Assembly: GCF_003544835.1 (NCBI RefSeq)
Contig: NZ_CP032099.1
Span: 1,116,001 to 1,180,000 of the forward strand
Source: Aliarcobacter skirrowii CCUG 10374
GTDB lineage: Bacteria; Campylobacterota; Campylobacteria; Campylobacterales; Arcobacteraceae
Direction of reading: 5' to 3'
DNA: 64,000 bases
Shown: positions 1 through 64,000 of the stretch, piece by piece
Layout: the number at the start of each line of letters is the position of its first letter
Numbering within the stretch: position 1 is the first letter of the stretch
Notes under the pieces: generated by a model
What the model was told of the DNA's origin: nothing
The model's database searches: none
The model's input: only the letters and a program-made list of their open reading frames with translations
Translations under genes and position numbers: made by a program

Positions 1-307
1 AGTTGGTGTTTTTTTAACACTAAGAGCTAGAACATATCCTGTAGTTTTAGGTCTAACTTTATTAGCTTATGCTGTTAATCTATTTTTGTTTGCTATGGGA
101 AGATTAAGTTTGAATGTTCCTGCAATTATTCAAGATGGTGCTTCAAGCTATGCAGACCCTCTTCCTCAAGCTTTAGTTCTAACAGCAATTGTAATTAGCT
201 TTGGAATGACAGCTTTTGTAATTGTATTATCACTAAAAGCTTATGGTGAGTTAAAAAGTGATCATGTAGATGGAAAAAAGAGCTTAAATAAAGGAGAAAG
301 AATATGA
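1..307 (+). CDS. mrpC: MrpC, Na+/H+ antiporter subunit C (5'-truncated by window edge)
   Basis: The reading frame is open from base 2, so the gene enters from the left and only its C-terminal ~101 residues are visible. The sequence LRARTYPVVLGLTLLAYAVN, then DPLPQALVLTAIVISFGMTAF, is the NuoK-like core of MrpC/MnhC. Two or three membrane helices are seen. MrpC is a small inner-membrane subunit of the multisubunit Mrp Na+(K+)/H+ antiporter, next to the large MrpA and MrpD subunits. It overlaps mrpD by 4 nt (ATGA) and starts the visible part of an mrpCDEFG operon; mrpA/B should lie just outside. Confidence 0.93.
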   Translation, partial: VGVFLTLRARTYPVVLGLTLLAYAVNLFLFAMGRLSLNVPAIIQDGASSYADPLPQALVLTAIVISFGMTAFVIVLSLKAYGELKSDHVDGKKSLNKGERI

Positions 308-1815
308 TTCATACTCCTATTTTACCTGTAATTATTCCTTTAATTGCTGGATTTTCACTACTTTTAATTAAAAGATTTGGACTTAAAACTCAAGAGATTT
401 TCTCTTTAATATCTGTTTTTATAATAATTTTAGTCTCAATTTTTGCATTTACAAAAACTTTATCAAATGATATTTTTGTATATAGTTTAGGAAATTGGAA
501 AGCTCCATTTGGAATTGTTTTAGTGCTTGATCAATTCTCAATTTTAATGGTACTTGTAACTTCTCTTTTAGCTTTTGGAGCACTTTGGTATGCAATTAGT
601 GAAGGTATTGATAAAAAAGGTGCTCACTTTCATCCACTTTTTCAATTGCAACTTTTTGGATTAAATGGTGCTTTTTTAACAGGAGATCTATTTAATCTTT
701 TTGTTTTCTTTGAAATTTTACTTCTTGCTAGTTATAGCCTACTTCTTCATGCAAAAGGTGAAGGGAGAGTAAAAGCTGGACTTCATTATGTTGTAATCAA
801 TCTTGTTGGTTCAACTCTCTTTTTATTTGCAGTTGGAACTTTATATGGAATATTAGGAACTTTAAATATTGCTGATTTATCTCAAAAAGTAGCTCAATTA
901 AGTCCTGAAAATGTTAGTGTTGTAGCATCTGCTGGACTTCTACTTTTGATTGTTTTTGGATTAAAAGCTGCTATGTTCCCTCTATATTTTTGGCTACCAA
1001 ATGCATATGGAAAAACAAGCGCTCCAGTTGCTGCTTTATTTGCTATTATGACAAAAGTTGGAATTTATTCAATCATAAGAGTTCATGGAACTATTTTTGG
1101 GCAAAATGCAAATGAATTAGCATTTTACTACACTCCTTGGGTTTTATATATCGGACTTATAACTTTAGTTTTAGCAACTTTTGGAGTTTTAAGTTCAAAA
1201 GAGCTTAAAACTCAAATATCTTATTTAGTTTTATTATCTGTTAGTACTATTTTAATAGCTATTGGAATAAATTCAAAAGAGGCATTAAGTGGAGCAATTT
1301 TTTATATGATTCACTCAACTTTTGTTGCAGGTGGATTTTTCTTAATTGCTGATGTTATTTTAAAAGCAAGAAATAGCACATCTTTAAGACCTAAAATGCC
1401 TATTTTTAAAAATGCAATACTAATAGGAAGTATATTTTTTATATTTGCTATTGCCATAGCTGGACTTCCACCTTTTAGTGGCTTTTTTGGGAAAATCATG
1501 ATTCTAAAATCTTCAATAAATCATACACAAACAGCTTTAATATTAACTACTGTTTTATTAAGTAGTCTATTGGTTATTGTATCTTTAGCAAGAAGTGGAA
1601 CAAATATATTTTATGATACAAGAGCAAATGAAGAAGAGTCAAATTATAAATTATCAAAATCAACTCTATCATCTATTCTTTATCTATTTTCATTTACTAT
1701 TATTTTGGTACTTTTTGCAAATAATATTACACAAATAACAGAAAATATAGCTTCAAATTTAGTTGATACAAATAGTTATATATCGACTGTTTTAAATCCA
1801 AATGGGGAGCTTTAA
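304..1815 (+). CDS. mrpD: MrpD, proton-translocating Na+/H+ antiporter subunit D
   Basis: A 503-aa polytopic protein of the NuoL/M/N antiporter family with about 14 membrane helices. The glutamate in NLFVFFEILLLASY (residue 137) and the lysine in FGLKAAMFPLYFWLP (residue 221) match the helix 5 Glu and helix 7 Lys needed for proton transfer in this family. Length is typical for MrpD. It is translationally coupled to mrpC (4 nt overlap) and followed by mrpE two bases after its stop. With the other Mrp subunits it drives Na+ (or K+) export with the proton gradient. The family assignment is firm; the transported cation cannot be read from sequence. Confidence 0.96.
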   Translation: MIHTPILPVIIPLIAGFSLLLIKRFGLKTQEIFSLISVFIIILVSIFAFTKTLSNDIFVYSLGNWKAPFGIVLVLDQFSILMVLVTSLLAFGALWYAISEGIDKKGAHFHPLFQLQLFGLNGAFLTGDLFNLFVFFEILLLASYSLLLHAKGEGRVKAGLHYVVINLVGSTLFLFAVGTLYGILGTLNIADLSQKVAQLSPENVSVVASAGLLLLIVFGLKAAMFPLYFWLPNAYGKTSAPVAALFAIMTKVGIYSIIRVHGTIFGQNANELAFYYTPWVLYIGLITLVLATFGVLSSKELKTQISYLVLLSVSTILIAIGINSKEALSGAIFYMIHSTFVAGGFFLIADVILKARNSTSLRPKMPIFKNAILIGSIFFIFAIAIAGLPPFSGFFGKIMILKSSINHTQTALILTTVLLSSLLVIVSLARSGTNIFYDTRANEEESNYKLSKSTLSSILYLFSFTIILVLFANNITQITENIASNLVDTNSYISTVLNPNGEL

Positions 1816-1816
1816 T

Positions 1817-2317
1817 ATGAAAGATACAAATAGTTTTTTGCCTCATCCAATTTTATCTTTTATGCTTGTTATTATTTGGTTACTACTAAATAATACAGTA
1901 GCTGCTGGACATATTGTTTTGGGAATTGTATTAGCAATTTTAATACCTTGGTTTACATCAAGTTTTTGGCAAAGAATGGTTTATATAGGCTCTTTTTTTA
2001 CTCTTTTTAAATTTGTGATTATTGTAGCTTATGATATTATAGTTGCTAATATAACTGTTGCTAGACAAGTTATGGATTCAAATGATAAATTAAAACCTAA
2101 GTTTTTTAATCTCCCTTTAGATATTAAACACCCTTTAGCAATTAGTACACTTGCAAGTACAATCTCTTTAACTCCAGGAACTGTTAGCTGTGATTTAAGT
2201 GAAGATAAAACCTATTTAATCATTCACGGACTTGTAATAGATGATGAGAATGAGACTATAAAAGAGATTAAACAAAGATATGAAGCACCACTTATGGAGG
2301 TATTTAAAGAATGTTAG
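1817..2317 (+). CDS. mrpE: MrpE, Na+/H+ antiporter subunit E
   Basis: About 166 aa, MrpE/MnhE family, with hydrophobic N-terminal helices followed by a cytoplasmic part containing HPLAISTLASTISLTPGTVS, the family's hallmark stretch. An in-frame ATG at 1802 would overlap mrpD, but the ATG at 1817 has GGGGAG (1804-1809) at good spacing, so I chose 1817. The 3' end overlaps mrpF by 7 nt. MrpE is needed for assembly and activity of the Mrp complex rather than being a transporter by itself. Confidence 0.94.
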   Translation: MKDTNSFLPHPILSFMLVIIWLLLNNTVAAGHIVLGIVLAILIPWFTSSFWQRMVYIGSFFTLFKFVIIVAYDIIVANITVARQVMDSNDKLKPKFFNLPLDIKHPLAISTLASTISLTPGTVSCDLSEDKTYLIIHGLVIDDENETIKEIKQRYEAPLMEVFKEC

Positions 2318-2580
2318 AGTTAGTAATACAAATAGCCTTTGTAATGATTGCTATTTCAATTATTTTAAATATTTATAGATTAGTTGCAGGTCCTAGTGTT
2401 GCAGATAGAATTTTATCTTTAGATACAATTTATGTAAATGCTATTGCTTTACTTATAATTTTAAGTATCTATCTTAATAACAATCTATATTTTGAGGCTG
2501 CTTTATTAATTGCTGTTATGGGATTTGTTGGAACTGTTGCACTTAGTAAATATTTACTTCGTGGCGATATTATGGATTAA
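2311..2580 (+). CDS. mrpF: MrpF, Na+/H+ antiporter subunit F
   Basis: An 89-aa protein with three predicted membrane helices. The central YRLVAGPSVADRILSLDTI is the conserved MrpF/PhaF signature, with an acidic residue next to the second helix. It overlaps mrpE by 7 nt and ends 9 nt before mrpG, so it is part of the same transcript. Small structural subunit of the Mrp antiporter in the inner membrane. Its length is as expected for the family and nothing is missing. Confidence 0.95.
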   Translation: MLELVIQIAFVMIAISIILNIYRLVAGPSVADRILSLDTIYVNAIALLIILSIYLNNNLYFEAALLIAVMGFVGTVALSKYLLRGDIMD

Positions 2581-2589
2581 GGAGTTTAA

Positions 2590-2898
2590 ATGTTGGAAAT
2601 TATTGTATCAATACTTATATTAACTGGAGCCATTTTTAATCTTATTGGTTCTATTGGACTTGTAAAACTACCTGATTTTTTCACAAGACTTCATGCACCA
2701 ACAAAGGCTACAACTTTAGGAGTTGGGTCTATTTTATTAGCATCTTTTATATATTTTAACTTTAAAATAGATATTCTTAGTCTTCATGAGATTTTAATAA
2801 CTATGTTTTTATTTATAACAGCACCAATAGGTGCTCACTTAATGGCAAAATCAGCTATTTTTATAAAGAAAAATGAAGATAAAATAAAAAAAGTTTAG
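2590..2898 (+). CDS. mrpG: MrpG, Na+/H+ antiporter subunit G
   Basis: A 102-aa protein with three membrane helices. GSIGLVKLPDFFTRLHAPTK followed by ATTLG is the MrpG/PhaG signature. The start ATG at 2590 has AAGGAG (2579-2584) upstream. It is the last gene of the Mrp operon. Its stop codon lies inside an inverted repeat that probably ends transcription here, and the next gene is on the opposite strand. Confidence 0.95.
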   Translation: MLEIIVSILILTGAIFNLIGSIGLVKLPDFFTRLHAPTKATTLGVGSILLASFIYFNFKIDILSLHEILITMFLFITAPIGAHLMAKSAIFIKKNEDKIKKV

Positions 2899-2914
2899 TT
2901 TTTAAAACTAAACT
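2881..2914. terminator. Bidirectional terminator between mrpG and the DUF455 gene
   Basis: AGTTTAGTTTT at 2892-2902 is the exact reverse complement of AAAACTAAACT at 2904-2914. In minus orientation the stem is followed by a T-rich run (complement of 2881-2891), so it is a good intrinsic terminator for the DUF455 gene. In plus orientation the tail CTATTT is weaker. The repeat contains the mrpG stop codon. Confidence 0.65.
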
Positions 2915-3733
2915 CTATTTACAATCATCCTTTTTAGATAAAAATTTTAACTCATCACAAGAGAATCCTGCCTCTTTTCTCATAGCAAAATTTATATCCA
3001 TCTTTCTTTTTGTACTACCTGGAAAAACTCTCTCTATAGCTTCTAAGTATGTAGTTTTTGGATCTAAATTTAATCTTTCACACTCATATTTAAACCAAAT
3101 ATCACCTTTTTTAACATGATCTACTTCCTCTTTTAAAATAACTTTTAAAGCCTCTATTAGTTTTGTATTAAAGCTATCTTTATTTGAATTTAACTTCTCC
3201 ATAATTTTTGGATTTTGATCTAATCCATTTGCTTCTAAATATCTTGGAACACAAGCCATTCTACTTAAAAAATCTGGAGTTTTTTGCATAGCTTCAAATA
3301 GATTTTTATGAACTTCAAACTCTCCATAATAACCACCTAGCTCTTTTAATAACTTTTCAAGCATTATAAAGTGCCTAATCTCATCATCTGCAACTTCTAA
3401 CCAATCTTTATAATAGCTTATTGGTAAATTTTTAAATCTAAGAGCTGCATCTATTGCTAAATCAATAGCACTATACTCAATATGTAAAATTGTATGAACT
3501 AAATATTTTTTGCCATTTATATCTTTAAAGTTTTTAATAGGTGGAAGTGATGTTGGTTTTACTATTTTTAAAAAAGAGCTATATGAAGGCTCTTTTAAAT
3601 CTTTTGCAATATGACTATTATCAAACTTTACTCTATTTTCTAAAAATTCTTTGTAAAAAATATTAAATCTATTAATCTTCTCTTCAACATTTGAAGTATC
3701 TAATATAGCCTCTAACTCTTGGTAAAAAAACAT
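2915..3733 (-). CDS. DUF455 family ferritin-like protein
   Basis: A 272-aa cytosolic protein of the DUF455 family, which has a ferritin-like four-helix fold. The motifs LHIEYSAIDLAIDAALRF, DEIRHFIMLEKLL and EEVDHVKKGDIWF supply the E, ExxH-type and EExxH residues expected for a di-metal carboxylate site. The family is distantly related to MiaE-type tRNA hydroxylases, but its reaction is not established, so I name no function. It is monocistronic, convergent with mrpG and divergent from the metallo-beta-lactamase gene with about 50 nt between them. Confidence 0.85.
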   Translation of the reverse strand: MFFYQELEAILDTSNVEEKINRFNIFYKEFLENRVKFDNSHIAKDLKEPSYSSFLKIVKPTSLPPIKNFKDINGKKYLVHTILHIEYSAIDLAIDAALRFKNLPISYYKDWLEVADDEIRHFIMLEKLLKELGGYYGEFEVHKNLFEAMQKTPDFLSRMACVPRYLEANGLDQNPKIMEKLNSNKDSFNTKLIEALKVILKEEVDHVKKGDIWFKYECERLNLDPKTTYLEAIERVFPGSTKRKMDINFAMRKEAGFSCDELKFLSKKDDCK

Positions 3734-3747
3734 TTTTTAAGCCTTTT

Positions 3748-3753
3748 TATAAT
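3748..3753 (+). promoter_or_regulatory. -10 box of the MBL-fold hydrolase gene
   Basis: A perfect TATAAT at 3748-3753 predicts a transcript start near 3760. This lies after the upstream in-frame ATG at 3757 and before the ATG at 3787, so the box supports the later translation start. No -35 box is evident, which is usual for sigma-70 promoters of Campylobacterota. Confidence 0.5.
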
Positions 3754-3786
3754 AAAATGGAAAAATTTTATCAATTAAGGGTTGAA

Positions 3787-4380
3787 ATGCAGGTTAAAGT
3801 TCATCCTATGGGTGATTATGCTACAAATTGCTACATAATAACAATAAACAACAAAGATATCATAATAGACCCAGGTGTTGGTGCAACTTCATGGGTTAAA
3901 CAAAATGTTAAAAATCCTATTGCAATACTTAATACTCATGGACATTTTGACCATATTTGGTCAAATCAAGAGCTAAAAGAGTTTTATAATATCAAACTTT
4001 ATACTCCTAAAGATGATGAATTTATGTTAACTTTAAACCCTTATAATCTTGGAATGCCACCTTCATATCCTGATGTTTTGGTAAATCCTGATGAGGAACT
4101 AATAATTGAAGATATAAAAATAAAGTTTCACCATTTTGCTGGTCACACTCCTGGATGTAGTGTTATTGAGATAAATGATACTTTATTTAGTGGGGATTTT
4201 ATATTCAAAGGTACTATTGGAAGATTTGATTTTCCAATGTCAAATAAAGATGATATGAAAAAATCTCTTCAAAAAATCTCTTTATGGGAAAAAGATTTTA
4301 TAATATACCCAGGACATGGAGATAAAACAACTTTAAAAAATGAGTTAAACACTATAAAACAGTGGGAAAGACATATATGA
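3787..4380 (+). CDS. MBL-fold metallohydrolase (glyoxalase II-like)
   Basis: About 197 aa, metallo-beta-lactamase fold. The metal motif THGHFDHIW (HxHxDH), the later HFAGHTPGCSV histidine, SGDFIF aspartate and YPGHGD histidine complete a dinuclear zinc/iron site of the GloB/YcbL type. The likely activity is hydrolysis of a thioester such as S-lactoylglutathione or a similar small ester; the substrate cannot be told. I start it at 3787 because AAGGG (3777-3781) precedes that ATG, while the ATG at 3757 has no ribosome site and lies upstream of the predicted transcript start. It overlaps the next gene by ATGA. Confidence 0.88.
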   Translation: MQVKVHPMGDYATNCYIITINNKDIIIDPGVGATSWVKQNVKNPIAILNTHGHFDHIWSNQELKEFYNIKLYTPKDDEFMLTLNPYNLGMPPSYPDVLVNPDEELIIEDIKIKFHHFAGHTPGCSVIEINDTLFSGDFIFKGTIGRFDFPMSNKDDMKKSLQKISLWEKDFIIYPGHGDKTTLKNELNTIKQWERHI

Positions 4381-5279
4381 CAGATGATAGAATAAAAGCT
4401 CTTTTATTACTAAATCATACTGTTTTAAATAGTAACAATAAAAAACTATTTGAATCTTTTTTTGAATATTTAAAAAATCACTATAATGTTGATGCAATGA
4501 AGGTTTTAATTAGAAAAAGAACCATAGCAAATATGGTTTTTGATAATTCACAAGACTCTTCTTGGCTTTTTTATACAAAAAAAGTAAGGATAAATGGTGA
4601 ATATGAGATTATATTTGGATTAATTTTCAATAATCAAGATAGCCTAAAAAATGCAAAATCTGAATCAATAAATATTGATTTAGTTTTAAATAATTTATCA
4701 AATATTATTTATATAAAACATTTAGAAAAAGATTTAAATAACTCAGTGATTATAGACAAATTAACAGGTTGCTATAATAGAGCCTATTTAAATAATATAG
4801 TTAAACCTATATTTAGTCTTGCAAATAGAGAGAATAAAAAAATAGCTTTTTTAAAAATTGGAATTGACCACTTCAAGGCTGTTTTAGATGAGTTTGATTA
4901 TAACATAGGAGATAAAGTTATAAAAAAACTAGCAAGTTTACTTAAAAAAAGCGTAAGAGAGTCTGATTTTGTAATAAGAATGTCAAATGATGCTTTTTTG
5001 GTAGTTCTTCAAAATATTGCAGATGAAGAGAATGCTTTATTTGTTGCAAATAAAATTATAAATAAATTTAAAGATGAAAAAGTTGTTGTAAATGAGACAA
5101 CAGGTCAAGTTTTAATGAAAACAATATGCGTAGGAATCTCTTTTTTCCCAAAAGATGGTAAAGATATAGCAACTATCGTTAAAAAAGCAGATATTGCTGT
5201 AAGAGAGGCTAAAAATAGTGGAAGAAGTAGAGCTTTTATATTTAGCGAAGAAGAGACATCTAAAATAGAGCTTTTTTAA
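4377..5279 (+). CDS. Degenerate GGDEF-domain protein
   Basis: About 300 aa: an N-terminal ~125-residue part of unknown fold (possibly a sensor) and a C-terminal GGDEF domain. The domain entry DKLTGCYNRAYL and the end motif KKADIAVREAKNSGRSRAF are well kept. However, the catalytic GG(D/E)EF loop reads SNDAF, with both glycines and the catalytic acidic position altered. Diguanylate cyclase activity is therefore unlikely; a c-di-GMP/GTP-binding or protein-interaction role is an inference. Start chosen at 4377, where ATGA overlaps the upstream stop and GGGA lies 9 nt before. No membrane segment is seen. Confidence 0.85.
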   Translation: MTDDRIKALLLLNHTVLNSNNKKLFESFFEYLKNHYNVDAMKVLIRKRTIANMVFDNSQDSSWLFYTKKVRINGEYEIIFGLIFNNQDSLKNAKSESINIDLVLNNLSNIIYIKHLEKDLNNSVIIDKLTGCYNRAYLNNIVKPIFSLANRENKKIAFLKIGIDHFKAVLDEFDYNIGDKVIKKLASLLKKSVRESDFVIRMSNDAFLVVLQNIADEENALFVANKIINKFKDEKVVVNETTGQVLMKTICVGISFFPKDGKDIATIVKKADIAVREAKNSGRSRAFIFSEEETSKIELF

Positions 5280-5285
5280 AAAACT

Positions 5286-6200
5286 CTATAATATTTTTCT
5301 AGCTTTTATATATACTCTTTTTGGAGCTGGATAACCCTCAACTGTTTTACTACTATCATTTGGATCTAAAAAATCTTCTAAACTCTCATCAAATGACCAC
5401 TTCGTAGCTCTTTGTTCATCTTTTGTTGTAACAACTGTTGATAATACTTCAATATTTTCAAATCCAGCACGAACAAGCCAATTTTTTAAAGCTGGAATTG
5501 TTGGAATAAAGTATATATTTGGAATTTTTGAGTATCTTTGATTTGGAGTTAAACATATCTCATCCTCTCCATCTATCATAAAAGTATCAATTATAATCTC
5601 ACCTTTACTATTTAATCCTTTGTTTAGTGCTTTTAAAGTCCCAACAGGATCAGCTCTATGATATAAAACTCCTAACATAAAGATAAAATCAAATTTATGA
5701 TTATAGTACTCTAAATGCTCAACTCCAAGCATCTCATAAACAATATTGGATTTTACAAAGTGATTTATAAACTCAAATTGATGAAGCGTTAAAGGTGAAG
5801 GATCAAACCCTACTAATCTTTTAGGTTTATCTTCAAGCATTCTAAACATATAGTATCCATTGTTGCAGCCAATATCTGCAACTACTTTATCTTTTAGATT
5901 AAAGTGAGGTCTTATTAGATTATATTTAAGATTACTTTGCCACTCACTATCAATTTCAAGGTCAAATATTTTAAATGGACCTTTTCTCCAAGGTATTAAA
6001 GCTTTTGCAGTTTTAATAATAGTTTCATACTCTTCATTGCTTAAATCATCTTTTTTTCCAACACTAAACCAATCACCATAATCAATAGCTAAATTACTTT
6101 TTTCAATTTTAGAAGCCTCTTGTAGTTGATTATACCAAGGAGCTACATTTTTCCAAGCTCTACACTCATCTTTTTTCTTTTTTAACTCTTCAATATTCAC
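5286..6200 (-). CDS. cmoB: CmoB, tRNA uridine-34 carboxymethyltransferase
   Basis: A 304-aa class I methyltransferase-fold protein. VADIGCNNGYYMFRM is the cofactor-binding loop, and the flanking IPWRKGPFKIFDLEIDSEWQ and VLSTVVTTKDEQRATKW are typical of CmoB. The enzyme uses carboxy-S-adenosylmethionine (made by CmoA) to turn 5-hydroxyuridine into 5-oxyacetyluridine (cmo5U) at wobble position 34 of tRNAs. cmoA is not in the window. It overlaps pepD upstream by 4 nt, so the two are co-transcribed. Confidence 0.93.
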   Translation of the reverse strand: MNIEELKKKKDECRAWKNVAPWYNQLQEASKIEKSNLAIDYGDWFSVGKKDDLSNEEYETIIKTAKALIPWRKGPFKIFDLEIDSEWQSNLKYNLIRPHFNLKDKVVADIGCNNGYYMFRMLEDKPKRLVGFDPSPLTLHQFEFINHFVKSNIVYEMLGVEHLEYYNHKFDFIFMLGVLYHRADPVGTLKALNKGLNSKGEIIIDTFMIDGEDEICLTPNQRYSKIPNIYFIPTIPALKNWLVRAGFENIEVLSTVVTTKDEQRATKWSFDESLEDFLDPNDSSKTVEGYPAPKRVYIKARKIL

Positions 6201-7486
6201 TTTATACTCTTTATAATCTCTTTTAAAATTTTAAATAGATTCTCTATAGAATCTTTATATACAAACTCTCTTTTTGAGTGAGGATATTTTATTGTTGGTC
6301 CAATAGATGCAATTTTTAAGTTTGGATATTTTTCTTTAAATATTGCACACTCTAAACCAGCATGAATTGCTCTTAATAATGCTTTGTTGTTAAATTTTTT
6401 ATAAACATCTAAAACTGTGTTTGTAAAATCATTTATATCAGGACTCCAAGCTGGATATTTTCCATAAGTCTCTACTTTAAACTTTGACTCTTCTAAAGCT
6501 TTTTTTGTACTATCTTTTAAGTTTTTTAATCCATCATTACTCATTGATCTTGCACTAAACTCAACTGTAATCGAGTCAATATTTGTAGATATTAAAGCTA
6601 AATTTATAGAGTCTTGAACAACATTTAACTCACTATTAAAAGATCTTACTCCATTTTCAAACTTATATAAAAAATCTACTAATTTATCGCTATAAACAAC
6701 TAAATGTTCACTTTTTGTATCAATTTTCTCTATTTTCATATTTTCATCTGTTTTAATTGGCTCTTTTTTTGATGCAACAATTGCTTTAGCATTTGCTGCA
6801 ATTGAGTTGATTCTCTCACCACCATTTATATCTAAAATTTTTGCATTGCTTTGTTTAATTGAATCAATTAAAAGTTTAATAGCATTTGGAATATTTTTAT
6901 CTATATCAACTCCACTATGACCACCTGCTAAGTTTGAAATTGATATCTCATAAAGGTCCAAATTTTGCTCATTTGAAACTATCTTTTTATCTTCAAAAAT
7001 AGCTTTTATATCAACTCCTCCAGCACATCCAATACATATTTCACCCTCTTCTTCACTATCAAGATTTAGCATATATTTTGCATTTATAGGAAGATTTAAA
7101 TCATTTGCACCAATAAGTCCAATCTCTTCATCACTTGTAAATAAAAACTCTAAATCATAGTTTTCATACATTAAAGCTATCATATATGAGCACCCTATTC
7201 CATTATCAGCTCCCAAAGTTGAACAAGATGCTTTTAAAGTTGTATCATCTTCAATAATTTGTGGAATTGTGTTTTTTTCTAAACATACAATATCATAGTG
7301 TGATTGTAAAACTATATTTGCACTACTATTCTGTTTTTTACATAAAATATTATTTTTTTCATCAACTAAACATAAATAATTTAGCTTTTTAGATAAATCT
7401 TGCATATAAGTTATAAACTCTTTATGCACTCCTGAGCATCTTGGAATTTTTGTAATCTCTTTAAATATTTCTAAAACTGTTGACAT
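6197..7486 (-). CDS. pepD: PepD-like aminoacyl-histidine dipeptidase (M20 family)
   Basis: A 429-aa M20-family zinc peptidase. LQSHYDIVCLE gives the first His and Asp, TLGADNGIGCS the bridging Asp, TSDEEIGLIGA the catalytic Glu pair, and LDSEEEGEICIGCAGG is a PepD-specific segment; the final metal His is in KYPHSKREFV. It probably cleaves Xaa-His and related dipeptides in the cytoplasm. No signal peptide is seen. It is first in a two-gene unit with cmoB and lies 96 nt after the ccsBA terminator region. Confidence 0.88.
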   Translation of the reverse strand: MSTVLEIFKEITKIPRCSGVHKEFITYMQDLSKKLNYLCLVDEKNNILCKKQNSSANIVLQSHYDIVCLEKNTIPQIIEDDTTLKASCSTLGADNGIGCSYMIALMYENYDLEFLFTSDEEIGLIGANDLNLPINAKYMLNLDSEEEGEICIGCAGGVDIKAIFEDKKIVSNEQNLDLYEISISNLAGGHSGVDIDKNIPNAIKLLIDSIKQSNAKILDINGGERINSIAANAKAIVASKKEPIKTDENMKIEKIDTKSEHLVVYSDKLVDFLYKFENGVRSFNSELNVVQDSINLALISTNIDSITVEFSARSMSNDGLKNLKDSTKKALEESKFKVETYGKYPAWSPDINDFTNTVLDVYKKFNNKALLRAIHAGLECAIFKEKYPNLKIASIGPTIKYPHSKREFVYKDSIENLFKILKEIIKSIK

Positions 7487-7548
7487 TTTATATCCTTTTA
7501 AAGGTGGAATTTTATTTATTATTGTGTTAAGAGTAGCTTTTATTAAAT

Positions 7549-7578
7549 GAAAAAAGCTAGAAGAGTCCTTCTAGCTTT
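7549..7578 (-). terminator. Rho-independent terminator of ccsBA
   Basis: A perfect 11-bp stem, AAAGCTAGAAG (7553-7563) with CTTCTAGCTTT (7568-7578) and a 4-nt loop. On the minus strand the stem ends in TTTTTT. It starts 5 nt after the ccsBA stop codon and closes that transcription unit before pepD. Confidence 0.82.
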
Positions 7579-7582
7579 GATT

Positions 7583-10333
7583 TTAGATATCAGATTTTAA
7601 ATCTCTGTTTCTGTAAGCAAATATAATAGCTGCAAATGCTGTTGCAACTGTTACATAAGCCCAAGTTGGAACTGGAACTGGATCACCTGTTGCATAAGAG
7701 TGAAGTCCAGATAAGTAGTAGTTAACTCCTAAATATGTCATCATAATTGAACTAAATGCCAACAGTGAAGCAGTTGCTAGAGTATAAGGATTATTTAAAG
7801 GTTTAATAAATCTTAAGTGAACAACTATTGCGTAAACTATAATTGAAACATAAGACCATGTCTCTTTTGGATCCCATCCCCAATATCTTCCCCAAGACTC
7901 ATTTGCCCAAACTCCACCAAGGAAGTTTCCAACTGTAATAAATACTAATCCAACAATTAAAGATATCTCATTTATAGCACTTACATGTTTTATAATATCA
8001 TCTAAATGAGGTCTATTTTTTCTAAAAATAAACATAATTAAAGTCAAGAATCCTAATATTGCACTAAGACCAAAGAAACCATAAGATGCCGTTAAAATTG
8101 ATACGTGAATTGTTAGCCAGTAAGATTTTAAAACTGGTACCAAGTTTGTAATTTGTGGATCAATCTCTGTTAAGTGAGCTGTAAACATAAAAATTGCAGC
8201 CATAATAACAGCTGAACTTAATGCTAAAAGTGATCTTCTAAAGAACATTACTCCTGCAAAAATAGCTGACCAAGAGATATAAAGCATTGATTCATAAGTA
8301 TCACTCCATGGTGCATGACCTGAAATATACCATCTATATCCCATTGCAAATGTTTGAACTGCAAATATAGCAGCTAAAATAATAAATAGTGTTTTTGTAG
8401 TTTTTTGCGCTTTAAAGTTTGGATTAAATATAAGCACAAATGAGATAACTAACATCACAAAACCTAAAAGTAGATAAACTAAAGTTAAATTAAAAAATAG
8501 ATCAAGCTTATTAAATAAAATCTCTGCACTTATTTTTGAACTGCTAGGAATTACAGATGCTCCAGCTTTTTCTTGATACATAGCAATAAGTTCAACATAC
8601 TTATCACTCTCAACCCAGTCATACTCAGCAACTGAGTTTAAAAGCCCTCTTACAAGCTGACTTATGGCAACTTGATTTTGACCACTAAAGTTTTGAATTG
8701 CTTCAAGTGGTGAGTACCATTTAAAGTTATCATCAATAGTCTCATTTTCATAAAATTTAGGGAAAATATTTAGAAGTGATCCATTAAATACGCTATAAAT
8801 AATATTTAATTTCTCATCAAGTTTGATAATATCTTTCTCAAATGTACCTCTTTCAATTGGTTTTGTAAGAAGTGCAGCTTCTGCCTCTTTTGCAATTATA
8901 TACTCACCTTTTTGATTAAAAACTTCCGAAAATGAGATATATTTCTCTTCAACTGAAATATTTAAAAGTTTTTTAAGTTTTGGAGTATTTATTTTTAAAA
9001 TTTTTACATCTTTCCAAAAATCAGGTCTTGATAGCATTCCTAAAATTATTTGATCTGAATTCATACCTAAAAATGTGCTTCTACCACTTAATTTTTGAAC
9101 AATTTGTCTATTTAAAGTAGCAAGTGGTTGCATTCTTCCACCAGCTGTTTGAACTACCAAATGACCAAAATTATCAGCTGTTTTTAAAGAGTTATCTTTA
9201 TAAGTATTTAAATATAAAACTGCTTCTTGAACTTTATCAACTGATTGTGTAGCTTTAGTTTGTTCATTTGCATAAAGGTTTGTATTTGATAAGAAAAGAG
9301 TTGCTAAAATAAATGAAGCTATATTTTTATTTGAAACAAATTTAACCAATTTCATAAATCTTGAATTTTTATCAAAGAAGTTTAAAAATAGTCCAAGCGT
9401 TAATAAAAAGTATCCTAAATATGTAGGCCACTTTCCTGGATCATTATTTACAGATAAAACCGTACCACTCTCATCTGGGAAATATGAACTTTGGAAAAAT
9501 AGATAGTTTCCTTCACTAAGTGTTCTATTCATAAATATTCTATAATCATAAGTTTTATCATCTTTTATAACTGTAATTTCACTTGCATATGATGATGGAG
9601 CCATACTTCCAGGATATCTATCTAGTTGAAACTCATTTAATCTAATAGCAAATGGAAGTTCAATAAATTTTGAACCATACTCTAAAGTAATTTTATAATC
9701 ATCTATTAAAATCTCTTTAGGAACACCCAATTGTCCTCTTAAACCAGCAATTCTTGTTTGTTGTTCTTTACCATTTAAATCAACATTCAAAGTTAAAAGT
9801 CCCATAGATGCTTGTTGCTCTTTTACAAAATTAAAATCAACATAACTAACTACTAAAGTGTTGTTGTCAAACTCTATTTTATGAGAGAAGTTATTGAAGT
9901 TTTTAAATAAAGATGTAAAATTTTCTTGATAGATATTTGATGCAAGAACTTCACCATCTTTTTCAACTTTTACTTGTAAATATGGCTCAAGTGAGATCAT
10001 CTCATTTGTTGTAACACCTTCAGGAATTTGCATAATTCCCTCATATCCAACATATCTTGTTGTAATTGCACCAATTAATATAACTACAAATGAGAAGTGA
10101 AATAAAAATCTAGGCATTTTATTCCACATTTTTGTTTTATAAATAATTGCAACTAGATTAATTGTTGTAAGTACCAATATAGTTTCGTACCAAACACTGT
10201 TGTACACCAAAAATAGAGCTGAAGATGTACCAAAATCATTTTCAATAAATGTGGCAACTCCTGCTGCTATTGCTAAAATAGACAATAAAACAATTGTTGT
10301 TTTAAAAGAGAATAAAATATTTTTCAAATACAA
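7583..10333 (-). CDS. ccsBA: CcsBA, fused cytochrome c heme lyase (system II)
   Basis: A 916-aa fusion of ResB/CcsB (N-terminal ~350 residues, with several helices and a large periplasmic domain) and CcsA (C-terminal ~300 residues). The CcsA part holds the heme-handling WWD motif in ESWGRYWGWDPKETWSYVS and conserved histidines in flanking helices (for example YAIVVHLRF and LTIHVSI). It exports heme and attaches it to CXXCH apocytochromes in the periplasm. The fused form is usual in Campylobacterota. It starts with TTG at 10333, 5 nt behind AAGGA; no ATG is better placed. It is monocistronic with its own terminator. A small c-type cytochrome lies nearby at 13.4 kb. Confidence 0.95.
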   Translation of the reverse strand: MYLKNILFSFKTTIVLLSILAIAAGVATFIENDFGTSSALFLVYNSVWYETILVLTTINLVAIIYKTKMWNKMPRFLFHFSFVVILIGAITTRYVGYEGIMQIPEGVTTNEMISLEPYLQVKVEKDGEVLASNIYQENFTSLFKNFNNFSHKIEFDNNTLVVSYVDFNFVKEQQASMGLLTLNVDLNGKEQQTRIAGLRGQLGVPKEILIDDYKITLEYGSKFIELPFAIRLNEFQLDRYPGSMAPSSYASEITVIKDDKTYDYRIFMNRTLSEGNYLFFQSSYFPDESGTVLSVNNDPGKWPTYLGYFLLTLGLFLNFFDKNSRFMKLVKFVSNKNIASFILATLFLSNTNLYANEQTKATQSVDKVQEAVLYLNTYKDNSLKTADNFGHLVVQTAGGRMQPLATLNRQIVQKLSGRSTFLGMNSDQIILGMLSRPDFWKDVKILKINTPKLKKLLNISVEEKYISFSEVFNQKGEYIIAKEAEAALLTKPIERGTFEKDIIKLDEKLNIIYSVFNGSLLNIFPKFYENETIDDNFKWYSPLEAIQNFSGQNQVAISQLVRGLLNSVAEYDWVESDKYVELIAMYQEKAGASVIPSSSKISAEILFNKLDLFFNLTLVYLLLGFVMLVISFVLIFNPNFKAQKTTKTLFIILAAIFAVQTFAMGYRWYISGHAPWSDTYESMLYISWSAIFAGVMFFRRSLLALSSAVIMAAIFMFTAHLTEIDPQITNLVPVLKSYWLTIHVSILTASYGFFGLSAILGFLTLIMFIFRKNRPHLDDIIKHVSAINEISLIVGLVFITVGNFLGGVWANESWGRYWGWDPKETWSYVSIIVYAIVVHLRFIKPLNNPYTLATASLLAFSSIMMTYLGVNYYLSGLHSYATGDPVPVPTWAYVTVATAFAAIIFAYRNRDLKSDI

Positions 10334-10414
10334 ACTAATCCTTTTTCCTAAGTTTTTCGCAAAATTCTATCTTTTTGCTATTAATAAACAATTAACAAAG
10401 AAGCCCAATTGAAG

Positions 10415-11224
10415 CTAGTTTTTTAAAATATTATTTGATTTACTAAAAGCTATTAAATCTTCTGTTGTTTTTATCAAATTTTTATCTATATTTTTTAAAC
10501 ACTCTTCAAAAATTTTTGAAGTTGTTAGGGCATCATAATAAGCTCTGTGATGATTTTGGACATCAATTTTTAAAATCTCTTTTAGTGTACTAAGTCCATA
10601 TTTATCTGATTTTATAGTTCTTTTTGACAAATCTATTGTGCAAAGTTTTCTATTTAAAAGTTTTCCTAAACTATACTTTTCAAAACTCTGTGATATAAAG
10701 TTATAATCAAATTTTATATCATGAGCCACAAATACATCATCTTTTAAAAACTCTTTAAACTCTTTTAACACTTTTTCAACTCTTGGTGCATTTAAAAGCA
10801 TATTTGGAGATATATTTGTAACCTCTTGTATAAAAGATGGTATCTCTTTTGCATAGACCAAAGAGTCAAACTTATCTATAATTTGCCCATTTTTATACTT
10901 CACAGCACCAAGCTCAATAACTTGATGACCTTTATTTGGGCTTCCACCATTTGTCTCTATATCAACAAAACAAAAAGTTTGATCCTCTATTAAAGTGTTT
11001 GTAGTTCTTAAATAGACAAAATTATCTTTTATATCAAGTGGAAACCCATTTATTAAAAGCAGTTCAAACTCTAATTCACTGCTTTCATAAAACTTATCAC
11101 TATATATTTCAAGCAGAGATAAAAACTCATTAAACTCTATTGGCTCTTTTTTTAATCTTCTAATAATATCAATAAAGTTTGGTTTTGTTGGTTTTAAAAT
11201 ATACTTTTTTTTAAATGATTTCAT
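10415..11224 (-). CDS. DnaQ-family 3'-5' exonuclease
   Basis: A 269-aa protein with a DEDDh exonuclease domain after a ~85-residue N-terminal extension. CFVDIETNGG is Exo I, FVAHDIKFDYNFI Exo II, and HRAYYDALTTSKIF Exo III of the epsilon type. It may be the proofreading subunit of DNA polymerase III or a related repair or RNA-processing exonuclease; the extension is like that of other Campylobacterota homologues rather than E. coli DnaQ. It overlaps trpF by 14 nt and is the last gene of an rpe-trpF-exonuclease unit. Confidence 0.85.
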   Translation of the reverse strand: MKSFKKKYILKPTKPNFIDIIRRLKKEPIEFNEFLSLLEIYSDKFYESSELEFELLLINGFPLDIKDNFVYLRTTNTLIEDQTFCFVDIETNGGSPNKGHQVIELGAVKYKNGQIIDKFDSLVYAKEIPSFIQEVTNISPNMLLNAPRVEKVLKEFKEFLKDDVFVAHDIKFDYNFISQSFEKYSLGKLLNRKLCTIDLSKRTIKSDKYGLSTLKEILKIDVQNHHRAYYDALTTSKIFEECLKNIDKNLIKTTEDLIAFSKSNNILKN

Positions 11225-11804
11225 TTGCAGCTTTCACAAATTCAACCATTTTTTCTCTATCTTTAATCCCTTTTTGCTTCTCAACAGCACTACTTACATC
11301 AACAGCAAAAAAATTAAAACCATTTAACTCTTTTAAATTTTCACTACTTAATCCACCTGCAAGTATAAATTTTGAACAATCTATATCTTTAAACCACTCA
11401 AGAGCTAATCTCTTTCCAGCCCCACCAAACTCCTCTACAAAAGCATCAACTAAATAGTAGTTGTTTTCTAAATTTATTAAATCCTCTTTAGTTTTAACTC
11501 TTAAAACTTTTAGATACTTTACTTCAAGATTTTCATAATCTACAATATTTTCATCATCAATAATTTGTGCTAATTGCATCTTGCTATCTTTGCAAACTTG
11601 GTTTATAAAATCTGTTGTTTCATTTACAAAAAGAGCAACACTTTGAATAAAAGGTGGCAAAGAGTTTACAATCTTTAAAGCCTCTTTTGGTTCTATATAT
11701 CTAGGGGAGTCTTTATAAAATACAAATCCCAAAGCACTCGCACCTGCTTTTGTTGCATTATGTGCATCTTCTTTATTTGTAATTCCACAAATTTTTACTC
11801 TCAT
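11211..11804 (-). CDS. trpF: TrpF, phosphoribosylanthranilate isomerase
   Basis: A 197-aa (beta/alpha)8 enzyme of tryptophan synthesis. VKICGIT at the start carries the catalytic Cys, GFVFYKDSPRYI follows, FVNETTDFI is a family motif, the catalytic Asp is in YLVDAF, and ILAGGLSSENL plus AVDVSSAVE close the phosphate-binding end. It isomerises N-(5-phosphoribosyl)anthranilate. It lies 17 nt after rpe and overlaps the exonuclease gene. The other trp gene here, trpC, is 40 kb away, so the pathway is split. Confidence 0.95.
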   Translation of the reverse strand: MRVKICGITNKEDAHNATKAGASALGFVFYKDSPRYIEPKEALKIVNSLPPFIQSVALFVNETTDFINQVCKDSKMQLAQIIDDENIVDYENLEVKYLKVLRVKTKEDLINLENNYYLVDAFVEEFGGAGKRLALEWFKDIDCSKFILAGGLSSENLKELNGFNFFAVDVSSAVEKQKGIKDREKMVEFVKAANEII

Positions 11805-11821
11805 AAAATTAAACTCTAATC

Positions 11822-12463
11822 TTATATTTTTAAGCTATTAATAGCTTTTTTATAATCATCACTTCCAAAAATGAAACTACCAGCAACAACAATATCAACT
11901 CCAGCATCTTTTAGCTCTTTGATGTTTTTATCGCTAACTCCACCATCAACCTCTATTAAGCAGTTTGGGTTTCTTTTATTTATCAACTCTTTTAAAGTTT
12001 TTACTTTTTCTAAAATTGTTGGAATAAATTTTTGACCACCAAATCCTGGATTTACAGACATTAAAAGTACCATATCCAAATCTTGTAATAAATACTCTAT
12101 ATCTTCAACCTTTGTGTGAGGATTTAGTGTAATTGCTGGGCTTATTCCAAGACTTCTAATTTTTTGAATAAGTCTATGAGGATGTTTTTCGCTCTCAATA
12201 TGAAATGATAGATATTTTGGCTTTAATGAAGCAAACAGATCAACAAAAAAATTGTTGTTTTCAACCATCAAATGAATATCAAGAGGTTTTGAGCTAAGCT
12301 TACTAACAGGCTCAACAACAACAGGGCCTATTGTTAAATTTGGTACGAAGTGCCCATCCATAACATCAACATGAACTAAATCACAACCAGCTTCACAAAT
12401 AGCTTTAATCTCTTTTTCTAAATTCCCAAAATCAGCTGATAAAATAGATGGTGCTACTAACAT
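11822..12463 (-). CDS. rpe: Rpe, ribulose-phosphate 3-epimerase
   Basis: A 213-aa TIM-barrel enzyme. APSILSADFGNLE, HVDVMDGHFVPNLTIGP, DIHLMVEN, MSVNPGFGGQKFI and EVDGGVSDKN give the metal ligands and both catalytic Asp residues. It interconverts ribulose-5-phosphate and xylulose-5-phosphate in the pentose phosphate pathway. First gene of the rpe-trpF-exonuclease unit, with its own -10 box about 30 nt upstream, divergent from pldA. Confidence 0.97.
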   Translation of the reverse strand: MLVAPSILSADFGNLEKEIKAICEAGCDLVHVDVMDGHFVPNLTIGPVVVEPVSKLSSKPLDIHLMVENNNFFVDLFASLKPKYLSFHIESEKHPHRLIQKIRSLGISPAITLNPHTKVEDIEYLLQDLDMVLLMSVNPGFGGQKFIPTILEKVKTLKELINKRNPNCLIEVDGGVSDKNIKELKDAGVDIVVAGSFIFGSDDYKKAINSLKI

Positions 12464-12493
12464 TTAATACCTTTTTTATAAAAATTAGCAAGG

Positions 12494-12499
12494 ATTATA
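12494..12499 (-). promoter_or_regulatory. -10 box of the rpe-trpF-exonuclease operon
   Basis: TATAAT on the minus strand (bases 12499 to 12494), predicting a transcript start near 12487 and a ~24 nt leader with AAAGG before the rpe ATG at 12463. No -35 element is visible. The rest of the 108-nt gap towards pldA shows only AT-rich sequence. Confidence 0.5.
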
Positions 12500-12571
12500 C
12501 AACTTTATCGCTTTTATAAACTATAAATAAGAATTTAAGTAGAATCTTCAAATTTTAAAAAAAGTAAAAAA

Positions 12572-13426
12572 ATGAGATTAATTTTATTAGCAATTATATT
12601 TTGTTTCTCTTATTCAAGTGATGAGAGAGAAAAAAGAGAACATATTTTTGAAAACTATATTCAAAAACTTGATGATAAAGAGACAAATGAGTCATTACAA
12701 CAGTTGGTAAAAAAAGATTTTGGAATAGTAACTTATAAATCAACATATATTTTACCAGCAACATATAGTTTTAATAACTTTGATGATGATAGAAAAAAAT
12801 TTGAAACATCTTTTCAAATAAGTGCTCAAAAACCTATTTTTTACAATGTTTTTACAGATAGTGACTCAATAAATATAGCATATACACAAAAATCTTTTTG
12901 GCAAACAGCTAGTTCATCGGCTCCTTTTCGTGAAACAAACTACGAACCAGAGATTTTTGCAAATTTTTATATCAATAATAAACATTTAAAACTTCTAAAA
13001 GTATCTTTAAATCACTTCTCAAATGGAAAAGCAGAAGACGAATCAAGATCAGCAAATAGAGTATATTTACAATCAATTTTTCAATTTGATAACTTTTTTA
13101 TAAGTCCAAAAGTTTGGTATAGAGTTCCAGAAAAAAGCTCAAGCGATGATAATCCTGATTACTCAAAATATTATGGATATGGAGAGTTAAATATGATGTA
13201 TTTGTATAAAAAACACTCTTTTGAACTTTTATTAAGAAATAATTTAAGATTAAACGACCAAAATAAAGGTGCTGTTGAATTTAATTGGAAATTCCCACTT
13301 CCAGAGTTTTTAAAATCTAAAAATAGTTTTGGAATGGTTCAAATATTTTCAGGATATGGACAAAGTTTTATTGATTATGACAAAGATATAACAAATATTG
13401 GATTTGGAATAGCATTTTCAAGATAA
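12572..13426 (+). CDS. pldA: PldA, outer membrane phospholipase A
   Basis: A 284-aa beta-barrel protein of the OMPLA family with a short N-terminal hydrophobic signal (MRLILLAIIFCFSYS). The catalytic region LNHFSNGKAEDESRSANRVY holds the His-Ser-Asn triad in the same spacing as the E. coli enzyme. YTQKSFWQ and FRETNYEPE are further family hallmarks, and the C-terminus ends in aromatic/aliphatic beta-strand residues (GIAFSR). It hydrolyses phospholipids in the outer leaflet of the outer membrane. Single gene, convergent with the cytochrome gene (1 nt between stops). Confidence 0.95.
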   Translation: MRLILLAIIFCFSYSSDEREKREHIFENYIQKLDDKETNESLQQLVKKDFGIVTYKSTYILPATYSFNNFDDDRKKFETSFQISAQKPIFYNVFTDSDSINIAYTQKSFWQTASSSAPFRETNYEPEIFANFYINNKHLKLLKVSLNHFSNGKAEDESRSANRVYLQSIFQFDNFFISPKVWYRVPEKSSSDDNPDYSKYYGYGELNMMYLYKKHSFELLLRNNLRLNDQNKGAVEFNWKFPLPEFLKSKNSFGMVQIFSGYGQSFIDYDKDITNIGFGIAFSR

Positions 13427-13427
13427 T

Positions 13428-13835
13428 CTAATTTAAACTTTGTATATAAAAGTAGATTGACTCTATCTCCTCTTGTGTTAAGTAGTATGTTGGCATTATA
13501 TTTGCTTTATAAATTAATTTTTCGCAAATTTGATCATCTTTAAACTTTTTATTTGGATTTCTTTTTGAGTTTACTTTTGTTTTAAAAACTTCGAAAGAGA
13601 CATCTTTTATATTTGGAGCATACAAAGTACACAAATACTCTTCACCTCTAAAAGTGTGTTTAAATTGAACTATTTGCTTACCCTTTGCACTATTTGAATG
13701 ACAACTGTTACACCCTATTCCTCTTGGATTCTCATATAACATCTTCCCATATTCAAGTTTTGTGATAAACAAAGAGTCATCATTTTGTGCTTTTAAAAAA
13801 GCAAAAAGAAGTAAAAAAATAGTAAAAAATTTCAT
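13428..13835 (-). CDS. Small periplasmic c-type cytochrome
   Basis: A 135-aa protein with a signal peptide (MKFFTIFLLLFAFLKA) and a single heme-binding CNSCH motif at about residue 42. A distal Met is available in ANIMPTYYLTQEEIESIYFYIQSL, the usual class I cytochrome C-terminal helix. It probably acts as a soluble periplasmic electron carrier or donor, with heme attached by the CcsBA encoded at 7.6-10.3 kb. It overlaps the Nudix gene by 1 nt, so both are likely on one transcript. The redox partner is unknown. Confidence 0.85.
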   Translation of the reverse strand: MKFFTIFLLLFAFLKAQNDDSLFITKLEYGKMLYENPRGIGCNSCHSNSAKGKQIVQFKHTFRGEEYLCTLYAPNIKDVSFEVFKTKVNSKRNPNKKFKDDQICEKLIYKANIMPTYYLTQEEIESIYFYIQSLN

Positions 13836-14416
13836 TAAATTCCTAAATTTTTCTCATTTTTTAAAAACCAATATATGCTAAACATAAGACCTGGAGTTTT
13901 TGCCTTATTCTCATCAAATAAAAAATCATCAACATCTTTTTTAGCCAAAAAATATAGCTCTATTTGCTCATCATTTATTCCACCACCACTATGTATCTTT
14001 TGTTCTTCACAAATATTTGCAAAATATAGATGCTGTTTTGCTCCACTAATTCCTACATTTGTAAAAAAAGAGGTGATTTTTTTGATATCTTTTTTATCTA
14101 CTTTATAACCACACTCCTCATCAATCTCTTCACTTACAATCTCTTCAAGAGTCATATTCTTATCTACAAGACCAGCACAAAGTTCATAAGTATAAGTTAT
14201 ATTTTTATCATTTAAATAGACAGGAACTCTAAACTGTTTTACAAGTAAAAATGACTCTTTCTCTTTATGATAGAGTAACACAGATACACTATCGTGGCTT
14301 CTTACAGCTTCCCAACTCTTTTTTGCTCCATTTAAAGTAAAGTTTACTTTGAGTGGTTTTATATAGTTAGACTCTTTTAACTCACTTACTTTTAAATCTG
14401 TAATTAGGTTTTTCAT
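13835..14416 (-). CDS. Nudix hydrolase (NUDT14/UDP-sugar pyrophosphatase-like)
   Basis: A 193-aa Nudix protein. The box AGLVDKNMTLEEIVSEEIDEE continues with CGY. The usual REUXEE arginine is replaced by Ser, as in NUDT14-like enzymes, and the E residues that bind metal are kept. ADP-ribose or UDP-/GDP-sugar diphosphatase activity is likely; the exact substrate is not readable. It sits directly upstream of the cytochrome gene and 11 nt after yajQ on the same strand, in a run of five co-oriented minus-strand genes. Confidence 0.83.
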   Translation of the reverse strand: MKNLITDLKVSELKESNYIKPLKVNFTLNGAKKSWEAVRSHDSVSVLLYHKEKESFLLVKQFRVPVYLNDKNITYTYELCAGLVDKNMTLEEIVSEEIDEECGYKVDKKDIKKITSFFTNVGISGAKQHLYFANICEEQKIHSGGGINDEQIELYFLAKKDVDDFLFDENKAKTPGLMFSIYWFLKNEKNLGI

Positions 14417-14427
14417 TTTTTTTCTTT

Positions 14428-14928
14428 TTATTTAAAATTATCAAATACCAAAGGAGCTTTTAAATCCAAACTTTTTAGATGCTTCATAATAGCTTGTAAA
14501 TCATCTATGTTTTTTCCTGTAACTCGTATTGTGTCGCCTTGATTTACAGCAGTTACTTTTAATTTTAGATTTTTTATCTCTGTTTGAATTCTTTTTGCTT
14601 CATCTTTTTCAATACTATCAATTATTTTGTAACTATATTTTCTATTCCCACCACTACTATCCTCTTTTTTAAGCTCTTCAAGTGAGTTTATACTAATTCC
14701 TCTTTTATTCATTTTTGAAATCATAATATCAAGCATTGCATCAATTTTGTTATCGCTTGAAGAGATAAGAGTTAAAGTCTTTGCTCCAATATTTAAATCA
14801 ATCTCTTTACTAATTCCTTTAAAATCGTATCTATTATCTATCTCTTTTTGTGCTTGAATAACAGCGTTTTTCATCTCTTGCATATCAAGTTTTGCTGAAA
14901 TATCAAATGCGTGCTCTTTTACTGCCAT
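14428..14928 (-). CDS. yajQ: YajQ family nucleotide-binding protein
   Basis: A 166-aa protein matching YajQ along its length: EHAFDISAKLDMQEMKNAV at the start, RYDFKGI, and KVTAVNQGDTIRVTGKNIDD near the end. The family has two RNP-like ferredoxin folds and has been described as a nucleotide- or c-di-GMP-binding regulator in some bacteria. The role in this organism is not known. It lies 14 nt downstream of the DUF423 gene and upstream of the Nudix gene. Confidence 0.94.
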   Translation of the reverse strand: MAVKEHAFDISAKLDMQEMKNAVIQAQKEIDNRYDFKGISKEIDLNIGAKTLTLISSSDNKIDAMLDIMISKMNKRGISINSLEELKKEDSSGGNRKYSYKIIDSIEKDEAKRIQTEIKNLKLKVTAVNQGDTIRVTGKNIDDLQAIMKHLKSLDLKAPLVFDNFK

Positions 14929-14942
14929 TTTATCTTCTCCTT

Positions 14943-15335
14943 TTATTTATTATCTTTTAAAACTGCATAAGCAGCAATTATGTAAGCAATAATTTGTAAA
15001 GTCCCACCAATTGGTGTAATCATTCCAAGTTTTGGAATATTGAAAATTGTTAAAATATATAAAGAAACACTAAAAATCAAAGTTCCAATTATAAGTAAAT
15101 TTTGTGCCAATTTTAGCTTACTATTATAAGCTCTTAACATTGTTAAAAAAGTTATAACAAAAAGTGCTAAAGTGTTGTAAAACTGATACTCTACACCTGT
15201 GTGAAAAACTTTTAGCATTTCAGGTGTTAATACTTTTTTTAATCCATGAGCTCCAAAAGCTCCAAGTGCAATAGCACTTGCAAATAGAATAAAACAAAAT
15301 GCTAGATATTTTCTAGCCCTACTATCATATACCAT
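14943..15335 (-). CDS. DUF423 (YgdD family) inner membrane protein
   Basis: A 130-aa protein with four predicted membrane helices. ALGAFGAHGLKK is the DUF423 hallmark, followed by the conserved TGVEYQFYNTLALF and the C-terminal PIGGTLQIIAYIIAAYAVL. Function is unknown in any organism as far as I know. It starts directly after the phosphoribosyltransferase stop, so the two are translated from one message. Confidence 0.88.
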   Translation of the reverse strand: MVYDSRARKYLAFCFILFASAIALGAFGAHGLKKVLTPEMLKVFHTGVEYQFYNTLALFVITFLTMLRAYNSKLKLAQNLLIIGTLIFSVSLYILTIFNIPKLGMITPIGGTLQIIAYIIAAYAVLKDNK

Positions 15336-15788
15336 TTAATCTCCTTTTATATCAACTTCCCAAAAAAATTCAATCCAAATATCTGTTTTATTTATATAAA
15401 AATCAGGTTTAATCAAAGCCGTTGGTTTGTAAAAAAGTGTTGCTAGCTTGAATTCACAATTTGGAAATCTATTATTTAATAGCTTTAATATTTCAACCAT
15501 TGTTTTCCCACTATCAACTATATCATCAATTATTAAAACCTTTTTATAAGATGATAAATTGGGAATATTAAAAATCTCTACACTATCTTTTTGATTTTTT
15601 CTATCATAAGATATTGAGTTTATAGAAAATATATCTCTTTGATTAAGTGCTTGTGCCATAAGATGAGATAGAGTCAATCCCCCTCTTGCAACACTTATAA
15701 AAGCTTCTGCTTTAAAATCTTTTACCAAATTTACAAGTTTTGTAGTATCATTTTTGCACATTTCATAACTATAATATAGTTTATTCAA
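15336..15788 (-). CDS. Purine phosphoribosyltransferase (Gpt-like)
   Basis: A 150-aa type I phosphoribosyltransferase. VLIIDDIVDSGKTM is the PRPP-binding motif, and AFISVARGGLTLSHLMAQAL is the N-terminal pyrophosphate loop region. Small size and the C-terminal DIWIEFFWE resemble xanthine/hypoxanthine-guanine phosphoribosyltransferases, so purine salvage is likely. It starts with TTG at 15788 behind AAGGA (7-nt spacing). First gene of the minus-strand run towards the cytochrome, divergent from argF with 147 nt between. Confidence 0.85.
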   Translation of the reverse strand: MNKLYYSYEMCKNDTTKLVNLVKDFKAEAFISVARGGLTLSHLMAQALNQRDIFSINSISYDRKNQKDSVEIFNIPNLSSYKKVLIIDDIVDSGKTMVEILKLLNNRFPNCEFKLATLFYKPTALIKPDFYINKTDIWIEFFWEVDIKGD

Positions 15789-15935
15789 ATAATAATCCTT
15801 TTTCTAATGTGTTATTTTATCAATTTCTTGCTTATTTTGTGGTTTTGACTTTTTTATCAATTTTTCCTTTATATTAAGTGTTTATAAAGTTAAATTAACT
15901 AAAATAATAACTTTTAATAATTTAAGGAATATAGT

Positions 15936-16901
15936 ATGAGACACTTCTTAAGCTTAATGGACTTCTCAAAAGAGGAGATTTTAGAGATTTTAAATCTAGC
16001 AAAAAAGATAAAAAATGATGCAAAATCTGGTAAACACAAAGATTATATGCCTAAAAAGATTTTAGGTATGATTTTTGAAAAGAGCTCTACAAGAACAAGA
16101 GTTTCATTTGAAGCTGGTATTTATGAGTTGGGTGGAGTTGGACTATTTTTATCATCAAATGATATACAACTAGGTCGAGGTGAACCTATGAAAGATACTG
16201 CTAGAGTAATTTCAAGAATGGTTGATATGGTTACTATTAGAACTTTTGAGCAAGAGAAACTTGAAGAGTTTGCAAGATACTCAAAAGTTCCTGTTATAAA
16301 TGGACTTACAGATAAACTTCACCCTGTTCAATTAATGGCAGATTATCTAACAATAATGGAAGAGGGACTTGATAAAAATCTAGTTGTTGCATATATTGGT
16401 GATGGAAACAATATGGCTCACTCATGGCTAAATATGGCTTCAAAATTAGGATTTGAGTTAAGAATTGCAACTCCAAAAAATTATCAAGTAGATCAAGATA
16501 TTTTAAAAGAGGCTTTAAAAGAGGCTAAAAAAAGTGGTGCAAAAATCTCTACTTGTTTTGATCCAAAAGAGGCAGCTGCTGGAGCAACTGTTGTTACAAC
16601 TGATACTTGGATTTCAATGGGTCAAGAGGCTGAAAAAAATATGCGAATAAAAGATTTTAGTGGTTTTATAGTTGATGAGAATATTATGAAACTTGCTAGT
16701 AAAAAAGCTATATTTTTACACTGTCTTCCAGCTTATAGAGATTATGAAGTTAGTGAAGCTGTACTTGAAGGAGAGCAAAGTAGAGTTTTCCAAGAGGCTG
16801 AAAATAGACTTCATGCTCAAAAAGGTATTATGGTTTGGTTAGATAAAAAAAGAGATGAAAAACAAAAAGATAAAAAAAGCAAAAAAAGAGACAATAAATA
16901 G
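15936..16901 (+). CDS. argF: ArgF, ornithine carbamoyltransferase
   Basis: A 321-aa enzyme of arginine synthesis. [14 protein letters not shown] binds carbamoyl phosphate, [12 protein letters not shown] and [10 protein letters not shown] follow, and [17 protein letters not shown] holds the catalytic Cys. The last ~15 residues are an unusual lysine-rich tail ([18 protein letters not shown]). It is followed directly by hemN with no gap. The upstream 147 nt contain TTGACT (15845-15850) and TATATT (15870-15875), a possible promoter with long spacing. No Arg box could be recognised. Confidence 0.96.
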
Positions 16902-18269
16902 ATGATAGATTTCGCCAAATTCGTAAAATACTCAAAACCAGGACCAAGATATACTTCATATCCAACTGCACCTGAGTTTAGTGAAAGTTTTACACAAGAT
17001 GATTTAAAAAAGTATTTTAAAAATCAAGATAAAAATAGAAATTTATCTCTATATTTTCACCTTCCTTTTTGTAGAAGTGCCTGTTATTTTTGTGGTTGTA
17101 ATACTATTTTTACATCAAAAGAGGATAAGAAAGTAAGATATATTGAGTATATTAAAAAAGAGCTTGATATTTTAAAAAAACATTTAGATACTTCAAGAGT
17201 TGTAACTCAAATGCACTTTGGGGGAGGAACTCCAACATATTTTTCACCATCACAGCTAGAAGATTTAATAAAAAAAATCAAAGATATTTTTCCAAATTTT
17301 AGCCTTGATGCAGAGATATCTTGTGAAGTAGATCCAAGATATTTCACAAAAGAGCATATGGATGTTTTAAAAGCTGGTGGATTTAATAGACTTAGCTTTG
17401 GAGTTCAAGATTTAGATGAGAATGTACAAAAAACAATTCATAGAGTTCAACCATTTGAGCTTACACAAAATGTTATAAAAATAGCTAGAGATGCTGGAAT
17501 TAAATCTATTAATACAGATTTAATCTATGGTTTACCACACCAAACAAAAGAGAGTTTTAAAACTACTTTAGAGAAGATGTTAACTTTAGATGTAGATAGA
17601 TTTGCTGTATTTAATTATGCGCATGTTCCTTGGCTTATGAAAACTATGAGAAAATTTGATGAAACAACTTTTCCAAAACCAGATGAAAAACTTGAGATGC
17701 TAAAATTTACAATAGATTTTTTCACATCAAATGGCTATAAAATGGTTGGAATGGACCACTTTGCAAAACCAGATGATGAACTTTTTAAAGCTATTTTAAA
17801 AGGTGAACTTCATAGAAATTTCCAAGGATATACTACAAAAGGTGGTGCTGATTTAATTGGAATTGGTGTTACATCAATTGGAAATGGTGTTGATTATTAT
17901 GCACAAAACTACAAGGATTTGGAACTTTGGGAAAAGGCTATTGATAATGAAGATTTACCAGTATTTAAAGGTTATAAACTATCAGATGATGATATTTTAA
18001 GACAATTTGTAATTATGGAACTTATGAGTAACTTCTCTTTAAATATCAAAAAAGTAGAAGAGCAATTTAAAATTAACTTTAAAGAGTATTTTGATGATGC
18101 ACTAAAAGCTTTAAAAGAGTTTGAAGATGCACAACTTCTTAAAATATTTGATGACAAAATAGAGGTATTTGCCACAGGAACTATGCTAATTAGAAATATA
18201 TGTATGCCTTTTGATGCTTATTTAAACAAAATTCCTGAAGATAAAAGAAGATTTTCTAAGACAATTTAA
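16902..18269 (+). CDS. hemN: HemN, oxygen-independent coproporphyrinogen III oxidase
   Basis: A 455-aa radical SAM enzyme. The cluster motif CRSACYFCGCN (CxxxCxxC plus the extra Cys typical of HemN), FGGGTPTYFS, the N-terminal KPGPRYTSYPTAPEF and the AHVPWLM segment identify it as true HemN rather than HemW. It converts coproporphyrinogen III to protoporphyrinogen IX without oxygen, using two SAM. The ATG follows the argF stop directly, so both are likely on one transcript. Confidence 0.97.
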   Translation: MIDFAKFVKYSKPGPRYTSYPTAPEFSESFTQDDLKKYFKNQDKNRNLSLYFHLPFCRSACYFCGCNTIFTSKEDKKVRYIEYIKKELDILKKHLDTSRVVTQMHFGGGTPTYFSPSQLEDLIKKIKDIFPNFSLDAEISCEVDPRYFTKEHMDVLKAGGFNRLSFGVQDLDENVQKTIHRVQPFELTQNVIKIARDAGIKSINTDLIYGLPHQTKESFKTTLEKMLTLDVDRFAVFNYAHVPWLMKTMRKFDETTFPKPDEKLEMLKFTIDFFTSNGYKMVGMDHFAKPDDELFKAILKGELHRNFQGYTTKGGADLIGIGVTSIGNGVDYYAQNYKDLELWEKAIDNEDLPVFKGYKLSDDDILRQFVIMELMSNFSLNIKKVEEQFKINFKEYFDDALKALKEFEDAQLLKIFDDKIEVFATGTMLIRNICMPFDAYLNKIPEDKRRFSKTI

Positions 18270-18289
18270 TCAAATTTTAATAAAAAACA

Positions 18290-18295
18290 TATAAC
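18290..18295 (+). promoter_or_regulatory. Possible -10 box of the MOBV-like gene
   Basis: TATAAC at 18290-18295 would place the transcript start near 18302, at the very edge of the inverted repeat 18303-18335. It is one mismatch from consensus and no -35 is seen, so this is only suggestive. Confidence 0.35.
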
Positions 18296-18302
18296 AATTT
18301 TA

Positions 18303-18335
18303 CCCATTAGTAGGTGCTAAAGCACCACTTAGGGG
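18303..18335 (+). promoter_or_regulatory. Imperfect hairpin overlapping the ribosome site of the MOBV-like gene
   Basis: The inner arms GGTGCT (18313-18318) and AGCACC (18321-18326) are perfect. The outer arms CCCATTAGT (18303-18311) and ACTTAGGGG (18327-18335) match 7 of 9, with one bulged A. The distal GGGG is part of the GGGGAG Shine-Dalgarno (18332-18337) of the gene starting at 18344. It could be an RBS-sequestering leader hairpin or, given the relaxase-like product, a remnant of an origin of transfer. No T-run follows, so it is not an intrinsic terminator. Confidence 0.55.
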
Positions 18336-18343
18336 AGAGTAAA

Positions 18344-19348
18344 ATGAGAAAAGCATCTTTTTCTGTAAATAGAAGAGACGAATTTACAGATATACACACA
18401 CAAAGATTAAACGGACACAATAGTGCTATTTTTGAAAATAGCAACTACAACAGCTACAAAAGTTTTTATGACTACGACAATTTTCTAGAACTTGCAAAAC
18501 AAAAGTATGAACAAACAGTAAAACAAAAAATGCAACAAAGTGCTATTTCAAATATGTTTCAAGAGGCAATTATAACTATAGATGATACTCACACGCAAAA
18601 TGATTTGGTAAATCTATTTTTTGATTTAAAGCAGAAATTTGGTGGACATGAACTTATAAATCTTACAATTCATAAAGATGAGGGATATTTTTTAAAAGAT
18701 GGTGTAACTTATAAACCATATAAAAATATTATAAAAAAAGATGACAACTGGTATATTTGTAGTATTGATAATCCAAGTGAAAAACCAGAAGAGTTCTCAC
18801 AAATTGTTGATATTCAAACTTATGTAAAAGTTTCAAATCCTCATGCTCATGCTGTTTTTTCTATGTTTGACTTTAAACTTGGAAGAAATGCTAGAATGCA
18901 AAAAAAAGATATGGTTGAGAGACTTAAAATAGTTGCAGATATTTTAAAACTTGAATATGCTCCACAAAAAATATATAAAATTTTGGATAGCAATATGGAT
19001 ATTATTGGAGCTAAAGAGCAAGATTTAAAATCTTTAGAGTTTAAAATAGACTCTAAAAAGCAATTAATTTTTGATCTTAATAATAAAATCTTAGCAAAAG
19101 AGCATCTTCTTGAAGAGCTAAATCAAGAACTTACATCAAAACATACAGTTTTAAGTTCAATTGCAAATAAAATAGATGAGAAGAATAGAGAGTTTCAAGA
19201 TTTGATTACTCATATTTTGACAAAAGAGGATGAAATTGAGAGTTTACAAAGAAAAATTGTGGATAAAAATTCTCAACTAAATTTGATTGAAGTTAGAATA
19301 AAGGAGAGAGAGTTTTTATTAAAAGAGCTTGAAAATCAATTGAGTTAG
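18344..19348 (+). CDS. MOBV/Pre-like relaxase-domain protein with C-terminal coiled coil
   Basis: About 334 aa. The N-terminal ~205 residues resemble plasmid MOBV (Mob/Pre) relaxases. HTQRLNGHNSAIF (His18, Arg21, His25) corresponds to their HNxR...H segment, then comes EAIITIDDTHTQNDLVNLFF, then HKDEG (His110) and NPHAHAVF (His167, His169). In MOBV proteins HxDE and PHxH are adjacent (HxDExxPHxH); here about 55 residues separate them. Residues ~205-334 are a heptad-like coiled coil (EEL, KEH, KEDEIESLQRK), also found after MOBV domains. No plasmid, replication or integration gene is nearby. Start at 18344 because GGGGAG precedes it. Relaxase activity is inference. Confidence 0.6.
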   Translation: MRKASFSVNRRDEFTDIHTQRLNGHNSAIFENSNYNSYKSFYDYDNFLELAKQKYEQTVKQKMQQSAISNMFQEAIITIDDTHTQNDLVNLFFDLKQKFGGHELINLTIHKDEGYFLKDGVTYKPYKNIIKKDDNWYICSIDNPSEKPEEFSQIVDIQTYVKVSNPHAHAVFSMFDFKLGRNARMQKKDMVERLKIVADILKLEYAPQKIYKILDSNMDIIGAKEQDLKSLEFKIDSKKQLIFDLNNKILAKEHLLEELNQELTSKHTVLSSIANKIDEKNREFQDLITHILTKEDEIESLQRKIVDKNSQLNLIEVRIKEREFLLKELENQLS

Positions 19349-19354
19349 ATATTC

Positions 19355-19377
19355 AAAATTGGGAATTACCCAATTTT
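19355..19377. terminator. Bidirectional hairpin between the MOBV-like gene and ddh
   Basis: AAAATTGGG (19355-19363) and CCCAATTTT (19369-19377) form a perfect 9-bp stem with a 5-nt loop between two convergent genes. T-runs beyond the stem are short in both directions, so efficiency is uncertain. Confidence 0.6.
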
Positions 19378-19383
19378 AAAATA

Positions 19384-20364
19384 TTATAAAAGCTCTTTTA
19401 CTAAATCAGCAGGAGATTTTGCAGATAGTAAATTTGGTGCTACATCAAATGCAGTTTTTGCTCCAAAATCACCTTTTAAAGCCAACTTATAAGTAGCTCT
19501 TGCATAAGCAACTAAAACACTAGCTGTAAACTCTGGATTACTATCAAGTTTTAAAGAGTACTCAATTACTTGATTAATACCATTGCTACTATTTCCACTT
19601 CTAATTACAAATCCACCATGAGGCATAGTGTTGTGATTTTTATCAAACTCTTCTTGAGAGATAAAATTTACAGTTGTATCATAAGGCTCAAAGTAGTTTG
19701 GCATTGTTTTTATCTCATTTTCAACCTTTTTAGCATCAGCACCATCTTTTAAAACAACAAAACACTCTCTTGTGTGTTTATCTTTTGTACTCAAGCTTGG
19801 TCTTGTTCCACTTCTTACTTTTTCAATAGCACTATTTGATGGAATTGTATATTGAACTCCAGCTTTTACACCCTCAACTCTTCTAATAGCATCTGAGTGT
19901 CCTTGACTTAAACCTTTACCCCAAAAAGTGTATGTATCTCCATCTGGTAAAAGTGCTTCTCCAAAAAGTCTATTTATTGAGAACATTCCAGGATCCCAAC
20001 CAATTGATATCATTCCTACTTTTTTATTAGGCTTTGCAACTTTATCAACACTTGCAAAATAGCTTGGAATTTCTGCGTGGTTATCATAACTATCAACAAT
20101 ATTAAAATGCTCTGCATATAAAGGTCCTTGTATTGGTAAATCATCTTTTGAACCACCACAAAGAATTAAAACATCAACTTTATCTTTAAAATCTAAAATA
20201 TTTTCTACACTATAAACAGGAGTGTTTATTGTAGTTACACTTTTTGGGTCTCTTCTTGAAAAAACAGCCACCAAACTCATATCAGGATTTTTTGAAATAG
20301 AAAGTTCAACACCTCTTCCTAAATTTCCATATCCAACAATTGCAACTTTAATTTGATTATTCAT
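19384..20364 (-). CDS. ddh: Ddh, meso-diaminopimelate dehydrogenase
   Basis: A 326-aa NADP-dependent enzyme. VAIVGYGNLGRGVE is the dinucleotide loop; VDVLILCGGSKDDLPIQGP, FNIVDSYDNHAEIP, ISIGWDPGMFSINRL and WGKGLSQGHSDAIRR are signature segments of meso-DAP dehydrogenase. It aminates L-2-amino-6-oxopimelate (from tetrahydrodipicolinate) directly to meso-DAP, bypassing the DapD/C/E/F steps, for lysine and peptidoglycan. It stands alone on its strand with AGGAG before the start. The enzyme is patchily distributed in bacteria, so horizontal acquisition is possible, though base composition looks like its neighbours. Confidence 0.94.
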   Translation of the reverse strand: MNNQIKVAIVGYGNLGRGVELSISKNPDMSLVAVFSRRDPKSVTTINTPVYSVENILDFKDKVDVLILCGGSKDDLPIQGPLYAEHFNIVDSYDNHAEIPSYFASVDKVAKPNKKVGMISIGWDPGMFSINRLFGEALLPDGDTYTFWGKGLSQGHSDAIRRVEGVKAGVQYTIPSNSAIEKVRSGTRPSLSTKDKHTRECFVVLKDGADAKKVENEIKTMPNYFEPYDTTVNFISQEEFDKNHNTMPHGGFVIRSGNSSNGINQVIEYSLKLDSNPEFTASVLVAYARATYKLALKGDFGAKTAFDVAPNLLSAKSPADLVKELL

Positions 20365-20391
20365 GCTAAACGCTCCTTTTTTGGTAGTAAA

Positions 20392-20418
20392 TTTTTTGCT
20401 AAAAATATTAGCAAAAAA
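20392..20418. promoter_or_regulatory. Perfect palindrome between ddh and the ABC ATPase gene
   Basis: TTTTTTGCTAA (20392-20402) and TTAGCAAAAAA (20408-20418) form an 11-bp perfect inverted repeat with a 5-nt spacer, in the divergent promoter region. In both directions the stem is followed by A, not T, so it does not look like a terminator. A repressor operator or a 5'-leader hairpin of ddh are the options; the binding protein is unknown. Confidence 0.4.
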
Positions 20419-20508
20419 AATTGCGACAATATTTTACAATTAAAAAACTTAATAAAATAGTTAGTCTGTTTATTATAGAATGAGCATTTTAAAATTTAGG
20501 AGATTTTT

Positions 20509-21297
20509 GTGTATATAATAGATTTTGAAAATATTGATGTTGGATATGATGAAAATATTGTTTTAAAGAATATTAATTTAAAAATAAAAAGTGGTGAACA
20601 CTTTGCAATTTTAGGTGCAAATGGAAGTGGAAAATCTACTTTAATGAAACTAATTCAATCACAAATTCATCCAAGACATACAAAAAAGTTCAAAAAAGAG
20701 ATTTTTGGAAAAAGTATATACTCAATTTTTGATTTAAAAAAAGAGTTAGGAGTAATCACAAATGACCTACACAACTATTTTGAAAAAGAGGCTGGATATT
20801 TAACTGGTTTTGAGGTAGTTTTAAGTGGATTTTATAGCTCAATAGGAGTATTTACTCATCAAGATTTTACAAAAGAGCAGATAAAAAAAGCTCTTGAAGT
20901 TATGAATTTCTTAGATATTTTTGATTTAAAAGATAAAAAAGTATCTTCTATGAGTACTGGACAACTTCGAAAATGTATAGTTGCAAGAGCTTTAATTCAC
21001 AATCCAAAGGCTTTTGTACTAGATGAACCAACAGTTGGGCTTGATATAAAAGCACAAATAAATTTTATAAAAATGTTAGAAAAGCTATCTTCAAATGCAA
21101 CTATAATTTTAGTAACACACCACCTTGAAGAGATTTTTCCTCAAATAAAAAATGTAGCTTTAATCTATAATCAAACAATTTATAAGTGTGGTAAAAAAGA
21201 TGAGATTTTAACTAGCGAAAATTTAAGTACAATTTTTGATACAAATTTAGTAGTAAAAAGTAAAAACCAAAGATATTTTATTGAGGAGATAGTATGA
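20509..21297 (+). CDS. ABC transporter ATP-binding protein (ModF/YlmA-like, stand-alone)
   Basis: A 262-aa single nucleotide-binding domain. ILGANGSGKSTLMK is Walker A, SSMSTGQLRKCIVARAL the signature (STGQ in place of SGGQ), AFVLDEPTVGLD Walker B, and LVTHHLEEI the H-loop. It resembles the YlmA/ModF-type ATPases that are often encoded without a permease. Start is GTG at 20509 behind AGGAG (20498-20502). It overlaps the next gene by 4 nt; that gene is a DUF748 protein and not a permease, so the transport partner is unknown. Confidence 0.85.
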   Translation: MYIIDFENIDVGYDENIVLKNINLKIKSGEHFAILGANGSGKSTLMKLIQSQIHPRHTKKFKKEIFGKSIYSIFDLKKELGVITNDLHNYFEKEAGYLTGFEVVLSGFYSSIGVFTHQDFTKEQIKKALEVMNFLDIFDLKDKKVSSMSTGQLRKCIVARALIHNPKAFVLDEPTVGLDIKAQINFIKMLEKLSSNATIILVTHHLEEIFPQIKNVALIYNQTIYKCGKKDEILTSENLSTIFDTNLVVKSKNQRYFIEEIV

Positions 21298-23408
21298 AAA
21301 AAATAGCCAAAATTCTAAGTGCTTTAGTAGTTTTTTATCTATTATTGGGATTTTTTTTAGTTCCTTTTATTGCCAAAAAACTTATTATTTCAAATTTAGA
21401 TAAAACCTTAGTTACAACAACAAAAATTGATAAAATATACTTCAATCCACTTAGCTTTGAACTAAATATTAAAAATTTTGCTTTAATATATGAAGAAGAT
21501 ACTATTTTCTCATTAAAAAATCTATATATTGATATAGCAACTTTAAAATCCCTAGAAGAGAGACATTTAAGAGTAAGAGATATAACTTTAGATGAAGCAT
21601 ACATAAATATTGTTGATAATAATGCAGAGATAAATTTTGCACACTTATTAAAAGAGAATGAAAAGAGTTTAGAAACCAAAGAAACTGAGAAAAAAAGTGA
21701 AAATAGCTTTGATTTTTTTGTATATAAAATTTCATTAAAAAACTCAAAAATAGACTATAGCAAAGTTGTAGATGATGAGAAGTTTAATATAAACCTAAAA
21801 GATTTAAACTACACAATATACGACTTTGGAACATATAAAAACTACCTATCATCAAACAATCTTGAAGCTATTATAAATCAAAATAGCAAACTTAGTATTA
21901 AAGCTGGAATTAAATTAAATCCACTAAATATTGATGGTCAAATTAAAATAGATGATTTAAAAATAAATGATCTTTTAGCTTTTGATAAAAAACTTTTCAA
22001 TTTTAAAATAAATGATGAATCAAATATCAATCTTATTTTAAACTACAATGTAAACTTAGAAGATAATTTAAAACTAAAGTTATTTAGTAAACTATTTGAA
22101 ATAAATAATACAAAAGTGATAAAAGATGATGATGAGATTTTATATTTAAATAAATTTGCAGTTGAAGATACAAATATAGATTTAGATTTAAAAAATATTG
22201 ATATAAATTTAATCAAATTTGATGATTTAACAACAAATATGATTTTAAATAAAGATGGTTCAAACTTCTCAAATTTGATAAATAGTAAAAAAGAGGAGAA
22301 TCAAGAGAATTTAGAAGAAGAGAAAAATGAAAATGATAAATCTTGGGATTTTAAAATATCAAATTTAAATATTGAAAATTTAAATTACAATTTAATCGAT
22401 AATATCACTAAATCAAGTTTAAAAATTGACTCTTTGAATTTAAATACAAAAGATATAGATTTTATAAACTCATCTTTTGATTTCAAAAATTTAGATTTTG
22501 ATATTTTAAACTTAAATTTTACAAATGAAAATATAATTTTTCATACAAAAAGCAATAGCACTACAGATAAATTTGAAACTGACATATCAAATATAAAAGC
22601 AAATATATCTCCAAAAGATAAATTGTACAAATTTGATTTAGATGCAATAGTAGATAGATATGGTGTTTTAAATTCAAAAAATCTTTTAAATATTCATGAT
22701 TTTAAAGAGTTTTCAGATATTAAACTTATTTTAAAAAATATCAATATAGGTAATTTTTCAACTTATAGCTCAAAATATCTTGGTAGAAAACTTGATGGTG
22801 GAAGGTTGGATTTGAATTTAGATTATGATATTAAAAACTCAAATTTAAAAGCTAAAAATGAACTAATAATAAAAAACATAGAGTTTACAGATAGTGTAGT
22901 TAGTGAAAATGCAATAGTTTTACCTTTAGATTTGGCAGTTGTACTTCTAGAAGATTTATCAAAAACAATTGATATTAATCTTCCTGTTTCTGGAAATATT
23001 AGTGATCCACAATTTTCACTAGCTAAAATAATATGGAAATCTTTTTTAAATCTAATGACAAAAGTTGCAACTGCTCCTTTTTCAGTTGTTGCTTCAATGT
23101 TTAATTTTAGTGAAGATGAGATAAAAAGTGTTCATTTTACAAAAAATGAAAATGAGATTACTCCTGTTCAAAAAGAGACTTTAGATAAAATCGCAATGAT
23201 ATTAAATAGTAAAAAAGAGTTAGGTATCAATTTTTCTGCATCTTTTAATGAAAAAGAGGAGAAAGAGGAGCACTCAATTTTAAGAGCTTTAAATATAAAA
23301 GAGTATTTAATCAAAGAAAAAGGTGTAGATGAGAGACAAATTTTAATAGATAATCAAAGCGTAAAAACAAAATCAAATATTGATTTAAATATAAAACTTT
23401 TAAAATAA
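21294..23408 (+). CDS. DUF748/AsmA-like envelope protein
   Basis: A 704-aa protein with one N-terminal membrane helix (about residues 4-28), then a long periplasmic beta-rich domain of repeated acidic/Asn-rich strands. LLNIHDFKEFSDIKLILKNI, GGRLDLNLDYDIKNSNLKAK and LDLAVVLLEDLSKTIDINLP are typical of DUF748. The last ~90 residues (QKETLDKIAMILNSKKEL onward, VDERQILIDNQSV) resemble an OmpA-like fold common at the end of DUF748 proteins. The family belongs to the AsmA/TamB lipid-transfer group; any role in phospholipid transport here is inferred. Coupled to the upstream ATPase by ATGA. Confidence 0.82.
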   Translation: MKKIAKILSALVVFYLLLGFFLVPFIAKKLIISNLDKTLVTTTKIDKIYFNPLSFELNIKNFALIYEEDTIFSLKNLYIDIATLKSLEERHLRVRDITLDEAYINIVDNNAEINFAHLLKENEKSLETKETEKKSENSFDFFVYKISLKNSKIDYSKVVDDEKFNINLKDLNYTIYDFGTYKNYLSSNNLEAIINQNSKLSIKAGIKLNPLNIDGQIKIDDLKINDLLAFDKKLFNFKINDESNINLILNYNVNLEDNLKLKLFSKLFEINNTKVIKDDDEILYLNKFAVEDTNIDLDLKNIDINLIKFDDLTTNMILNKDGSNFSNLINSKKEENQENLEEEKNENDKSWDFKISNLNIENLNYNLIDNITKSSLKIDSLNLNTKDIDFINSSFDFKNLDFDILNLNFTNENIIFHTKSNSTTDKFETDISNIKANISPKDKLYKFDLDAIVDRYGVLNSKNLLNIHDFKEFSDIKLILKNINIGNFSTYSSKYLGRKLDGGRLDLNLDYDIKNSNLKAKNELIIKNIEFTDSVVSENAIVLPLDLAVVLLEDLSKTIDINLPVSGNISDPQFSLAKIIWKSFLNLMTKVATAPFSVVASMFNFSEDEIKSVHFTKNENEITPVQKETLDKIAMILNSKKELGINFSASFNEKEEKEEHSILRALNIKEYLIKEKGVDERQILIDNQSVKTKSNIDLNIKLLK

Positions 23409-23501
23409 ACATTACAAAATAGTTACTTAATAAAAAGCTTAAATTAAGTCAATATTGTTTATATTTTCAAGCTAAAATAAATTTTAATTAAAGGAAAATT
23501 A

Positions 23502-24830
23502 TTGGACCCTGATATACAATCCTATATTATGCTTCTTGTTGCACTTATATTAGTGCTTTTAAATGGATTTTTCGTTCTTTCAGAGTTTGCTATTGTTAAA
23601 GTCAGACGAACAAAGTTAGAAGAGTTTGTAAAACAAGGAAAAAGAAGTGCATCTTTGGCACTAAAAATGTCTAACTCTCTTGACACTTATTTAAGTGCAA
23701 CTCAACTTGGGATTACTTTTTCTTCACTTGCTCTTGGTTGGATTGGTGAACCTGCACTTGCAAGACTTATAGAATCAAATGTAACTTTTTTGGCAAATAA
23801 CCCAGTTTTATTACATACTATTAGCTTTATTATTGCTTTTTCTATTGTTACTTTTTTACATGTAGTTTTTGGAGAGATTGTTCCAAAATCGATTGCTATT
23901 GCAAAAGCTGAAGTTATGGTTTTATATATAGCAAGACCTCTATACATTTTTTGGTTAGTTTTTTATCCACTAATTAGATTCTTTGATATTGTTGCTGCAT
24001 CTATTTTAAGAGCACTTAATGTTAGACCAGCTACAGAACATGAACTAGCTCACTCAGAAGAGGAGCTTAGAATTATTGTAAATGAGAGTTTTAAAGGTGG
24101 TCATATTGACTCAGTTGAAAGCGAAATAATAAAAAATGCTGTTGATTTTTCTGAGACTGTTGCAAAAGAGATTATGACTCCAAGAAAAGATATGATATGT
24201 TTGAACTCTGAAAAATCTTTAGAAGAGAATATAAAAAGAGTTATTTCAACAAAACATACAAGATATCCATACTGCAATGGTGGTAAAGATAATATTGTAG
24301 GAATGATTCACTCACGAGATATTTTAAATGATGTTTTAGAGAGTAAAAAACTTGATATCTCTAAACTTGTAAGACCAATTATTATGGTGCCTGAAAACAC
24401 TTCAATATCTTCAATTCTTACAAGAATGAATAAAAGTAGAATTCATTTAGCTTTGGTTGTTGATGAGTATGGTGGAACTTCTGGTCTTATTACTATGGAT
24501 GATATTTTAGAAGAGATTATTGGTGAAACAACTGATGAACACGATCCAAAAGATGAATCTATTTTATTAATAGATGAAAATCGTTATGAGTTTGATGGAA
24601 TTGTAAATATTGAAAAAGTTGAAGAACTTTTAGATATTGAGTTTGAAAAAGATGAGTTATCAGCTGTAACTATTGGTGGAAGAATTTTAAACCTTATTGG
24701 AAGATTACCAATTGAGGGTGAAACTATTAATGACAAAGATTGTACATATAAGATTTTAGCTGTTAATAACAACAGAATTACAAAAATTTTATGTGAAAAA
24801 AAGAGAAAAGAGGAAGAGACTAAAGTTTAA
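23502..24830 (+). CDS. CNNM/CorC (HlyC) family protein with CBS pair
   Basis: A 442-aa protein: a DUF21 (CNNM) domain with about four membrane helices in residues ~5-190, a CBS pair in ~205-340 (VAKEIMTPRKDMICL and VDEYGGTSGLITMDDILEEIIGE), and a C-terminal CorC_HlyC domain (ENRYEFDGIVNIEKVEELL). The family is linked to Mg2+/Co2+ efflux and was once called hemolysin. It starts with TTG at 23502, 6 nt after AAGGA (23491-23495). The 3' end overlaps the convergent mutS2 gene by 11 nt. Confidence 0.92.
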   Translation: MDPDIQSYIMLLVALILVLLNGFFVLSEFAIVKVRRTKLEEFVKQGKRSASLALKMSNSLDTYLSATQLGITFSSLALGWIGEPALARLIESNVTFLANNPVLLHTISFIIAFSIVTFLHVVFGEIVPKSIAIAKAEVMVLYIARPLYIFWLVFYPLIRFFDIVAASILRALNVRPATEHELAHSEEELRIIVNESFKGGHIDSVESEIIKNAVDFSETVAKEIMTPRKDMICLNSEKSLEENIKRVISTKHTRYPYCNGGKDNIVGMIHSRDILNDVLESKKLDISKLVRPIIMVPENTSISSILTRMNKSRIHLALVVDEYGGTSGLITMDDILEEIIGETTDEHDPKDESILLIDENRYEFDGIVNIEKVEELLDIEFEKDELSAVTIGGRILNLIGRLPIEGETINDKDCTYKILAVNNNRITKILCEKKRKEEETKV

Positions 24831-27021
24831 TTACTTTAGCTCCAAATCCTCCACTACTTGGATGAGCATCTTCAAAAGATTTCACTTTTGGATGCTTTTT
24901 CAAAAACTCTTTAACTGCAAATGCTAATTTACCAGTACCAATTCCATGATAAACTAAAACCTCTTCAAAACCAGCCAAAAGTGCATCACTTATAAATTTA
25001 TCAAGATTTTCAATAGCCTCTTCTGCTCTTTGTCCATGAAGATCTAATTTTATATCACCACTTTGAGGTTTTGCAACATTTAAAGATACTTTTTTCTTAG
25101 GTTTTGGAAGTGGATTTCCACTTCTTTTTAGTTCGCTTAATAAAACTTGCATCTTCAATCCAGCATCAGTTTCAATAAAGGCTTTAGCTCCTTTAATTGA
25201 TAAAATTGATCCTTTTGTATTTCTATATTTAACTCTATCATTTACTTTAAAATCAACAATTTCATCTTCAGCTTTTTCTACTTCTATCTCTTTTACAATT
25301 TTATGAGAGATATTTAAATGTCTATGAGAATCTTCAATTAGCTTTGTTTTAATAGCTTTTTTAGCCTCTTCCCTTGCATCTTTATACTCTTTGTGAAGTT
25401 TTGATTTCTCAACATAAATATGCTCATCTAGCTGCTCTTTTTGCTCTTTTAAATTATTTGACAATCTTTGATAGTTTTCAATTTCACTATTTAATTTTTG
25501 AATCTTTTGTTTATACTCTCGCTCTAACTCGCTACTTCTTTCAATTAACTCATTTAATCTATCTTTGTCATCTCCATAAACCTCTTTAGCTTTTTTAACA
25601 ACATTTAAAGGAATTCCATATCTTAAAGCTGTTTCAAAAGCATAGGATCTTCCTATTGTTCCTTGCAAGAACTCATAAGTTGGTCTTTGATTCTCCTCAT
25701 CATATAAAGCTGCAATTAATTCAACATCAGGATTTGAAGCCATAAGAGCTGCTAATCTTTTATGGTGAGTTGTTATAACTATTTTTATATCTTTTTGAAT
25801 TAAATCTTCAATCATAACTTTAAACAAACTAGCAGCTTCATCTGAATCTGTTCCAAGTTCAATCTCATCAACTCCAACAATAGCATTTTTGCTTGAAAAA
25901 AGTTTCGAAAACTCAACCATACGACCTGCAAATGTTGAGATATCATTTTTAACACTTTGTGGGTCATCTAAAACAGCATTTATATATTTAAAATTGCTAA
26001 CTTTTGTATCTTTATGAGCTTTATATGGAAGAAGATATTTTGATAGAAAAACAGCACTTAAAATAGATTTTAGCATCATAGTTTTTCCACCTGCATTAAC
26101 ACCTGTTATCATTACAACACTTTTTGGAAAATCAATTGATATTGGCTTGGCATTTGCTAGTGCTGGATGAGAAAACTCTACAAGTTTGTTTACACTACTT
26201 TTTGAAGGAAGAATAAAGTTTTTATCCCCTATTTTTGCAAAAAATATTCTTGCTTGATAGTGATCAAATCTATCAAACTCTTTATTTATAAACTTTAAAA
26301 AAAGAAGATTTTTTTCAAAAGTTGATGATATCTCTTTACAAAGTTTAAATAAAATCTCCTCTTGCTTATTTCTTAAATCATTTTGTTTTTGTTTAAGTTC
26401 ACTAATACTATGAGGAACTACATAAAAAAATCCACTATTTGATCTATCTATTACGCTTCCACTTAAAATATTACTAAAACCACCTCTTAAAAGCAAACAC
26501 TCCTGCTCATTTATGTAGTGAACTTGCATATCAACCAAATATGGTCTTAGTTTTGAAGAGTTTACTGTTTTATAAAGACTTTGTTTAATATCCTCTTTAT
26601 TTTTATAAATAGCGTGTTTGATATTGTCAAAATCTTCATTTACACCCTCTTTTAGATTTGATTTATCATCAAAATATTGACAAATTTTTAAAATATCATT
26701 TGGAATTACAATCTTATCAATCCACTCAAAAAGTTTACCTTCAAAATTGAATCTTTTTAGATATAAAAAATAGTTTACAATTTTTACAAACTCAAATATT
26801 TCATAAATTTTTAAAATACCCTGCTTTTGCAAATGAATCAGTTGAGAATCAAGATTTTCAACACTCAAAGGAGCTTTAAAATCAAATCTTCCTAACTCAT
26901 CTATTAGTTTATAGTGAATATTTATATCACCTTCTAAAATTATAGATTTGTCTCTTGCAAAAAGTTTTGAAAAGCTTGTTATATAGTCGCTTAGATCTAG
27001 TTTTTTAATTAAATTTTCCAT
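24820..27021 (-). CDS. mutS2: MutS2, DNA recombination/ribosome-rescue ATPase with Smr domain
   Basis: A 733-aa protein. Residues ~280-500 are the MutS ATPase domain: VVMITGVNAGGKTMMLKSIL is Walker A and AIVGVDEIELGTDSDEAAS Walker B, with a TTHHKRLAAL switch. A coiled coil follows (ELEREYKQKIQKLNSEIENY), a KOW-like middle part, and a C-terminal Smr endonuclease domain (DLHGQRAEEAIENLDKFI, VYHGIGTGKL). MutS2 suppresses recombination and, in some bacteria, splits collided ribosomes. It lies 71 nt after mogA; the 3' end overlaps the CorC gene. Confidence 0.95.
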   Translation of the reverse strand: MENLIKKLDLSDYITSFSKLFARDKSIILEGDINIHYKLIDELGRFDFKAPLSVENLDSQLIHLQKQGILKIYEIFEFVKIVNYFLYLKRFNFEGKLFEWIDKIVIPNDILKICQYFDDKSNLKEGVNEDFDNIKHAIYKNKEDIKQSLYKTVNSSKLRPYLVDMQVHYINEQECLLLRGGFSNILSGSVIDRSNSGFFYVVPHSISELKQKQNDLRNKQEEILFKLCKEISSTFEKNLLFLKFINKEFDRFDHYQARIFFAKIGDKNFILPSKSSVNKLVEFSHPALANAKPISIDFPKSVVMITGVNAGGKTMMLKSILSAVFLSKYLLPYKAHKDTKVSNFKYINAVLDDPQSVKNDISTFAGRMVEFSKLFSSKNAIVGVDEIELGTDSDEAASLFKVMIEDLIQKDIKIVITTHHKRLAALMASNPDVELIAALYDEENQRPTYEFLQGTIGRSYAFETALRYGIPLNVVKKAKEVYGDDKDRLNELIERSSELEREYKQKIQKLNSEIENYQRLSNNLKEQKEQLDEHIYVEKSKLHKEYKDAREEAKKAIKTKLIEDSHRHLNISHKIVKEIEVEKAEDEIVDFKVNDRVKYRNTKGSILSIKGAKAFIETDAGLKMQVLLSELKRSGNPLPKPKKKVSLNVAKPQSGDIKLDLHGQRAEEAIENLDKFISDALLAGFEEVLVYHGIGTGKLAFAVKEFLKKHPKVKSFEDAHPSSGGFGAKVIKL

Positions 27022-27092
27022 GAGGTGGATTATATCTTAAAGCTCTTAATTTTTTTATGAAAATAGATTATATTCCTATCTTTCTATATTAG

Positions 27093-27620
27093 TTATTTTT
27101 TGGGTCTAAAAGCTTTTATAATCTCTTCATTTGTCTCTAAATATGGACCTTCCATCAAATCAATACAGTATGGAATTGCTGGAAAAACTGCATCTAAACA
27201 CTCTTTTATTGATTTTGGTTTTCCTGGAAGATTTACTATTAAAGAGCTTCCTCTAAGTCCTGCTGTTTGTCTTGATAAAATAGCTGTTGGAACATATTGT
27301 AAACTTACACTTCTCATAAGCTCTCCAAATCCTGGCATCATTCTATCACACACAGCTTCTGTTGCTTCTGGAGTTACATCTCTAAGAGAAGGTCCTGTTC
27401 CTCCTGTTGTAACAACCAAACAACACTTTTGATTATCTATTAAATCTATTAAAGTCTCTTCAATGGTAGCTCTATCATCACTAATACATCTATAAACCTC
27501 TTGCCAAGGAGATTTTAAATAACTATTTAAAGTATCCATAATAGCCTTTCCTGATAAATCCTCATAAATTCCAGCACTAGCTCTATCACTTGTTGTAATT
27601 ATTCCAATTTTTGCAATCAT
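27093..27620 (-). CDS. mogA: MogA, molybdopterin adenylyltransferase
   Basis: A 175-aa protein with IGIITTSDRASAGIYEDLSG, the motif TTGGTGPSLRDVTPEAT, and LIVNLPGKPKSIKECL, all classic for MogA. It adenylates molybdopterin before molybdate insertion by MoeA. The ATG overlaps the bioV stop (4 nt), placing it in the aroB-mscS-mtaB-ftsH-like-bioV-mogA run of coupled genes, with no other molybdenum cofactor gene in view. Confidence 0.95.
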   Translation of the reverse strand: MIAKIGIITTSDRASAGIYEDLSGKAIMDTLNSYLKSPWQEVYRCISDDRATIEETLIDLIDNQKCCLVVTTGGTGPSLRDVTPEATEAVCDRMMPGFGELMRSVSLQYVPTAILSRQTAGLRGSSLIVNLPGKPKSIKECLDAVFPAIPYCIDLMEGPYLETNEEIIKAFRPKK

Positions 27621-28135
27621 AATAAATGTCCTTTATCTTTAAAATAGTAAACAGTTGCAAACTCTTTAAAAAAATCTTTTGCAGCTAAACTATCAATTAT
27701 TTTATCGTTTTGTCCCAAAAAAACCTCTATTTTAATACCTTTTTTTATCAACTCTTCTAAATCTTCTTTGCTCCATTTAAAATTTAAAAGCTCATTTAAC
27801 TCTTCAAAACTTCCTTTTTTAAAGAAGTTTTCTATACTTTTTGTTGATTTATCTTTCAGATTTTCTAAGAAATTTTTTATATAAGAATCTTCATCTTTTT
27901 TAAAAAACATAAGTTGCATTCTTTTAAACTTCTCATCTTTTGTTTGAAAAAATGCAGGTGAAAAAAGTTGAAGTTTATCAACTCTTTTTTGACTATTTTT
28001 TACATGTAAAAATGCTTTAATAGCACCATATGAAAATCCACTTACAACAAAATCACCATCTTGTAAATACTCTTCAAAAAGCGAAGATTCATTAAAAAAA
28101 CAAAATCCACTAAAAAAATTATTGTAAATCTTCAA
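27617..28135 (-). CDS. bioV: BioV, pimeloyl-ACP methyl ester esterase
   Basis: A 172-aa alpha/beta-hydrolase, shorter than BioH. The start [15 protein letters not shown], the nucleophile elbow VSGFSYGAIKAF (Ser in GFSYG), the acid in LGQNDKIID and the His in KGHLL match BioV described from Helicobacter. It releases pimeloyl-ACP from its methyl ester to feed biotin synthesis. No ATG is available; TTG at 28135 with GAGG 9 nt before is the best start. It overlaps the FtsH-like gene by 17 nt and mogA by 4 nt. Confidence 0.87.
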   Translation of the reverse strand: MKIYNNFFSGFCFFNESSLFEEYLQDGDFVVSGFSYGAIKAFLHVKNSQKRVDKLQLFSPAFFQTKDEKFKRMQLMFFKKDEDSYIKNFLENLKDKSTKSIENFFKKGSFEELNELLNFKWSKEDLEELIKKGIKIEVFLGQNDKIIDSLAAKDFFKEFATVYYFKDKGHLL

Positions 28136-29588
28136 GTGTAATTACCTCATTTTTAAGCATAATATCTTTTAATTTCTCAATTTTTTCAATATTTTGAGAT
28201 AATGTTGCTCTTAGTTCATCTTTAATTGAGACTATTAACTCATTTGCATTTAGAGCCATTTTATACTCTTCAACTATTTTAGAAGCTAAATCATAAGCTT
28301 TTTTCAAATCATCATTTGATACAAAATATTTTTCATTTTTTAACAACTCTAAACCAATAGTTCCAGCTAAATCAATTTTAATGCTATTTTTTAACTCTTG
28401 AAACGATGGAAAAACAGAACTATCTTTTGAAACACCCTCATCTAAAAGTGCTAGTTTTTTATTTGCAATAAATGCCTTACAGGCTTGATAGATTGCTAAA
28501 ATCTCTTTTTGACTATCATCTAATATTCTTATTTGTTTTTTACCAAACTCTAGTTTGTTTTTAGCTATTTGTATATCATCTTCAAGAAGCTCAACTCTAC
28601 TATCTTTTATCATACTTAAAAGTGCTTCATTCACAAGTGTTGAAAGCGATGCTGAGTTAAATCCAGCTGTTTGATTTACCAGATTATCTAAATTGATATT
28701 GTGTTTTATATCTTTTAAATATAGCTCCAAAATCTTTCTTCTATCTTCAATATTTGGAAGCCCAACATATAATCTTCTATCAAATCTTCCAGCTCTTAAA
28801 AGTGCATCATCTAAAACCTCAATTTTATTTGTTGCAGCAATTACAATTACACCACTCTCTCCATCAAATCCATCCATTTGAGTTAGAAGTTCATTTAAAG
28901 TTGACTCTCTCTCATCATTTGATTTTCCACTTCGCATCTTTCCAACAGCATCAATCTCATCTATAAATACAATTGATGGAGCATTTAATTTTGCACTTGT
29001 AAATAGTTCTCGCACCTTCTTCGCACCCATTCCAACATAAATGTGTACAAAACTAGCTCCACTTTGATAGAAAAATGGAACATTTGCCTCTCCTGCAACT
29101 GCTCTTGCAATCAAAGTTTTTCCAACACCTGGAGGTCCTACAAGAAGAACACCTTTTGGAAGTTTTACTTTAAACTTTTGGTACTTTTTAGGATTGTTTA
29201 AAAAATCAACAATCTCTTCAAGCTCCTCTTTAATCTCTTTAATACCAGCAACATCTTTGAAAGTAATATTTGATTTTACAGGTTCAATACCAAGCTCAAC
29301 ATTTGCTTTTTCAGAACTTTTTTTAAGTTCACTATCAAAACTACTCTCTACACTTTTTCCTTTTTTCTTTAAAAAGTAATCTCTTATTTTATCTTGATTT
29401 GCTCTTAGAATAAAAGATAAAATAAGTAAAATAAATAAAAATCCCAAACCAACATAGTATGAGATTCCTTGAATATTTGAGCTACTTTTATAAATAGTAT
29501 AAACAAAAAGTACAAGCAATGCAATTGCTGACATAATCATAAGCTTAAAGTTTTTATCAATACTTTTATTATTTGAATCTTGCTTCAT
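28119..29588 (-). CDS. FtsH-like AAA protein lacking the zinc protease motif
   Basis: A 489-aa protein: two N-terminal membrane helices (about residues 13-30 and 43-62), then an FtsH-type AAA domain with [13 protein letters not shown] (Walker A), [11 protein letters not shown] (Walker B), [21 protein letters not shown] (second region of homology) and a pore loop reading [12 protein letters not shown]. Where FtsH has YHEAGHAL, this protein has IYQACKAF: both zinc histidines and the catalytic Glu are gone, and the C-terminal domain is shortened. It is probably an unfoldase/chaperone or a partner of true FtsH. I recall a similar FtsH homologue in the same gene context in H. pylori. Overlaps mtaB and bioV. 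Confidence 0.87.
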
Positions 29589-30837
29589 TTTTATTATCCT
29601 TTACTAAATAATCATCTAAATACAACCAATCTCCAACTAAATCTTCACTACTTGAAATTTCAACTTGATTAAAAAATTGATCAAATCCTAAATATTTTCC
29701 ATTTTTTTCCTGCTCAACTAAAACTTCAAGTTTTGATTTACTGTTTTTTCTAAACTCATAATTTTTTTTCTTAATTATCTCAACAAGCTCAATATATCTA
29801 GCTTTTGCAATATCGCCTTTAATCATATCTTTCATAGAGGCACTTGGTGTTCCATCTCTTTTTGAGTATGTAAATGCATGAACATGAGTAAGTGGAAAGT
29901 TATGTAAATTTTTCATAGCTTCACTCCAAATCTCTTGCGTTTCTCCTGGATGTCCAACTATAAAATCAGTTCCTAATGCATATCCATTTTGGCTTAAAAA
30001 CTCAAAAAGCTCTAAATCACTTAAAACTTTGTTTCTTCTATTCATTATTTTTAACATCTCTTTTGAAGTGTGTTGAAGTGCTATATGCAAATGTTTTGCC
30101 ATAAAAGGCTCATTTATAAGCTCCTTAAACTCATCATCAATTTGAATTGGCTCAATACTTCCCATTCTAATTCTCTTAACACCTTTTATAAGTGCCATTT
30201 TTTTAAGAAGTTTTGCTAGTGAAGTGTGCATTTTTTTACCATAACTTCCTACATTTGTTCCAGTTAAAATAAACTCACTAAAACCATTTTGTGCCAAAGT
30301 TTCTACTTGATTTAAAATAACATTCTCTTCATAACTTCTAGCATCACCTCGAACAAATGGGATAATACAATAAGAGCATCTAAAATCACACCCCTCTTGA
30401 ATTTTTATAAATGCTCTACTTTTACCAACAAACTCTTCAACAATAGTTTTATCCAAAGATTTTAAATCACCCTCTTCAAAAAATCTATCATCTTTTTTAA
30501 GTAGTTCATTGATATTCTCTTTTAAACTAGCTCCAAATAAAGCATCAATTTTATTCTCACTAAATAGTTTTTCACCTTTAGTTCTAGTACCACAACCTGT
30601 AAATACAACTTTTGGATTATTTGAAAGCTTTTTTAGACCATTTATGTAGCTTCTTGCAGTTGTATCAGCACTATTTGTAACAGTACATGAGTTTATTACA
30701 ACAATATTTGCTTCACTCTCATCTTGTGTTACATCAAAATCTTTTAAGTTGCTAATCATAACTTGTGTATCAAAAATATTTGTTCTACAACCAAATGTTT
30801 TAAAAAATACCTTTGGTCTATTTGTACTAAATTTCAT
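29569..30837 (-). CDS. mtaB: MtaB, tRNA t6A37 methylthiotransferase
   Basis: About 422 aa, radical SAM methylthiotransferase. The N-terminal UPF0004 domain has cysteines at FFKTFGCRTN, INSCTVT and VVFTGCGTR. The radical SAM motif is CDFRCSYCIIPFVRG, and a TRAM-like C-terminus follows. The NSCTVT and TGCGTR forms fit MtaB (ms2t6A37) rather than MiaB or RimO. I chose the ATG at 30837; a TTG two codons upstream (30843) has no better ribosome site. It overlaps both neighbours by 11-20 nt. Confidence 0.88.
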   Translation of the reverse strand: MKFSTNRPKVFFKTFGCRTNIFDTQVMISNLKDFDVTQDESEANIVVINSCTVTNSADTTARSYINGLKKLSNNPKVVFTGCGTRTKGEKLFSENKIDALFGASLKENINELLKKDDRFFEEGDLKSLDKTIVEEFVGKSRAFIKIQEGCDFRCSYCIIPFVRGDARSYEENVILNQVETLAQNGFSEFILTGTNVGSYGKKMHTSLAKLLKKMALIKGVKRIRMGSIEPIQIDDEFKELINEPFMAKHLHIALQHTSKEMLKIMNRRNKVLSDLELFEFLSQNGYALGTDFIVGHPGETQEIWSEAMKNLHNFPLTHVHAFTYSKRDGTPSASMKDMIKGDIAKARYIELVEIIKKKNYEFRKNSKSKLEVLVEQEKNGKYLGFDQFFNQVEISSSEDLVGDWLYLDDYLVKDNKNEARFK

Positions 30838-32443
30838 CTTCAATAATCTCTTTTAATCTTGATGGTCCATAAGCTTTATTTGTTTGATTTATATTTATTT
30901 GTTGCGTTGGATATGCAATATTAATATCATCCTCTTTCATAAATGCATCTAAAATCTCTGTGCTTATTGTACTTCTTAAAACCAAAGCAGCAAAAGAGTT
31001 TGTAAGATACCAACCTGATATTACAACTCCATAAGGCTCTATAAATGTAAATACTCTTGGCTCTACTCCTGTTGCTCTTAATTGATACTTATTTCTCATT
31101 TTTGATAGCTGTTTTCTTGTAATATCACTATAACCTTTTGAGTAGTGCTTTAAAATCTCTCTAATTATTTTTTGAGCTTTTTTATGGTTTGAATCAAAGG
31201 TTAAAGTTATATCTACACCATCCCAAACAGTTTTTAATTCACTATGACTATAGTTTGCAATTAACTCTGAAAAAATATAGTTATTTGGAACAAAGAATAT
31301 TCTTCCAGCTCTTCTATTTTTCATATAAGATACTAAAGTAACATCCTCTTTAACTGTAATTTTAAATAGTGAAATATCTAAAACATCTCCAACAGTCTCA
31401 ACATCTCCTTTTGTAACTCTAATTCTATCTCCAACTTGAATAAATCCAGAAGTTACAATAACCATCCAAGCAAAAATTGACATAAACCAATCTTTTAGTG
31501 CAATTGCAATACCAGCAGATGCAAATCCAAGGATTGTTACTAGATAAGCAACATTATCAATATATGAAAATAGTAAAACCATAACAATCAATATAAACAA
31601 AGTAAAATTTATAACTTTGTTTACAATATAGTAATTTTCACTTTGTAAAAAGTATTTTTTTAAAGCTAGTTTTACTAAAAAAGTTACAACAAAAAATATA
31701 AAAATTATTAGTAAAATATCTAATATCTTTTCAACTTGTTGAGATATTTGATTTTTTGTCTCTAAAATAACTTGTTCAACTTTTCTATCATAGACCTCAG
31801 ATGATGTTCCAACAATATCTAAAACTATTTCAAAATCTCTTATTTGTTTTGTTAAAAAGTTTATTTTTTCTTCATATTGAGGTTTATAATCCAATAAATA
31901 TATTTGATTATAAAGCTCTTCTTCCTCTTTTAAACTCTTTATTAAATCAATTAATTGAAGCTCTAATTTTGTAAATTGATCTCTATTGCTCTCTATTATT
32001 TTAATATTTGACAAAGCTCCAATTATTCCAAATGGATTTGTGATTTTTTCAATAGCTCCAATATCAGGTGGATTTATTAATCCTCCAATAGGAGATCCTC
32101 TATACTCACCTATTAATTCAAGTTCATTCTCTTTTACTCTTATTTTATTTAATAACTGATACTCTTGCTCATCATTAAACTTCTTTTTAGTTTTTAAACT
32201 CTCTTTTAAAATATCTAATTCATTTGCAATTTTACTATATGAAAGATAGTTTGAATATCTTTTTATAAGAATATTATCTTTGTATGAATTTTGAATTTTT
32301 AATATCTTATCCAATAATATATTTTGCTCAACCAAGCTTTCAATCTCTAAAATAGGCTCACTACTCTTTTCATTTTTAATCTCTTGTGATGCAAAAAGAG
32401 TTATTGACAAAAAAACTATTAGTGTAATTACTCTATTAATCAC
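30827..32443 (-). CDS. MscS-family mechanosensitive channel
   Basis: A 538-aa protein with a signal peptide (MINRVITLIVFLSITLFAS), a periplasmic region of ~210 residues rich in helix/coiled-coil sequence (ILKESLKTKKKF..., LELQLIDLIKSLKEEEELY), four or so membrane helices (residues ~240-340), and the MscS pore/beta domain: LGFASAGIAIALKDW, IQVGDRIRVTKGDVETVGDV and VPNNYIFSELIANYS. It releases solutes on hypo-osmotic shock. It overlaps aroB by ATGA and mtaB by 11 nt. Confidence 0.9.
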   Translation of the reverse strand: MINRVITLIVFLSITLFASQEIKNEKSSEPILEIESLVEQNILLDKILKIQNSYKDNILIKRYSNYLSYSKIANELDILKESLKTKKKFNDEQEYQLLNKIRVKENELELIGEYRGSPIGGLINPPDIGAIEKITNPFGIIGALSNIKIIESNRDQFTKLELQLIDLIKSLKEEEELYNQIYLLDYKPQYEEKINFLTKQIRDFEIVLDIVGTSSEVYDRKVEQVILETKNQISQQVEKILDILLIIFIFFVVTFLVKLALKKYFLQSENYYIVNKVINFTLFILIVMVLLFSYIDNVAYLVTILGFASAGIAIALKDWFMSIFAWMVIVTSGFIQVGDRIRVTKGDVETVGDVLDISLFKITVKEDVTLVSYMKNRRAGRIFFVPNNYIFSELIANYSHSELKTVWDGVDITLTFDSNHKKAQKIIREILKHYSKGYSDITRKQLSKMRNKYQLRATGVEPRVFTFIEPYGVVISGWYLTNSFAALVLRSTISTEILDAFMKEDDINIAYPTQQININQTNKAYGPSRLKEIIEDEI

Positions 32444-33477
32444 TTAAATTCCTTTAAAACTTCAATTACATCCTCTTTTTTTATCTCATCTGTAATTTTG
32501 CAATCACCTATTTCAATAGGAACTATAAACTTTATTTTACTATTGCTTGATTTTTTATCCAAATAAAAATGCTCATAAAAATCTTCTACATTATCTATTT
32601 TAAAAGTTGTTGGAATATTATATTTTTCTAGTAAATTTTTTACTCTTTGTTCATTTTCTTTACTCATAATTCCTAGTTTTACAGCCAAAGAGTTTGCCAT
32701 ACACATACCAATTCCAACAGCTTCACCATGAAGATAAGTTTTGTATTTTGTAAGATTCTCTATTACATGCCCAAAAGTATGCCCATAATTTAAAGCAGCT
32801 CTTAATCCTTGCTCTTTTTCATCTTGCGAAACAACCCAAGCTTTAGTTTGAACAGATTTTTGAATTGATAGATCTATATTTTTTTCATCATTTAAATCAT
32901 TTTTTTCTAACCATTCAAAAAAATCTTTATTAAAGCAAACAGCCATTTTAATAATCTCTGCAACTCCAGCACCGAACTCTCTTTTTGGTAAAGTTTTTAG
33001 AAAAGCTGAATCAATATAAACAGCTTTTGGCTGATGAAATGTTCCTACTAGGTTTTTCCCATATTTATTATTTATTCCAGTTTTTCCTCCAACACTAGCA
33101 TCAACTTGCGATAGCAAAGTTGTAGGTATTTGAATAAAATCAACTCCTCTTTGATAAATTGAAGCTGCAAATCCTGTCATATCTCCAATAACTCCACCAC
33201 CAAAAGCTACAAGCAAAGATTTTCTATCAAGTTTTGCTTCAAAACAAGAGTCCAAAATCATCTCTAAGGTCTGCATATTTTTATACTCTTCACCATCAGC
33301 AATTGTACAAATAGTAAGTTCTCTTGCACTTAATTTTGTTTTTAAATACTCTAAGTGAAAACTACTAACAGTTGGATTTGTAACAACAACAACTTTTCTA
33401 TCAAAGTATAAATCTTTTAATCTCTCTATAAATATCTCATATGAGTTACTATTTCCAAGCTCTATTTTTACTATCAT
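32440..33477 (-). CDS. aroB: AroB, 3-dehydroquinate synthase
   Basis: About 345 aa. FGGGVIGDMTGFAASIYQRG, IPTTLLSQVDASVGGKTGIN, KNLVGTFHQPKAV and LNYGHTFGHVIE give the NAD-, metal- and substrate-binding residues. It converts DAHP to 3-dehydroquinate in the shikimate pathway. A TTG at 33489 is in frame, but the ATG at 33477 has GGA at proper spacing and keeps the usual N-terminus (MIVKIELG), so I prefer it. First gene of the minus-strand run reaching mutS2. Confidence 0.95.
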   Translation of the reverse strand: MIVKIELGNSNSYEIFIERLKDLYFDRKVVVVTNPTVSSFHLEYLKTKLSARELTICTIADGEEYKNMQTLEMILDSCFEAKLDRKSLLVAFGGGVIGDMTGFAASIYQRGVDFIQIPTTLLSQVDASVGGKTGINNKYGKNLVGTFHQPKAVYIDSAFLKTLPKREFGAGVAEIIKMAVCFNKDFFEWLEKNDLNDEKNIDLSIQKSVQTKAWVVSQDEKEQGLRAALNYGHTFGHVIENLTKYKTYLHGEAVGIGMCMANSLAVKLGIMSKENEQRVKNLLEKYNIPTTFKIDNVEDFYEHFYLDKKSSNSKIKFIVPIEIGDCKITDEIKKEDVIEVLKEFK

Positions 33478-33585
33478 TTTTAAATCCAATTAATTAATTA
33501 AGCATCTATAATAGCTAAAATTAGCTAAGAAAAGGCTTTTACAGTAGTTTTTAGATAGAATATTTTTTATTTTTTAGGATATAAA

Positions 33586-34077
33586 ATGAGAGAGTTAATT
33601 TTAATAAGACATGCAAAATCTGACTGGTCAAATCCTCTTTTAGATGATTTTGAACGACCACTTAATAAAAGAGGTTCAAAAAATGCTCCTTTTATGGCAA
33701 AAATATTAAAAAAAGAGATACAAAAACCAGATTTAATAATCTCTTCACCTTCATTTAGAACAAAACTAACTTTAGAATATTTTTTAAAAAAGTTTGAGTA
33801 TAAAGGTGAAGTTATTTTTGAGAAATCAATTTATGAAGCACCATTTGAAAATCTTCTAAAAGTTATAAAAAATGTTGATGATAAATATAAAACTATTTTT
33901 TTAATAGGTCACAATCCAGGACTTAATGATTTAGCAAATTTTCTACTTGGAAGTTTTGAAGATAATATTCCTACAAGTGGAGTTTTAAAAATAGATTTTG
34001 ATACAAACTCTTGGAAAAATATCTCAAAAGATAATTCAAAATTAATCTTTTTTAAATATCCAAAGATGTTTAAATAA
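33586..34077 (+). CDS. sixA: SixA-type histidine phosphatase
   Basis: A 163-aa member of the histidine phosphatase superfamily. LILIRHAKSDW carries the phospho-accepting His (RHA form typical of SixA), ISSPSFRTKLTLEYF the second Arg, and FLIGHNPGLNDLANFL the second catalytic His. SixA removes phosphate from phosphohistidine on signalling proteins; the target here is unknown. It is monocistronic, divergent from aroB and convergent with the ABC permease (1 nt between stops). Confidence 0.88.
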   Translation: MRELILIRHAKSDWSNPLLDDFERPLNKRGSKNAPFMAKILKKEIQKPDLIISSPSFRTKLTLEYFLKKFEYKGEVIFEKSIYEAPFENLLKVIKNVDDKYKTIFLIGHNPGLNDLANFLLGSFEDNIPTSGVLKIDFDTNSWKNISKDNSKLIFFKYPKMFK

Positions 34078-34078
34078 T

Positions 34079-35038
34079 CTATTTTGTACTATTTTTTTTA
34101 ATAAGTAAATATACAAAAAATGGAGCTCCAATAAAAGCAGTTACAACGCCAATTGGTAAGCTTGAAGCTGTTGGTATTACTCTTGAGATTAAATCGCAAA
34201 ATACCAAAAAAACTCCACCAAAAAATATTATTGGAAAAAATAGCTTTGTATATGTTTTCTTATATATTAATTTTACTATATGAGGAATCACAAGTCCCAC
34301 AAATCCAATTGGTCCTGTAAAACTTATACAAACACCAACTGCTAAACTAACAACTACTAAAAGAGTTAAAACTGTTTTATTTATATTTAATCCCTTTAAA
34401 AATGCAACATCATTTGATATTAACAAAAGATTGATTTTGTGTTTAAAGCTATAAATTATAAAAATAAAAATAGTTGCTGTAATAAAAACTATTAAAGATG
34501 GCATATAACCAACAACATCTAAGCTTCCAAGAGTAAATCTTACAATTGAGTAGTTCTCTTGAAGATTACTTAGATAAAAAACAAGCATTAAAGCTGAACC
34601 ATAAAAATATGATAAAGCAATTCCAATTAGTAAAATAGAGTTTGTTGAGCTTATTGCTCTTTTTTTATTTAGTGATTTTGTAATTAAAAATAGAATTAAA
34701 ATTGTAAAAATTGAGCCAAATATACTTGAAAAAAAGAGTGGTACAAAAGGTAAAAAAACTATTGATAAACTTGTAAAAAGTGTAGTTCCACTTGCAATTC
34801 CCAAAGTATATGGAGTGATTAACTCATTTTTAAAAACAATTTGAAAAATAAGTCCACCAAGAGCCAAGATTGAACCAACAAAAAATGCCAAAATAATTCT
34901 AGGAACTCTTAAATCCCAAAAAACCATATTTAAACTATTTTCTAAAGAAAAAATCGAAGATATTTCAATATTTACTTCACCCAAAAAAGGTGAAATAAAT
35001 ATTAAAATCAGTGAAAAAATATATAAAAAAACTTTCAT
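34079..35038 (-). CDS. FecCD/BtuC-family ABC transporter permease
   Basis: A 319-aa permease with about nine to ten membrane helices. VPRIILAFFVGSILALGGLIFQ, the conserved GPIGFVGLVIPHIVKLI (site that meets the ATPase) and TASSLPIGVVTAFIGAPFFVYLL are the FecCD hallmarks. It moves a corrinoid, heme or ferric siderophore across the inner membrane with the ATPase it overlaps (ATGA) and the binding protein upstream. Last gene of a six-gene minus-strand operon whose receptor is BtuB-like, so vitamin B12 or a related corrinoid is the first guess. Confidence 0.9.
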   Translation of the reverse strand: MKVFLYIFSLILIFISPFLGEVNIEISSIFSLENSLNMVFWDLRVPRIILAFFVGSILALGGLIFQIVFKNELITPYTLGIASGTTLFTSLSIVFLPFVPLFFSSIFGSIFTILILFLITKSLNKKRAISSTNSILLIGIALSYFYGSALMLVFYLSNLQENYSIVRFTLGSLDVVGYMPSLIVFITATIFIFIIYSFKHKINLLLISNDVAFLKGLNINKTVLTLLVVVSLAVGVCISFTGPIGFVGLVIPHIVKLIYKKTYTKLFFPIIFFGGVFLVFCDLISRVIPTASSLPIGVVTAFIGAPFFVYLLIKKNSTK

Positions 35039-35736
35039 AAATCTACTACCAAATGACTATTTTCAAATCTTAAGCTATCGTTGTAAAACTCTTTTAATCT
35101 CTCTTTACAAAAAAACTCTTCATGATCTCCATAAAATTTTAAAACTCCAGCTTCTAAATATAGCACCTTATAGTTTTTGAGTGCATAAGCAAAATCAAGA
35201 TTATGAGTAATTATAATTTTTTGTTTTAAATAGTTTGAATTTAAAATCAAAAAAACATCTCTTAATCTTTTTATATCCAAATTTGCCATAAGCTCATCAA
35301 AAATTGTGATTTTTGCATCATGTAAAATTGCACTTGCTAATAAAACAAGCTGTTTTTCTCCAGAGCTTAAACTAGAGCATGAGCTATTTTTTATATGATT
35401 TATCTTTAAAATATTTATAATATTTTCAATCTGCTCGTCGCTTCTGTTTTCAACTATTGATAGTTTTAAATACTCCAAAACAGTCATATAATCATCAAAT
35501 ATCTCAAAACTACTTGGAATGTAATTTATTAGTTTTGCTCTTTGAATTCCAGATAGTTTTGAGATATTTTTTTCATTAAAAAATAGATTATTTGAAGATA
35601 TTATTGAGCTTAAAACTTTTGCTAAAGTTGATTTTCCAGCTCCATTTTCACCTAAAATCAATAAGTTTTCATTGTTTTTTAGCAAAAAACTTATATCTTT
35701 TAAAATAAAATTACTGTAATTTTTTAGTTCTAACAT
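35035..35736 (-). CDS. ABC transporter ATP-binding protein (BtuD/FecE-like)
   Basis: A 233-aa nucleotide-binding subunit. LILGENGAGKSTLAKVL is Walker A, CSSLSSGEKQLVLLASAIL the signature, ITIFDELMANLD Walker B (DEL rather than DEP), and IITHNLDFAY the H-loop. It is short for its class but complete. It powers the adjacent FecCD permease. It overlaps the binding-protein gene by 26 nt and the permease gene by 4 nt, so the three are translationally coupled. Confidence 0.9.
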   Translation of the reverse strand: MLELKNYSNFILKDISFLLKNNENLLILGENGAGKSTLAKVLSSIISSNNLFFNEKNISKLSGIQRAKLINYIPSSFEIFDDYMTVLEYLKLSIVENRSDEQIENIINILKINHIKNSSCSSLSSGEKQLVLLASAILHDAKITIFDELMANLDIKRLRDVFLILNSNYLKQKIIITHNLDFAYALKNYKVLYLEAGVLKFYGDHEEFFCKERLKEFYNDSLRFENSHLVVDL

Positions 35737-36556
35737 CTTCTAATATCTTTCTAAAATCATCTATTAAATATTGTACTCTATGGCTTGAAATTCCTGAGTA
35801 TGTCTTATCTATTATATAGATATTATCTTTTTTACTTGCATTTACTGGCAAATTTTTCCAAAGATTTAACATATCATCTTTTTGTTTATCACTTTTTAAA
35901 TATGGAGCTAAAAGTATAATAATATCTGGATTTAGTAGTATTAATTTCTCACTATTTATTGCAGGTTGCGATTTTAAGCTTGATTGATAGGCATTTTTAT
36001 TTCCACTTTTTTTTATAATATCTTCAAAATATATGTAGTTGTTTGTTACATATATTTGATTAGAGAGTGTATCTTGAGGACTAATTACAATTAAAATTTT
36101 TTGATTTTCTACTATATTTTCAATATTTTTTAAACTATTTTCAATATTTGTATTTAAAATCTTTGCTTCGTTTTGTCTATTAAAAACATCTCCTAAATCT
36201 TTGATTGCAAATTTAATATCATCTAAACTATCTGTTTTATAAACTAAAGTTTTAAATCCAAGAGCATTTAGTGAGCTATTTAATTTTTTGTCATAATTTT
36301 GATTTATTATAATGCTTGGATTTAAGTTTACAACTTTTTCCAAGCTAACACTACCATATCCTCCAACTTTTTCAATACTTTTAGATATTTCTGGATAATC
36401 ACAAAACTGCGTATTTGCAATAATATTATTGCCTAAACCTAAAGCAAAAGCTATCTCATTTACAGCAGGACTTAGAGTAATAATTTTTTCATTTGCACTT
36501 AAAATATTTAAAAAAGAGATATTAAAAAAAATTAGAAAATATAGTAGTTTTTTCAT
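35711..36556 (-). CDS. Periplasmic ABC substrate-binding protein (BtuF/FepB fold)
   Basis: A 281-aa protein with a signal peptide (MKKLLYFLIFFNISFLNILSA) and no lipobox. KIITLSPAVNEIAFALGLGNN, the middle VNLNPSIIINQNYD and the C-terminal NPDIIILLAPYL are typical of the type III (BtuF/FhuD-like) binding-protein fold. It would collect the ligand released by the BtuB-like receptor and deliver it to the permease. It starts 1 nt after the receptor stop. Ligand specificity (corrinoid, heme, siderophore) is not fixed by sequence. Confidence 0.88.
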   Translation of the reverse strand: MKKLLYFLIFFNISFLNILSANEKIITLSPAVNEIAFALGLGNNIIANTQFCDYPEISKSIEKVGGYGSVSLEKVVNLNPSIIINQNYDKKLNSSLNALGFKTLVYKTDSLDDIKFAIKDLGDVFNRQNEAKILNTNIENSLKNIENIVENQKILIVISPQDTLSNQIYVTNNYIYFEDIIKKSGNKNAYQSSLKSQPAINSEKLILLNPDIIILLAPYLKSDKQKDDMLNLWKNLPVNASKKDNIYIIDKTYSGISSHRVQYLIDDFRKILEDVRTKKLQ

Positions 36557-36557
36557 C

Positions 36558-38414
36558 TTAGAAACTAGCCTTTAATCCAACAAATGCTGCTCTTTGACTT
36601 GTAGCATATCCATCAACTATTTGATAATCTTTGTTGAAAATATTATCAAGTTTAAGATATGTAGAGAAGTTTTTATTTGCTTGATAATCAATAACTGCAT
36701 TCCAGATTGTATAGTTTCCTGTTTTTACATTTGGTTTATTATAATCAAAATTTACACTTTCTCTACTTCCAATATATTCACCATTTACATTAAAGTGGAA
36801 ATCTTTTAAACCATAATAATCAACTCCAAAACCAAACTTATTTGTCGGACGATTTTCAAGTTTATCTCCATTTGTTTTTTTTGCACTAAGATTTGTATAG
36901 TTTAAATTTAAGAATATATCTTCATAAACTTCATTTTTATAAGCTATTTCAGTTCCCTTAAATTTACTATCTCCTTCAATATTTTCATATTTCCAAGATG
37001 TACTTGCATTTGATACCATTAAATTATTAACTTTTGTATTAAAGTAAGTAATAGAAAAACCTTTGTACTCAAATCCTATATCATAAGATTTTGTTTTTTC
37101 AGGATTTAAGTCTGGATTTCCACCCCAAGCTGTTTTATATAGCTGTATAAATGTAGGTACATTATACCCTGTTCCATAGTTTGCACTAAGGTTTAAATCT
37201 TCAACAATATACTGTTTTATTCCTATCTTTCCTGTTGCTTTATTGTCGAAATCACTATATCTATCATATCTTAAAGCTTCAGTAATAATAGTTTTATCAT
37301 CGAAAAACTTATTTGTATTTGTTATAAAAATGCTTTTACTATTGTTTTTCTTATTTAAATCTTCTTTATCTTCATAATATTTAGAATCTACTCCGATAGT
37401 TAAAGATGAAGAGTTATTCCAATAAGGAATAGTTGAATTAATACCATACTCTTTTATATCAGTTTTATTCTTTGAATCATTGAAACCAACTTCTGTTTTT
37501 GTTTCGTTTTTAAATCTTGAATAGTTCGTATATATATTTGTAGTTGCAAAGCTATTTTTATTTTCATAATTCAAACTAGCAATACTATTTCTAGTTTTTG
37601 TTTTAGCAAAAGAATCAGCAGAAGCAATTATATCTGGATTCCCAAAAGCATCTGAAAGCATTTCATCAAATTTTACTTTTGCATCTATAGTTTCATAAAC
37701 TAAATATACTCGATTGTTTTCATCTAAGTTATAACCTAAATTTAAATTTACTGTTGTATTTTCATATCCATCATCTTCATAATTTTTTGCTTCACTACTC
37801 TTTGGTGAAATAGCTGAAAAACCATCTGTATCAACTCTAGTTGCACTTAATTTTGCATCAAAATTATCATTTTTGTGTGAAATATTTACCCTAGCAATTT
37901 TTGAGTCATATCTTCCAGCTTCAAGATTTATATTTGCATGTGTTCCATCTTTTGCACTTTTTGTAATAATATTTATAACCCCAGCACTAGCATCTGCTCC
38001 CCAAATACTACTTTGAGCCCCTTTTATTACTTCTATTCTTTCAATATCATTTATCATTAAATGTGCAAAATCAACAGAACCATCATATGGATTATTATAT
38101 CTTATTCCATCGATTAAAACTAATGTATTTCCACTATTCATTCCTCTTAAATATACAGAACTTAATGTTCCCATCCCACCACTACTTGAAATACTAACTC
38201 CTGAAAGAGAATTTAAAGCTTCAACAACTGTTTTAAATTTTCTATCTTCAATTTCTTGAGCAGTTATAACATCAACATTGGCTGTAACATCTTTTAATTT
38301 TTGCTCTGATTTTGTAGCACTTGTAACTGTGATTGTCTCTAAAGTAGTTGTTTGTGAGTATAAATTTGTTGCTATTAAAAAGCTTGCAACTAAGCTTATA
38401 TTTGTTTTTTTCAT
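36558..38414 (-). CDS. BtuB-type TonB-dependent receptor
   Basis: A 618-aa outer-membrane receptor with a signal peptide ending near YSQ. ETITVTSATKSEQ is a likely TonB box, followed by the plug (VVEALNSLSGVSISSSGG, YLRGMNSGNTLVLIDGIRYN, IERIEVIKGAQSSIWGADAS, AGVINIITKSA) and a 22-strand barrel ending in AAFVGLKASF. The plug is closest to BtuB/cobalamin receptors. AAAGG precedes the ATG. It is followed by matching SBP, ATPase and permease genes, so this is one uptake system. No cobalamin riboswitch is visible upstream. Confidence 0.9.
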   Translation of the reverse strand: MKKTNISLVASFLIATNLYSQTTTLETITVTSATKSEQKLKDVTANVDVITAQEIEDRKFKTVVEALNSLSGVSISSSGGMGTLSSVYLRGMNSGNTLVLIDGIRYNNPYDGSVDFAHLMINDIERIEVIKGAQSSIWGADASAGVINIITKSAKDGTHANINLEAGRYDSKIARVNISHKNDNFDAKLSATRVDTDGFSAISPKSSEAKNYEDDGYENTTVNLNLGYNLDENNRVYLVYETIDAKVKFDEMLSDAFGNPDIIASADSFAKTKTRNSIASLNYENKNSFATTNIYTNYSRFKNETKTEVGFNDSKNKTDIKEYGINSTIPYWNNSSSLTIGVDSKYYEDKEDLNKKNNSKSIFITNTNKFFDDKTIITEALRYDRYSDFDNKATGKIGIKQYIVEDLNLSANYGTGYNVPTFIQLYKTAWGGNPDLNPEKTKSYDIGFEYKGFSITYFNTKVNNLMVSNASTSWKYENIEGDSKFKGTEIAYKNEVYEDIFLNLNYTNLSAKKTNGDKLENRPTNKFGFGVDYYGLKDFHFNVNGEYIGSRESVNFDYNKPNVKTGNYTIWNAVIDYQANKNFSTYLKLDNIFNKDYQIVDGYATSQRAAFVGLKASF

Positions 38415-38428
38415 TTTGTACCTTTTTT

Positions 38429-38608
38429 CTAATTATTATTTATTAAATCTGTTTTGATTGGTTTTAGCTTTATATTTAAAAGCTTCATCTGTATATTTGG
38501 TAGTTTTCTTAAGTATTCAGTTAGCTTTGAATAAAAAATATGCAATTTTTCAAAACATGTTGATATTAAAATACCAAAAAAGCTAAAATATTTTTTTGCT
38601 CTTCTCAT
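38429..38608 (-). CDS. Small ORF (59 aa) upstream of the BtuB-like receptor
   Basis: An ATG at 38608 with AAAGGAG (38619 down to 38613) at ideal spacing opens a 59-codon frame ending in TAG at 38429, 14 nt before the receptor start. The product begins MRRAKKYFSFFGILISTCFE and continues with a basic, Leu/Lys-rich region to an LINNN end. The first half could be an amphipathic or weak membrane helix. It fills an otherwise empty 227-nt gap between the SafE-like gene and the receptor on the same strand. I recognise no family. It may be a small protein of the uptake operon or a translated leader. Confidence 0.5.
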   Translation of the reverse strand: MRRAKKYFSFFGILISTCFEKLHIFYSKLTEYLRKLPNIQMKLLNIKLKPIKTDLINNN

Positions 38609-38641
38609 CTTCTCTCCTTTCTTAAAATTTAAATATTTTTA

Positions 38642-39364
38642 CTATTTTGTATTCATATGATGGTTATGTTCTATATTTATAGTTTTATTTTTTAAAAGAG
38701 CAAAACCGTTGTAAGCTGTATATAGTCCAAATAAAATAACTAAAATTGATGCAATTTTCATAGATATATCTCTAAAGCTTGATTGTTTAAACAATCCAGC
38801 AAAAAAACCTACAAAAAATAGTGCAAATATTGTAGTTACTCCAAAAATAAACATTACCATTGCACCATAAAAAGCACTTCCTGTACTTGCTGCCATTATT
38901 GCAAACATATATACAAAACCACAAGGTAAAAAGCCGTTTAAAACTCCAATTAAATAAAAACTAAGTTTTGAATTACTTCCTAAAACTTTTTTAAATAATT
39001 TTTGATAAAAAGGAGATTTTGAAAAAGTTTGCTCTAAAATTGTTAAAAATTTTATTTTTCCCATTAGTGAAAAACCAATAAGTATCATTAATAATCCAGT
39101 TAAAAAAAACAAAAATCCTTTTGAAGTTGTAGAAAAAGATAGCACAGAACCTAAATATCCAAATATAAAACCTAAAAATGTATAAGTAGTTACTCTTCCA
39201 AAATTATATAAAAGATGCATAAGTGCTTGTCTTTTTTTGCTATCGTTGCTATTTATTTTTACGCTTGAGTATGCTAAAACAATTCCACCACACATTCCAA
39301 TGCAGTGCCCAAAAGAGCCAATAAAAGCAATACTTATTATAGATATTATACTAATTGTTTCCAT
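38642..39364 (-). CDS. SafE/TauE (DsbD-like) family membrane protein, His-rich tail
   Basis: About 240 aa with six membrane helices. FIGSFGHCIGMCGGIVLAYSS near the start and IGVLNGFLPCGFVYMFAIM in the middle form the Cys-containing pseudo-repeat of the TauE/SafE-like, DsbD-related family often next to metal or cytochrome oxidase genes. The C-terminus NIEHNHHMNTK is rich in His and Met, as in metal-handling proteins. I start it at ATG 39364, behind GGGAG; the TTG at 39385 has no ribosome site. First gene of the operon that leads into the 59-aa ORF and the BtuB-like system. Substrate unknown; transition metal is an inference. Confidence 0.8.
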   Translation of the reverse strand: METISIISIISIAFIGSFGHCIGMCGGIVLAYSSVKINSNDSKKRQALMHLLYNFGRVTTYTFLGFIFGYLGSVLSFSTTSKGFLFFLTGLLMILIGFSLMGKIKFLTILEQTFSKSPFYQKLFKKVLGSNSKLSFYLIGVLNGFLPCGFVYMFAIMAASTGSAFYGAMVMFIFGVTTIFALFFVGFFAGLFKQSSFRDISMKIASILVILFGLYTAYNGFALLKNKTINIEHNHHMNTK

Positions 39365-39397
39365 TAAGCTCCCGTGTTTTAGCAAATTAAAACTTTT

Positions 39398-39403
39398 ATT
39401 ATA
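39398..39403 (-). promoter_or_regulatory. -10 box of the SafE-BtuB operon
   Basis: Minus-strand TATAAT (39403 to 39398) predicts a start near 39391 and a short leader containing GGGAG before ATG 39364. It sits between the gene and the small-RNA terminator, which suggests that the small RNA and the operon are separate transcripts. Confidence 0.5.
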
Positions 39404-39416
39404 TATTTTTTGGCAT

Positions 39417-39453
39417 AAAAAAAGGCTTTACAGAGGGGAAAAACTGTAAAGCC
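39417..39453 (-). terminator. Rho-independent terminator of the candidate small RNA
   Basis: A perfect 10-bp stem, GGCTTTACAG (39424-39433) with CTGTAAAGCC (39444-39453). On the minus strand it is followed by seven T (39423-39417). The 10-nt loop reads TTTTTCCCCT on the transcript. No protein gene ends upstream of it on that strand. Confidence 0.8.
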
Positions 39454-39540
39454 ATATAAAATTAAATTCATTTCAAAAAAAGTATAGGATACCAAAAAAT
39501 TGTATCAATTTTGTAGGAGGATCTAATACAGATACCCTAT
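39417..39540 (-). ncRNA. Candidate small RNA with C/U-rich terminator loop
   Basis: The minus strand between 39553 and 39417 has all parts of an independent small RNA of about 124 nt: a TATAAT -10 box, a 5' stem pairing 39540-39531 with 39493-39484 (10 bp, two G-U), two inner hairpins (TGTA/TACA with a loop holding CCTCC, and AAATTG/CAATTT), and a strong terminator with a C/U-rich loop. No protein frame fits. The CCUCC and UCCCCU loops could pair with Shine-Dalgarno sequences, as RepG of Helicobacter does with G-rich leaders. Sequence homology to RepG is not claimed. Confidence 0.55.
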
Positions 39541-39547
39541 GAGTGAA

Positions 39548-39553
39548 ATTATA
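39548..39553 (-). promoter_or_regulatory. -10 box of the candidate small RNA
   Basis: Minus-strand TATAAT (39553 to 39548), placing the start of transcription near 39541-39540, exactly at the beginning of the 10-bp closing stem. The upstream sequence is AT-rich with T-tracts, as in Campylobacterota sigma-70 promoters. Confidence 0.5.
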
Positions 39554-39623
39554 AACAAAGAAATATTAAAATAAGATAAAATCTGTCCTATTTAATATTA
39601 AATTATTACTAACTTTAAAACTA

Positions 39624-39629
39624 TATAAT
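39624..39629 (+). promoter_or_regulatory. -10 box of the HAD phosphatase gene
   Basis: TATAAT at 39624-39629, with AAAAGGAT before the ATG at 39659. The predicted leader is about 23 nt. No -35 box is seen. Confidence 0.5.
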
Positions 39630-39658
39630 ACAAAATTTATTTAAAAGGATAAAATTTT

Positions 39659-40285
39659 ATGAAAATGATAATTTTTGATATGGATGGAACACTTGTAAAT
39701 AGTGGTTCTTCTATTGCAAATTGTATAAACTATGTAAGAAGTCATCTAGGACTTGAACCTATGGATAAAAACTTTATTTTAGAAAATGTAAATGATATAA
39801 ATATAAATAGTGCAGAATTTTTTTATAATAGCAAAACATTTACTCCAAAAGTTACAGAGCTTTTTGAAGATTTTTATAGTAAAAATTGTCTTGTAGATTT
39901 ACATTTGTATGATGGAGTTAAAGAGTTACTTGATGATTTAAAAGGTGAGTTTAAATTTAGTGTTGCAACAAATGCAAACTCAGATTATGCAAGAAAAATG
40001 TTAGGTCATCTTGAAATTGATAGATACTTCAACTCAATTTTGGGATACAACGATGTATCAGCTCCTAAACCAAAGCCAGATATGATAAATAGAATTTTAG
40101 ATTTAAATAGTATAAAAAAAGAGAATGCTCAACTTTTTGGAGACTCTACAAAAGATACAATAGCTGCATTTAATGCTGGAGTTGATGGTGTTTTAGTAAA
40201 TTGGGGATTTTCAAATCACAATGAAGATGCAATTTCAAATATAGATGAGTTAAGAAGAGAGATTGAAAAGAAGTTTAGATTATAA
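39659..40285 (+). CDS. HAD-family hydrolase, phosphoglycolate phosphatase-like
   Basis: A 208-aa HAD subfamily IA protein. IFDMDGTLVNSG gives the nucleophile Asp and acid Asp, VATNAN is motif II, KPKPDMINRIL motif III, and LFGDSTKDTIAAFNAG motif IV. A helical cap lies between residues ~15 and 90. It dephosphorylates a small phosphate ester such as phosphoglycolate; the substrate is unproven. Its 3' end overlaps the convergent rsuA gene by 6 nt. Confidence 0.88.
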   Translation: MKMIIFDMDGTLVNSGSSIANCINYVRSHLGLEPMDKNFILENVNDININSAEFFYNSKTFTPKVTELFEDFYSKNCLVDLHLYDGVKELLDDLKGEFKFSVATNANSDYARKMLGHLEIDRYFNSILGYNDVSAPKPKPDMINRILDLNSIKKENAQLFGDSTKDTIAAFNAGVDGVLVNWGFSNHNEDAISNIDELRREIEKKFRL

Positions 40286-40954
40286 ATCTATAATCTTAAA
40301 CTCACCCTCTTTTAAATCTTCAACCCTAAAACCAGCAAACTCTAATCTATGAAGCTTTATAACTCTGTTTCCTGTATAAGCAAACATTCTTTTTACTTGA
40401 TGGTATTTACCCTCAACTATTTCTAAATGAACTAAATTTGGATTAATAATTTTTAAAAATGCTGGTTTTAAAGCTTTTTCTTCACCATTTAAAATAATAG
40501 TTCCACTTTCAAAAAGCTCTTGTTCATCACCTTTTAGTGGATTTTGTAAAGTTACTTCATAAACTTTTTTTACATCTTTTTTAGGGCTTGTTAGTTTATG
40601 ATTTAACTCTCCATCATCTGTTAAAATAATAGCTCCTGTTGTATCCATATCAAGTCTTCCAATAGTTGATATTTTTGAATTTCTATTTTGCCATCTTTGT
40701 GGAAGAAGAGAATATATTAATTTTCCAGCATCATTGTGAGAGCAAATAACTCCACTTGGTTTATTCATTAAAATTGTAAGCTTTTGGCTATCAAGTTTTT
40801 CACCATTTACAAATATATCTTTATGCTCTGCTTTAATACTTGGATTAAAAACTCGTTTATCTAAAATAAAAACCTCATTTAATTTCATAAATTTTCTAGC
40901 TTCACTTCTACTACAATAACCTAAACTTGATAAATATGCTTCAATTCTCTTCAT
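40280..40954 (-). CDS. rsuA: RsuA-family rRNA pseudouridine synthase
   Basis: A 224-aa protein with an N-terminal S4 RNA-binding domain (MKRIEAYLSSLGYCSRSEAR) and a pseudouridine synthase domain. ISTIGRLDMDTTGAIILTDDG contains the catalytic Asp, and EGKYHQVKRMFAYTGNRV is the second family motif. The RsuA group modifies 16S rRNA U516; RluE/RluF-type specificity cannot be excluded. Divergent from aat with about 52 nt between. Confidence 0.87.
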   Translation of the reverse strand: MKRIEAYLSSLGYCSRSEARKFMKLNEVFILDKRVFNPSIKAEHKDIFVNGEKLDSQKLTILMNKPSGVICSHNDAGKLIYSLLPQRWQNRNSKISTIGRLDMDTTGAIILTDDGELNHKLTSPKKDVKKVYEVTLQNPLKGDEQELFESGTIILNGEEKALKPAFLKIINPNLVHLEIVEGKYHQVKRMFAYTGNRVIKLHRLEFAGFRVEDLKEGEFKIIDL

Positions 40955-41006
40955 TTTTCTTCCTTTAAATGCGGGATATTAACATAATTTTGACTAAAAT
41001 TTACAA

Positions 41007-41681
41007 ATGGAATTACTTGATAAAAAAAATAAAATTTGGCTACTTGATGATGAGGATTATAATTTTCCAACATTAAAAGATATGAAAGATGATTTAGTTG
41101 CTATTGGAGGAAATTTTCATCCTCAAAGATTAATAAATGCATATTCAAATGGACTTTTCCCTTGGTTTATTGATGATTTAGGCTATATTCACTGGTTTTG
41201 CCCACAAAAAAGAATGGTTTTAAAACCAAACGAAATGAAAATATCTAAAAGCCTTAAAAAATCTATCTTTAATAGAGGTTTTGAAGTAAAATCAAATACA
41301 AACTTTATTGAAGTTATAAAAAATTGTTCAGATATAAAAAGAAAACATGAAAACGATACTTGGATTGATGAGAATTTTATAAAAGCCTATACTTTAATGC
41401 ATAATTTAGATTTTGCAAACTCTATTGAAGTTTATTTAGACAAAAAGCTTGTTGGTGGATTGTATGGAATTCTTATAAACAATGTTTTTTGTGGAGAGAG
41501 TATGTTTTCACTTGTAAATGATGCTTCAAAAGTTGCCTTTTATCATCTTTGCCAGTGGGCTTTAAAAAATGATATAAAACTTATAGATTGTCAAGTTTAT
41601 AACCCACATTTAGCCTCACTTGGAGCTTATGAGATAAGTAGAGAGGAGTATTTAAAAATTTTAAATACTCCTATTTTTTGA
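41007..41681 (+). CDS. aat: Aat, leucyl/phenylalanyl-tRNA-protein transferase
   Basis: A 224-aa GNAT-like enzyme. DDLVAIGGNFHPQRLINAYS, NGLFPWF, HWFCPQKRMVL, LVGGLYGILINNVFCGESMF and IDCQVYNPHLASLGAYEISR are all hallmark Aat segments. It adds Leu or Phe to proteins with N-terminal Arg/Lys, marking them for ClpS/ClpAP degradation. Single gene; the stop lies directly beside the stop of the convergent 4Fe-4S gene. Confidence 0.94.
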   Translation: MELLDKKNKIWLLDDEDYNFPTLKDMKDDLVAIGGNFHPQRLINAYSNGLFPWFIDDLGYIHWFCPQKRMVLKPNEMKISKSLKKSIFNRGFEVKSNTNFIEVIKNCSDIKRKHENDTWIDENFIKAYTLMHNLDFANSIEVYLDKKLVGGLYGILINNVFCGESMFSLVNDASKVAFYHLCQWALKNDIKLIDCQVYNPHLASLGAYEISREEYLKILNTPIF

Positions 41682-43097
41682 TTATTTTTTATGATTCATA
41701 TGGTTGTGTGAATTAATTTTCCCATAAGTATCGAATATGTAAACCTTATAAAAGTTTAGACTCATATAAAAAATTATAAGTGCAGATGCAAATGGAAAAG
41801 CTACTATTTTTAAATATCTTTTAGTCTCTATTAATTTTAATCTATTTATCATAATAATAAATGCCCAAATATATCCTATATGAGTAAAAATATTGAAAAT
41901 ATGTACCCACTCATCTTTTCTACTAGCAAGTGGTTTCATAGTCTCAAATCCTAAACTAAAAGCTTGATTAAATCCATTTACAATATTTGAAGCATAAGAA
42001 TAAAAGAAAAACTCTCCAATATGAGATAATCCACCAATTATAAATAGTGGTGCAAAAGCGTACCCTAAAGTATAAAAAGTATTTGAAAATTCAACTCTCA
42101 TAATTTTTGAAGCTATAAATATTCCTACAACACTTAAAAATATTGAAATTAATACCGCATAAACAAAAGCAAAAAGTCCAATAGTATCAATTGAACCAAA
42201 ATAAATTATAGTTTCGAAATATCTAGCTGTTTTAACCCAGAAAAACTCTTCAACTATTGCACTTCTTCCTAAAGAGTGGTGAAAACTCATTGTAATACTA
42301 ATAGCTGCAGTTAATAAAATTAAAGCCCAAACCTCAGCTTTTGAAGTCTTAAATTTATTAAAAAGTGTATTTGATGGTTTATTGAATTTAAAAGCTACAC
42401 TTTCACACTCTCTTGCACAATCCATACATAAAGTACAATCTTCCATAGAGTTTTTTTTCTCAAATGTAAATGGTTTTAAATTATAACTACAAACTTTTGC
42501 ACAATCAAAAGTTCTACAGTTTTGACACTCTTGTTTATAAGTCTGTAATTTTGTAAAACCAACTTTTGAATATACTTTTGTAACAATTCCAATTGGGCAA
42601 ATATATTTACAATATGCCATTTCATCATAAAGATAATAAAAAATAGATGCAATAATTGTCATAACAAAAAATAAGATTGCAGTTGCATATGGTGTTTTAA
42701 AAAATTGTGGAAACATATAATATACAAACCACCAAGCAAAAAATAGTAGTAATAATCCAATAAATGGATTTGCCAACTTATTTGGTATTTTCTTTTTCAA
42801 ACCAATTTTTGTGATATATTTTCCAATAAAACCATGTGGACAAACTCCACAAAATATTCTTCCAAAAGTAGCTAAAGTTGTAACCATAAAAAATGGCCAA
42901 AACAATCCCCAAAAAAGTGCTGTTGTAAATATATTATTCTCTTTTGTAGGATGTATAAATCCAAAATAAATGGCATAAATAAATAAAAAAAGTACAGATA
43001 CTTGGACTGTTCTGTGAAAAATTTTATTTTTAAATATAATCTTTAGAATTGGCATTCCAAATATATCATTTTTATCTCTTTTTATAAACTTTATCAT
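41682..43097 (-). CDS. FixG/NapH-like 4Fe-4S membrane protein, His-rich tail
   Basis: A 471-aa protein with about nine membrane helices. An N-terminal FRIFCGVCPHG-like Cys pair and YCKYICPIG form the NapH/FixG membrane motifs, followed by two ferredoxin-type clusters (CQNCRTFDCAKVC and CTLCMDCARECE) around residues 190-240. The C-terminus ends in NSHNHMNHKK. It probably carries electrons from the cytoplasmic side to the periplasm. It lies 11 nt after a TonB receptor gene with AAGGAAGG before its start, suggesting a role in reducing the imported metal complex; that is inference. Confidence 0.78.
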   Translation of the reverse strand: MIKFIKRDKNDIFGMPILKIIFKNKIFHRTVQVSVLFLFIYAIYFGFIHPTKENNIFTTALFWGLFWPFFMVTTLATFGRIFCGVCPHGFIGKYITKIGLKKKIPNKLANPFIGLLLLFFAWWFVYYMFPQFFKTPYATAILFFVMTIIASIFYYLYDEMAYCKYICPIGIVTKVYSKVGFTKLQTYKQECQNCRTFDCAKVCSYNLKPFTFEKKNSMEDCTLCMDCARECESVAFKFNKPSNTLFNKFKTSKAEVWALILLTAAISITMSFHHSLGRSAIVEEFFWVKTARYFETIIYFGSIDTIGLFAFVYAVLISIFLSVVGIFIASKIMRVEFSNTFYTLGYAFAPLFIIGGLSHIGEFFFYSYASNIVNGFNQAFSLGFETMKPLASRKDEWVHIFNIFTHIGYIWAFIIMINRLKLIETKRYLKIVAFPFASALIIFYMSLNFYKVYIFDTYGKINSHNHMNHKK

Positions 43098-43108
43098 ATC
43101 TACCTTCC

Positions 43109-45187
43109 TTAAAATTTATAACTATATGTAAGCATTGTCATTCTAGGACTAGCTGCTTTATATGAAACTCTTGAACCTGTGTCTTTAGAAGCTTCAGAGG
43201 CGTAATATTTGTCAAATAAGTTATTTACATTTAATTGAATATTGTGAGCTTTAAACTCATACCCAATCATTAAATCTGTAATAAATTTATACCCTTCATA
43301 CTTTTGTGTATTTGCATTATCCATGTAGTAACTTCCAAAAGTTCTTGTTGTAACTCTTGTTTTAAAACCATTTTGATTATAAGCTAAATATAGCGCATAT
43401 TGATTTTTTGGAATTGATGGTAGATAGTTTCCATCTCTTGAAACTAAATTAGCCCCTACTTTCTCATTAAATTTATCAAATTTAAATTTACTATAAGAAT
43501 AAGATCCACCAACTTCTAAAGTTGATGTTAAATCATAAGACAGATTAAACTCTAAGCCTTTTTTATTAGTTTTCCCTGCATTATCATATATAGAATTACC
43601 ACTTGCATCTTTTATCTGTATAATCTCATCATCTACATAGTTTTGATATAAAGCTAAATCATAAGATAGATTGTTTGTTCTTGTTTTTACTCCAACTTCA
43701 TAATTTGTACTAGATGATTTTTTTAAATCACTTGTCTCATCTAGCTCACTTGTTGTTGGGGCTTGATTAGCAAATGCAACTGAAGCATAAACATTTGTAA
43801 AATCACTTATTGCATAACTAGATCCTAGTTTTGATGATAAAAGTGTAAAAGAGTTATCAATATTATACTCTCCTTGTCCAGATATATATTTACCTGTTGA
43901 ATAATCATACTTAGATATTTCATTACCTTCTATATCAAATTTTAATTTATCAACTCTTGTGCTAATATCAAAACCTAAATCATCATTTATTTTAAAACTC
44001 TCCATTAAATATATACCATATAAAGTAGTTTTAGAGTCTTCAATATTTGCTAAACTACCCTTCTCATTTGATAATATTTTACTAATTCTTCCACCAAAAC
44101 CTGTAGAATAATCTCTATACTCATACTTCTTAGCATCTTTTGTTCTATCCATTTTTAAAGTTAATCCACCAACAAACATTGCATCTTGTTTAAATAGATT
44201 ATGTGATATATTAAATTCTAAATCTGTTCCAAAAACTTTATTATCATCACTATCATTAATCAATCCTGTAACTGGATGAAAATGCTCCCAAGAGTTAAAA
44301 TACAATCTTGGTTTTAATAGCAAATCTCCTATCTCTTTCTCATATTTACTACTAAATGAGAATATTTTAGAGTCTCTAGCACTATTTTGCCAAGTGTATG
44401 AGGTATTATGTTGCTCTTTGCTTCTTTTAAACTCATCAAACTCAGTTTGATTCATAGATGCTGGAAGATTTAAATTTGATTCTGTATAAGATATCTCATT
44501 CTCTATTGATGAGTAATCTTTAAATATATATCCATATTTTAAAGTTGCTTGAGTAGTATCAAACTCATTATTATCTCTCCATGAGTTATCAGTTTTTCTT
44601 TTACTAAGAGTTAATGATACAAAATTGTTCTCATCAAGTTTTTCTCTTAGTTTAATATTTACATTTCTCTGATTCTCATTTCCAACACCAAATTTTATAC
44701 GATTTTTATCCTCTTCAAATACTGATTTTGTAATAAGCTGAATTACTCCACCAGTTGAATTAATTGCATTTATTGAACCAGGTCCTTTTTGAACCTCGAT
44801 ATTTGAAACATCTTGCATATCTATAAAATCAAATCTTGTAAATGAATCTGGATCTGTCATAGGAATTCCATCTTTCATAACCATTATCTCTCTTACACCA
44901 AATCTAGCTTTTAGACCTGCACCTCTAATAATTAATTTTGGACTAGGGCTATTTGAAGTTGATTCTGCTATTACTCCAGGAATTGTTTGTAGTGCATCTT
45001 GAACATTTAAGATATTTTTATCCTCTATTGTTTTTTCATCAACAACAGCAATACTTTCGCTAATATATTTTGTAGCTTTTTCATATTTTGTAGCTGTTAC
45101 AGAAACTGTATCTAAAGATATTCTATCTTGGGCAACTATATTTGAATGCAAAAGAAGACATGCAAATATTGAGTATTTTAATCTCAT
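43109..45187 (-). CDS. TonB-dependent receptor (FecA-like)
   Basis: A 692-aa outer-membrane receptor with a signal peptide (ends ...LLHSNIVAQ), TonB box-like DTVSVTATK, a plug (VQDALQTIPGVIAESTS, LIIRGAGLKARFGVREIMVM, DVSNIEVQKGPGSINAINST, GGVIQLITKS) and a 22-strand barrel ending in MTMLTYSYKF. The plug is closest to FecA/ferric-chelate receptors. First gene of a pair with the 4Fe-4S membrane protein. The upstream 66 nt show no clear Fur box. Ligand unknown; iron or copper chelate is likely. Confidence 0.9.
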   Translation of the reverse strand: MRLKYSIFACLLLHSNIVAQDRISLDTVSVTATKYEKATKYISESIAVVDEKTIEDKNILNVQDALQTIPGVIAESTSNSPSPKLIIRGAGLKARFGVREIMVMKDGIPMTDPDSFTRFDFIDMQDVSNIEVQKGPGSINAINSTGGVIQLITKSVFEEDKNRIKFGVGNENQRNVNIKLREKLDENNFVSLTLSKRKTDNSWRDNNEFDTTQATLKYGYIFKDYSSIENEISYTESNLNLPASMNQTEFDEFKRSKEQHNTSYTWQNSARDSKIFSFSSKYEKEIGDLLLKPRLYFNSWEHFHPVTGLINDSDDNKVFGTDLEFNISHNLFKQDAMFVGGLTLKMDRTKDAKKYEYRDYSTGFGGRISKILSNEKGSLANIEDSKTTLYGIYLMESFKINDDLGFDISTRVDKLKFDIEGNEISKYDYSTGKYISGQGEYNIDNSFTLLSSKLGSSYAISDFTNVYASVAFANQAPTTSELDETSDLKKSSSTNYEVGVKTRTNNLSYDLALYQNYVDDEIIQIKDASGNSIYDNAGKTNKKGLEFNLSYDLTSTLEVGGSYSYSKFKFDKFNEKVGANLVSRDGNYLPSIPKNQYALYLAYNQNGFKTRVTTRTFGSYYMDNANTQKYEGYKFITDLMIGYEFKAHNIQLNVNNLFDKYYASEASKDTGSRVSYKAASPRMTMLTYSYKF

Positions 45188-45253
45188 AAATTCTATCCTT
45201 TATAAAAATTTATGAGATTATTTCGAAGCTTTGTTAATTTACTGTTAAAACTT

Positions 45254-45631
45254 CTAAATATTAGATTTTATTTTTAGACTATACAGAAAAAGCTTTCTGA
45301 TTATTAATAAAAATTTATACAAAAATCTACTAAAAAAGTTGTCATACTTAAATAAAAAGTGCATTTTCCCTATAAAAGTATCTTTTTTTACAATACTATT
45401 TATAAATTTTAATGCCATATCTGCTTGATAAAAGTTATCTTTATAAACAACTATAAATCCCTTGTTTATATCTAATTTTGTAAAATCTAATTCATCTTTA
45501 TGCTCTCTAGCATTTTTTAAAACTAAAAGATAACCATCTTTTAGTTTTAAGTAGTTTACATAAGAGTTACAAAATGGGCACTCTTTATCAAAATAAATCT
45601 CTATCTTCTCTTTTTTATTTTCATTAATCAT
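45254..45631 (-). CDS. DUF393 (DCC1-like) thiol-disulfide family protein
   Basis: A 125-aa protein with a thioredoxin-like beginning, EIYFDKECPFCNSYVNYLKL (CPFC), typical of DUF393/DCC1-like proteins, and a hydrophobic basic C-terminus (FLYKFLLIIRKLFLYSLKIK) that may bind the membrane. The function of DUF393 is not established. It sits 66 nt upstream of the TonB receptor on the same strand and could be part of that locus; divergent from the DUF302 gene. Confidence 0.8.
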   Translation of the reverse strand: MINENKKEKIEIYFDKECPFCNSYVNYLKLKDGYLLVLKNAREHKDELDFTKLDINKGFIVVYKDNFYQADMALKFINSIVKKDTFIGKMHFLFKYDNFFSRFLYKFLLIIRKLFLYSLKIKSNI

Positions 45632-45707
45632 AAAAAAAATATTATCTAAATATCAATTTATAACTCTTTATTAGTTATACTTTTACAAAAATTTAAAAGG
45701 TTAAAAT

Positions 45708-46085
45708 ATGCAATATATAGAAGTTTCAAATAAAAGTGTAGATGAAGTTGTAGAGAGTTTAAAACAAATAGCACCAAAATATAGTTTTGGAGTTCAACAT
45801 GTACACAATATTAAAGCCACACTAAATTCAAAAGGAAAAGAGCTAAATGAGGATTGTCAAGTAGTTGATATTTGTAATCCAAGCTATGCAGAAAAGTTTT
45901 TAAATGGTGATATTACAATAGCTTGTATCCTGCCTTGTAAAATTGCTGTTTATACAAAAGATGGTGAAACAAATATATCTTTAAACTCTTTTACTCAATT
46001 AATAGATGATGTAAATCCAGACTTTATAGAAATTGCTTTAGAGGCTCAAAATGAGCTTTTAAAAATTATTGATGAAGCAAAATAG
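45708..46085 (+). CDS. DUF302 family protein
   Basis: A 125-aa cytosolic protein of the DUF302 family. FGVQHVHNIKATLNSKGKEL, QVVDICNPSYAEKFL and IACILPCKIAVYTKDGETNI are the conserved segments, including the CNP and PC motifs. No function is established. It starts a plus-strand run with DUF2721 (1 nt overlap) and the RNase H gene. Confidence 0.88.
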   Translation: MQYIEVSNKSVDEVVESLKQIAPKYSFGVQHVHNIKATLNSKGKELNEDCQVVDICNPSYAEKFLNGDITIACILPCKIAVYTKDGETNISLNSFTQLIDDVNPDFIEIALEAQNELLKIIDEAK

Positions 46086-46552
46086 TGATAACATCAGTTG
46101 AAATAGACTCAATTACAAGTATGATTCAACTATCAGTTGCACCTGTTTTTTTGCTTGCAGGTGTTGCTGGAATTTTGAATCTATTTTCTACAAGACTTAT
46201 TAGAATTATAGATAAAGTCGATAAACTTGATAAATTTGAACAAGAACAAAAATCTTTAAATAATATGAGCAATGATTTAAAAAATATGATTAAAGCTAGA
46301 AGAGATTTTTTAACAATGAGGATGAATAACACAAATTTAGCTATATTTTTTGGAACAACAACTGGACTTTTGATTGCACTTGTAATTATTACAATATTTT
46401 TAAGCTCATTTTTTCATTTTGAATATACTATTTTTATAGCTATTTTATTCATTTTAGCAATGTGTTCTTTGGTTATATCTTTGATTCTATTCCTAAAAGA
46501 GCTGTTTTATACAACAAAATTTATAAATAACAAAGAGAGCTATATTCCATAA
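46085..46552 (+). CDS. DUF2721 family membrane protein
   Basis: A 155-aa protein with three membrane helices: one near the start (LSVAPVFLLAGVAGILNLFS) and two at the end, joined by a charged cytosolic loop (RLIRIIDKVDKLDKFEQEQK). Typical of DUF2721, function unknown. The start is taken as GTG 46085, sharing one base with the DUF302 stop; an ATG at 46121 is an alternative. Confidence 0.8.
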   Translation: MITSVEIDSITSMIQLSVAPVFLLAGVAGILNLFSTRLIRIIDKVDKLDKFEQEQKSLNNMSNDLKNMIKARRDFLTMRMNNTNLAIFFGTTTGLLIALVIITIFLSSFFHFEYTIFIAILFILAMCSLVISLILFLKELFYTTKFINNKESYIP

Positions 46553-46563
46553 AATGAGAAAAA

Positions 46564-47349
46564 ATGACAATAGATAACGAAATTTTAAAACTAATTACTT
46601 TTAATGATAATTTAAATCAGACACAACTTGATATTTTACAAATATCAAATGATAATATAGATTATAAAGATATTATATTCTCAAAAGAGATTTCAAAAAA
46701 TGATTTCAATTTACTTATGCTTTTAAAAGGGATTAAATCACTTGAAGCACAAAATCAAATAGTTGAAAATTATCATAAAATTTTAGAATATAACAAGATA
46801 AAAACAACAATTTATAAAAATGAAAAAACAAATCAAAATCTCAATTTAACAATTTATTGTGATGGAGCTTGTTCTGGAAATCCTGGATTTGCTGGAAGTG
46901 GATTGGCAATTTATAAAAACAATAAAAAACCAGTTTTACTATATGGAGCATTTGTTGAAAATGGAACAAACAATATAGCTGAACTAAATGCTTTATTAAA
47001 AGCACTTCAAATAGCTTCACAAAATATTGGTGAAGAAAAAATTACAATTTTTTCAGATTCTAAATACTCAATTGATTGTATAAAAACTTGGGCATACTCT
47101 TGGAAAAAAAATGGCTGGAGCAAAAAAGGTGGCGAGATAAAAAATCTTGAACTTATAAAAGAGGCTCACTTTTTATATGAAGATATTAAAAACAGTATAG
47201 AGTTAAATCATGTAAAGGGTCATAGTGGAGTTGAGGGAAATGAACTTGCTGATAGAATGGCTGTAAACGCTATTTTAGAAAAAACCATTGATTTTCAAGA
47301 GTTTGAATATACAAATATAGAAGATGTGCTAAAACTAAAATCTTATTAA
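46564..47349 (+). CDS. rnhA: RNase HI with ~95-residue N-terminal extension
   Basis: A 261-aa protein. The C-terminal ~165 residues are RNase HI with all catalytic residues: Asp in YCDGACSGNPG, Glu in NNIAELNALLKAL, Asp in FSDSKYSIDCI, His in VKGHSGVEGNELAD and its last Asp. It cleaves RNA in RNA-DNA hybrids. The first ~95 residues (TIDNEILKLITFNDNLNQ onward) form an acidic helical extension that lacks the WYVV-type aromatic pattern of the eukaryotic hybrid-binding domain; its role is unknown. 11 nt after DUF2721, followed by a terminator. Confidence 0.88.
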   Translation: MTIDNEILKLITFNDNLNQTQLDILQISNDNIDYKDIIFSKEISKNDFNLLMLLKGIKSLEAQNQIVENYHKILEYNKIKTTIYKNEKTNQNLNLTIYCDGACSGNPGFAGSGLAIYKNNKKPVLLYGAFVENGTNNIAELNALLKALQIASQNIGEEKITIFSDSKYSIDCIKTWAYSWKKNGWSKKGGEIKNLELIKEAHFLYEDIKNSIELNHVKGHSGVEGNELADRMAVNAILEKTIDFQEFEYTNIEDVLKLKSY

Positions 47350-47362
47350 CTTATTTAGCTCT

Positions 47363-47397
47363 AAAGAGTTTTTAGATAGACTCTTTTTTATTTTTTT
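47363..47397 (+). terminator. Rho-independent terminator after rnhA
   Basis: AAAGAGT (47363-47369) pairs with ACTCTTT (47380-47386), with a 10-nt loop, followed by a T-rich run to 47397. It ends the DUF302-DUF2721-rnhA unit just before the ABC-F gene. Confidence 0.7.
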
Positions 47398-47415
47398 AGG
47401 AAAAACACTCTTTAT

Positions 47416-49365
47416 ATGGCACTAATAGACTTACAAAACATTTCAAAACAGTATGACACAAAAGTTATTTTAAAAGATGCAAACTTTACCCTTCAATCAG
47501 GACAAAGAGTTGCTGTTATTGGTCAAAATGGACAAGGAAAATCAACTTTGTTTAAAATTATTATGAGATTAGTTGAACCTGATAGTGGTGAAATGTCCAT
47601 TGATAGATCTGTAAAAATAGAGATGCTAGACCAACAACCAAAATTCAAAGCAAATTTGAGTGTAAGAGATGCTATTGAAAATCAATTAGTTGAACTTAAA
47701 AGTGCAAAATTAGAGTATGAAAAAATCACAAATGAGCTTATGACAAATTATGAAGATGAAAACCTATTAAGAAGACAGAGTGATTTAGCATCTTTTTTAG
47801 AGTTTCATAATGCTTGGGATTTAGACAATATGATTGAGAGAGTTTTAGTTGAATTCCAATTAAAACAGTATGAGTTTAAAGATGTAAATTTACTAAGTGG
47901 TGGAGAGCAGCGTCGTGTTAGTTTAGCTGGTTTGATTTTAAAAAAACCAGATATTTTACTTTTAGATGAGCCTACAAACCACCTTGATGTTTATATGGTT
48001 GAGTTTTTAGAAGAGTTACTTTTAAAAAACAACTTTACCCTACTTTTTATATCTCATGATAGATATTTTATTGATAATATTGCTACAAATGTTATTGAAG
48101 TTGAAGGTGGAGAACTAAGAAGATTCAATGGTGGATACTCTTCATACTTAGAACAAAAAGCGCAAATTTTATCAAATATGCAAAAAGAGCATGAAAACTT
48201 ACTTAGACTTGTAAAACAAGAAGCTCACTGGATGCAACACGGAGTAACAGCTAGAAGAAAAAGAAATGAAAGAAGAAAAGCTGAATATTTTGATTTAAAA
48301 CAAAAAGCAAAAACAAATCCAGCAGCAATAAAAAAGATGAGCATAGAGCTTCAAAGAGAGCAAAAATCTTTTAATAGTGAAGAGAAACAACAAAATAAGA
48401 AAAAAATGCTTTATGAGCTTGATAATATTTATAAAACATTGGGTGACAAAGAGCTAATCAAAGATTTTACAACAAGAATTTTACAAAAAGATACTATTGC
48501 AATTGTTGGTCCAAATGGAAGTGGAAAATCAACACTTCTTAAAATTTTTATGGAAAAAATGAAAATTGATAAAGGAAGTTTTAAAAAAGGGGATTTTCAA
48601 ATAGCATACTTTGATCAACAACGAGAGATTCTTGATGATGATAAAACTATTATGGAAATATTTTGTCCAAATGGTGGAGATAGAGTTGTTTTAGATGATG
48701 GAAGAAATATGCATGTTTTTGGATACTTAAAAAACTTTCTTTTTCCAAAAGAGTATTTAGATAAAAAAGTTGGTGTTTTAAGTGGTGGAGAGAAAAACAG
48801 AGTTGCACTTGCACTTTTATTTACAAAAAGAGTTGATTGTATGATTTTGGATGAACCTACAAATGACTTAGATATTCCAACAATTAATATTTTAGAAGAG
48901 TACTTACAAAACTTTCAAGGTGCTTTAATATTTGTATCGCATGATAGATATTTTGTGGATAAGATTGCTAAAAAACTTTTTGTATTTACTGGAAATGGTC
49001 ATATTATGGAGAGTTTCCAACCATATAGTGAATATTTACAAATAGAAAAAGAGTTAAAAGAGCTGGATAATTTAGAAGTTGAAATACAAAAAGAGAAAAC
49101 ATCTGTAAAAGTTGTAAATGAACCTAAAAAACAGACAAAATTATCATATAAAGATCAAAGAGAGTATGATAGTTTACCAAATGAGCTTGAAGAGCTTGAA
49201 GCTAAAATAGAAGAGTTAAACAGCTGTTTAGCAGACCCAAAATGTTATGAAAAAATTGGAATTGTAACACTTTCAAAAGAGCTTGAAGAGAAAAAAGCTA
49301 TTTATGAAGAGAAAGTTGAGAGATTTTTAACTCTTGAAGAGCTAGTTGAGAGTTTTAATTCTTAA
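47416..49365 (+). CDS. ABC-F family ATPase (Uup-like)
   Basis: A 649-aa protein with two nucleotide-binding domains and no membrane part. First domain: VIGQNGQGKSTL, LLSGGEQRRVSLAGL, LLLDEPTNHLD. Second: IVGPNGSGKSTL, LSGGEKNRVALALL, MILDEPTNDLD. The linker between them is helical (HENLLRLVKQEAHWM...), and the C-terminus from ~565 is a coiled coil (ELEELEAKIEELNS), as in Uup. ABC-F proteins act on the ribosome or, for Uup, on DNA/ribosome-linked functions; antibiotic resistance is not implied. Confidence 0.9.
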   Translation: MALIDLQNISKQYDTKVILKDANFTLQSGQRVAVIGQNGQGKSTLFKIIMRLVEPDSGEMSIDRSVKIEMLDQQPKFKANLSVRDAIENQLVELKSAKLEYEKITNELMTNYEDENLLRRQSDLASFLEFHNAWDLDNMIERVLVEFQLKQYEFKDVNLLSGGEQRRVSLAGLILKKPDILLLDEPTNHLDVYMVEFLEELLLKNNFTLLFISHDRYFIDNIATNVIEVEGGELRRFNGGYSSYLEQKAQILSNMQKEHENLLRLVKQEAHWMQHGVTARRKRNERRKAEYFDLKQKAKTNPAAIKKMSIELQREQKSFNSEEKQQNKKKMLYELDNIYKTLGDKELIKDFTTRILQKDTIAIVGPNGSGKSTLLKIFMEKMKIDKGSFKKGDFQIAYFDQQREILDDDKTIMEIFCPNGGDRVVLDDGRNMHVFGYLKNFLFPKEYLDKKVGVLSGGEKNRVALALLFTKRVDCMILDEPTNDLDIPTINILEEYLQNFQGALIFVSHDRYFVDKIAKKLFVFTGNGHIMESFQPYSEYLQIEKELKELDNLEVEIQKEKTSVKVVNEPKKQTKLSYKDQREYDSLPNELEELEAKIEELNSCLADPKCYEKIGIVTLSKELEEKKAIYEEKVERFLTLEELVESFNS

Positions 49366-49370
49366 AAAAG

Positions 49371-49376
49371 TATAAT
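49371..49376 (+). promoter_or_regulatory. -10 box of the yqeY gene
   Basis: TATAAT at 49371-49376, just after the ABC-F stop codon, predicts a start near 49383. The GTG start at 49409 has AAAAGGAG (49396-49403) before it. No -35 is seen. Confidence 0.45.
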
Positions 49377-49408
49377 TCAATAAATTTTAAAATCTAAAAG
49401 GAGCAAAA

Positions 49409-49852
49409 GTGAGTTTAAAAGAGAAATTAAATGAAGATTTAAAACAAGCAATGAGAGATAAAGAGGTTGTAAAAAGAGACTCTATACGAGCCATAAATAC
49501 AATGATTAAACAAGTTGAAGTTGATGAAAGAAGAGTTTTAGATGATGCTGAAGTTATAAAACTAATTCAAAGAGGAATAAAACAAAGAGAAGAGGCAATT
49601 TCTCAATATAGCGCTGCTTCAAGAGATGATTTAGTTCAAAAAGAGCAAGAACAAGTTGATGTTTTTATGCTTTATCTTCCTAAACAATTAAGTGATGTTG
49701 AACTTGAAAATGGAATGAAAGAGATAATAAGTGAAGTTGGAGCAACTAGCTTAAAAGATATGGGTAAAGTTATGGGAGCTGCTTCTAAAAAGTTTGCTGG
49801 TGTTGCGGATGGAAAAAGAATAAATGAGATGGTGAAAAAACTTTTAGCATAG
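49409..49852 (+). CDS. GatB/YqeY domain protein
   Basis: A 147-aa helical protein of the YqeY family. LNEDLKQAMRDKEVVKRDSI at the start and DMGKVMGAASKKFAGVADGK near the end are conserved. The fold resembles the tail of GatB, which contacts tRNA in the amidotransferase, but the free-standing protein has no proven function. It starts with GTG behind AAAAGGAG. Confidence 0.9.
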   Translation: MSLKEKLNEDLKQAMRDKEVVKRDSIRAINTMIKQVEVDERRVLDDAEVIKLIQRGIKQREEAISQYSAASRDDLVQKEQEQVDVFMLYLPKQLSDVELENGMKEIISEVGATSLKDMGKVMGAASKKFAGVADGKRINEMVKKLLA

Positions 49853-49916
49853 TATTTTACTTAAGATAAATTTTATTTCATTTAGCTAAAATTGTCACTT
49901 AATTGTAGGAGAAAAC

Positions 49917-50861
49917 ATGGAGAAACCTAAAAAAGAGTATTTTACTATAACCATTAATTATGAAAGAGGTATTCATCAACTAAGAGTGCCACAAAAACCT
50001 CTTTTTTATACATTAATTTCATTGGTATCAATATTTTTAATATCTTTAATAACAACTTTTTTTCTAAATTACTCTTTAAACAAAATAGATAAAGAGAAGA
50101 TTAATTTAGAGTATGAGTTAGTAGAAACACAAAAAGTAAATGAAGAGTTAAGCTCTCTTGTAAGTCAAACTCAATCTGAACTACTTGAAAAAAATGAAGA
50201 GATATCAGAAGCTGCTAGTTACTTATCAAAAATAGAGAACTTAATAGGTCTTTCAACTACAGAAGAAGAGAGCTCTTTGAAAAAAAGAGTTGATATAGCA
50301 AAACTAGATTCTGAACAAAGAGCAACTATTTTACAACTAGTTCCAAATGGTTATCCAATTGAATATAAAGGGGTTACAAGTCCTTATGGATATAGACAAC
50401 ATCCAATTTTAGATAAAAAATTATTTCATATGGGTGTTGATTTAAGAGCCTCTATGGGAACACCTGTTTATGCAACTGCCGATGGAGTTGTTAAAAAATC
50501 ATCTTATGATAAATTTAATGGTAATTTAATAGTTCTTCAACATATTTATGGATTTCAAACTTATTACTCACATTTAAACAAGAATGTGGTAAAATCTGGC
50601 GACTTTGTTAAAAAAGGGGATTTGATAGCTTACTCTGGAAATACAGGGCGAAGCAGTGGTCCTCATTTACATTATGAGGTTCGTTTTTTAACAAAGACTT
50701 TAGATCCTGTAACATTTGCGAAATGGGATATAAAAAACTATACAGAAATTTTTGAAAAGGAAACTGATATATCATGGCATTCTTTAATAACAGCGATAAG
50801 CAACTTACGAGTTCAGGAGCCGACTCCTCAACTACAATTATCACTTCAGGAACTAAAATAA
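49917..50861 (+). CDS. M23 family peptidoglycan endopeptidase (Csd1/Csd2-like)
   Basis: A 314-aa protein with one N-terminal membrane helix (residues ~30-50), a coiled coil (~55-105), and a C-terminal M23/LytM domain. Metal ligands are in HMGVDLRASMGTPVY (H, D) and GPHLHYEVRF (HxH), with VLQHIYGFQTYYSHL in between; the domain looks active. It cuts peptide cross-links in the cell wall and, together with the bactofilin encoded next, probably shapes the cell. The gene overlaps ccmA by 88 nt, much more than usual, in the manner I recall for csd1-ccmA of Helicobacter. Confidence 0.9.
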   Translation: MEKPKKEYFTITINYERGIHQLRVPQKPLFYTLISLVSIFLISLITTFFLNYSLNKIDKEKINLEYELVETQKVNEELSSLVSQTQSELLEKNEEISEAASYLSKIENLIGLSTTEEESSLKKRVDIAKLDSEQRATILQLVPNGYPIEYKGVTSPYGYRQHPILDKKLFHMGVDLRASMGTPVYATADGVVKKSSYDKFNGNLIVLQHIYGFQTYYSHLNKNVVKSGDFVKKGDLIAYSGNTGRSSGPHLHYEVRFLTKTLDPVTFAKWDIKNYTEIFEKETDISWHSLITAISNLRVQEPTPQLQLSLQELK

Positions 50862-51244
50862 CGGGTGATATAAGACTATCTTGTAATCTATACATTGATG
50901 GTTTTTTTGAAGGAAATATCTACTCTCAAAAAGAGATAAATATTGGTGTAAATGGTCAAGTAAAAGGTGAAATAAATGCTCATAGAGTTGTAGTTCAAGG
51001 TTTAGCAGAAGGTATGATTAATGCTACTAAAGTAGATATTAAACCTGAAGGTAAAGTAAAAGGAACTGTAGAGTCTGAAGAGTTCATTATTGAAGCTAAA
51101 GGTATTTTTGAAGGTAATAGCCTTATTAAAAAGAGCGATAAAGAAGAAAATAGTTTAAAAGACGAATCAAAGTCTAAGAATATCTTTGATAAAAAAGATT
51201 CAAGTGTAGCAACTGAAGCTACTATTGAAAAAGATAAAAAATAG
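50774..51244 (+). CDS. ccmA: CcmA, bactofilin
   Basis: A 156-aa bactofilin. GTKITGDIRLSCNLYIDGFF, then EGNIYSQKEINIGVNGQVKG, shows the repeating beta-helix pattern, with unstructured ends and a Lys/Asp-rich tail (KEENSLKDESKSKNIF). Bactofilins polymerise beneath the membrane; CcmA of Helicobacter controls helical shape with Csd proteins. The ATG at 50774 is inside the M23 gene in another frame, so 88 nt code for both proteins. AAAGGAAA lies before it. A terminator follows. Confidence 0.93.
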   Translation: MAFFNNSDKQLTSSGADSSTTIITSGTKITGDIRLSCNLYIDGFFEGNIYSQKEINIGVNGQVKGEINAHRVVVQGLAEGMINATKVDIKPEGKVKGTVESEEFIIEAKGIFEGNSLIKKSDKEENSLKDESKSKNIFDKKDSSVATEATIEKDKK

Positions 51245-51252
51245 TTAATATT

Positions 51253-51279
51253 CTCAAGCTAAATATAGCTTGAGTTTTA
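51253..51279 (+). terminator. Rho-independent terminator after ccmA
   Basis: A perfect 9-bp stem, CTCAAGCTA (51253-51261) with TAGCTTGAG (51266-51274) and loop AATA, followed by TTTTATT. It lies between convergent ccmA and trpC. Confidence 0.8.
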
Positions 51280-51288
51280 TTAATTAAC

Positions 51289-52080
51289 TTATTTTAAAGA
51301 GTTTTTAAACTCAACTAACTCATCTTTTATACTAGATACTCTCATAAAATGCTCACCTATTAAAAACGCATCAGCACCAATACCATGAAGCCTTTTTATA
51401 ACATCTTTGTTTGATACACCTGATTCTGCAACTATAATTTTTTCTTTTGGAATAATTGGTATTAACTCATCACATAAATTCATATCCATCTCAAATGTTT
51501 TTAAATTTCTATGATTTATTCCAATTATGTTAGCTTCACTATTTAAAGCCTTCTTCAAATCCTCTTTATCATGAATCTCTACTAAAACTTCTAAATCTAA
51601 ACTTCTTGCATAATTATACAAATCATTTAACTCTTTTTGTTCTAAAGATTTTGCAATTAATAAAATAAAATCAGCTCCATATATTAAAGCTTCTGCTATT
51701 TGATATTTTGTAAGAATAAAATCTTTTCTTAAAAGTGGAATATTTGTAACTTTTTTTATCTCTTTTAAATACTCTAAATTACCTAGGAAAAAGTGTGGTT
51801 CTGTTAATACGGATATTGCATTTGCACCAAATTCATTATACTCTTTTGCTATAGTCAAATGATTGAAATCATCTTTTATAACACCTTTGCTTGGACTTGC
51901 TTTTTTAACTTCAGCAATTATTCTAATAGGTTCATCTTTTGTTGATTTTAAAAACTTTTTTACATCTTTTGTAGGAAACTTACCATCTTTAATAATATTT
52001 TCAAGTTCCTCAAAAGAGATATCTTTCTCTCTTTTTCTTGCATCCTCTAAAGTTTGTTGATTTATTTTATCTAATATCAT
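51289..52080 (-). CDS. trpC: TrpC, indole-3-glycerol-phosphate synthase
   Basis: About 263 aa, TIM barrel. [80 protein letters not shown] and [12 protein letters not shown] are standard TrpC segments with all catalytic Lys/Glu residues. It closes the indole ring in tryptophan synthesis. I start it at ATG 52080 with AAGGAG upstream; the frame continues to 52107 but that start would lie deeper in the preceding gene. It overlaps the TPR lipoprotein gene by 14 nt. Confidence 0.95.
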
Positions 52081-53437
52081 TCTTTGTACACTCCTTAATT
52101 TTTTCATAATGTAGTTTTACCTCTTTATCCTCAAGACCAACTTTTTCAATTACGATCTTTATTAACTCAAGAGCTTTTTTACAATTTTTAATTTTATACT
52201 CACCCCAAGCTAAAGTATCAATATAAGCATAATTTTCAGGATCTTGAGATAAAGCATCTTTTACAAGAGCTATACCTTTTAAATAATCTTTATCATTGTC
52301 AATTAAAATATATGCTAAATAGTTTTGATATAGTGCTCTTGAAGAAGTTTCAACAACCTCTTCAAGCATAAATATAATATCTTCTAGCTCTTTATTATTT
52401 AAATTATTATCTTCTAAAGCAATTTCATATCTAAACATAGCTTGATATGCCAAAAAATCATCTATTTGATTTATATCATATAGTTTTGAGGCTAATTTCA
52501 AACCATTCTTTTTATCACCTTTTGATATATATAGATTTAATAAAAAATCATCTTCAATACCGTTTGTTACTAAATAATCTATAATTTTATCTTCAGTTTT
52601 AAATCGTTCGAAAATAAGATTTATAAGCTCTTGTTTTTCATAAAATAGATTATTTTCTAAATAAAATTTATAGCTATCTTTTAGTAGATTATTAACCTTC
52701 TCATCATCTTTTAATGTATCAAAAAATAGAAGTGCTTGTAACACTAAAAGATAGTTATAGTTTTTATCTTTAATTGCTATTTGCAATCTATTAATTGCTT
52801 TATCTTTTTGATTAAACTTAAAAAACTCTATTCCACTTAGAGCATGAATAGAACTAGCACTATTTGAATATTTATTTGCTTTTAAATATGATTCATAAGA
52901 GTTTTTAAAATCCTCTTTTACTAGATATATATTTCCTAAAAGCTCATAATTATTTGAGTTTTTATATTTTTTAACTAAAATTAAACCATATTTTAAAGCA
53001 TTTTCAAAATCTTTTTGATTTAAAAGTGCAAAACTATAGAGCCTTAAAATCTCTTCTTCATCTTTTATATTATCAAAATAGTATTTTTGACTATTTTCAA
53101 CAATAGATTTATAATCATTCATAAGCAATGAAACTCTTAAATAGTTTACTAAATATATTGAATTATTAGTCTTAAAAAAAAGATTTAAATATATCTCTCT
53201 AGCCTCTTCATAACTATTTTGTGCCTCTAAATCATAAGCACTTAATATAAAAAAATCTTCTAAATAATATTTTTTTATATCTATTTTTTTATAATTTTTA
53301 TCAATATTCTCTTTGGAAAAGTTATCCTCATTTTTAATATTTTTATCTCTATTTTCAATACTAAAAATATCTTTTGTGCAAGAGCCTAAAAAAAATAGAA
53401 TAGCAATAACAGTTATAAATCTAATATACCTATACAC
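52067..53437 (-). CDS. TPR-repeat lipoprotein
   Basis: A 456-aa protein with a lipoprotein signal ([14 protein letters not shown], Cys at about residue 20), then an Asn/Lys-rich linker and helical TPR-like repeats through the whole length (for example [40 protein letters not shown]). It is probably anchored in the envelope and binds other proteins. Start is GTG at 53437, overlapping the YkgJ gene by 25 nt. The partner is unknown. Confidence 0.82.
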
Positions 53438-53796
53438 TCTTTTTTAAGCTCCTCTTTATTTGTTTTAAAATAGTCCCAAAAAGGAAATGTTCTACACTGA
53501 TTTGGTCTAAATTCATATATGCTACACATTTTATTAGTGTTATCAAAAAAACAACAAGAATAAACCTTTGGTTCTAATTCTATCTCTTTTAAACTATATT
53601 TATACCCTACTTTAAATAAATACTTTTTACTAAACTCATCAATAGTAAGATTCAAATGTTTACTAAGTCGCTCTATTTCAACAATATTTATCCAAATATA
53701 ACCACTATCTCCTGTGCAACACTTTCCACCACAACTCTCACAAGCTTTTGGATTAAATGAAAAACTATATCCATCTTTTTTTAGCAAATTACTCAA
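53413..53796 (-). CDS. YkgJ family cysteine-cluster protein
   Basis: A 127-aa protein with ten or so cysteines: ACESCGGKCCTGDSGYIWI, YSCCFFD, MCSIYEF and PNQCRTFPFWDYF. This is the YkgJ (zinc/iron-chelating) domain. The cluster may bind Zn or an Fe-S centre; function is unknown. It starts with TTG behind AAAGG. It overlaps the methyltransferase gene upstream by 8 nt and the TPR gene downstream by 25 nt, so four genes down to trpC form one coupled run. Confidence 0.87.
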   Translation of the reverse strand: MSNLLKKDGYSFSFNPKACESCGGKCCTGDSGYIWINIVEIERLSKHLNLTIDEFSKKYLFKVGYKYSLKEIELEPKVYSCCFFDNTNKMCSIYEFRPNQCRTFPFWDYFKTNKEELKKECIGILDL

Positions 53797-54505
53797 TACT
53801 AGCCTTTATACTATGAGTATTTATATTTTTATATATTTTTTTAATCTCATTTTTAAATGTTGAATCTTTTTTAAAAACTATTAAAGCAGGTAAAACTTTA
53901 AGCAGTGATTTTGAATCTTTTTTTGCAAATATTAAAACCAAATTAGCATCACTATCTTTTTTTGGATAAACAAACTGTATTGACTCAATATTTAATCTAT
54001 ACTCATTTAAATAAATAATAATCTGTGATAACTGTTTAGCATCATAACAAAAAAATAGTTTTCCATTTGGTTTTAATATTTTTGATGATTTTTCTATAAA
54101 ATTTTTTAGTGGCATTGATGAGTTATATCTTGCTATTTTTAGATTTTCATTTTCACTTTTTATAACATCTGAGTGATAAAATGGTGGATTTGAAACTAAA
54201 TAATCAAACTTTATAGGAAAATCAATATCAAAAAAAGATCCACAAAACATATTTGAATCAATTTTATTTGTAGAGCTATTTTTATTTGAAAAAAACTGAA
54301 AAATCTCTTGAATTTCAACTTGATTTAGTCTAAGTTTTGAAAATTTTTTTGCTACAAGTAGTCCTAATATTCCACTTCCACTTCCAATATCTAAAAGCTC
54401 TCCACTTATATTTTTATATTTTTCTAAATTTTTACATATGAAGTTAAATAAAAAATGTGTATCACTATTATAGCAATAACCATTTATAGGTTGATAGAGT
54501 AACAA
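53789..54505 (-). CDS. TrmN6-like N6-adenine methyltransferase
   Basis: A 238-aa class I methyltransferase. The GELLDIGSGSGILGLLVA loop binds SAM and the catalytic motif VSNPPFYHSD (NPPF) marks an N6-adenine or N-methyl transferase of the TrmN6/YfiC group, which methylates A37 of tRNA-Val. The start YQPINGYCYNSDTHFLFNF also fits that group. Start is TTG at 54505, 7 nt behind AAGGA. First gene of the minus-strand run to trpC, divergent from oorD. Confidence 0.85.
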   Translation of the reverse strand: MLLYQPINGYCYNSDTHFLFNFICKNLEKYKNISGELLDIGSGSGILGLLVAKKFSKLRLNQVEIQEIFQFFSNKNSSTNKIDSNMFCGSFFDIDFPIKFDYLVSNPPFYHSDVIKSENENLKIARYNSSMPLKNFIEKSSKILKPNGKLFFCYDAKQLSQIIIYLNEYRLNIESIQFVYPKKDSDANLVLIFAKKDSKSLLKVLPALIVFKKDSTFKNEIKKIYKNINTHSIKASIE

Positions 54506-54648
54506 AAACTAATCCTTATTTTTTAAAGTTTCAATTATATCCAAACTTTTTATATATTTACTTTTAATAAAATAAGCTTGACTTTGGTATTATTCTTGTA
54601 AAAATTATAAAGTTTATAAATTTTTATTATATTTTATAAAGGAAAAAT

Positions 54649-54978
54649 ATGTCAAATTTTGAAGCTCCTTTAAATACCCCTGTTTGGGTTGATGAAAGTA
54701 GATGTAAGGCTTGCGATAGATGTGTTTCTGTTTGTCCAGCTGGAGTTCTTGCAATGAGACAAGAGATTCACTCAACACTTGGTGCTATGGCTACTGTTGT
54801 AAATCCTGAATCTTGTATTGGTTGTAGCGACTGTGAATTATCTTGTCCTGATTTTGCTATTTTTGTAGCAGATAAAAAAGAGTTTAAATTCTCAAAATTG
54901 ACTCCAGAATCAAAGCAGAGACAAGAGAGAATTATAAAAAATAATTATAAATTATTAGATGAAGATAAAAAGGTTTAA
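54649..54978 (+). CDS. oorD: OorD, 2-oxoglutarate:acceptor oxidoreductase ferredoxin subunit
   Basis: A 109-aa protein with two 4Fe-4S motifs, CKACDRCVSVCPAG and CIGCSDCELSCPDF. The clusters pass electrons from the thiamine subunit to ferredoxin/flavodoxin or menaquinone. AAGGAAAAAT lies before the ATG. First gene of oorDABC; the order D-A-B-C is that of Campylobacter and Helicobacter. The 143-nt upstream gap (54506-54648) is very AT-rich and has TTGACT at 54578-54583 without a clear partner box. Confidence 0.95.
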   Translation: MSNFEAPLNTPVWVDESRCKACDRCVSVCPAGVLAMRQEIHSTLGAMATVVNPESCIGCSDCELSCPDFAIFVADKKEFKFSKLTPESKQRQERIIKNNYKLLDEDKKV

Positions 54979-54980
54979 TT

Positions 54981-56111
54981 ATGGCAAGAGAGTTAATATC
55001 AACTGGAAATGAGTTAGCAGCACTAGCAGCTATTGATTCAAAGTGTGAATTTTTTGGTGGTTATCCTATTACTCCTTCAAGTGAAGTAATGCATGTTTTA
55101 TCTTCTAAACTACCTGCAAATGGCGGAGTTTGTATGCAAATGGAAGATGAGATTTCTGGAATTTGTACAGCTCTAGGTGCAGCTATGAGTGGAAAAAGAA
55201 GTTTAACTGCAACTTCAGGTCCTGGAATTTCTCTAAAAGCTGAAAATTTAGGACTTGGATATATTGCAGAAGTTCCACTTGTAGTTATAAATGTAATGAG
55301 AGGTGGACCTTCGACTGGTCTTCCTACAAGAGTTTCTCAAGGTGACCTTTTACAAGCAAAAAATCCAACTCATGGAGATGTAAAATCTATTACATTAATG
55401 CCTGGAAATTTAAGCGAGTGTTACACAGAAGTAGTACGTGCTTTTAATCTAGCAGATAGATTTATGCAACCTGTTTTTGTTTTACTTGATGAGACAATTG
55501 GACATATGGCTGGTAAGGCTATAATTCCTGATTTACAAGAAATAGAAAAAAATAGAGTTTATAGAAAAAGATTTGATGGAGATAAAAAAGATTATCTTCC
55601 TTATGGTGTAAAAGATGATGAACCAGCTGTTTTAAATCCAATGTTTGAAGGATATAGATATCACTTTACAGGGCTTCATCACGGACCAACAGGTCATCCA
55701 ACAGAAGATGCTGTTGTTTGTGATGCTTTAATGAATAGACTGTTTAAAAAAGTTGAAAATCATACAGATGAGTTAGAATCAAATGAAGAGTATATGTTAG
55801 ATGATGCAGAAATTTTAATCATTGCTTATGGTTCTGTTTCACTTGGTGCTAAAGAGGCTGTAAACAGATTAAGAAAAGAGGGAATAAAAGCTGGAATGTT
55901 TAGACCAAGAACAGTTTGGCCAAGTCCTGAAAAAAGATTAAATGAACTTGTAAACAGATTTGAAAAAGTATTAGTTGCAGAGCTTAATATGGGACAATAT
56001 ACTCAAGAGGTGCAAAGAGTTAGTGGAAGAAGAGATTTTGATACACTTTTAAAAGCAAATGGAAGACCTCTATCACCTATTGAAATAATAGAAAAAGTAA
56101 AAGGAATGTAA
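54981..56111 (+). CDS. oorA: OorA, 2-oxoglutarate:acceptor oxidoreductase alpha subunit
   Basis: A 376-aa subunit of the 2-oxoacid oxidoreductase family. GNELAALAAIDSKCEFFGGY, PITPSSEVMHVL, QMEDEISGICTALGAAMSGK and TSGPGISLKAENLGL are the pyrimidine-side features of the thiamine diphosphate site. With OorB, C and D it oxidises 2-oxoglutarate to succinyl-CoA in the citric acid cycle of microaerophiles. It is 2 nt after oorD and 1 nt before oorB. Confidence 0.96.
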   Translation: MARELISTGNELAALAAIDSKCEFFGGYPITPSSEVMHVLSSKLPANGGVCMQMEDEISGICTALGAAMSGKRSLTATSGPGISLKAENLGLGYIAEVPLVVINVMRGGPSTGLPTRVSQGDLLQAKNPTHGDVKSITLMPGNLSECYTEVVRAFNLADRFMQPVFVLLDETIGHMAGKAIIPDLQEIEKNRVYRKRFDGDKKDYLPYGVKDDEPAVLNPMFEGYRYHFTGLHHGPTGHPTEDAVVCDALMNRLFKKVENHTDELESNEEYMLDDAEILIIAYGSVSLGAKEAVNRLRKEGIKAGMFRPRTVWPSPEKRLNELVNRFEKVLVAELNMGQYTQEVQRVSGRRDFDTLLKANGRPLSPIEIIEKVKGM

Positions 56112-56112
56112 T

Positions 56113-56946
56113 ATGGCTTTTAACTATGATGAATATTTAAGAACAGATAAAATGCCAACGCTTTGGTGTTGGGGATGTGGAGATGGAGTTATATTAAAAG
56201 CTTTAATAAGAGCAATTGATAAACTTGGATGGAATATGGATGATGTTTGTGTAGTTTCTGGAATTGGATGTTCTGGAAGATTTAGCTCATACATAAACTG
56301 TAATACAGTTCATACAACTCACGGAAGAACTCTTCCTTATGCAACTGGAATTAAAATGGTAAATCCAGATAAAAAAGTAATTGTTGTTGGTGGAGACGGT
56401 GATGGTCTTGCAATTGGTGGAAATCATACAATTCATGCAGCTAGAAGAAATATAGATTTAACTTATATTTTAATAAATAACTTTATTTATGGTCTTACAA
56501 ACTCTCAAACAAGTCCAACTACCCCAAAAGGAATGTGGACAGCAACAATGGAAAGAGGTAATATTGATCCAACTTTTGATGCTTGTAAGTTAGTTGAAGC
56601 AGCAGGAGCATCTTTTGTAGCAAGAGAGACAATGATTGATCCTAAAAAATTAGAAAAAAGTTTAGTAAAAGCACTTGAACACAAAGGTTTCTCATTTGTA
56701 GAGGTATTTTCAAACTGCCATGTAAATTTAGGAAGAAAAAATAAAATGGCAAGTGCAACTGCAAACTTAGAGTGGATAGATGAAATAAGTATTGCAAAAA
56801 CTAAATTTGAAATGCTTGAAGATGATCAAAAAATTGGAAAATTCCCAACTGGAGTTTTAAAACAAGATGAGAATGCAATAGAGTATTGTGAAGCTTATAA
56901 AAAAGTTCAAGAGGCTCACAAAAATAAAACTATGGTTGAGTTGTAA
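56113..56946 (+). CDS. oorB: OorB, 2-oxoglutarate:acceptor oxidoreductase beta subunit
   Basis: A 277-aa subunit binding thiamine diphosphate. PTLWCWGCGDGVILKALIRA, VVSGIGCSGR, HTTHGRTLPYATGIKMVNPD, VVGGDGDGLAIGGNH and NNFIYGLTNSQTSPTTPKG are the family signatures (GDG...NN motif). It carries the catalytic cofactor. Located between oorA and oorC with almost no spacing. Confidence 0.96.
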   Translation: MAFNYDEYLRTDKMPTLWCWGCGDGVILKALIRAIDKLGWNMDDVCVVSGIGCSGRFSSYINCNTVHTTHGRTLPYATGIKMVNPDKKVIVVGGDGDGLAIGGNHTIHAARRNIDLTYILINNFIYGLTNSQTSPTTPKGMWTATMERGNIDPTFDACKLVEAAGASFVARETMIDPKKLEKSLVKALEHKGFSFVEVFSNCHVNLGRKNKMASATANLEWIDEISIAKTKFEMLEDDQKIGKFPTGVLKQDENAIEYCEAYKKVQEAHKNKTMVEL

Positions 56947-56955
56947 GGAGCTAAA

Positions 56956-57528
56956 ATGTCACAAAATCGAACTTTAATGAGATTTACAGGGGTTGGTGGG
57001 CAAGGAGTTTTACTTGCTGGTGAAATTTTTGCAACTGCTAAAATAAATAACGGCGGATATGGATTAAAAACTGCAACTTATACATCACAAGTAAGAGGTG
57101 GTCCAACTGTTGTTGATATTACTTTGCAAGATGAAGAGATTATTTATCCATATGCAAATGATGGTGAAATTGATTTTATGCTTTCAGTTGCACAAATATC
57201 TTTTAATCAGTTTAAAAAAGGTGTTAAGGATGGTGCAACAATTGTAATTGAACCAAACTTAGTAAAACCAAGTGATGAAGATAGAAAAAGATGGAATATT
57301 ATTGAAATTCCAATTATTACAATTGCAAAAGATGAAGTTGGAAATGTTATTACTCAATCAATTTTAGCATTAGCAATTGCAAACTATTTTACAAACGAAA
57401 CAATTCCAAAAGAGGTTTTAAGAGAGGCTATGCTTTCAAAAGTTCCTGCAAAACTACATGATATGAATAATAAAGCTTATGATTTAGGTTATAAATATGC
57501 TAAAGAGGCTGATAATAGAAGCAAGTAG
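56956..57528 (+). CDS. oorC: OorC, 2-oxoglutarate:acceptor oxidoreductase gamma subunit
   Basis: A 190-aa gamma domain. RFTGVGGQGVLLAGEIFATA and TYTSQVRGGPTVVDITLQDE are typical of the gamma subunit that binds CoA. AAGGAG lies before the ATG. Last oor gene; its stop codon is inside the terminator hairpin, and rnpB converges from the other side. Confidence 0.95.
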   Translation: MSQNRTLMRFTGVGGQGVLLAGEIFATAKINNGGYGLKTATYTSQVRGGPTVVDITLQDEEIIYPYANDGEIDFMLSVAQISFNQFKKGVKDGATIVIEPNLVKPSDEDRKRWNIIEIPIITIAKDEVGNVITQSILALAIANYFTNETIPKEVLREAMLSKVPAKLHDMNNKAYDLGYKYAKEADNRSK

Positions 57529-57548
57529 ATTAAAATCTGCTTGTTTTA
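57522..57548 (+). terminator. Terminator of the oorDABC operon, overlapping the oorC stop
   Basis: CAAGTAGATT (57522-57531) pairs with AATCTGCTTG (57534-57543), one G-U, followed by TTTTACT. The tight loop probably opens by two or three base pairs. The oorC stop codon lies in the left arm. Confidence 0.6.
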
Positions 57549-57582
57549 CTCTCAAAATATAATATAAAAATATAATTTTTAA

Positions 57583-57898
57583 TAGGTAGATTTGTAAGCC
57601 GTGTTATGTATTTGACAATAATTTATCTAGAAGCCAAATCACTTTAGCTTTCCTGCGAAGACCAAAAATGTGAAGCTTATACCAGGTCTTCTTGCTACAA
57701 GTTGGGTTTACATAGCTGTTAAGATTGCTCAAAACACTGGTAGGCTCTTACCCTACCCTTTCACCATCACCAATAAATTGGCTGTCTTCTCTCTGTTGCA
57801 CTATCCCTTAGATTACTCTAGCCATCCGTTAGATGGAACCTTGCTTCACTGTAGCACGGACTTTCCTCTTGAATTCAAGCTATTGTCTAATCTACCTA
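57583..57898 (-). ncRNA. rnpB: RNase P RNA (rnpB)
   Basis: About 316 nt on the minus strand. Conserved bacterial type A elements are present in order: GAGGAAAGTCCGTGC near the 5' end, GGTGAAAGGGTAGGGTAAGA in the specificity/P-loop region, GTAAACCC, and ACACGGCTTAC near the 3' end. The ends TAGGTAGATT and AATCTACCTA pair perfectly to form helix P1, which sets the borders. It is the catalytic RNA that removes 5' leaders from tRNA precursors. It fills the 384-nt gap between oorC and lolA; a 79-codon frame on the other strand is spurious. Confidence 0.94.
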
Positions 57899-57912
57899 AG
57901 AGATAATTATAC

Positions 57913-58443
57913 CTATTTTCTAATTAAATCATACCCTAAAGGAATGTTAAATATAAATTTACTATCAGAAATTTGACCATCTAAAATAGTATTAATAAAC
58001 TTTATTTCAACACTGTTTTCAATCTCATCTTTATACAAAATCTTATCTATTTTTCCATTTTTTAAAACTATTTTATACTCTGTATTATCTATTTTAGAAC
58101 TATATATATTTTCATCTATTTTTTTAGCCTCATTTAACATCTTTAACATATCTATCTCTTTATCTAGCTTTGTAATAATAGCTTGCTCTAAATCAGGTTC
58201 ATTTATTATAACTTCACTACCATTTACAAATACATCTTTTCTAACTGGTTCTTGATAGCTCCATAAAATTTTTCCACTATTTTTTATAAATAACTCACCT
58301 TTATAATCAATTTTTGTATTACTACTTGAAGTAATAGTTTGTATGAATTTTGATTGAAGAGTTTTTAAGTTTTGAAACTCTTTTATTGATGCTTGTAGAA
58401 AGATTGTTGATAATAATAGCAATAAAGTAACTCTATAAAACAT
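57913..58443 (-). CDS. lolA: LolA, periplasmic lipoprotein carrier
   Basis: A 176-aa protein with a signal peptide (FYRVTLLLLLSTIFLQASI). LQSKFIQTITSSS, YKGELFIKNSGKILWSYQEP and DVFVNGSEVIINEPDLEQA follow the LolA fold, which binds lipoprotein acyl chains. It ferries lipoproteins from the LolCDE complex to the outer membrane. Divergent from secA; a LolC-type permease gene lies 2.7 kb away. Confidence 0.9.
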   Translation of the reverse strand: MFYRVTLLLLLSTIFLQASIKEFQNLKTLQSKFIQTITSSSNTKIDYKGELFIKNSGKILWSYQEPVRKDVFVNGSEVIINEPDLEQAIITKLDKEIDMLKMLNEAKKIDENIYSSKIDNTEYKIVLKNGKIDKILYKDEIENSVEIKFINTILDGQISDSKFIFNIPLGYDLIRK

Positions 58444-58462
58444 TTTTTAACCTTTTTTTATA

Positions 58463-58468
58463 TATAAT
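58463..58468 (+). promoter_or_regulatory. -10 box of secA
   Basis: TATAAT at 58463-58468, predicted start near 58475. AAAGGAA precedes the secA ATG at 58503. The lolA -10 box on the other strand lies at 58477-58482, so the two promoters overlap. Confidence 0.5.
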
Positions 58469-58476
58469 CTAGCTTC

Positions 58477-58482
58477 ATTATA
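58477..58482 (-). promoter_or_regulatory. -10 box of lolA
   Basis: Minus-strand TATAAT (58482 to 58477) predicts a start near 58470, inside the region melted for secA initiation. The leader to the lolA ATG at 58443 would be about 27 nt. Confidence 0.45.
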
Positions 58483-58502
58483 ACGAAAAGGAACTAAATT
58501 AT

Positions 58503-61121
58503 ATGCTAAATGTTTTTTCAAAAGTTTTTGGTACAAGAAATGATAGAGTAGTAAAAAAATATAGAAAAAGAGCAAACGAAATTACTCTTTTAGAAGATAA
58601 GTACAAAAAAATGAGTGATGATGAGTTAAAAAATGAGTTTAACAATCTAAAAAAACTTGTACAAAATGAGGAAAAATCTTTAGATGATATTTTAAATGAT
58701 ACTTTCGCAATTGTTAGAGAGGCTAGTCATAGAGTTTTAAAAATGAGACCTTATGATGTTCAATTAATTGGTGCTATGGTTTTACATAAAGGTGATATTG
58801 CTGAGATGAAAACAGGAGAGGGAAAAACTCTTGTTGGAGCAATTGCTGTTTGTTTAAACGCAATGGAAGGAAAAGGTGTTCATGTTGTAACAGTAAATGA
58901 TTATCTAGCACAAAGAGATGCTAATGAATTAAAACCTTTATATGAGTTTTTAGGATTTAGTGTTGGAGCTATAATTGATAGCATAAAAGATGATTTTACA
59001 AGAAAAGAGCAATACGCTTGTGATATTACTTATGGAACAAATAGCTCTTTTGGATTTGATTATCTAAGAGATAATATGGTTTATGACTTAAATGAAAAAG
59101 TTCAAAGAGGTCACAACTTCGTAATTGTAGATGAAGTTGACTCTATATTGATTGATGAGGCTAGAACTCCACTAATTATAAGTGGTCCAACAAATCATAA
59201 AAACTCAAACTATATAAAAGCAAATGAGATAGCTTTAAAATTAGAGCGTGGAACTATAACAGAACCTACAAATCCTACAGAAAAAGCTATTACTACAGGT
59301 GATTTTATTGTTGATGAAAAAAATAGAACAGTTAGTTTAACTGAAGCTGGTCATATAAGAGCTGAAGAACTTTTTGGAGTTGATAACTTATACTCAATAG
59401 AGAACGCAATGCTTTCACACTCACTTGATCAAGCACTAAAAGCAAACTATCTTTTTGTAAAAGATGTTGATTATGTTGTAAAAGATGATCAAATTATTAT
59501 TGTTGATGAGTTTACAGGAAGACTTAGCGAGGGAAGAAGATTTAGTGAGGGTCTTCATCAAGCACTTGAGGCAAAAGAGAAAGTGGCTATTCAAGATGAG
59601 AGTCAAACTTTAGCAGATACAACATACCAAAACTACTTTAGAATGTATAAAAAACTCTCTGGTATGACAGGAACTGCCCAAACAGAAGCAACAGAGTTTG
59701 CACAAATTTATAATCTTGATGTTGTATCAATTCCAACTAATGTTCCAATTAAAAGAGTTGATAAAAGTGATTTAATCTATAAAACAGAGAGAGAAAAATT
59801 TAATGCTGTTTGCGAAAAAATAAAATATTATCACGAAAAGGGACAACCTGTTCTTGTGGGAACTGCAAGTATTGAAAAGAGTGAAAAACTTCATAAAATT
59901 TTATCAGATAAAAAAATTCCTCACACTGTTTTAAATGCAAAACAACATGAAAAAGAGGGAAAAATTATTGCTGATGCTGGTCAAAAAGGTGCTGTAACAA
60001 TTGCTACTAATATGGCTGGACGAGGAGTTGATATCAAACTTACACCTGAAATTTTAGAACTTGGTGGATTAGCAATTATTGGAACCGAAAGACATGAAAG
60101 TAGAAGAATTGACAATCAATTAAGAGGAAGAAGTGGAAGACAAGGAGATGTTGGAGAATCACAATTTTATCTATCTTTAGAGGATAATCTTTTAAGAATA
60201 TTTGGAAGTGATAAAATTAGAACTATCATGGAGAGACTTGGTATTCAAGAGGGTGAGTATATTGAGTCAAGAATGGTTACAAGAGCTGTTGAAAATGCCC
60301 AAAAGAAAGTTGAATCTATGCACTTTGAAAGTAGAAAACATCTTTTAGAGTATGATGATGTTGCAAATGAACAAAGAAAAGTTATATATAACTTTAGAAA
60401 TGATCTTTTAAAAGAGGATTATGATATATCTTCAAAAATCGAAGAGAATAGTTATGATTATGTAGAGTATCTTCTAGCTGAATCAAATGTTTTTGCATCT
60501 CAAAGTGAAGAGGATTTTAACTATGAACAAATTATTGCAAAAATAAAAGAGGAACTTCATTTAATATTAACAGTTGAAAATATTAAAAGTGAAGATTATG
60601 AGAGTTTAAAAAATAGATTGGCTCAAGTTTTAAAAGAAGTTTATGAAGAAAAAATGAGTGTTACAACACAAAAACAAAGAAGTGAAATTGAAAGAATACT
60701 ATATCTTCAAATTTTAGACAATGCTTGGAGAGAGCATCTATACTCTATGGATACTTTAAAAACTGGTATTGGACTAAGAGGTTATAACCAAAAAGATCCA
60801 TTAGTTGAGTATAAAAAAGAGTCTTACAATCTATTTGTTGAGCTTGTTTCTAATATTAAAATTGAGATTATAAAAATACTATTTACAATTCAACTTCAAA
60901 GTAAAGAGGATGCAAAAAAAGAGCAAGAAGCTTTAGAAAAAATCAAAGCTAACATGGAAAAATCAAATGAACACACAACTACAAATGTTGCTCAAGATGC
61001 TGTAAAAAGTAGTGAGAAAAAAATTGCAAGAAATGAACCTTGTCCTTGTGGAAGTGGTTTAAAATATAAACAGTGTTGTGGGAAAAGTGGACCTAAAAGA
61101 GGTTTGGTAGTAGGAAACTAG
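58503..61121 (+). CDS. secA: SecA, preprotein translocase ATPase
   Basis: An 872-aa motor of the Sec pathway. [16 protein letters not shown] is Walker [21 protein letters not shown] Walker [14 protein letters not shown] and [16 protein letters not shown] are further helicase motifs, and the C-terminal [14 protein letters not shown] binds zinc and SecB/lipid. It pushes unfolded proteins through SecYEG. The length is normal. It is followed after 1 nt by the LolC-type permease gene. Confidence 0.97.
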
Positions 61122-61122
61122 T

Positions 61123-62328
61123 TTGAATAAAAAACTTATAAATTTTATTGTAAAAAAATATCTAAAATTTGATAAAAAAAATCCATTTATATCAATAAGT
61201 GCAATTTTAGCATTTATTGGTGTTGCTGTTGGTGTTATGGTTTTAATTTTATCAATGGCCATTATGAATGGAACTGCAAAAGAGTTTGAAAATAAACTAT
61301 TTACAATGAACTATCCACTTACAATATATGAAAAAACTTCAAATGCTGTAGATAAAGAGCTTTTACAATCTTTACAAAAAGAGTTTAAAGATTTGAAATT
61401 TTCACCATTTATATCAACTCAAGCCATTATTCAAAATGGTGATAATATGAGTGGTGGAGTTGTTTTTGGAGTTGTTCCAAACTTAGAAAAAGAGATAAAC
61501 CCAATATACAAAGATGCCTTAAAAGATTTGGTTCCAAATAAGTTTGATATTATAACAGGTGTTGGAATAAGCGATAAACTATATCTTTTTGAATCTGCTA
61601 AAGCAACTTTATATTTTACAGATTTAAATCCAGCTGGTTTCTCTTTAATGCCAAAAATGAAAAGATTTGAATATATATCATCATTTAGCTCAGGCTTAAG
61701 CGCTTATGATAAAGCATATATGTACACATCAATTGAAGCTTTACAAACTATTTTACAAAAAGATGAAAATATTTATGATGGAATTCACATACACTCAGAA
61801 AATGCATTTAGTGATATTGAAAAATTAAGAACTTTTTTAGAAGATGTAGATGTTGGAGTTGTAGGTTGGTGGCAACAAAATGGTAACTTTTTTGCAGCTA
61901 TGAAGATGGAAAAAAGAGCTTTGTTTATTGTTTTAATGCTAATTATTCTAATAGCTTCACTAAATATAATCTCTTCACTTCTTATGACTGTTATGAGTAG
62001 AAGAAAAGAGATAGCCCTACTTTTATCAATGGGGGCTAGTTCTAAAGAGATAAAATCAATATTTTTAAAGCTTGGAATTACTATTGGATTTGGTGGAATT
62101 ATTTTAGGAATTATCTTAGGATTTATAGGTTATTTTTTATTAGATACTTTTGATATTGTATCACTTCCAGCAGATGTTTATGGAAGTGCAAAATTACCTT
62201 TAGATTTAGCAATATCTGACTTCTTTTCAATTATAATTGGTGCAATGATTATTGTATTTTTATCATCTTACTATCCAGCTAGTCGTGCTACAAAAATCGA
62301 TGTTATTGATGTTTTAAGAAATGAGTAG
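61123..62328 (+). CDS. LolC/LolE-type ABC transporter permease
   Basis: A 401-aa protein with one N-terminal membrane helix (SISAILAFIGVAVGVMVLIL), a periplasmic domain (~45-270) and three C-terminal helices in an FtsX domain (IVLMLIILIASLNIISSLLM, ...RRKEIALLLSMGASSKEI). This is the layout of LolC/LolE, which release lipoproteins to LolA. It starts with TTG 1 nt after the secA stop, behind AGGAAA. The ATPase (LolD) is not in the window. LolA nearby supports the assignment. Confidence 0.87.
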   Translation: MNKKLINFIVKKYLKFDKKNPFISISAILAFIGVAVGVMVLILSMAIMNGTAKEFENKLFTMNYPLTIYEKTSNAVDKELLQSLQKEFKDLKFSPFISTQAIIQNGDNMSGGVVFGVVPNLEKEINPIYKDALKDLVPNKFDIITGVGISDKLYLFESAKATLYFTDLNPAGFSLMPKMKRFEYISSFSSGLSAYDKAYMYTSIEALQTILQKDENIYDGIHIHSENAFSDIEKLRTFLEDVDVGVVGWWQQNGNFFAAMKMEKRALFIVLMLIILIASLNIISSLLMTVMSRRKEIALLLSMGASSKEIKSIFLKLGITIGFGGIILGIILGFIGYFLLDTFDIVSLPADVYGSAKLPLDLAISDFFSIIIGAMIIVFLSSYYPASRATKIDVIDVLRNE

Positions 62329-62346
62329 AGATTAATCTCTACTCAT
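62321..62346. terminator. Bidirectional terminator, perfect 26-nt palindrome over two stop codons
   Basis: ATGAGTAGAGATT (62321-62333) is exactly mirrored by AATCTCTACTCAT (62334-62346). The stop codons of both convergent genes lie in it, each preceded by a GAG codon. In plus orientation it is followed by CTTCTTTTTTCT; in minus orientation the tail TTCTTAAAAC is weaker. Confidence 0.7.
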
Positions 62347-64000
62347 CTTCTTTTTTCTCTTCATCTTTTTTCATTAAACTATTAAATATATCAAATGGTG
62401 AATTAATAACTCTTTTAAAAATATTAACAGGAGCATTTACACTATCTTTTAAAAAGTTTGAGTCTATTTTTGGATCACTTAAATCGCCACTTAAATGTAT
62501 TTTACTCTCAACTCTTTTATTATCTCCAAGAAGTATATAGTTTACAATAGGCAAAACATTTACAACATTTGAGTATGTTTTCATAAATATAAGATTTAAC
62601 GATGAATCTATAGTGTGATTATCTAAAAATATTTTAGCATTACCTTCAAAATCCATTCCATTTCCAATAACATTAATATTCTTCAAATCTAAAATATTTG
62701 TTTTATTACTATAAGAAAACTCTACTCTACCCTTTTGAATACTATAATTTCCAATATTATTTATATTTAAAGCTGATGGTATAGCAAATAAAGGGTTTAT
62801 TAAAGCAGGAGAAGTTTGTACAAAAAATAGAATGTTATTTATCAAAGATAGATCTTTTATTAAACTATCTTTAACAAAAAGTTCACCTTTTAAATCTTGC
62901 ATTGTTCCACTTGCAAACATATCAATACTACCATTTTGTAAAATTTTTTTATCTGAAAGTGCATTTATAAAGCTACTATTTGCATCATATAAAAAGATAT
63001 CCAAATAACCCTCTTTATCCTCACTATATGTAAATTTCATATCTTGATTTTCTAGATATATAAATTTTCTATTATCATCAACATTTAACTCATATTTTGT
63101 AGCTATAACTCTATTTTTATTATTTAAAATGAAAGTTGTATCTTCGCCACTTACAAATAACTTAATTCCAAGTTTACTATCGCTATCTTCTTCAATACTT
63201 TTATCTTTATTTGGCGTATTGTAAAAAATTTCATACTCTTTTGTAAAAATTGTATAGTTATTTTTATCAATATTAAGAAGTAAATCATCATTTATAGTTG
63301 AAATATCAACAACATCATCTTTATATCTACCTTTTATATCAAAATAATCTACCTCTTTTTTATTTTTGTGTAAAATAATAGGAAGTTTTGGAGTTGCAAC
63401 TAATGCATTAAATAATATGGATTCATCATCTTCAATCTTAACTTCTCCATTTTTTATATAAAATTTTTGTGAAAATATATCAAGAGTTGAGTTTTTTAAA
63501 TCTACTTTAATATTTTTTATTCCATCTTTTTTACCTTTTGAAGATCTATTTTCAACTACTACTTCATAACTGTCTAAATAAATAGATATATACTTATCAA
63601 TATTTAATTTTAGGCTCTCATCTATTGAAGAGATTTTTACACTATTATTTATAATATCTGCATAAACTTCCAATGAATCAACTTTTTTACCATCTTTTTT
63701 TAAAGGAAGTTCCAGTCCACTAATATTTGCCTCAAAATGTATTCTATTTTCATCGAAAATATTTATTAAAATATTTCCATCTTTTATAGAATTTGATTTT
63801 AAAATAGTTGAATAGTTGTAAAATTTTGATAAATCATCAATTTTGATATTTAATTTTTCATCATAATTTATATCTACACCAAGCTCTTTCAAAGATATCT
63901 CTATTTTATCTTTAAAATCCATTGAAATATCACTTTTTTTTGATTTTAAATCAATAATTGAATCATCTTTTACAGCCAAATATATTTTTCTAATATCAAC
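62339..64000 (-). CDS. YhdP/AsmA-like (DUF3971-type) envelope protein, 5'-truncated by window edge
   Basis: The frame is open from 64000 to its stop at 62339 and continues outside, so about 553 C-terminal residues are visible; no start codon needs to be assigned. It is beta-rich with Asn/Asp/Lys-rich strands and has an AsmA-like C-terminal part (GELFVKDSLIKDLSLINNIL, IQKGRVEFSYSNKTNILDLK, HLSGDLSDPKIDSNFLKDSV) like YhdP/TamB-class proteins that bridge inner and outer membranes to move phospholipids. A second AsmA-group gene (DUF748) is at 21.3 kb. The transport role is inferred from the family. Confidence 0.8.
   Translation of the reverse strand, partial: VDIRKIYLAVKDDSIIDLKSKKSDISMDFKDKIEISLKELGVDINYDEKLNIKIDDLSKFYNYSTILKSNSIKDGNILINIFDENRIHFEANISGLELPLKKDGKKVDSLEVYADIINNSVKISSIDESLKLNIDKYISIYLDSYEVVVENRSSKGKKDGIKNIKVDLKNSTLDIFSQKFYIKNGEVKIEDDESILFNALVATPKLPIILHKNKKEVDYFDIKGRYKDDVVDISTINDDLLLNIDKNNYTIFTKEYEIFYNTPNKDKSIEEDSDSKLGIKLFVSGEDTTFILNNKNRVIATKYELNVDDNRKFIYLENQDMKFTYSEDKEGYLDIFLYDANSSFINALSDKKILQNGSIDMFASGTMQDLKGELFVKDSLIKDLSLINNILFFVQTSPALINPLFAIPSALNINNIGNYSIQKGRVEFSYSNKTNILDLKNINVIGNGMDFEGNAKIFLDNHTIDSSLNLIFMKTYSNVVNVLPIVNYILLGDNKRVESKIHLSGDLSDPKIDSNFLKDSVNAPVNIFKRVINSPFDIFNSLMKKDEEKKEDE

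Follow-up and report, generated by a model that had tools for sequence, protein, structure and literature searches.

The intergenic region ahead of a SafE-type membrane protein gene in Aliarcobacter skirrowii CCUG 10374 is predicted, with high confidence, to hold a small-RNA gene, whose product is best read from sequence comparison as a family-specific, trans-acting RNA. It is quite probable that this RNA blocks the translation of ccoN, which encodes a subunit of the cbb3 oxidase, and that it is itself run by a copper-linked two-component system. The region lies in a stretch of 64,000 nucleotides of that genome, referred to below as the window, in which all positions are counted. G000 denotes the genome to which the window belongs, and labels beginning with a small g denote genera of the Arcobacteraceae.

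Locus and predicted fold

Downstream of TATAAT on the minus strand come ATAGGGTATC, counted from 39540, a loop containing AUCCUCCUACAAAAUUG, its partner segment GGTATCCTAT (39493-39484), a linker and the terminator (Table 1). A first-pass annotation, made from the sequence alone, had described the -10 box, a 10-bp closing stem, a perfect 10-bp terminator stem followed by seven T and an exposed, anti-Shine-Dalgarno CCUCC loop. All four are borne out, the box by the sequence and the terminator by sequence and fold alike, and the CCUCC residues have unpaired probabilities of 0.89-0.99. The 137-nt stretch from the -10 box to the terminator has a minimum free energy of -28.2 kcal/mol (z -3.5), and one of 200 shuffles is equally low. 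Both the minimum-free-energy structure and the centroid consist of a single interrupted hairpin (outer stem 10 bp, inner helix 7 bp, CCUCC loop) plus the terminator; the three-way junction with two inner hairpins that had been suggested was dropped because the predicted fold differs from it. An alternative helix, UAGGA..UAUUU/AAAUCC..UCCUA, can be formed in nearly all sequences of the genus (96.6% of cells paired). In one clade of the genus it is the minimum-free-energy form and pairs part of the C-rich segment.

Table 1. Features of the locus in the window
Feature	Position	Strand	Basis
Predicted small RNA, ~124 nt	39417..39540	-	Fold, conservation and covariance-model matches
-10 box TATAAT	39548..39553	-	Sequence; TAnnAT kept genus-wide in the alignment
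Predicted 5' hairpin domain (outer stem, inner helix, seed loop)	39484..39540	-	Fold; arms rewritten yet pairing elsewhere
Outer (closing) stem, 10 bp	39540-39531 with 39493-39484	-	Sequence and fold
Predicted seed UCCUCCUACAAAAUU	39507..39521	-	15 nt perfectly complementary to the ccoN ribosome-binding site AAUUUUGUAGGAGGA
Intrinsic terminator: 10-bp stem, loop UUUUUCCCCU, seven T	39417..39453	-	Sequence and fold
Terminator stem, perfect 10 bp	39453-39444 with 39433-39424	-	Seven T at 39423-39417
Conserved block TAGGACAGATTTTATCTTATTTTAATATTT upstream of the promoter	39561..39590	-	Genus alignment; sister-genus loci
Second TATAAT, ahead of SafE	39398..39403	-	Sequence; TATAAT past the terminator also in many relatives
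SafE-type membrane protein gene	38642..39364	-	Pfam DsbD_2, E 1.6e-51
TonB-dependent receptor gene, third in the neighbourhood	36558..38414	-	Gene neighbourhood

The RNA locus is flanked by a HAD phosphatase gene on one side and by SafE or a NosL-like gene on the other. All homologous loci seen have SafE downstream; the gene upstream differs in some of them. The separate -10 box of SafE, already pointed out by the first-pass annotation, is present, so that transcription through the terminator of the RNA is not required for SafE. In relatives (loci L013, L019-L029 and L065-L074), a gene for a membrane-anchored, NosL-like protein with a CGM motif lies between the RNA and SafE, and no Pfam or NCBIfam model matched this protein. 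The genome of the window does not have this gene, and the RNA directly precedes SafE there.

Conservation across the Arcobacteraceae

A DNA search recovered a homologue at E 2e-8 or better in 29 of the 31 genomes of the genus; both genomes without a match are drafts, and one has a completeness of 54%. Across the genus, the oriented alignment shows hardly any change in the arms AUAGGAUA/UAUCCUAU or in the loop AUCCUCCUAC. No covariation of the closing stem was seen within the genus, because that stem is invariant there, and the terminator stem has two-sided changes at six of nine pairs. A covariance model built from the homologues, as the first-pass annotation had recommended, and covering the RNA alone without its promoter flank, found a single copy in each of 46 of the 104 genomes of the family. 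Outside the genus there were 17 matches, 16 of them with the right loop and context; the exception is the match in g12. This weak match (L078) and one in another family (L079) were rejected as chance on account of their wrong context and absent loop. In samples of the order and phylum, the only match beyond the family was a weak one of wrong context, in G226. Where the model had missed a genome, inspection of the region upstream of SafE revealed further divergent copies by synteny.

In other genera the arms of the hairpin are rewritten and mostly still pair, as in g9 (GAAAAUUAAAA/UUUUAAUUUUC enclosing CCUCCUACUACUAA), and in g17 (UAUCAA/UUGAUA enclosing UCUCCUAAU, and CGAGGUU/AACUUCG enclosing CUCUCCUAA), which indicates that it is the hairpin with its C-rich loop, and not the sequence of the arms, that is conserved. 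Together with the covarying terminator, these rewritten but pairing arms supply the stem covariation in related genomes on which the earlier proposal had been made to depend. In g9, several of the short hairpins are matched by none of 300 shuffles (z -3.7 to -6.0), the versions of the 5' domain within the genus lie weakly below their shuffles, and the g3 copy has the loop without a good hairpin. Across genera the 5' hairpin keeps its CUCC(U) loop, so that an unpaired C-rich segment, a feature of anti-Shine-Dalgarno small RNAs, is conserved. The C-rich terminator loop, which had been likened to that of RepG, is smaller in one clade, is kept in part of the genus alone and is replaced in other genera.

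At the gathering threshold of Rfam 15, RNase P alone was matched in the window, a full-length bacterial class A RNA at 57579-57898 on the minus strand. At E values up to 10, the best local matches reached 21 bits against a cut-off of 60 and 18 bits against 34, none of them credible. The notion of a new stand-alone small-RNA gene thus stands in so far as the gene is predicted, conserved and outside Rfam, and falls in so far as RepG was to be its model. A further element upstream of SafE in a g18 genome (L319 in G088) has a single TTAACA, GACCCTTTTACATGTACAAG and a terminator-like repeat, and is possibly a very divergent copy of the RNA.

Complementarity to ccoN

The ccoN gene lies outside the window (G000:C1:217891) and encodes subunit I of the cbb3 oxidase (TIGR00780, E 2.4e-134). 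This subunit binds haem and copper, and the ccoN product is a major copper user. Targets were sought by sequence patterns and among the leaders of 66 window genes. In G000, RNA and ccoN match perfectly over 15 nt (AATTTTGTAGGAGGA) at the translation start, and the longest perfect run averages 10.4 nt across the 43 genomes that have both partners. Leaving aside the rRNA operons and the RNA gene, G000 has six occurrences of GTAGGAGG, the seed's complement, two of them at a gene start, namely at the Shine-Dalgarno sequence of ccoN and at rplF; ccoN is the only gene to carry it at its start in all five genomes of the genus that were checked. The complementarity of the RNA to the ribosome-binding site of a gene at another locus is thus conserved. 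Second copies of ccoN do not have the site.

The extent of the pairing differs between lineages. In much of the window's genus it reaches the start codon (UUUGUAUU(A/G)A with UUGAUGCAAA), in g19 and g3 the upstream leader UUGUAUAUAA, and in g17 nearly the whole ccoN leader, where both partners depart from the other genera in a matching manner (ccoN TATATCAA..TTAGGAGG, RNA CUCCUAA..UUGAUAUA, -38.9 kcal/mol). Duplex energies with ccoN are -36.0 (G000), -30.9 (G010) and -33.1 (G094) kcal/mol, better than those of all 66 window-gene leaders; in G061, three of these leaders pair as well as ccoN or better. When AGGAGG was held fixed and the remaining leader shuffled, ccoN stood out in G000, G002, G010, G094 and G097 (0-6 of 200 shuffles as good), and in about half of the tested genomes pairing beyond AGGAGG is no better than the control; RNA and ccoN pair poorly in G024, G003, G013 and G027. 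Swapping partners between genomes, a comparison that throughout ignores shared ancestry, gave P 0.0017 for 12 representatives, P 0.046 by energy and 0.017 by length for all 43 genomes, and ranks of 7/720 and 116/720, the latter unremarkable, for two subsets of six types each. No GTAG precedes the AGGAGG of ccoN in g7, g10, g18 and g20, and no RNA was recognised there. Both g2 and g15 keep GTAGGAGG at ccoN, and the RNA was not found upstream of SafE there, so that the mere distribution of RNA and site does not settle the matter. Overall, the predicted pairing with ccoN is well supported by sequence; ccoN is very probably a target of the RNA, and repression at its ribosome-binding site is the likely outcome.

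A di-haem peroxidase gene in two genomes, c-type-cytochrome-like genes and an apparent hydrogenase small-subunit gene (set L256/L263, L252, L144, L158 and L161) likewise have TAGGAGG or GTAGGAGG as ribosome-binding site and are possible secondary targets. The ccoN leaders themselves (L165-L234) carry a GTGAC direct repeat followed by TTGTATAT, kept across nearly the whole family, which suggests the site of another regulator or a conserved leader element.

Promoter repeats and a candidate regulator

In sister genera, the region of the conserved block upstream of the promoter runs on into TTAACA-N5-TTAACA repeats, which end about 10 nt before the -10 box. Direct repeats at 11-bp spacing are typical for regulators of the OmpR/PhoB type. 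In the window's genome and most of its genus the repeats look degenerate, with one 11-bp unit seemingly lost, and hence the copper link there rests on orthology. The pattern was scanned in six sister-genus genomes, with the reversed pattern as a control. All 24 of the 24 box sites are intergenic against 16 of 30 control sites, as a comparison of raw counts, and since the number of boxes (24) is not above that of the reversed control (30-31), discrimination comes by position and gene content only. The box sites precede the RNA (four), ccoN (three, in reverse orientation), nosZ (two), PCuAC (one), TonB-dependent-receptor-like genes (nine) and a TonB-like gene (one), and four are without clear meaning. 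Two of the nine receptor-like genes were checked against profiles, and one proved to be a relative of the copper receptor TIGR01778, below the cut-off.

Genes for an OmpR-family regulator and a kinase adjoin some of the box-preceded TonB receptors, and such a pair lies 1.6-10 kb from the RNA or SafE in G097, G034, G091, G053, G094, G084, G035 and G083. In G000 the orthologue of the regulator is found about 50 kb from the RNA locus, beside a TonB receptor (L360; compare L353 and L358). The arrangement of these genes and boxes suggests that the RNA probably lies within a two-component copper regulon. As the repeats are common to ccoN, copper-uptake and copper-enzyme genes, copper limitation is the most likely signal, to which we would give about an even chance. 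A block AGGA(C/T)A..TTTTATCTTATTTTAA (about 39590-39565 in the window, minus strand) is strongly kept in the genus and partly palindromic (GATAAA..TTTATC), and is possibly the site of a second regulator besides the TTAACA repeats.

Proposed mechanism and alternative explanations

From these comparisons we infer a transcribed RNA, a bound regulator, a repressed target and a copper signal, which may act together as follows. An OmpR-family response regulator would bind the TTAACA direct repeats upstream of the -10 box and switch the RNA on, whose seed loop would then pair with the Shine-Dalgarno sequence of ccoN and, in several lineages, also with the start codon or the leader UUGUAUAUAA. With these positions covered, ribosomes should not load on ccoN and synthesis of the oxidase should fall. 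Under copper limitation, the two-component system would thus turn on copper uptake (TonB receptors, PCuAC and SafE) together with the RNA, which would stop the cbb3 oxidase, as the main consumer of copper, from being translated; with these repeats at the promoter of ccoN too, the circuit would be a feed-forward loop. This copper-sparing role, with uptake genes on and cbb3 translation off, is put forward tentatively and falls slightly short of an even bet.

The same RNA with the same target might instead answer to oxygen, to iron or haem supply or to the state of the envelope, and so tune respiratory haem proteins. TAGGAGG at the starts of di-haem peroxidase genes in two genomes and of c-type-cytochrome-like genes, oxygen-dependent control of ccoN in Campylobacteria (CemR of H. 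pylori, PMC11334517) and the resemblance of several box-controlled TonB receptors to B12 or siderophore receptors more than to copper receptors would all agree with a non-copper signal, which we regard as rather unlikely, because the box set holds PCuAC, nosZ, NosL neighbours and the TIGR01778 copper-receptor relative, and SafE is a constant neighbour of the RNA, the NosL-like CGM gene a frequent one. Unlikely, and less probable still, is a general anti-Shine-Dalgarno RNA of which ccoN would be one target among many: CCUCC complements any strong Shine-Dalgarno sequence, and rpsO and rplF also carry TAGGAGG, but pairing outside the core tracks ccoN lineage by lineage, and GTAGGAGG is rare in the genome and conserved at gene starts for ccoN only.

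Two further readings, which leave ccoN aside, fit the evidence poorly. A cis-acting leader or attenuator of the SafE operon, its terminator being opened under some condition, would account for the constancy of SafE downstream of a changing upstream neighbour and for the existence of two alternative folds, yet it is very unlikely, given that a TATAAT belonging to SafE or the NosL-like gene follows the terminator, here and in many relatives, that the alternative helix leaves the terminator stem out, and that a conserved loop matching a distant gene is unexplained by a cis element; a riboswitch or attenuator for SafE was dropped on the grounds of these separate -10 boxes. The chance that the invariant inverted repeat ATAGGATA..TATCCTAT acts at the level of DNA, as a protein-binding site, is slighter again: its arms are invariant genus-wide without covariation, but those of g9 and g17 are entirely different and still pair, and the terminator covaries.

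Relation to known regulatory RNAs

Iron-sparing small RNAs are textbook knowledge. Anti-Shine-Dalgarno and metal-sparing small RNAs are already known kinds, and the RNA proposed here, if the reading is true, would be a copper-saving counterpart of the iron-saving ones. Copper sparing by small RNAs is expected, and no case of it named, in a review from 2022 on regulatory RNAs in metal homeostasis (PMC9294342), and small-RNA or riboswitch control for copper has been called still uncharacterised (PMC9426467). No description of a copper-sparing small RNA was found in the open-licence literature, and a wider check is needed before any claim of priority; nor was a small-RNA map of Arcobacter or the Arcobacteraceae found there, and the CemR paper has nothing on this locus or on small RNAs (PMC11334517). 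For the concrete copper-sparing candidate at this locus, the target and the exact residues that would pair can be named, a promoter box and a regulator can be proposed, and many species have homologues. The Arcobacteraceae further gain a conserved predicted small-RNA family, and the terminal oxidase of Campylobacterota is tied to the supply of metal in a way that can be tested.

RepG of Helicobacter pylori (PMC8295292) resembles the predicted RNA in belonging to the Campylobacterota, in being short, with hairpins and a terminator, and in setting a C-rich loop against a G-rich leader. It differs in that its terminator loop pairs with the homopolymeric G repeats of tlpB, whereas the RNA described here has its predicted seed in the 5' hairpin loop, the ribosome-binding site of ccoN as its predicted target and a terminator loop that is not conserved; the flanking genes, orthologues of hp1043 and hp1044 for RepG, differ as well from the HAD phosphatase and the SafE or NosL-like gene found here. 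The parallel falls because the C-rich terminator loop is not kept outside the genus, and targeting through that loop was given up for the same lack of conservation. CJnc230 of the epsilon-group bacterium Campylobacter jejuni (PMC11187230), like the RNA proposed here, uses an anti-Shine-Dalgarno segment on ribosome-binding sites to repress translation, but its CCUU lies in a single-stranded linker, and it is located downstream of flgE, depends on RpoN and has flagellar targets.

The RyhB-type iron-sparing small RNAs, including NrrF (PMC9294342, PMC5586341), share with our proposal the principle that an RNA of a metal regulon cuts the synthesis of metal-rich respiratory enzymes. They are controlled by Fur and linked to iron, whereas here the boxes are copper-linked, the predicted target is a haem-copper oxidase and there is no sequence relation. 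CruR of Bordetella pertussis (PMC9426467) likewise ties post-transcriptional control to a TonB-dependent copper transporter, but through a nascent-peptide, Rho-dependent cis mechanism. An RNA motif linked to cbb3 is known from the Rhodobacterales, where HRC-8-4 lies between ccoP and ccoG (PMC8632094).
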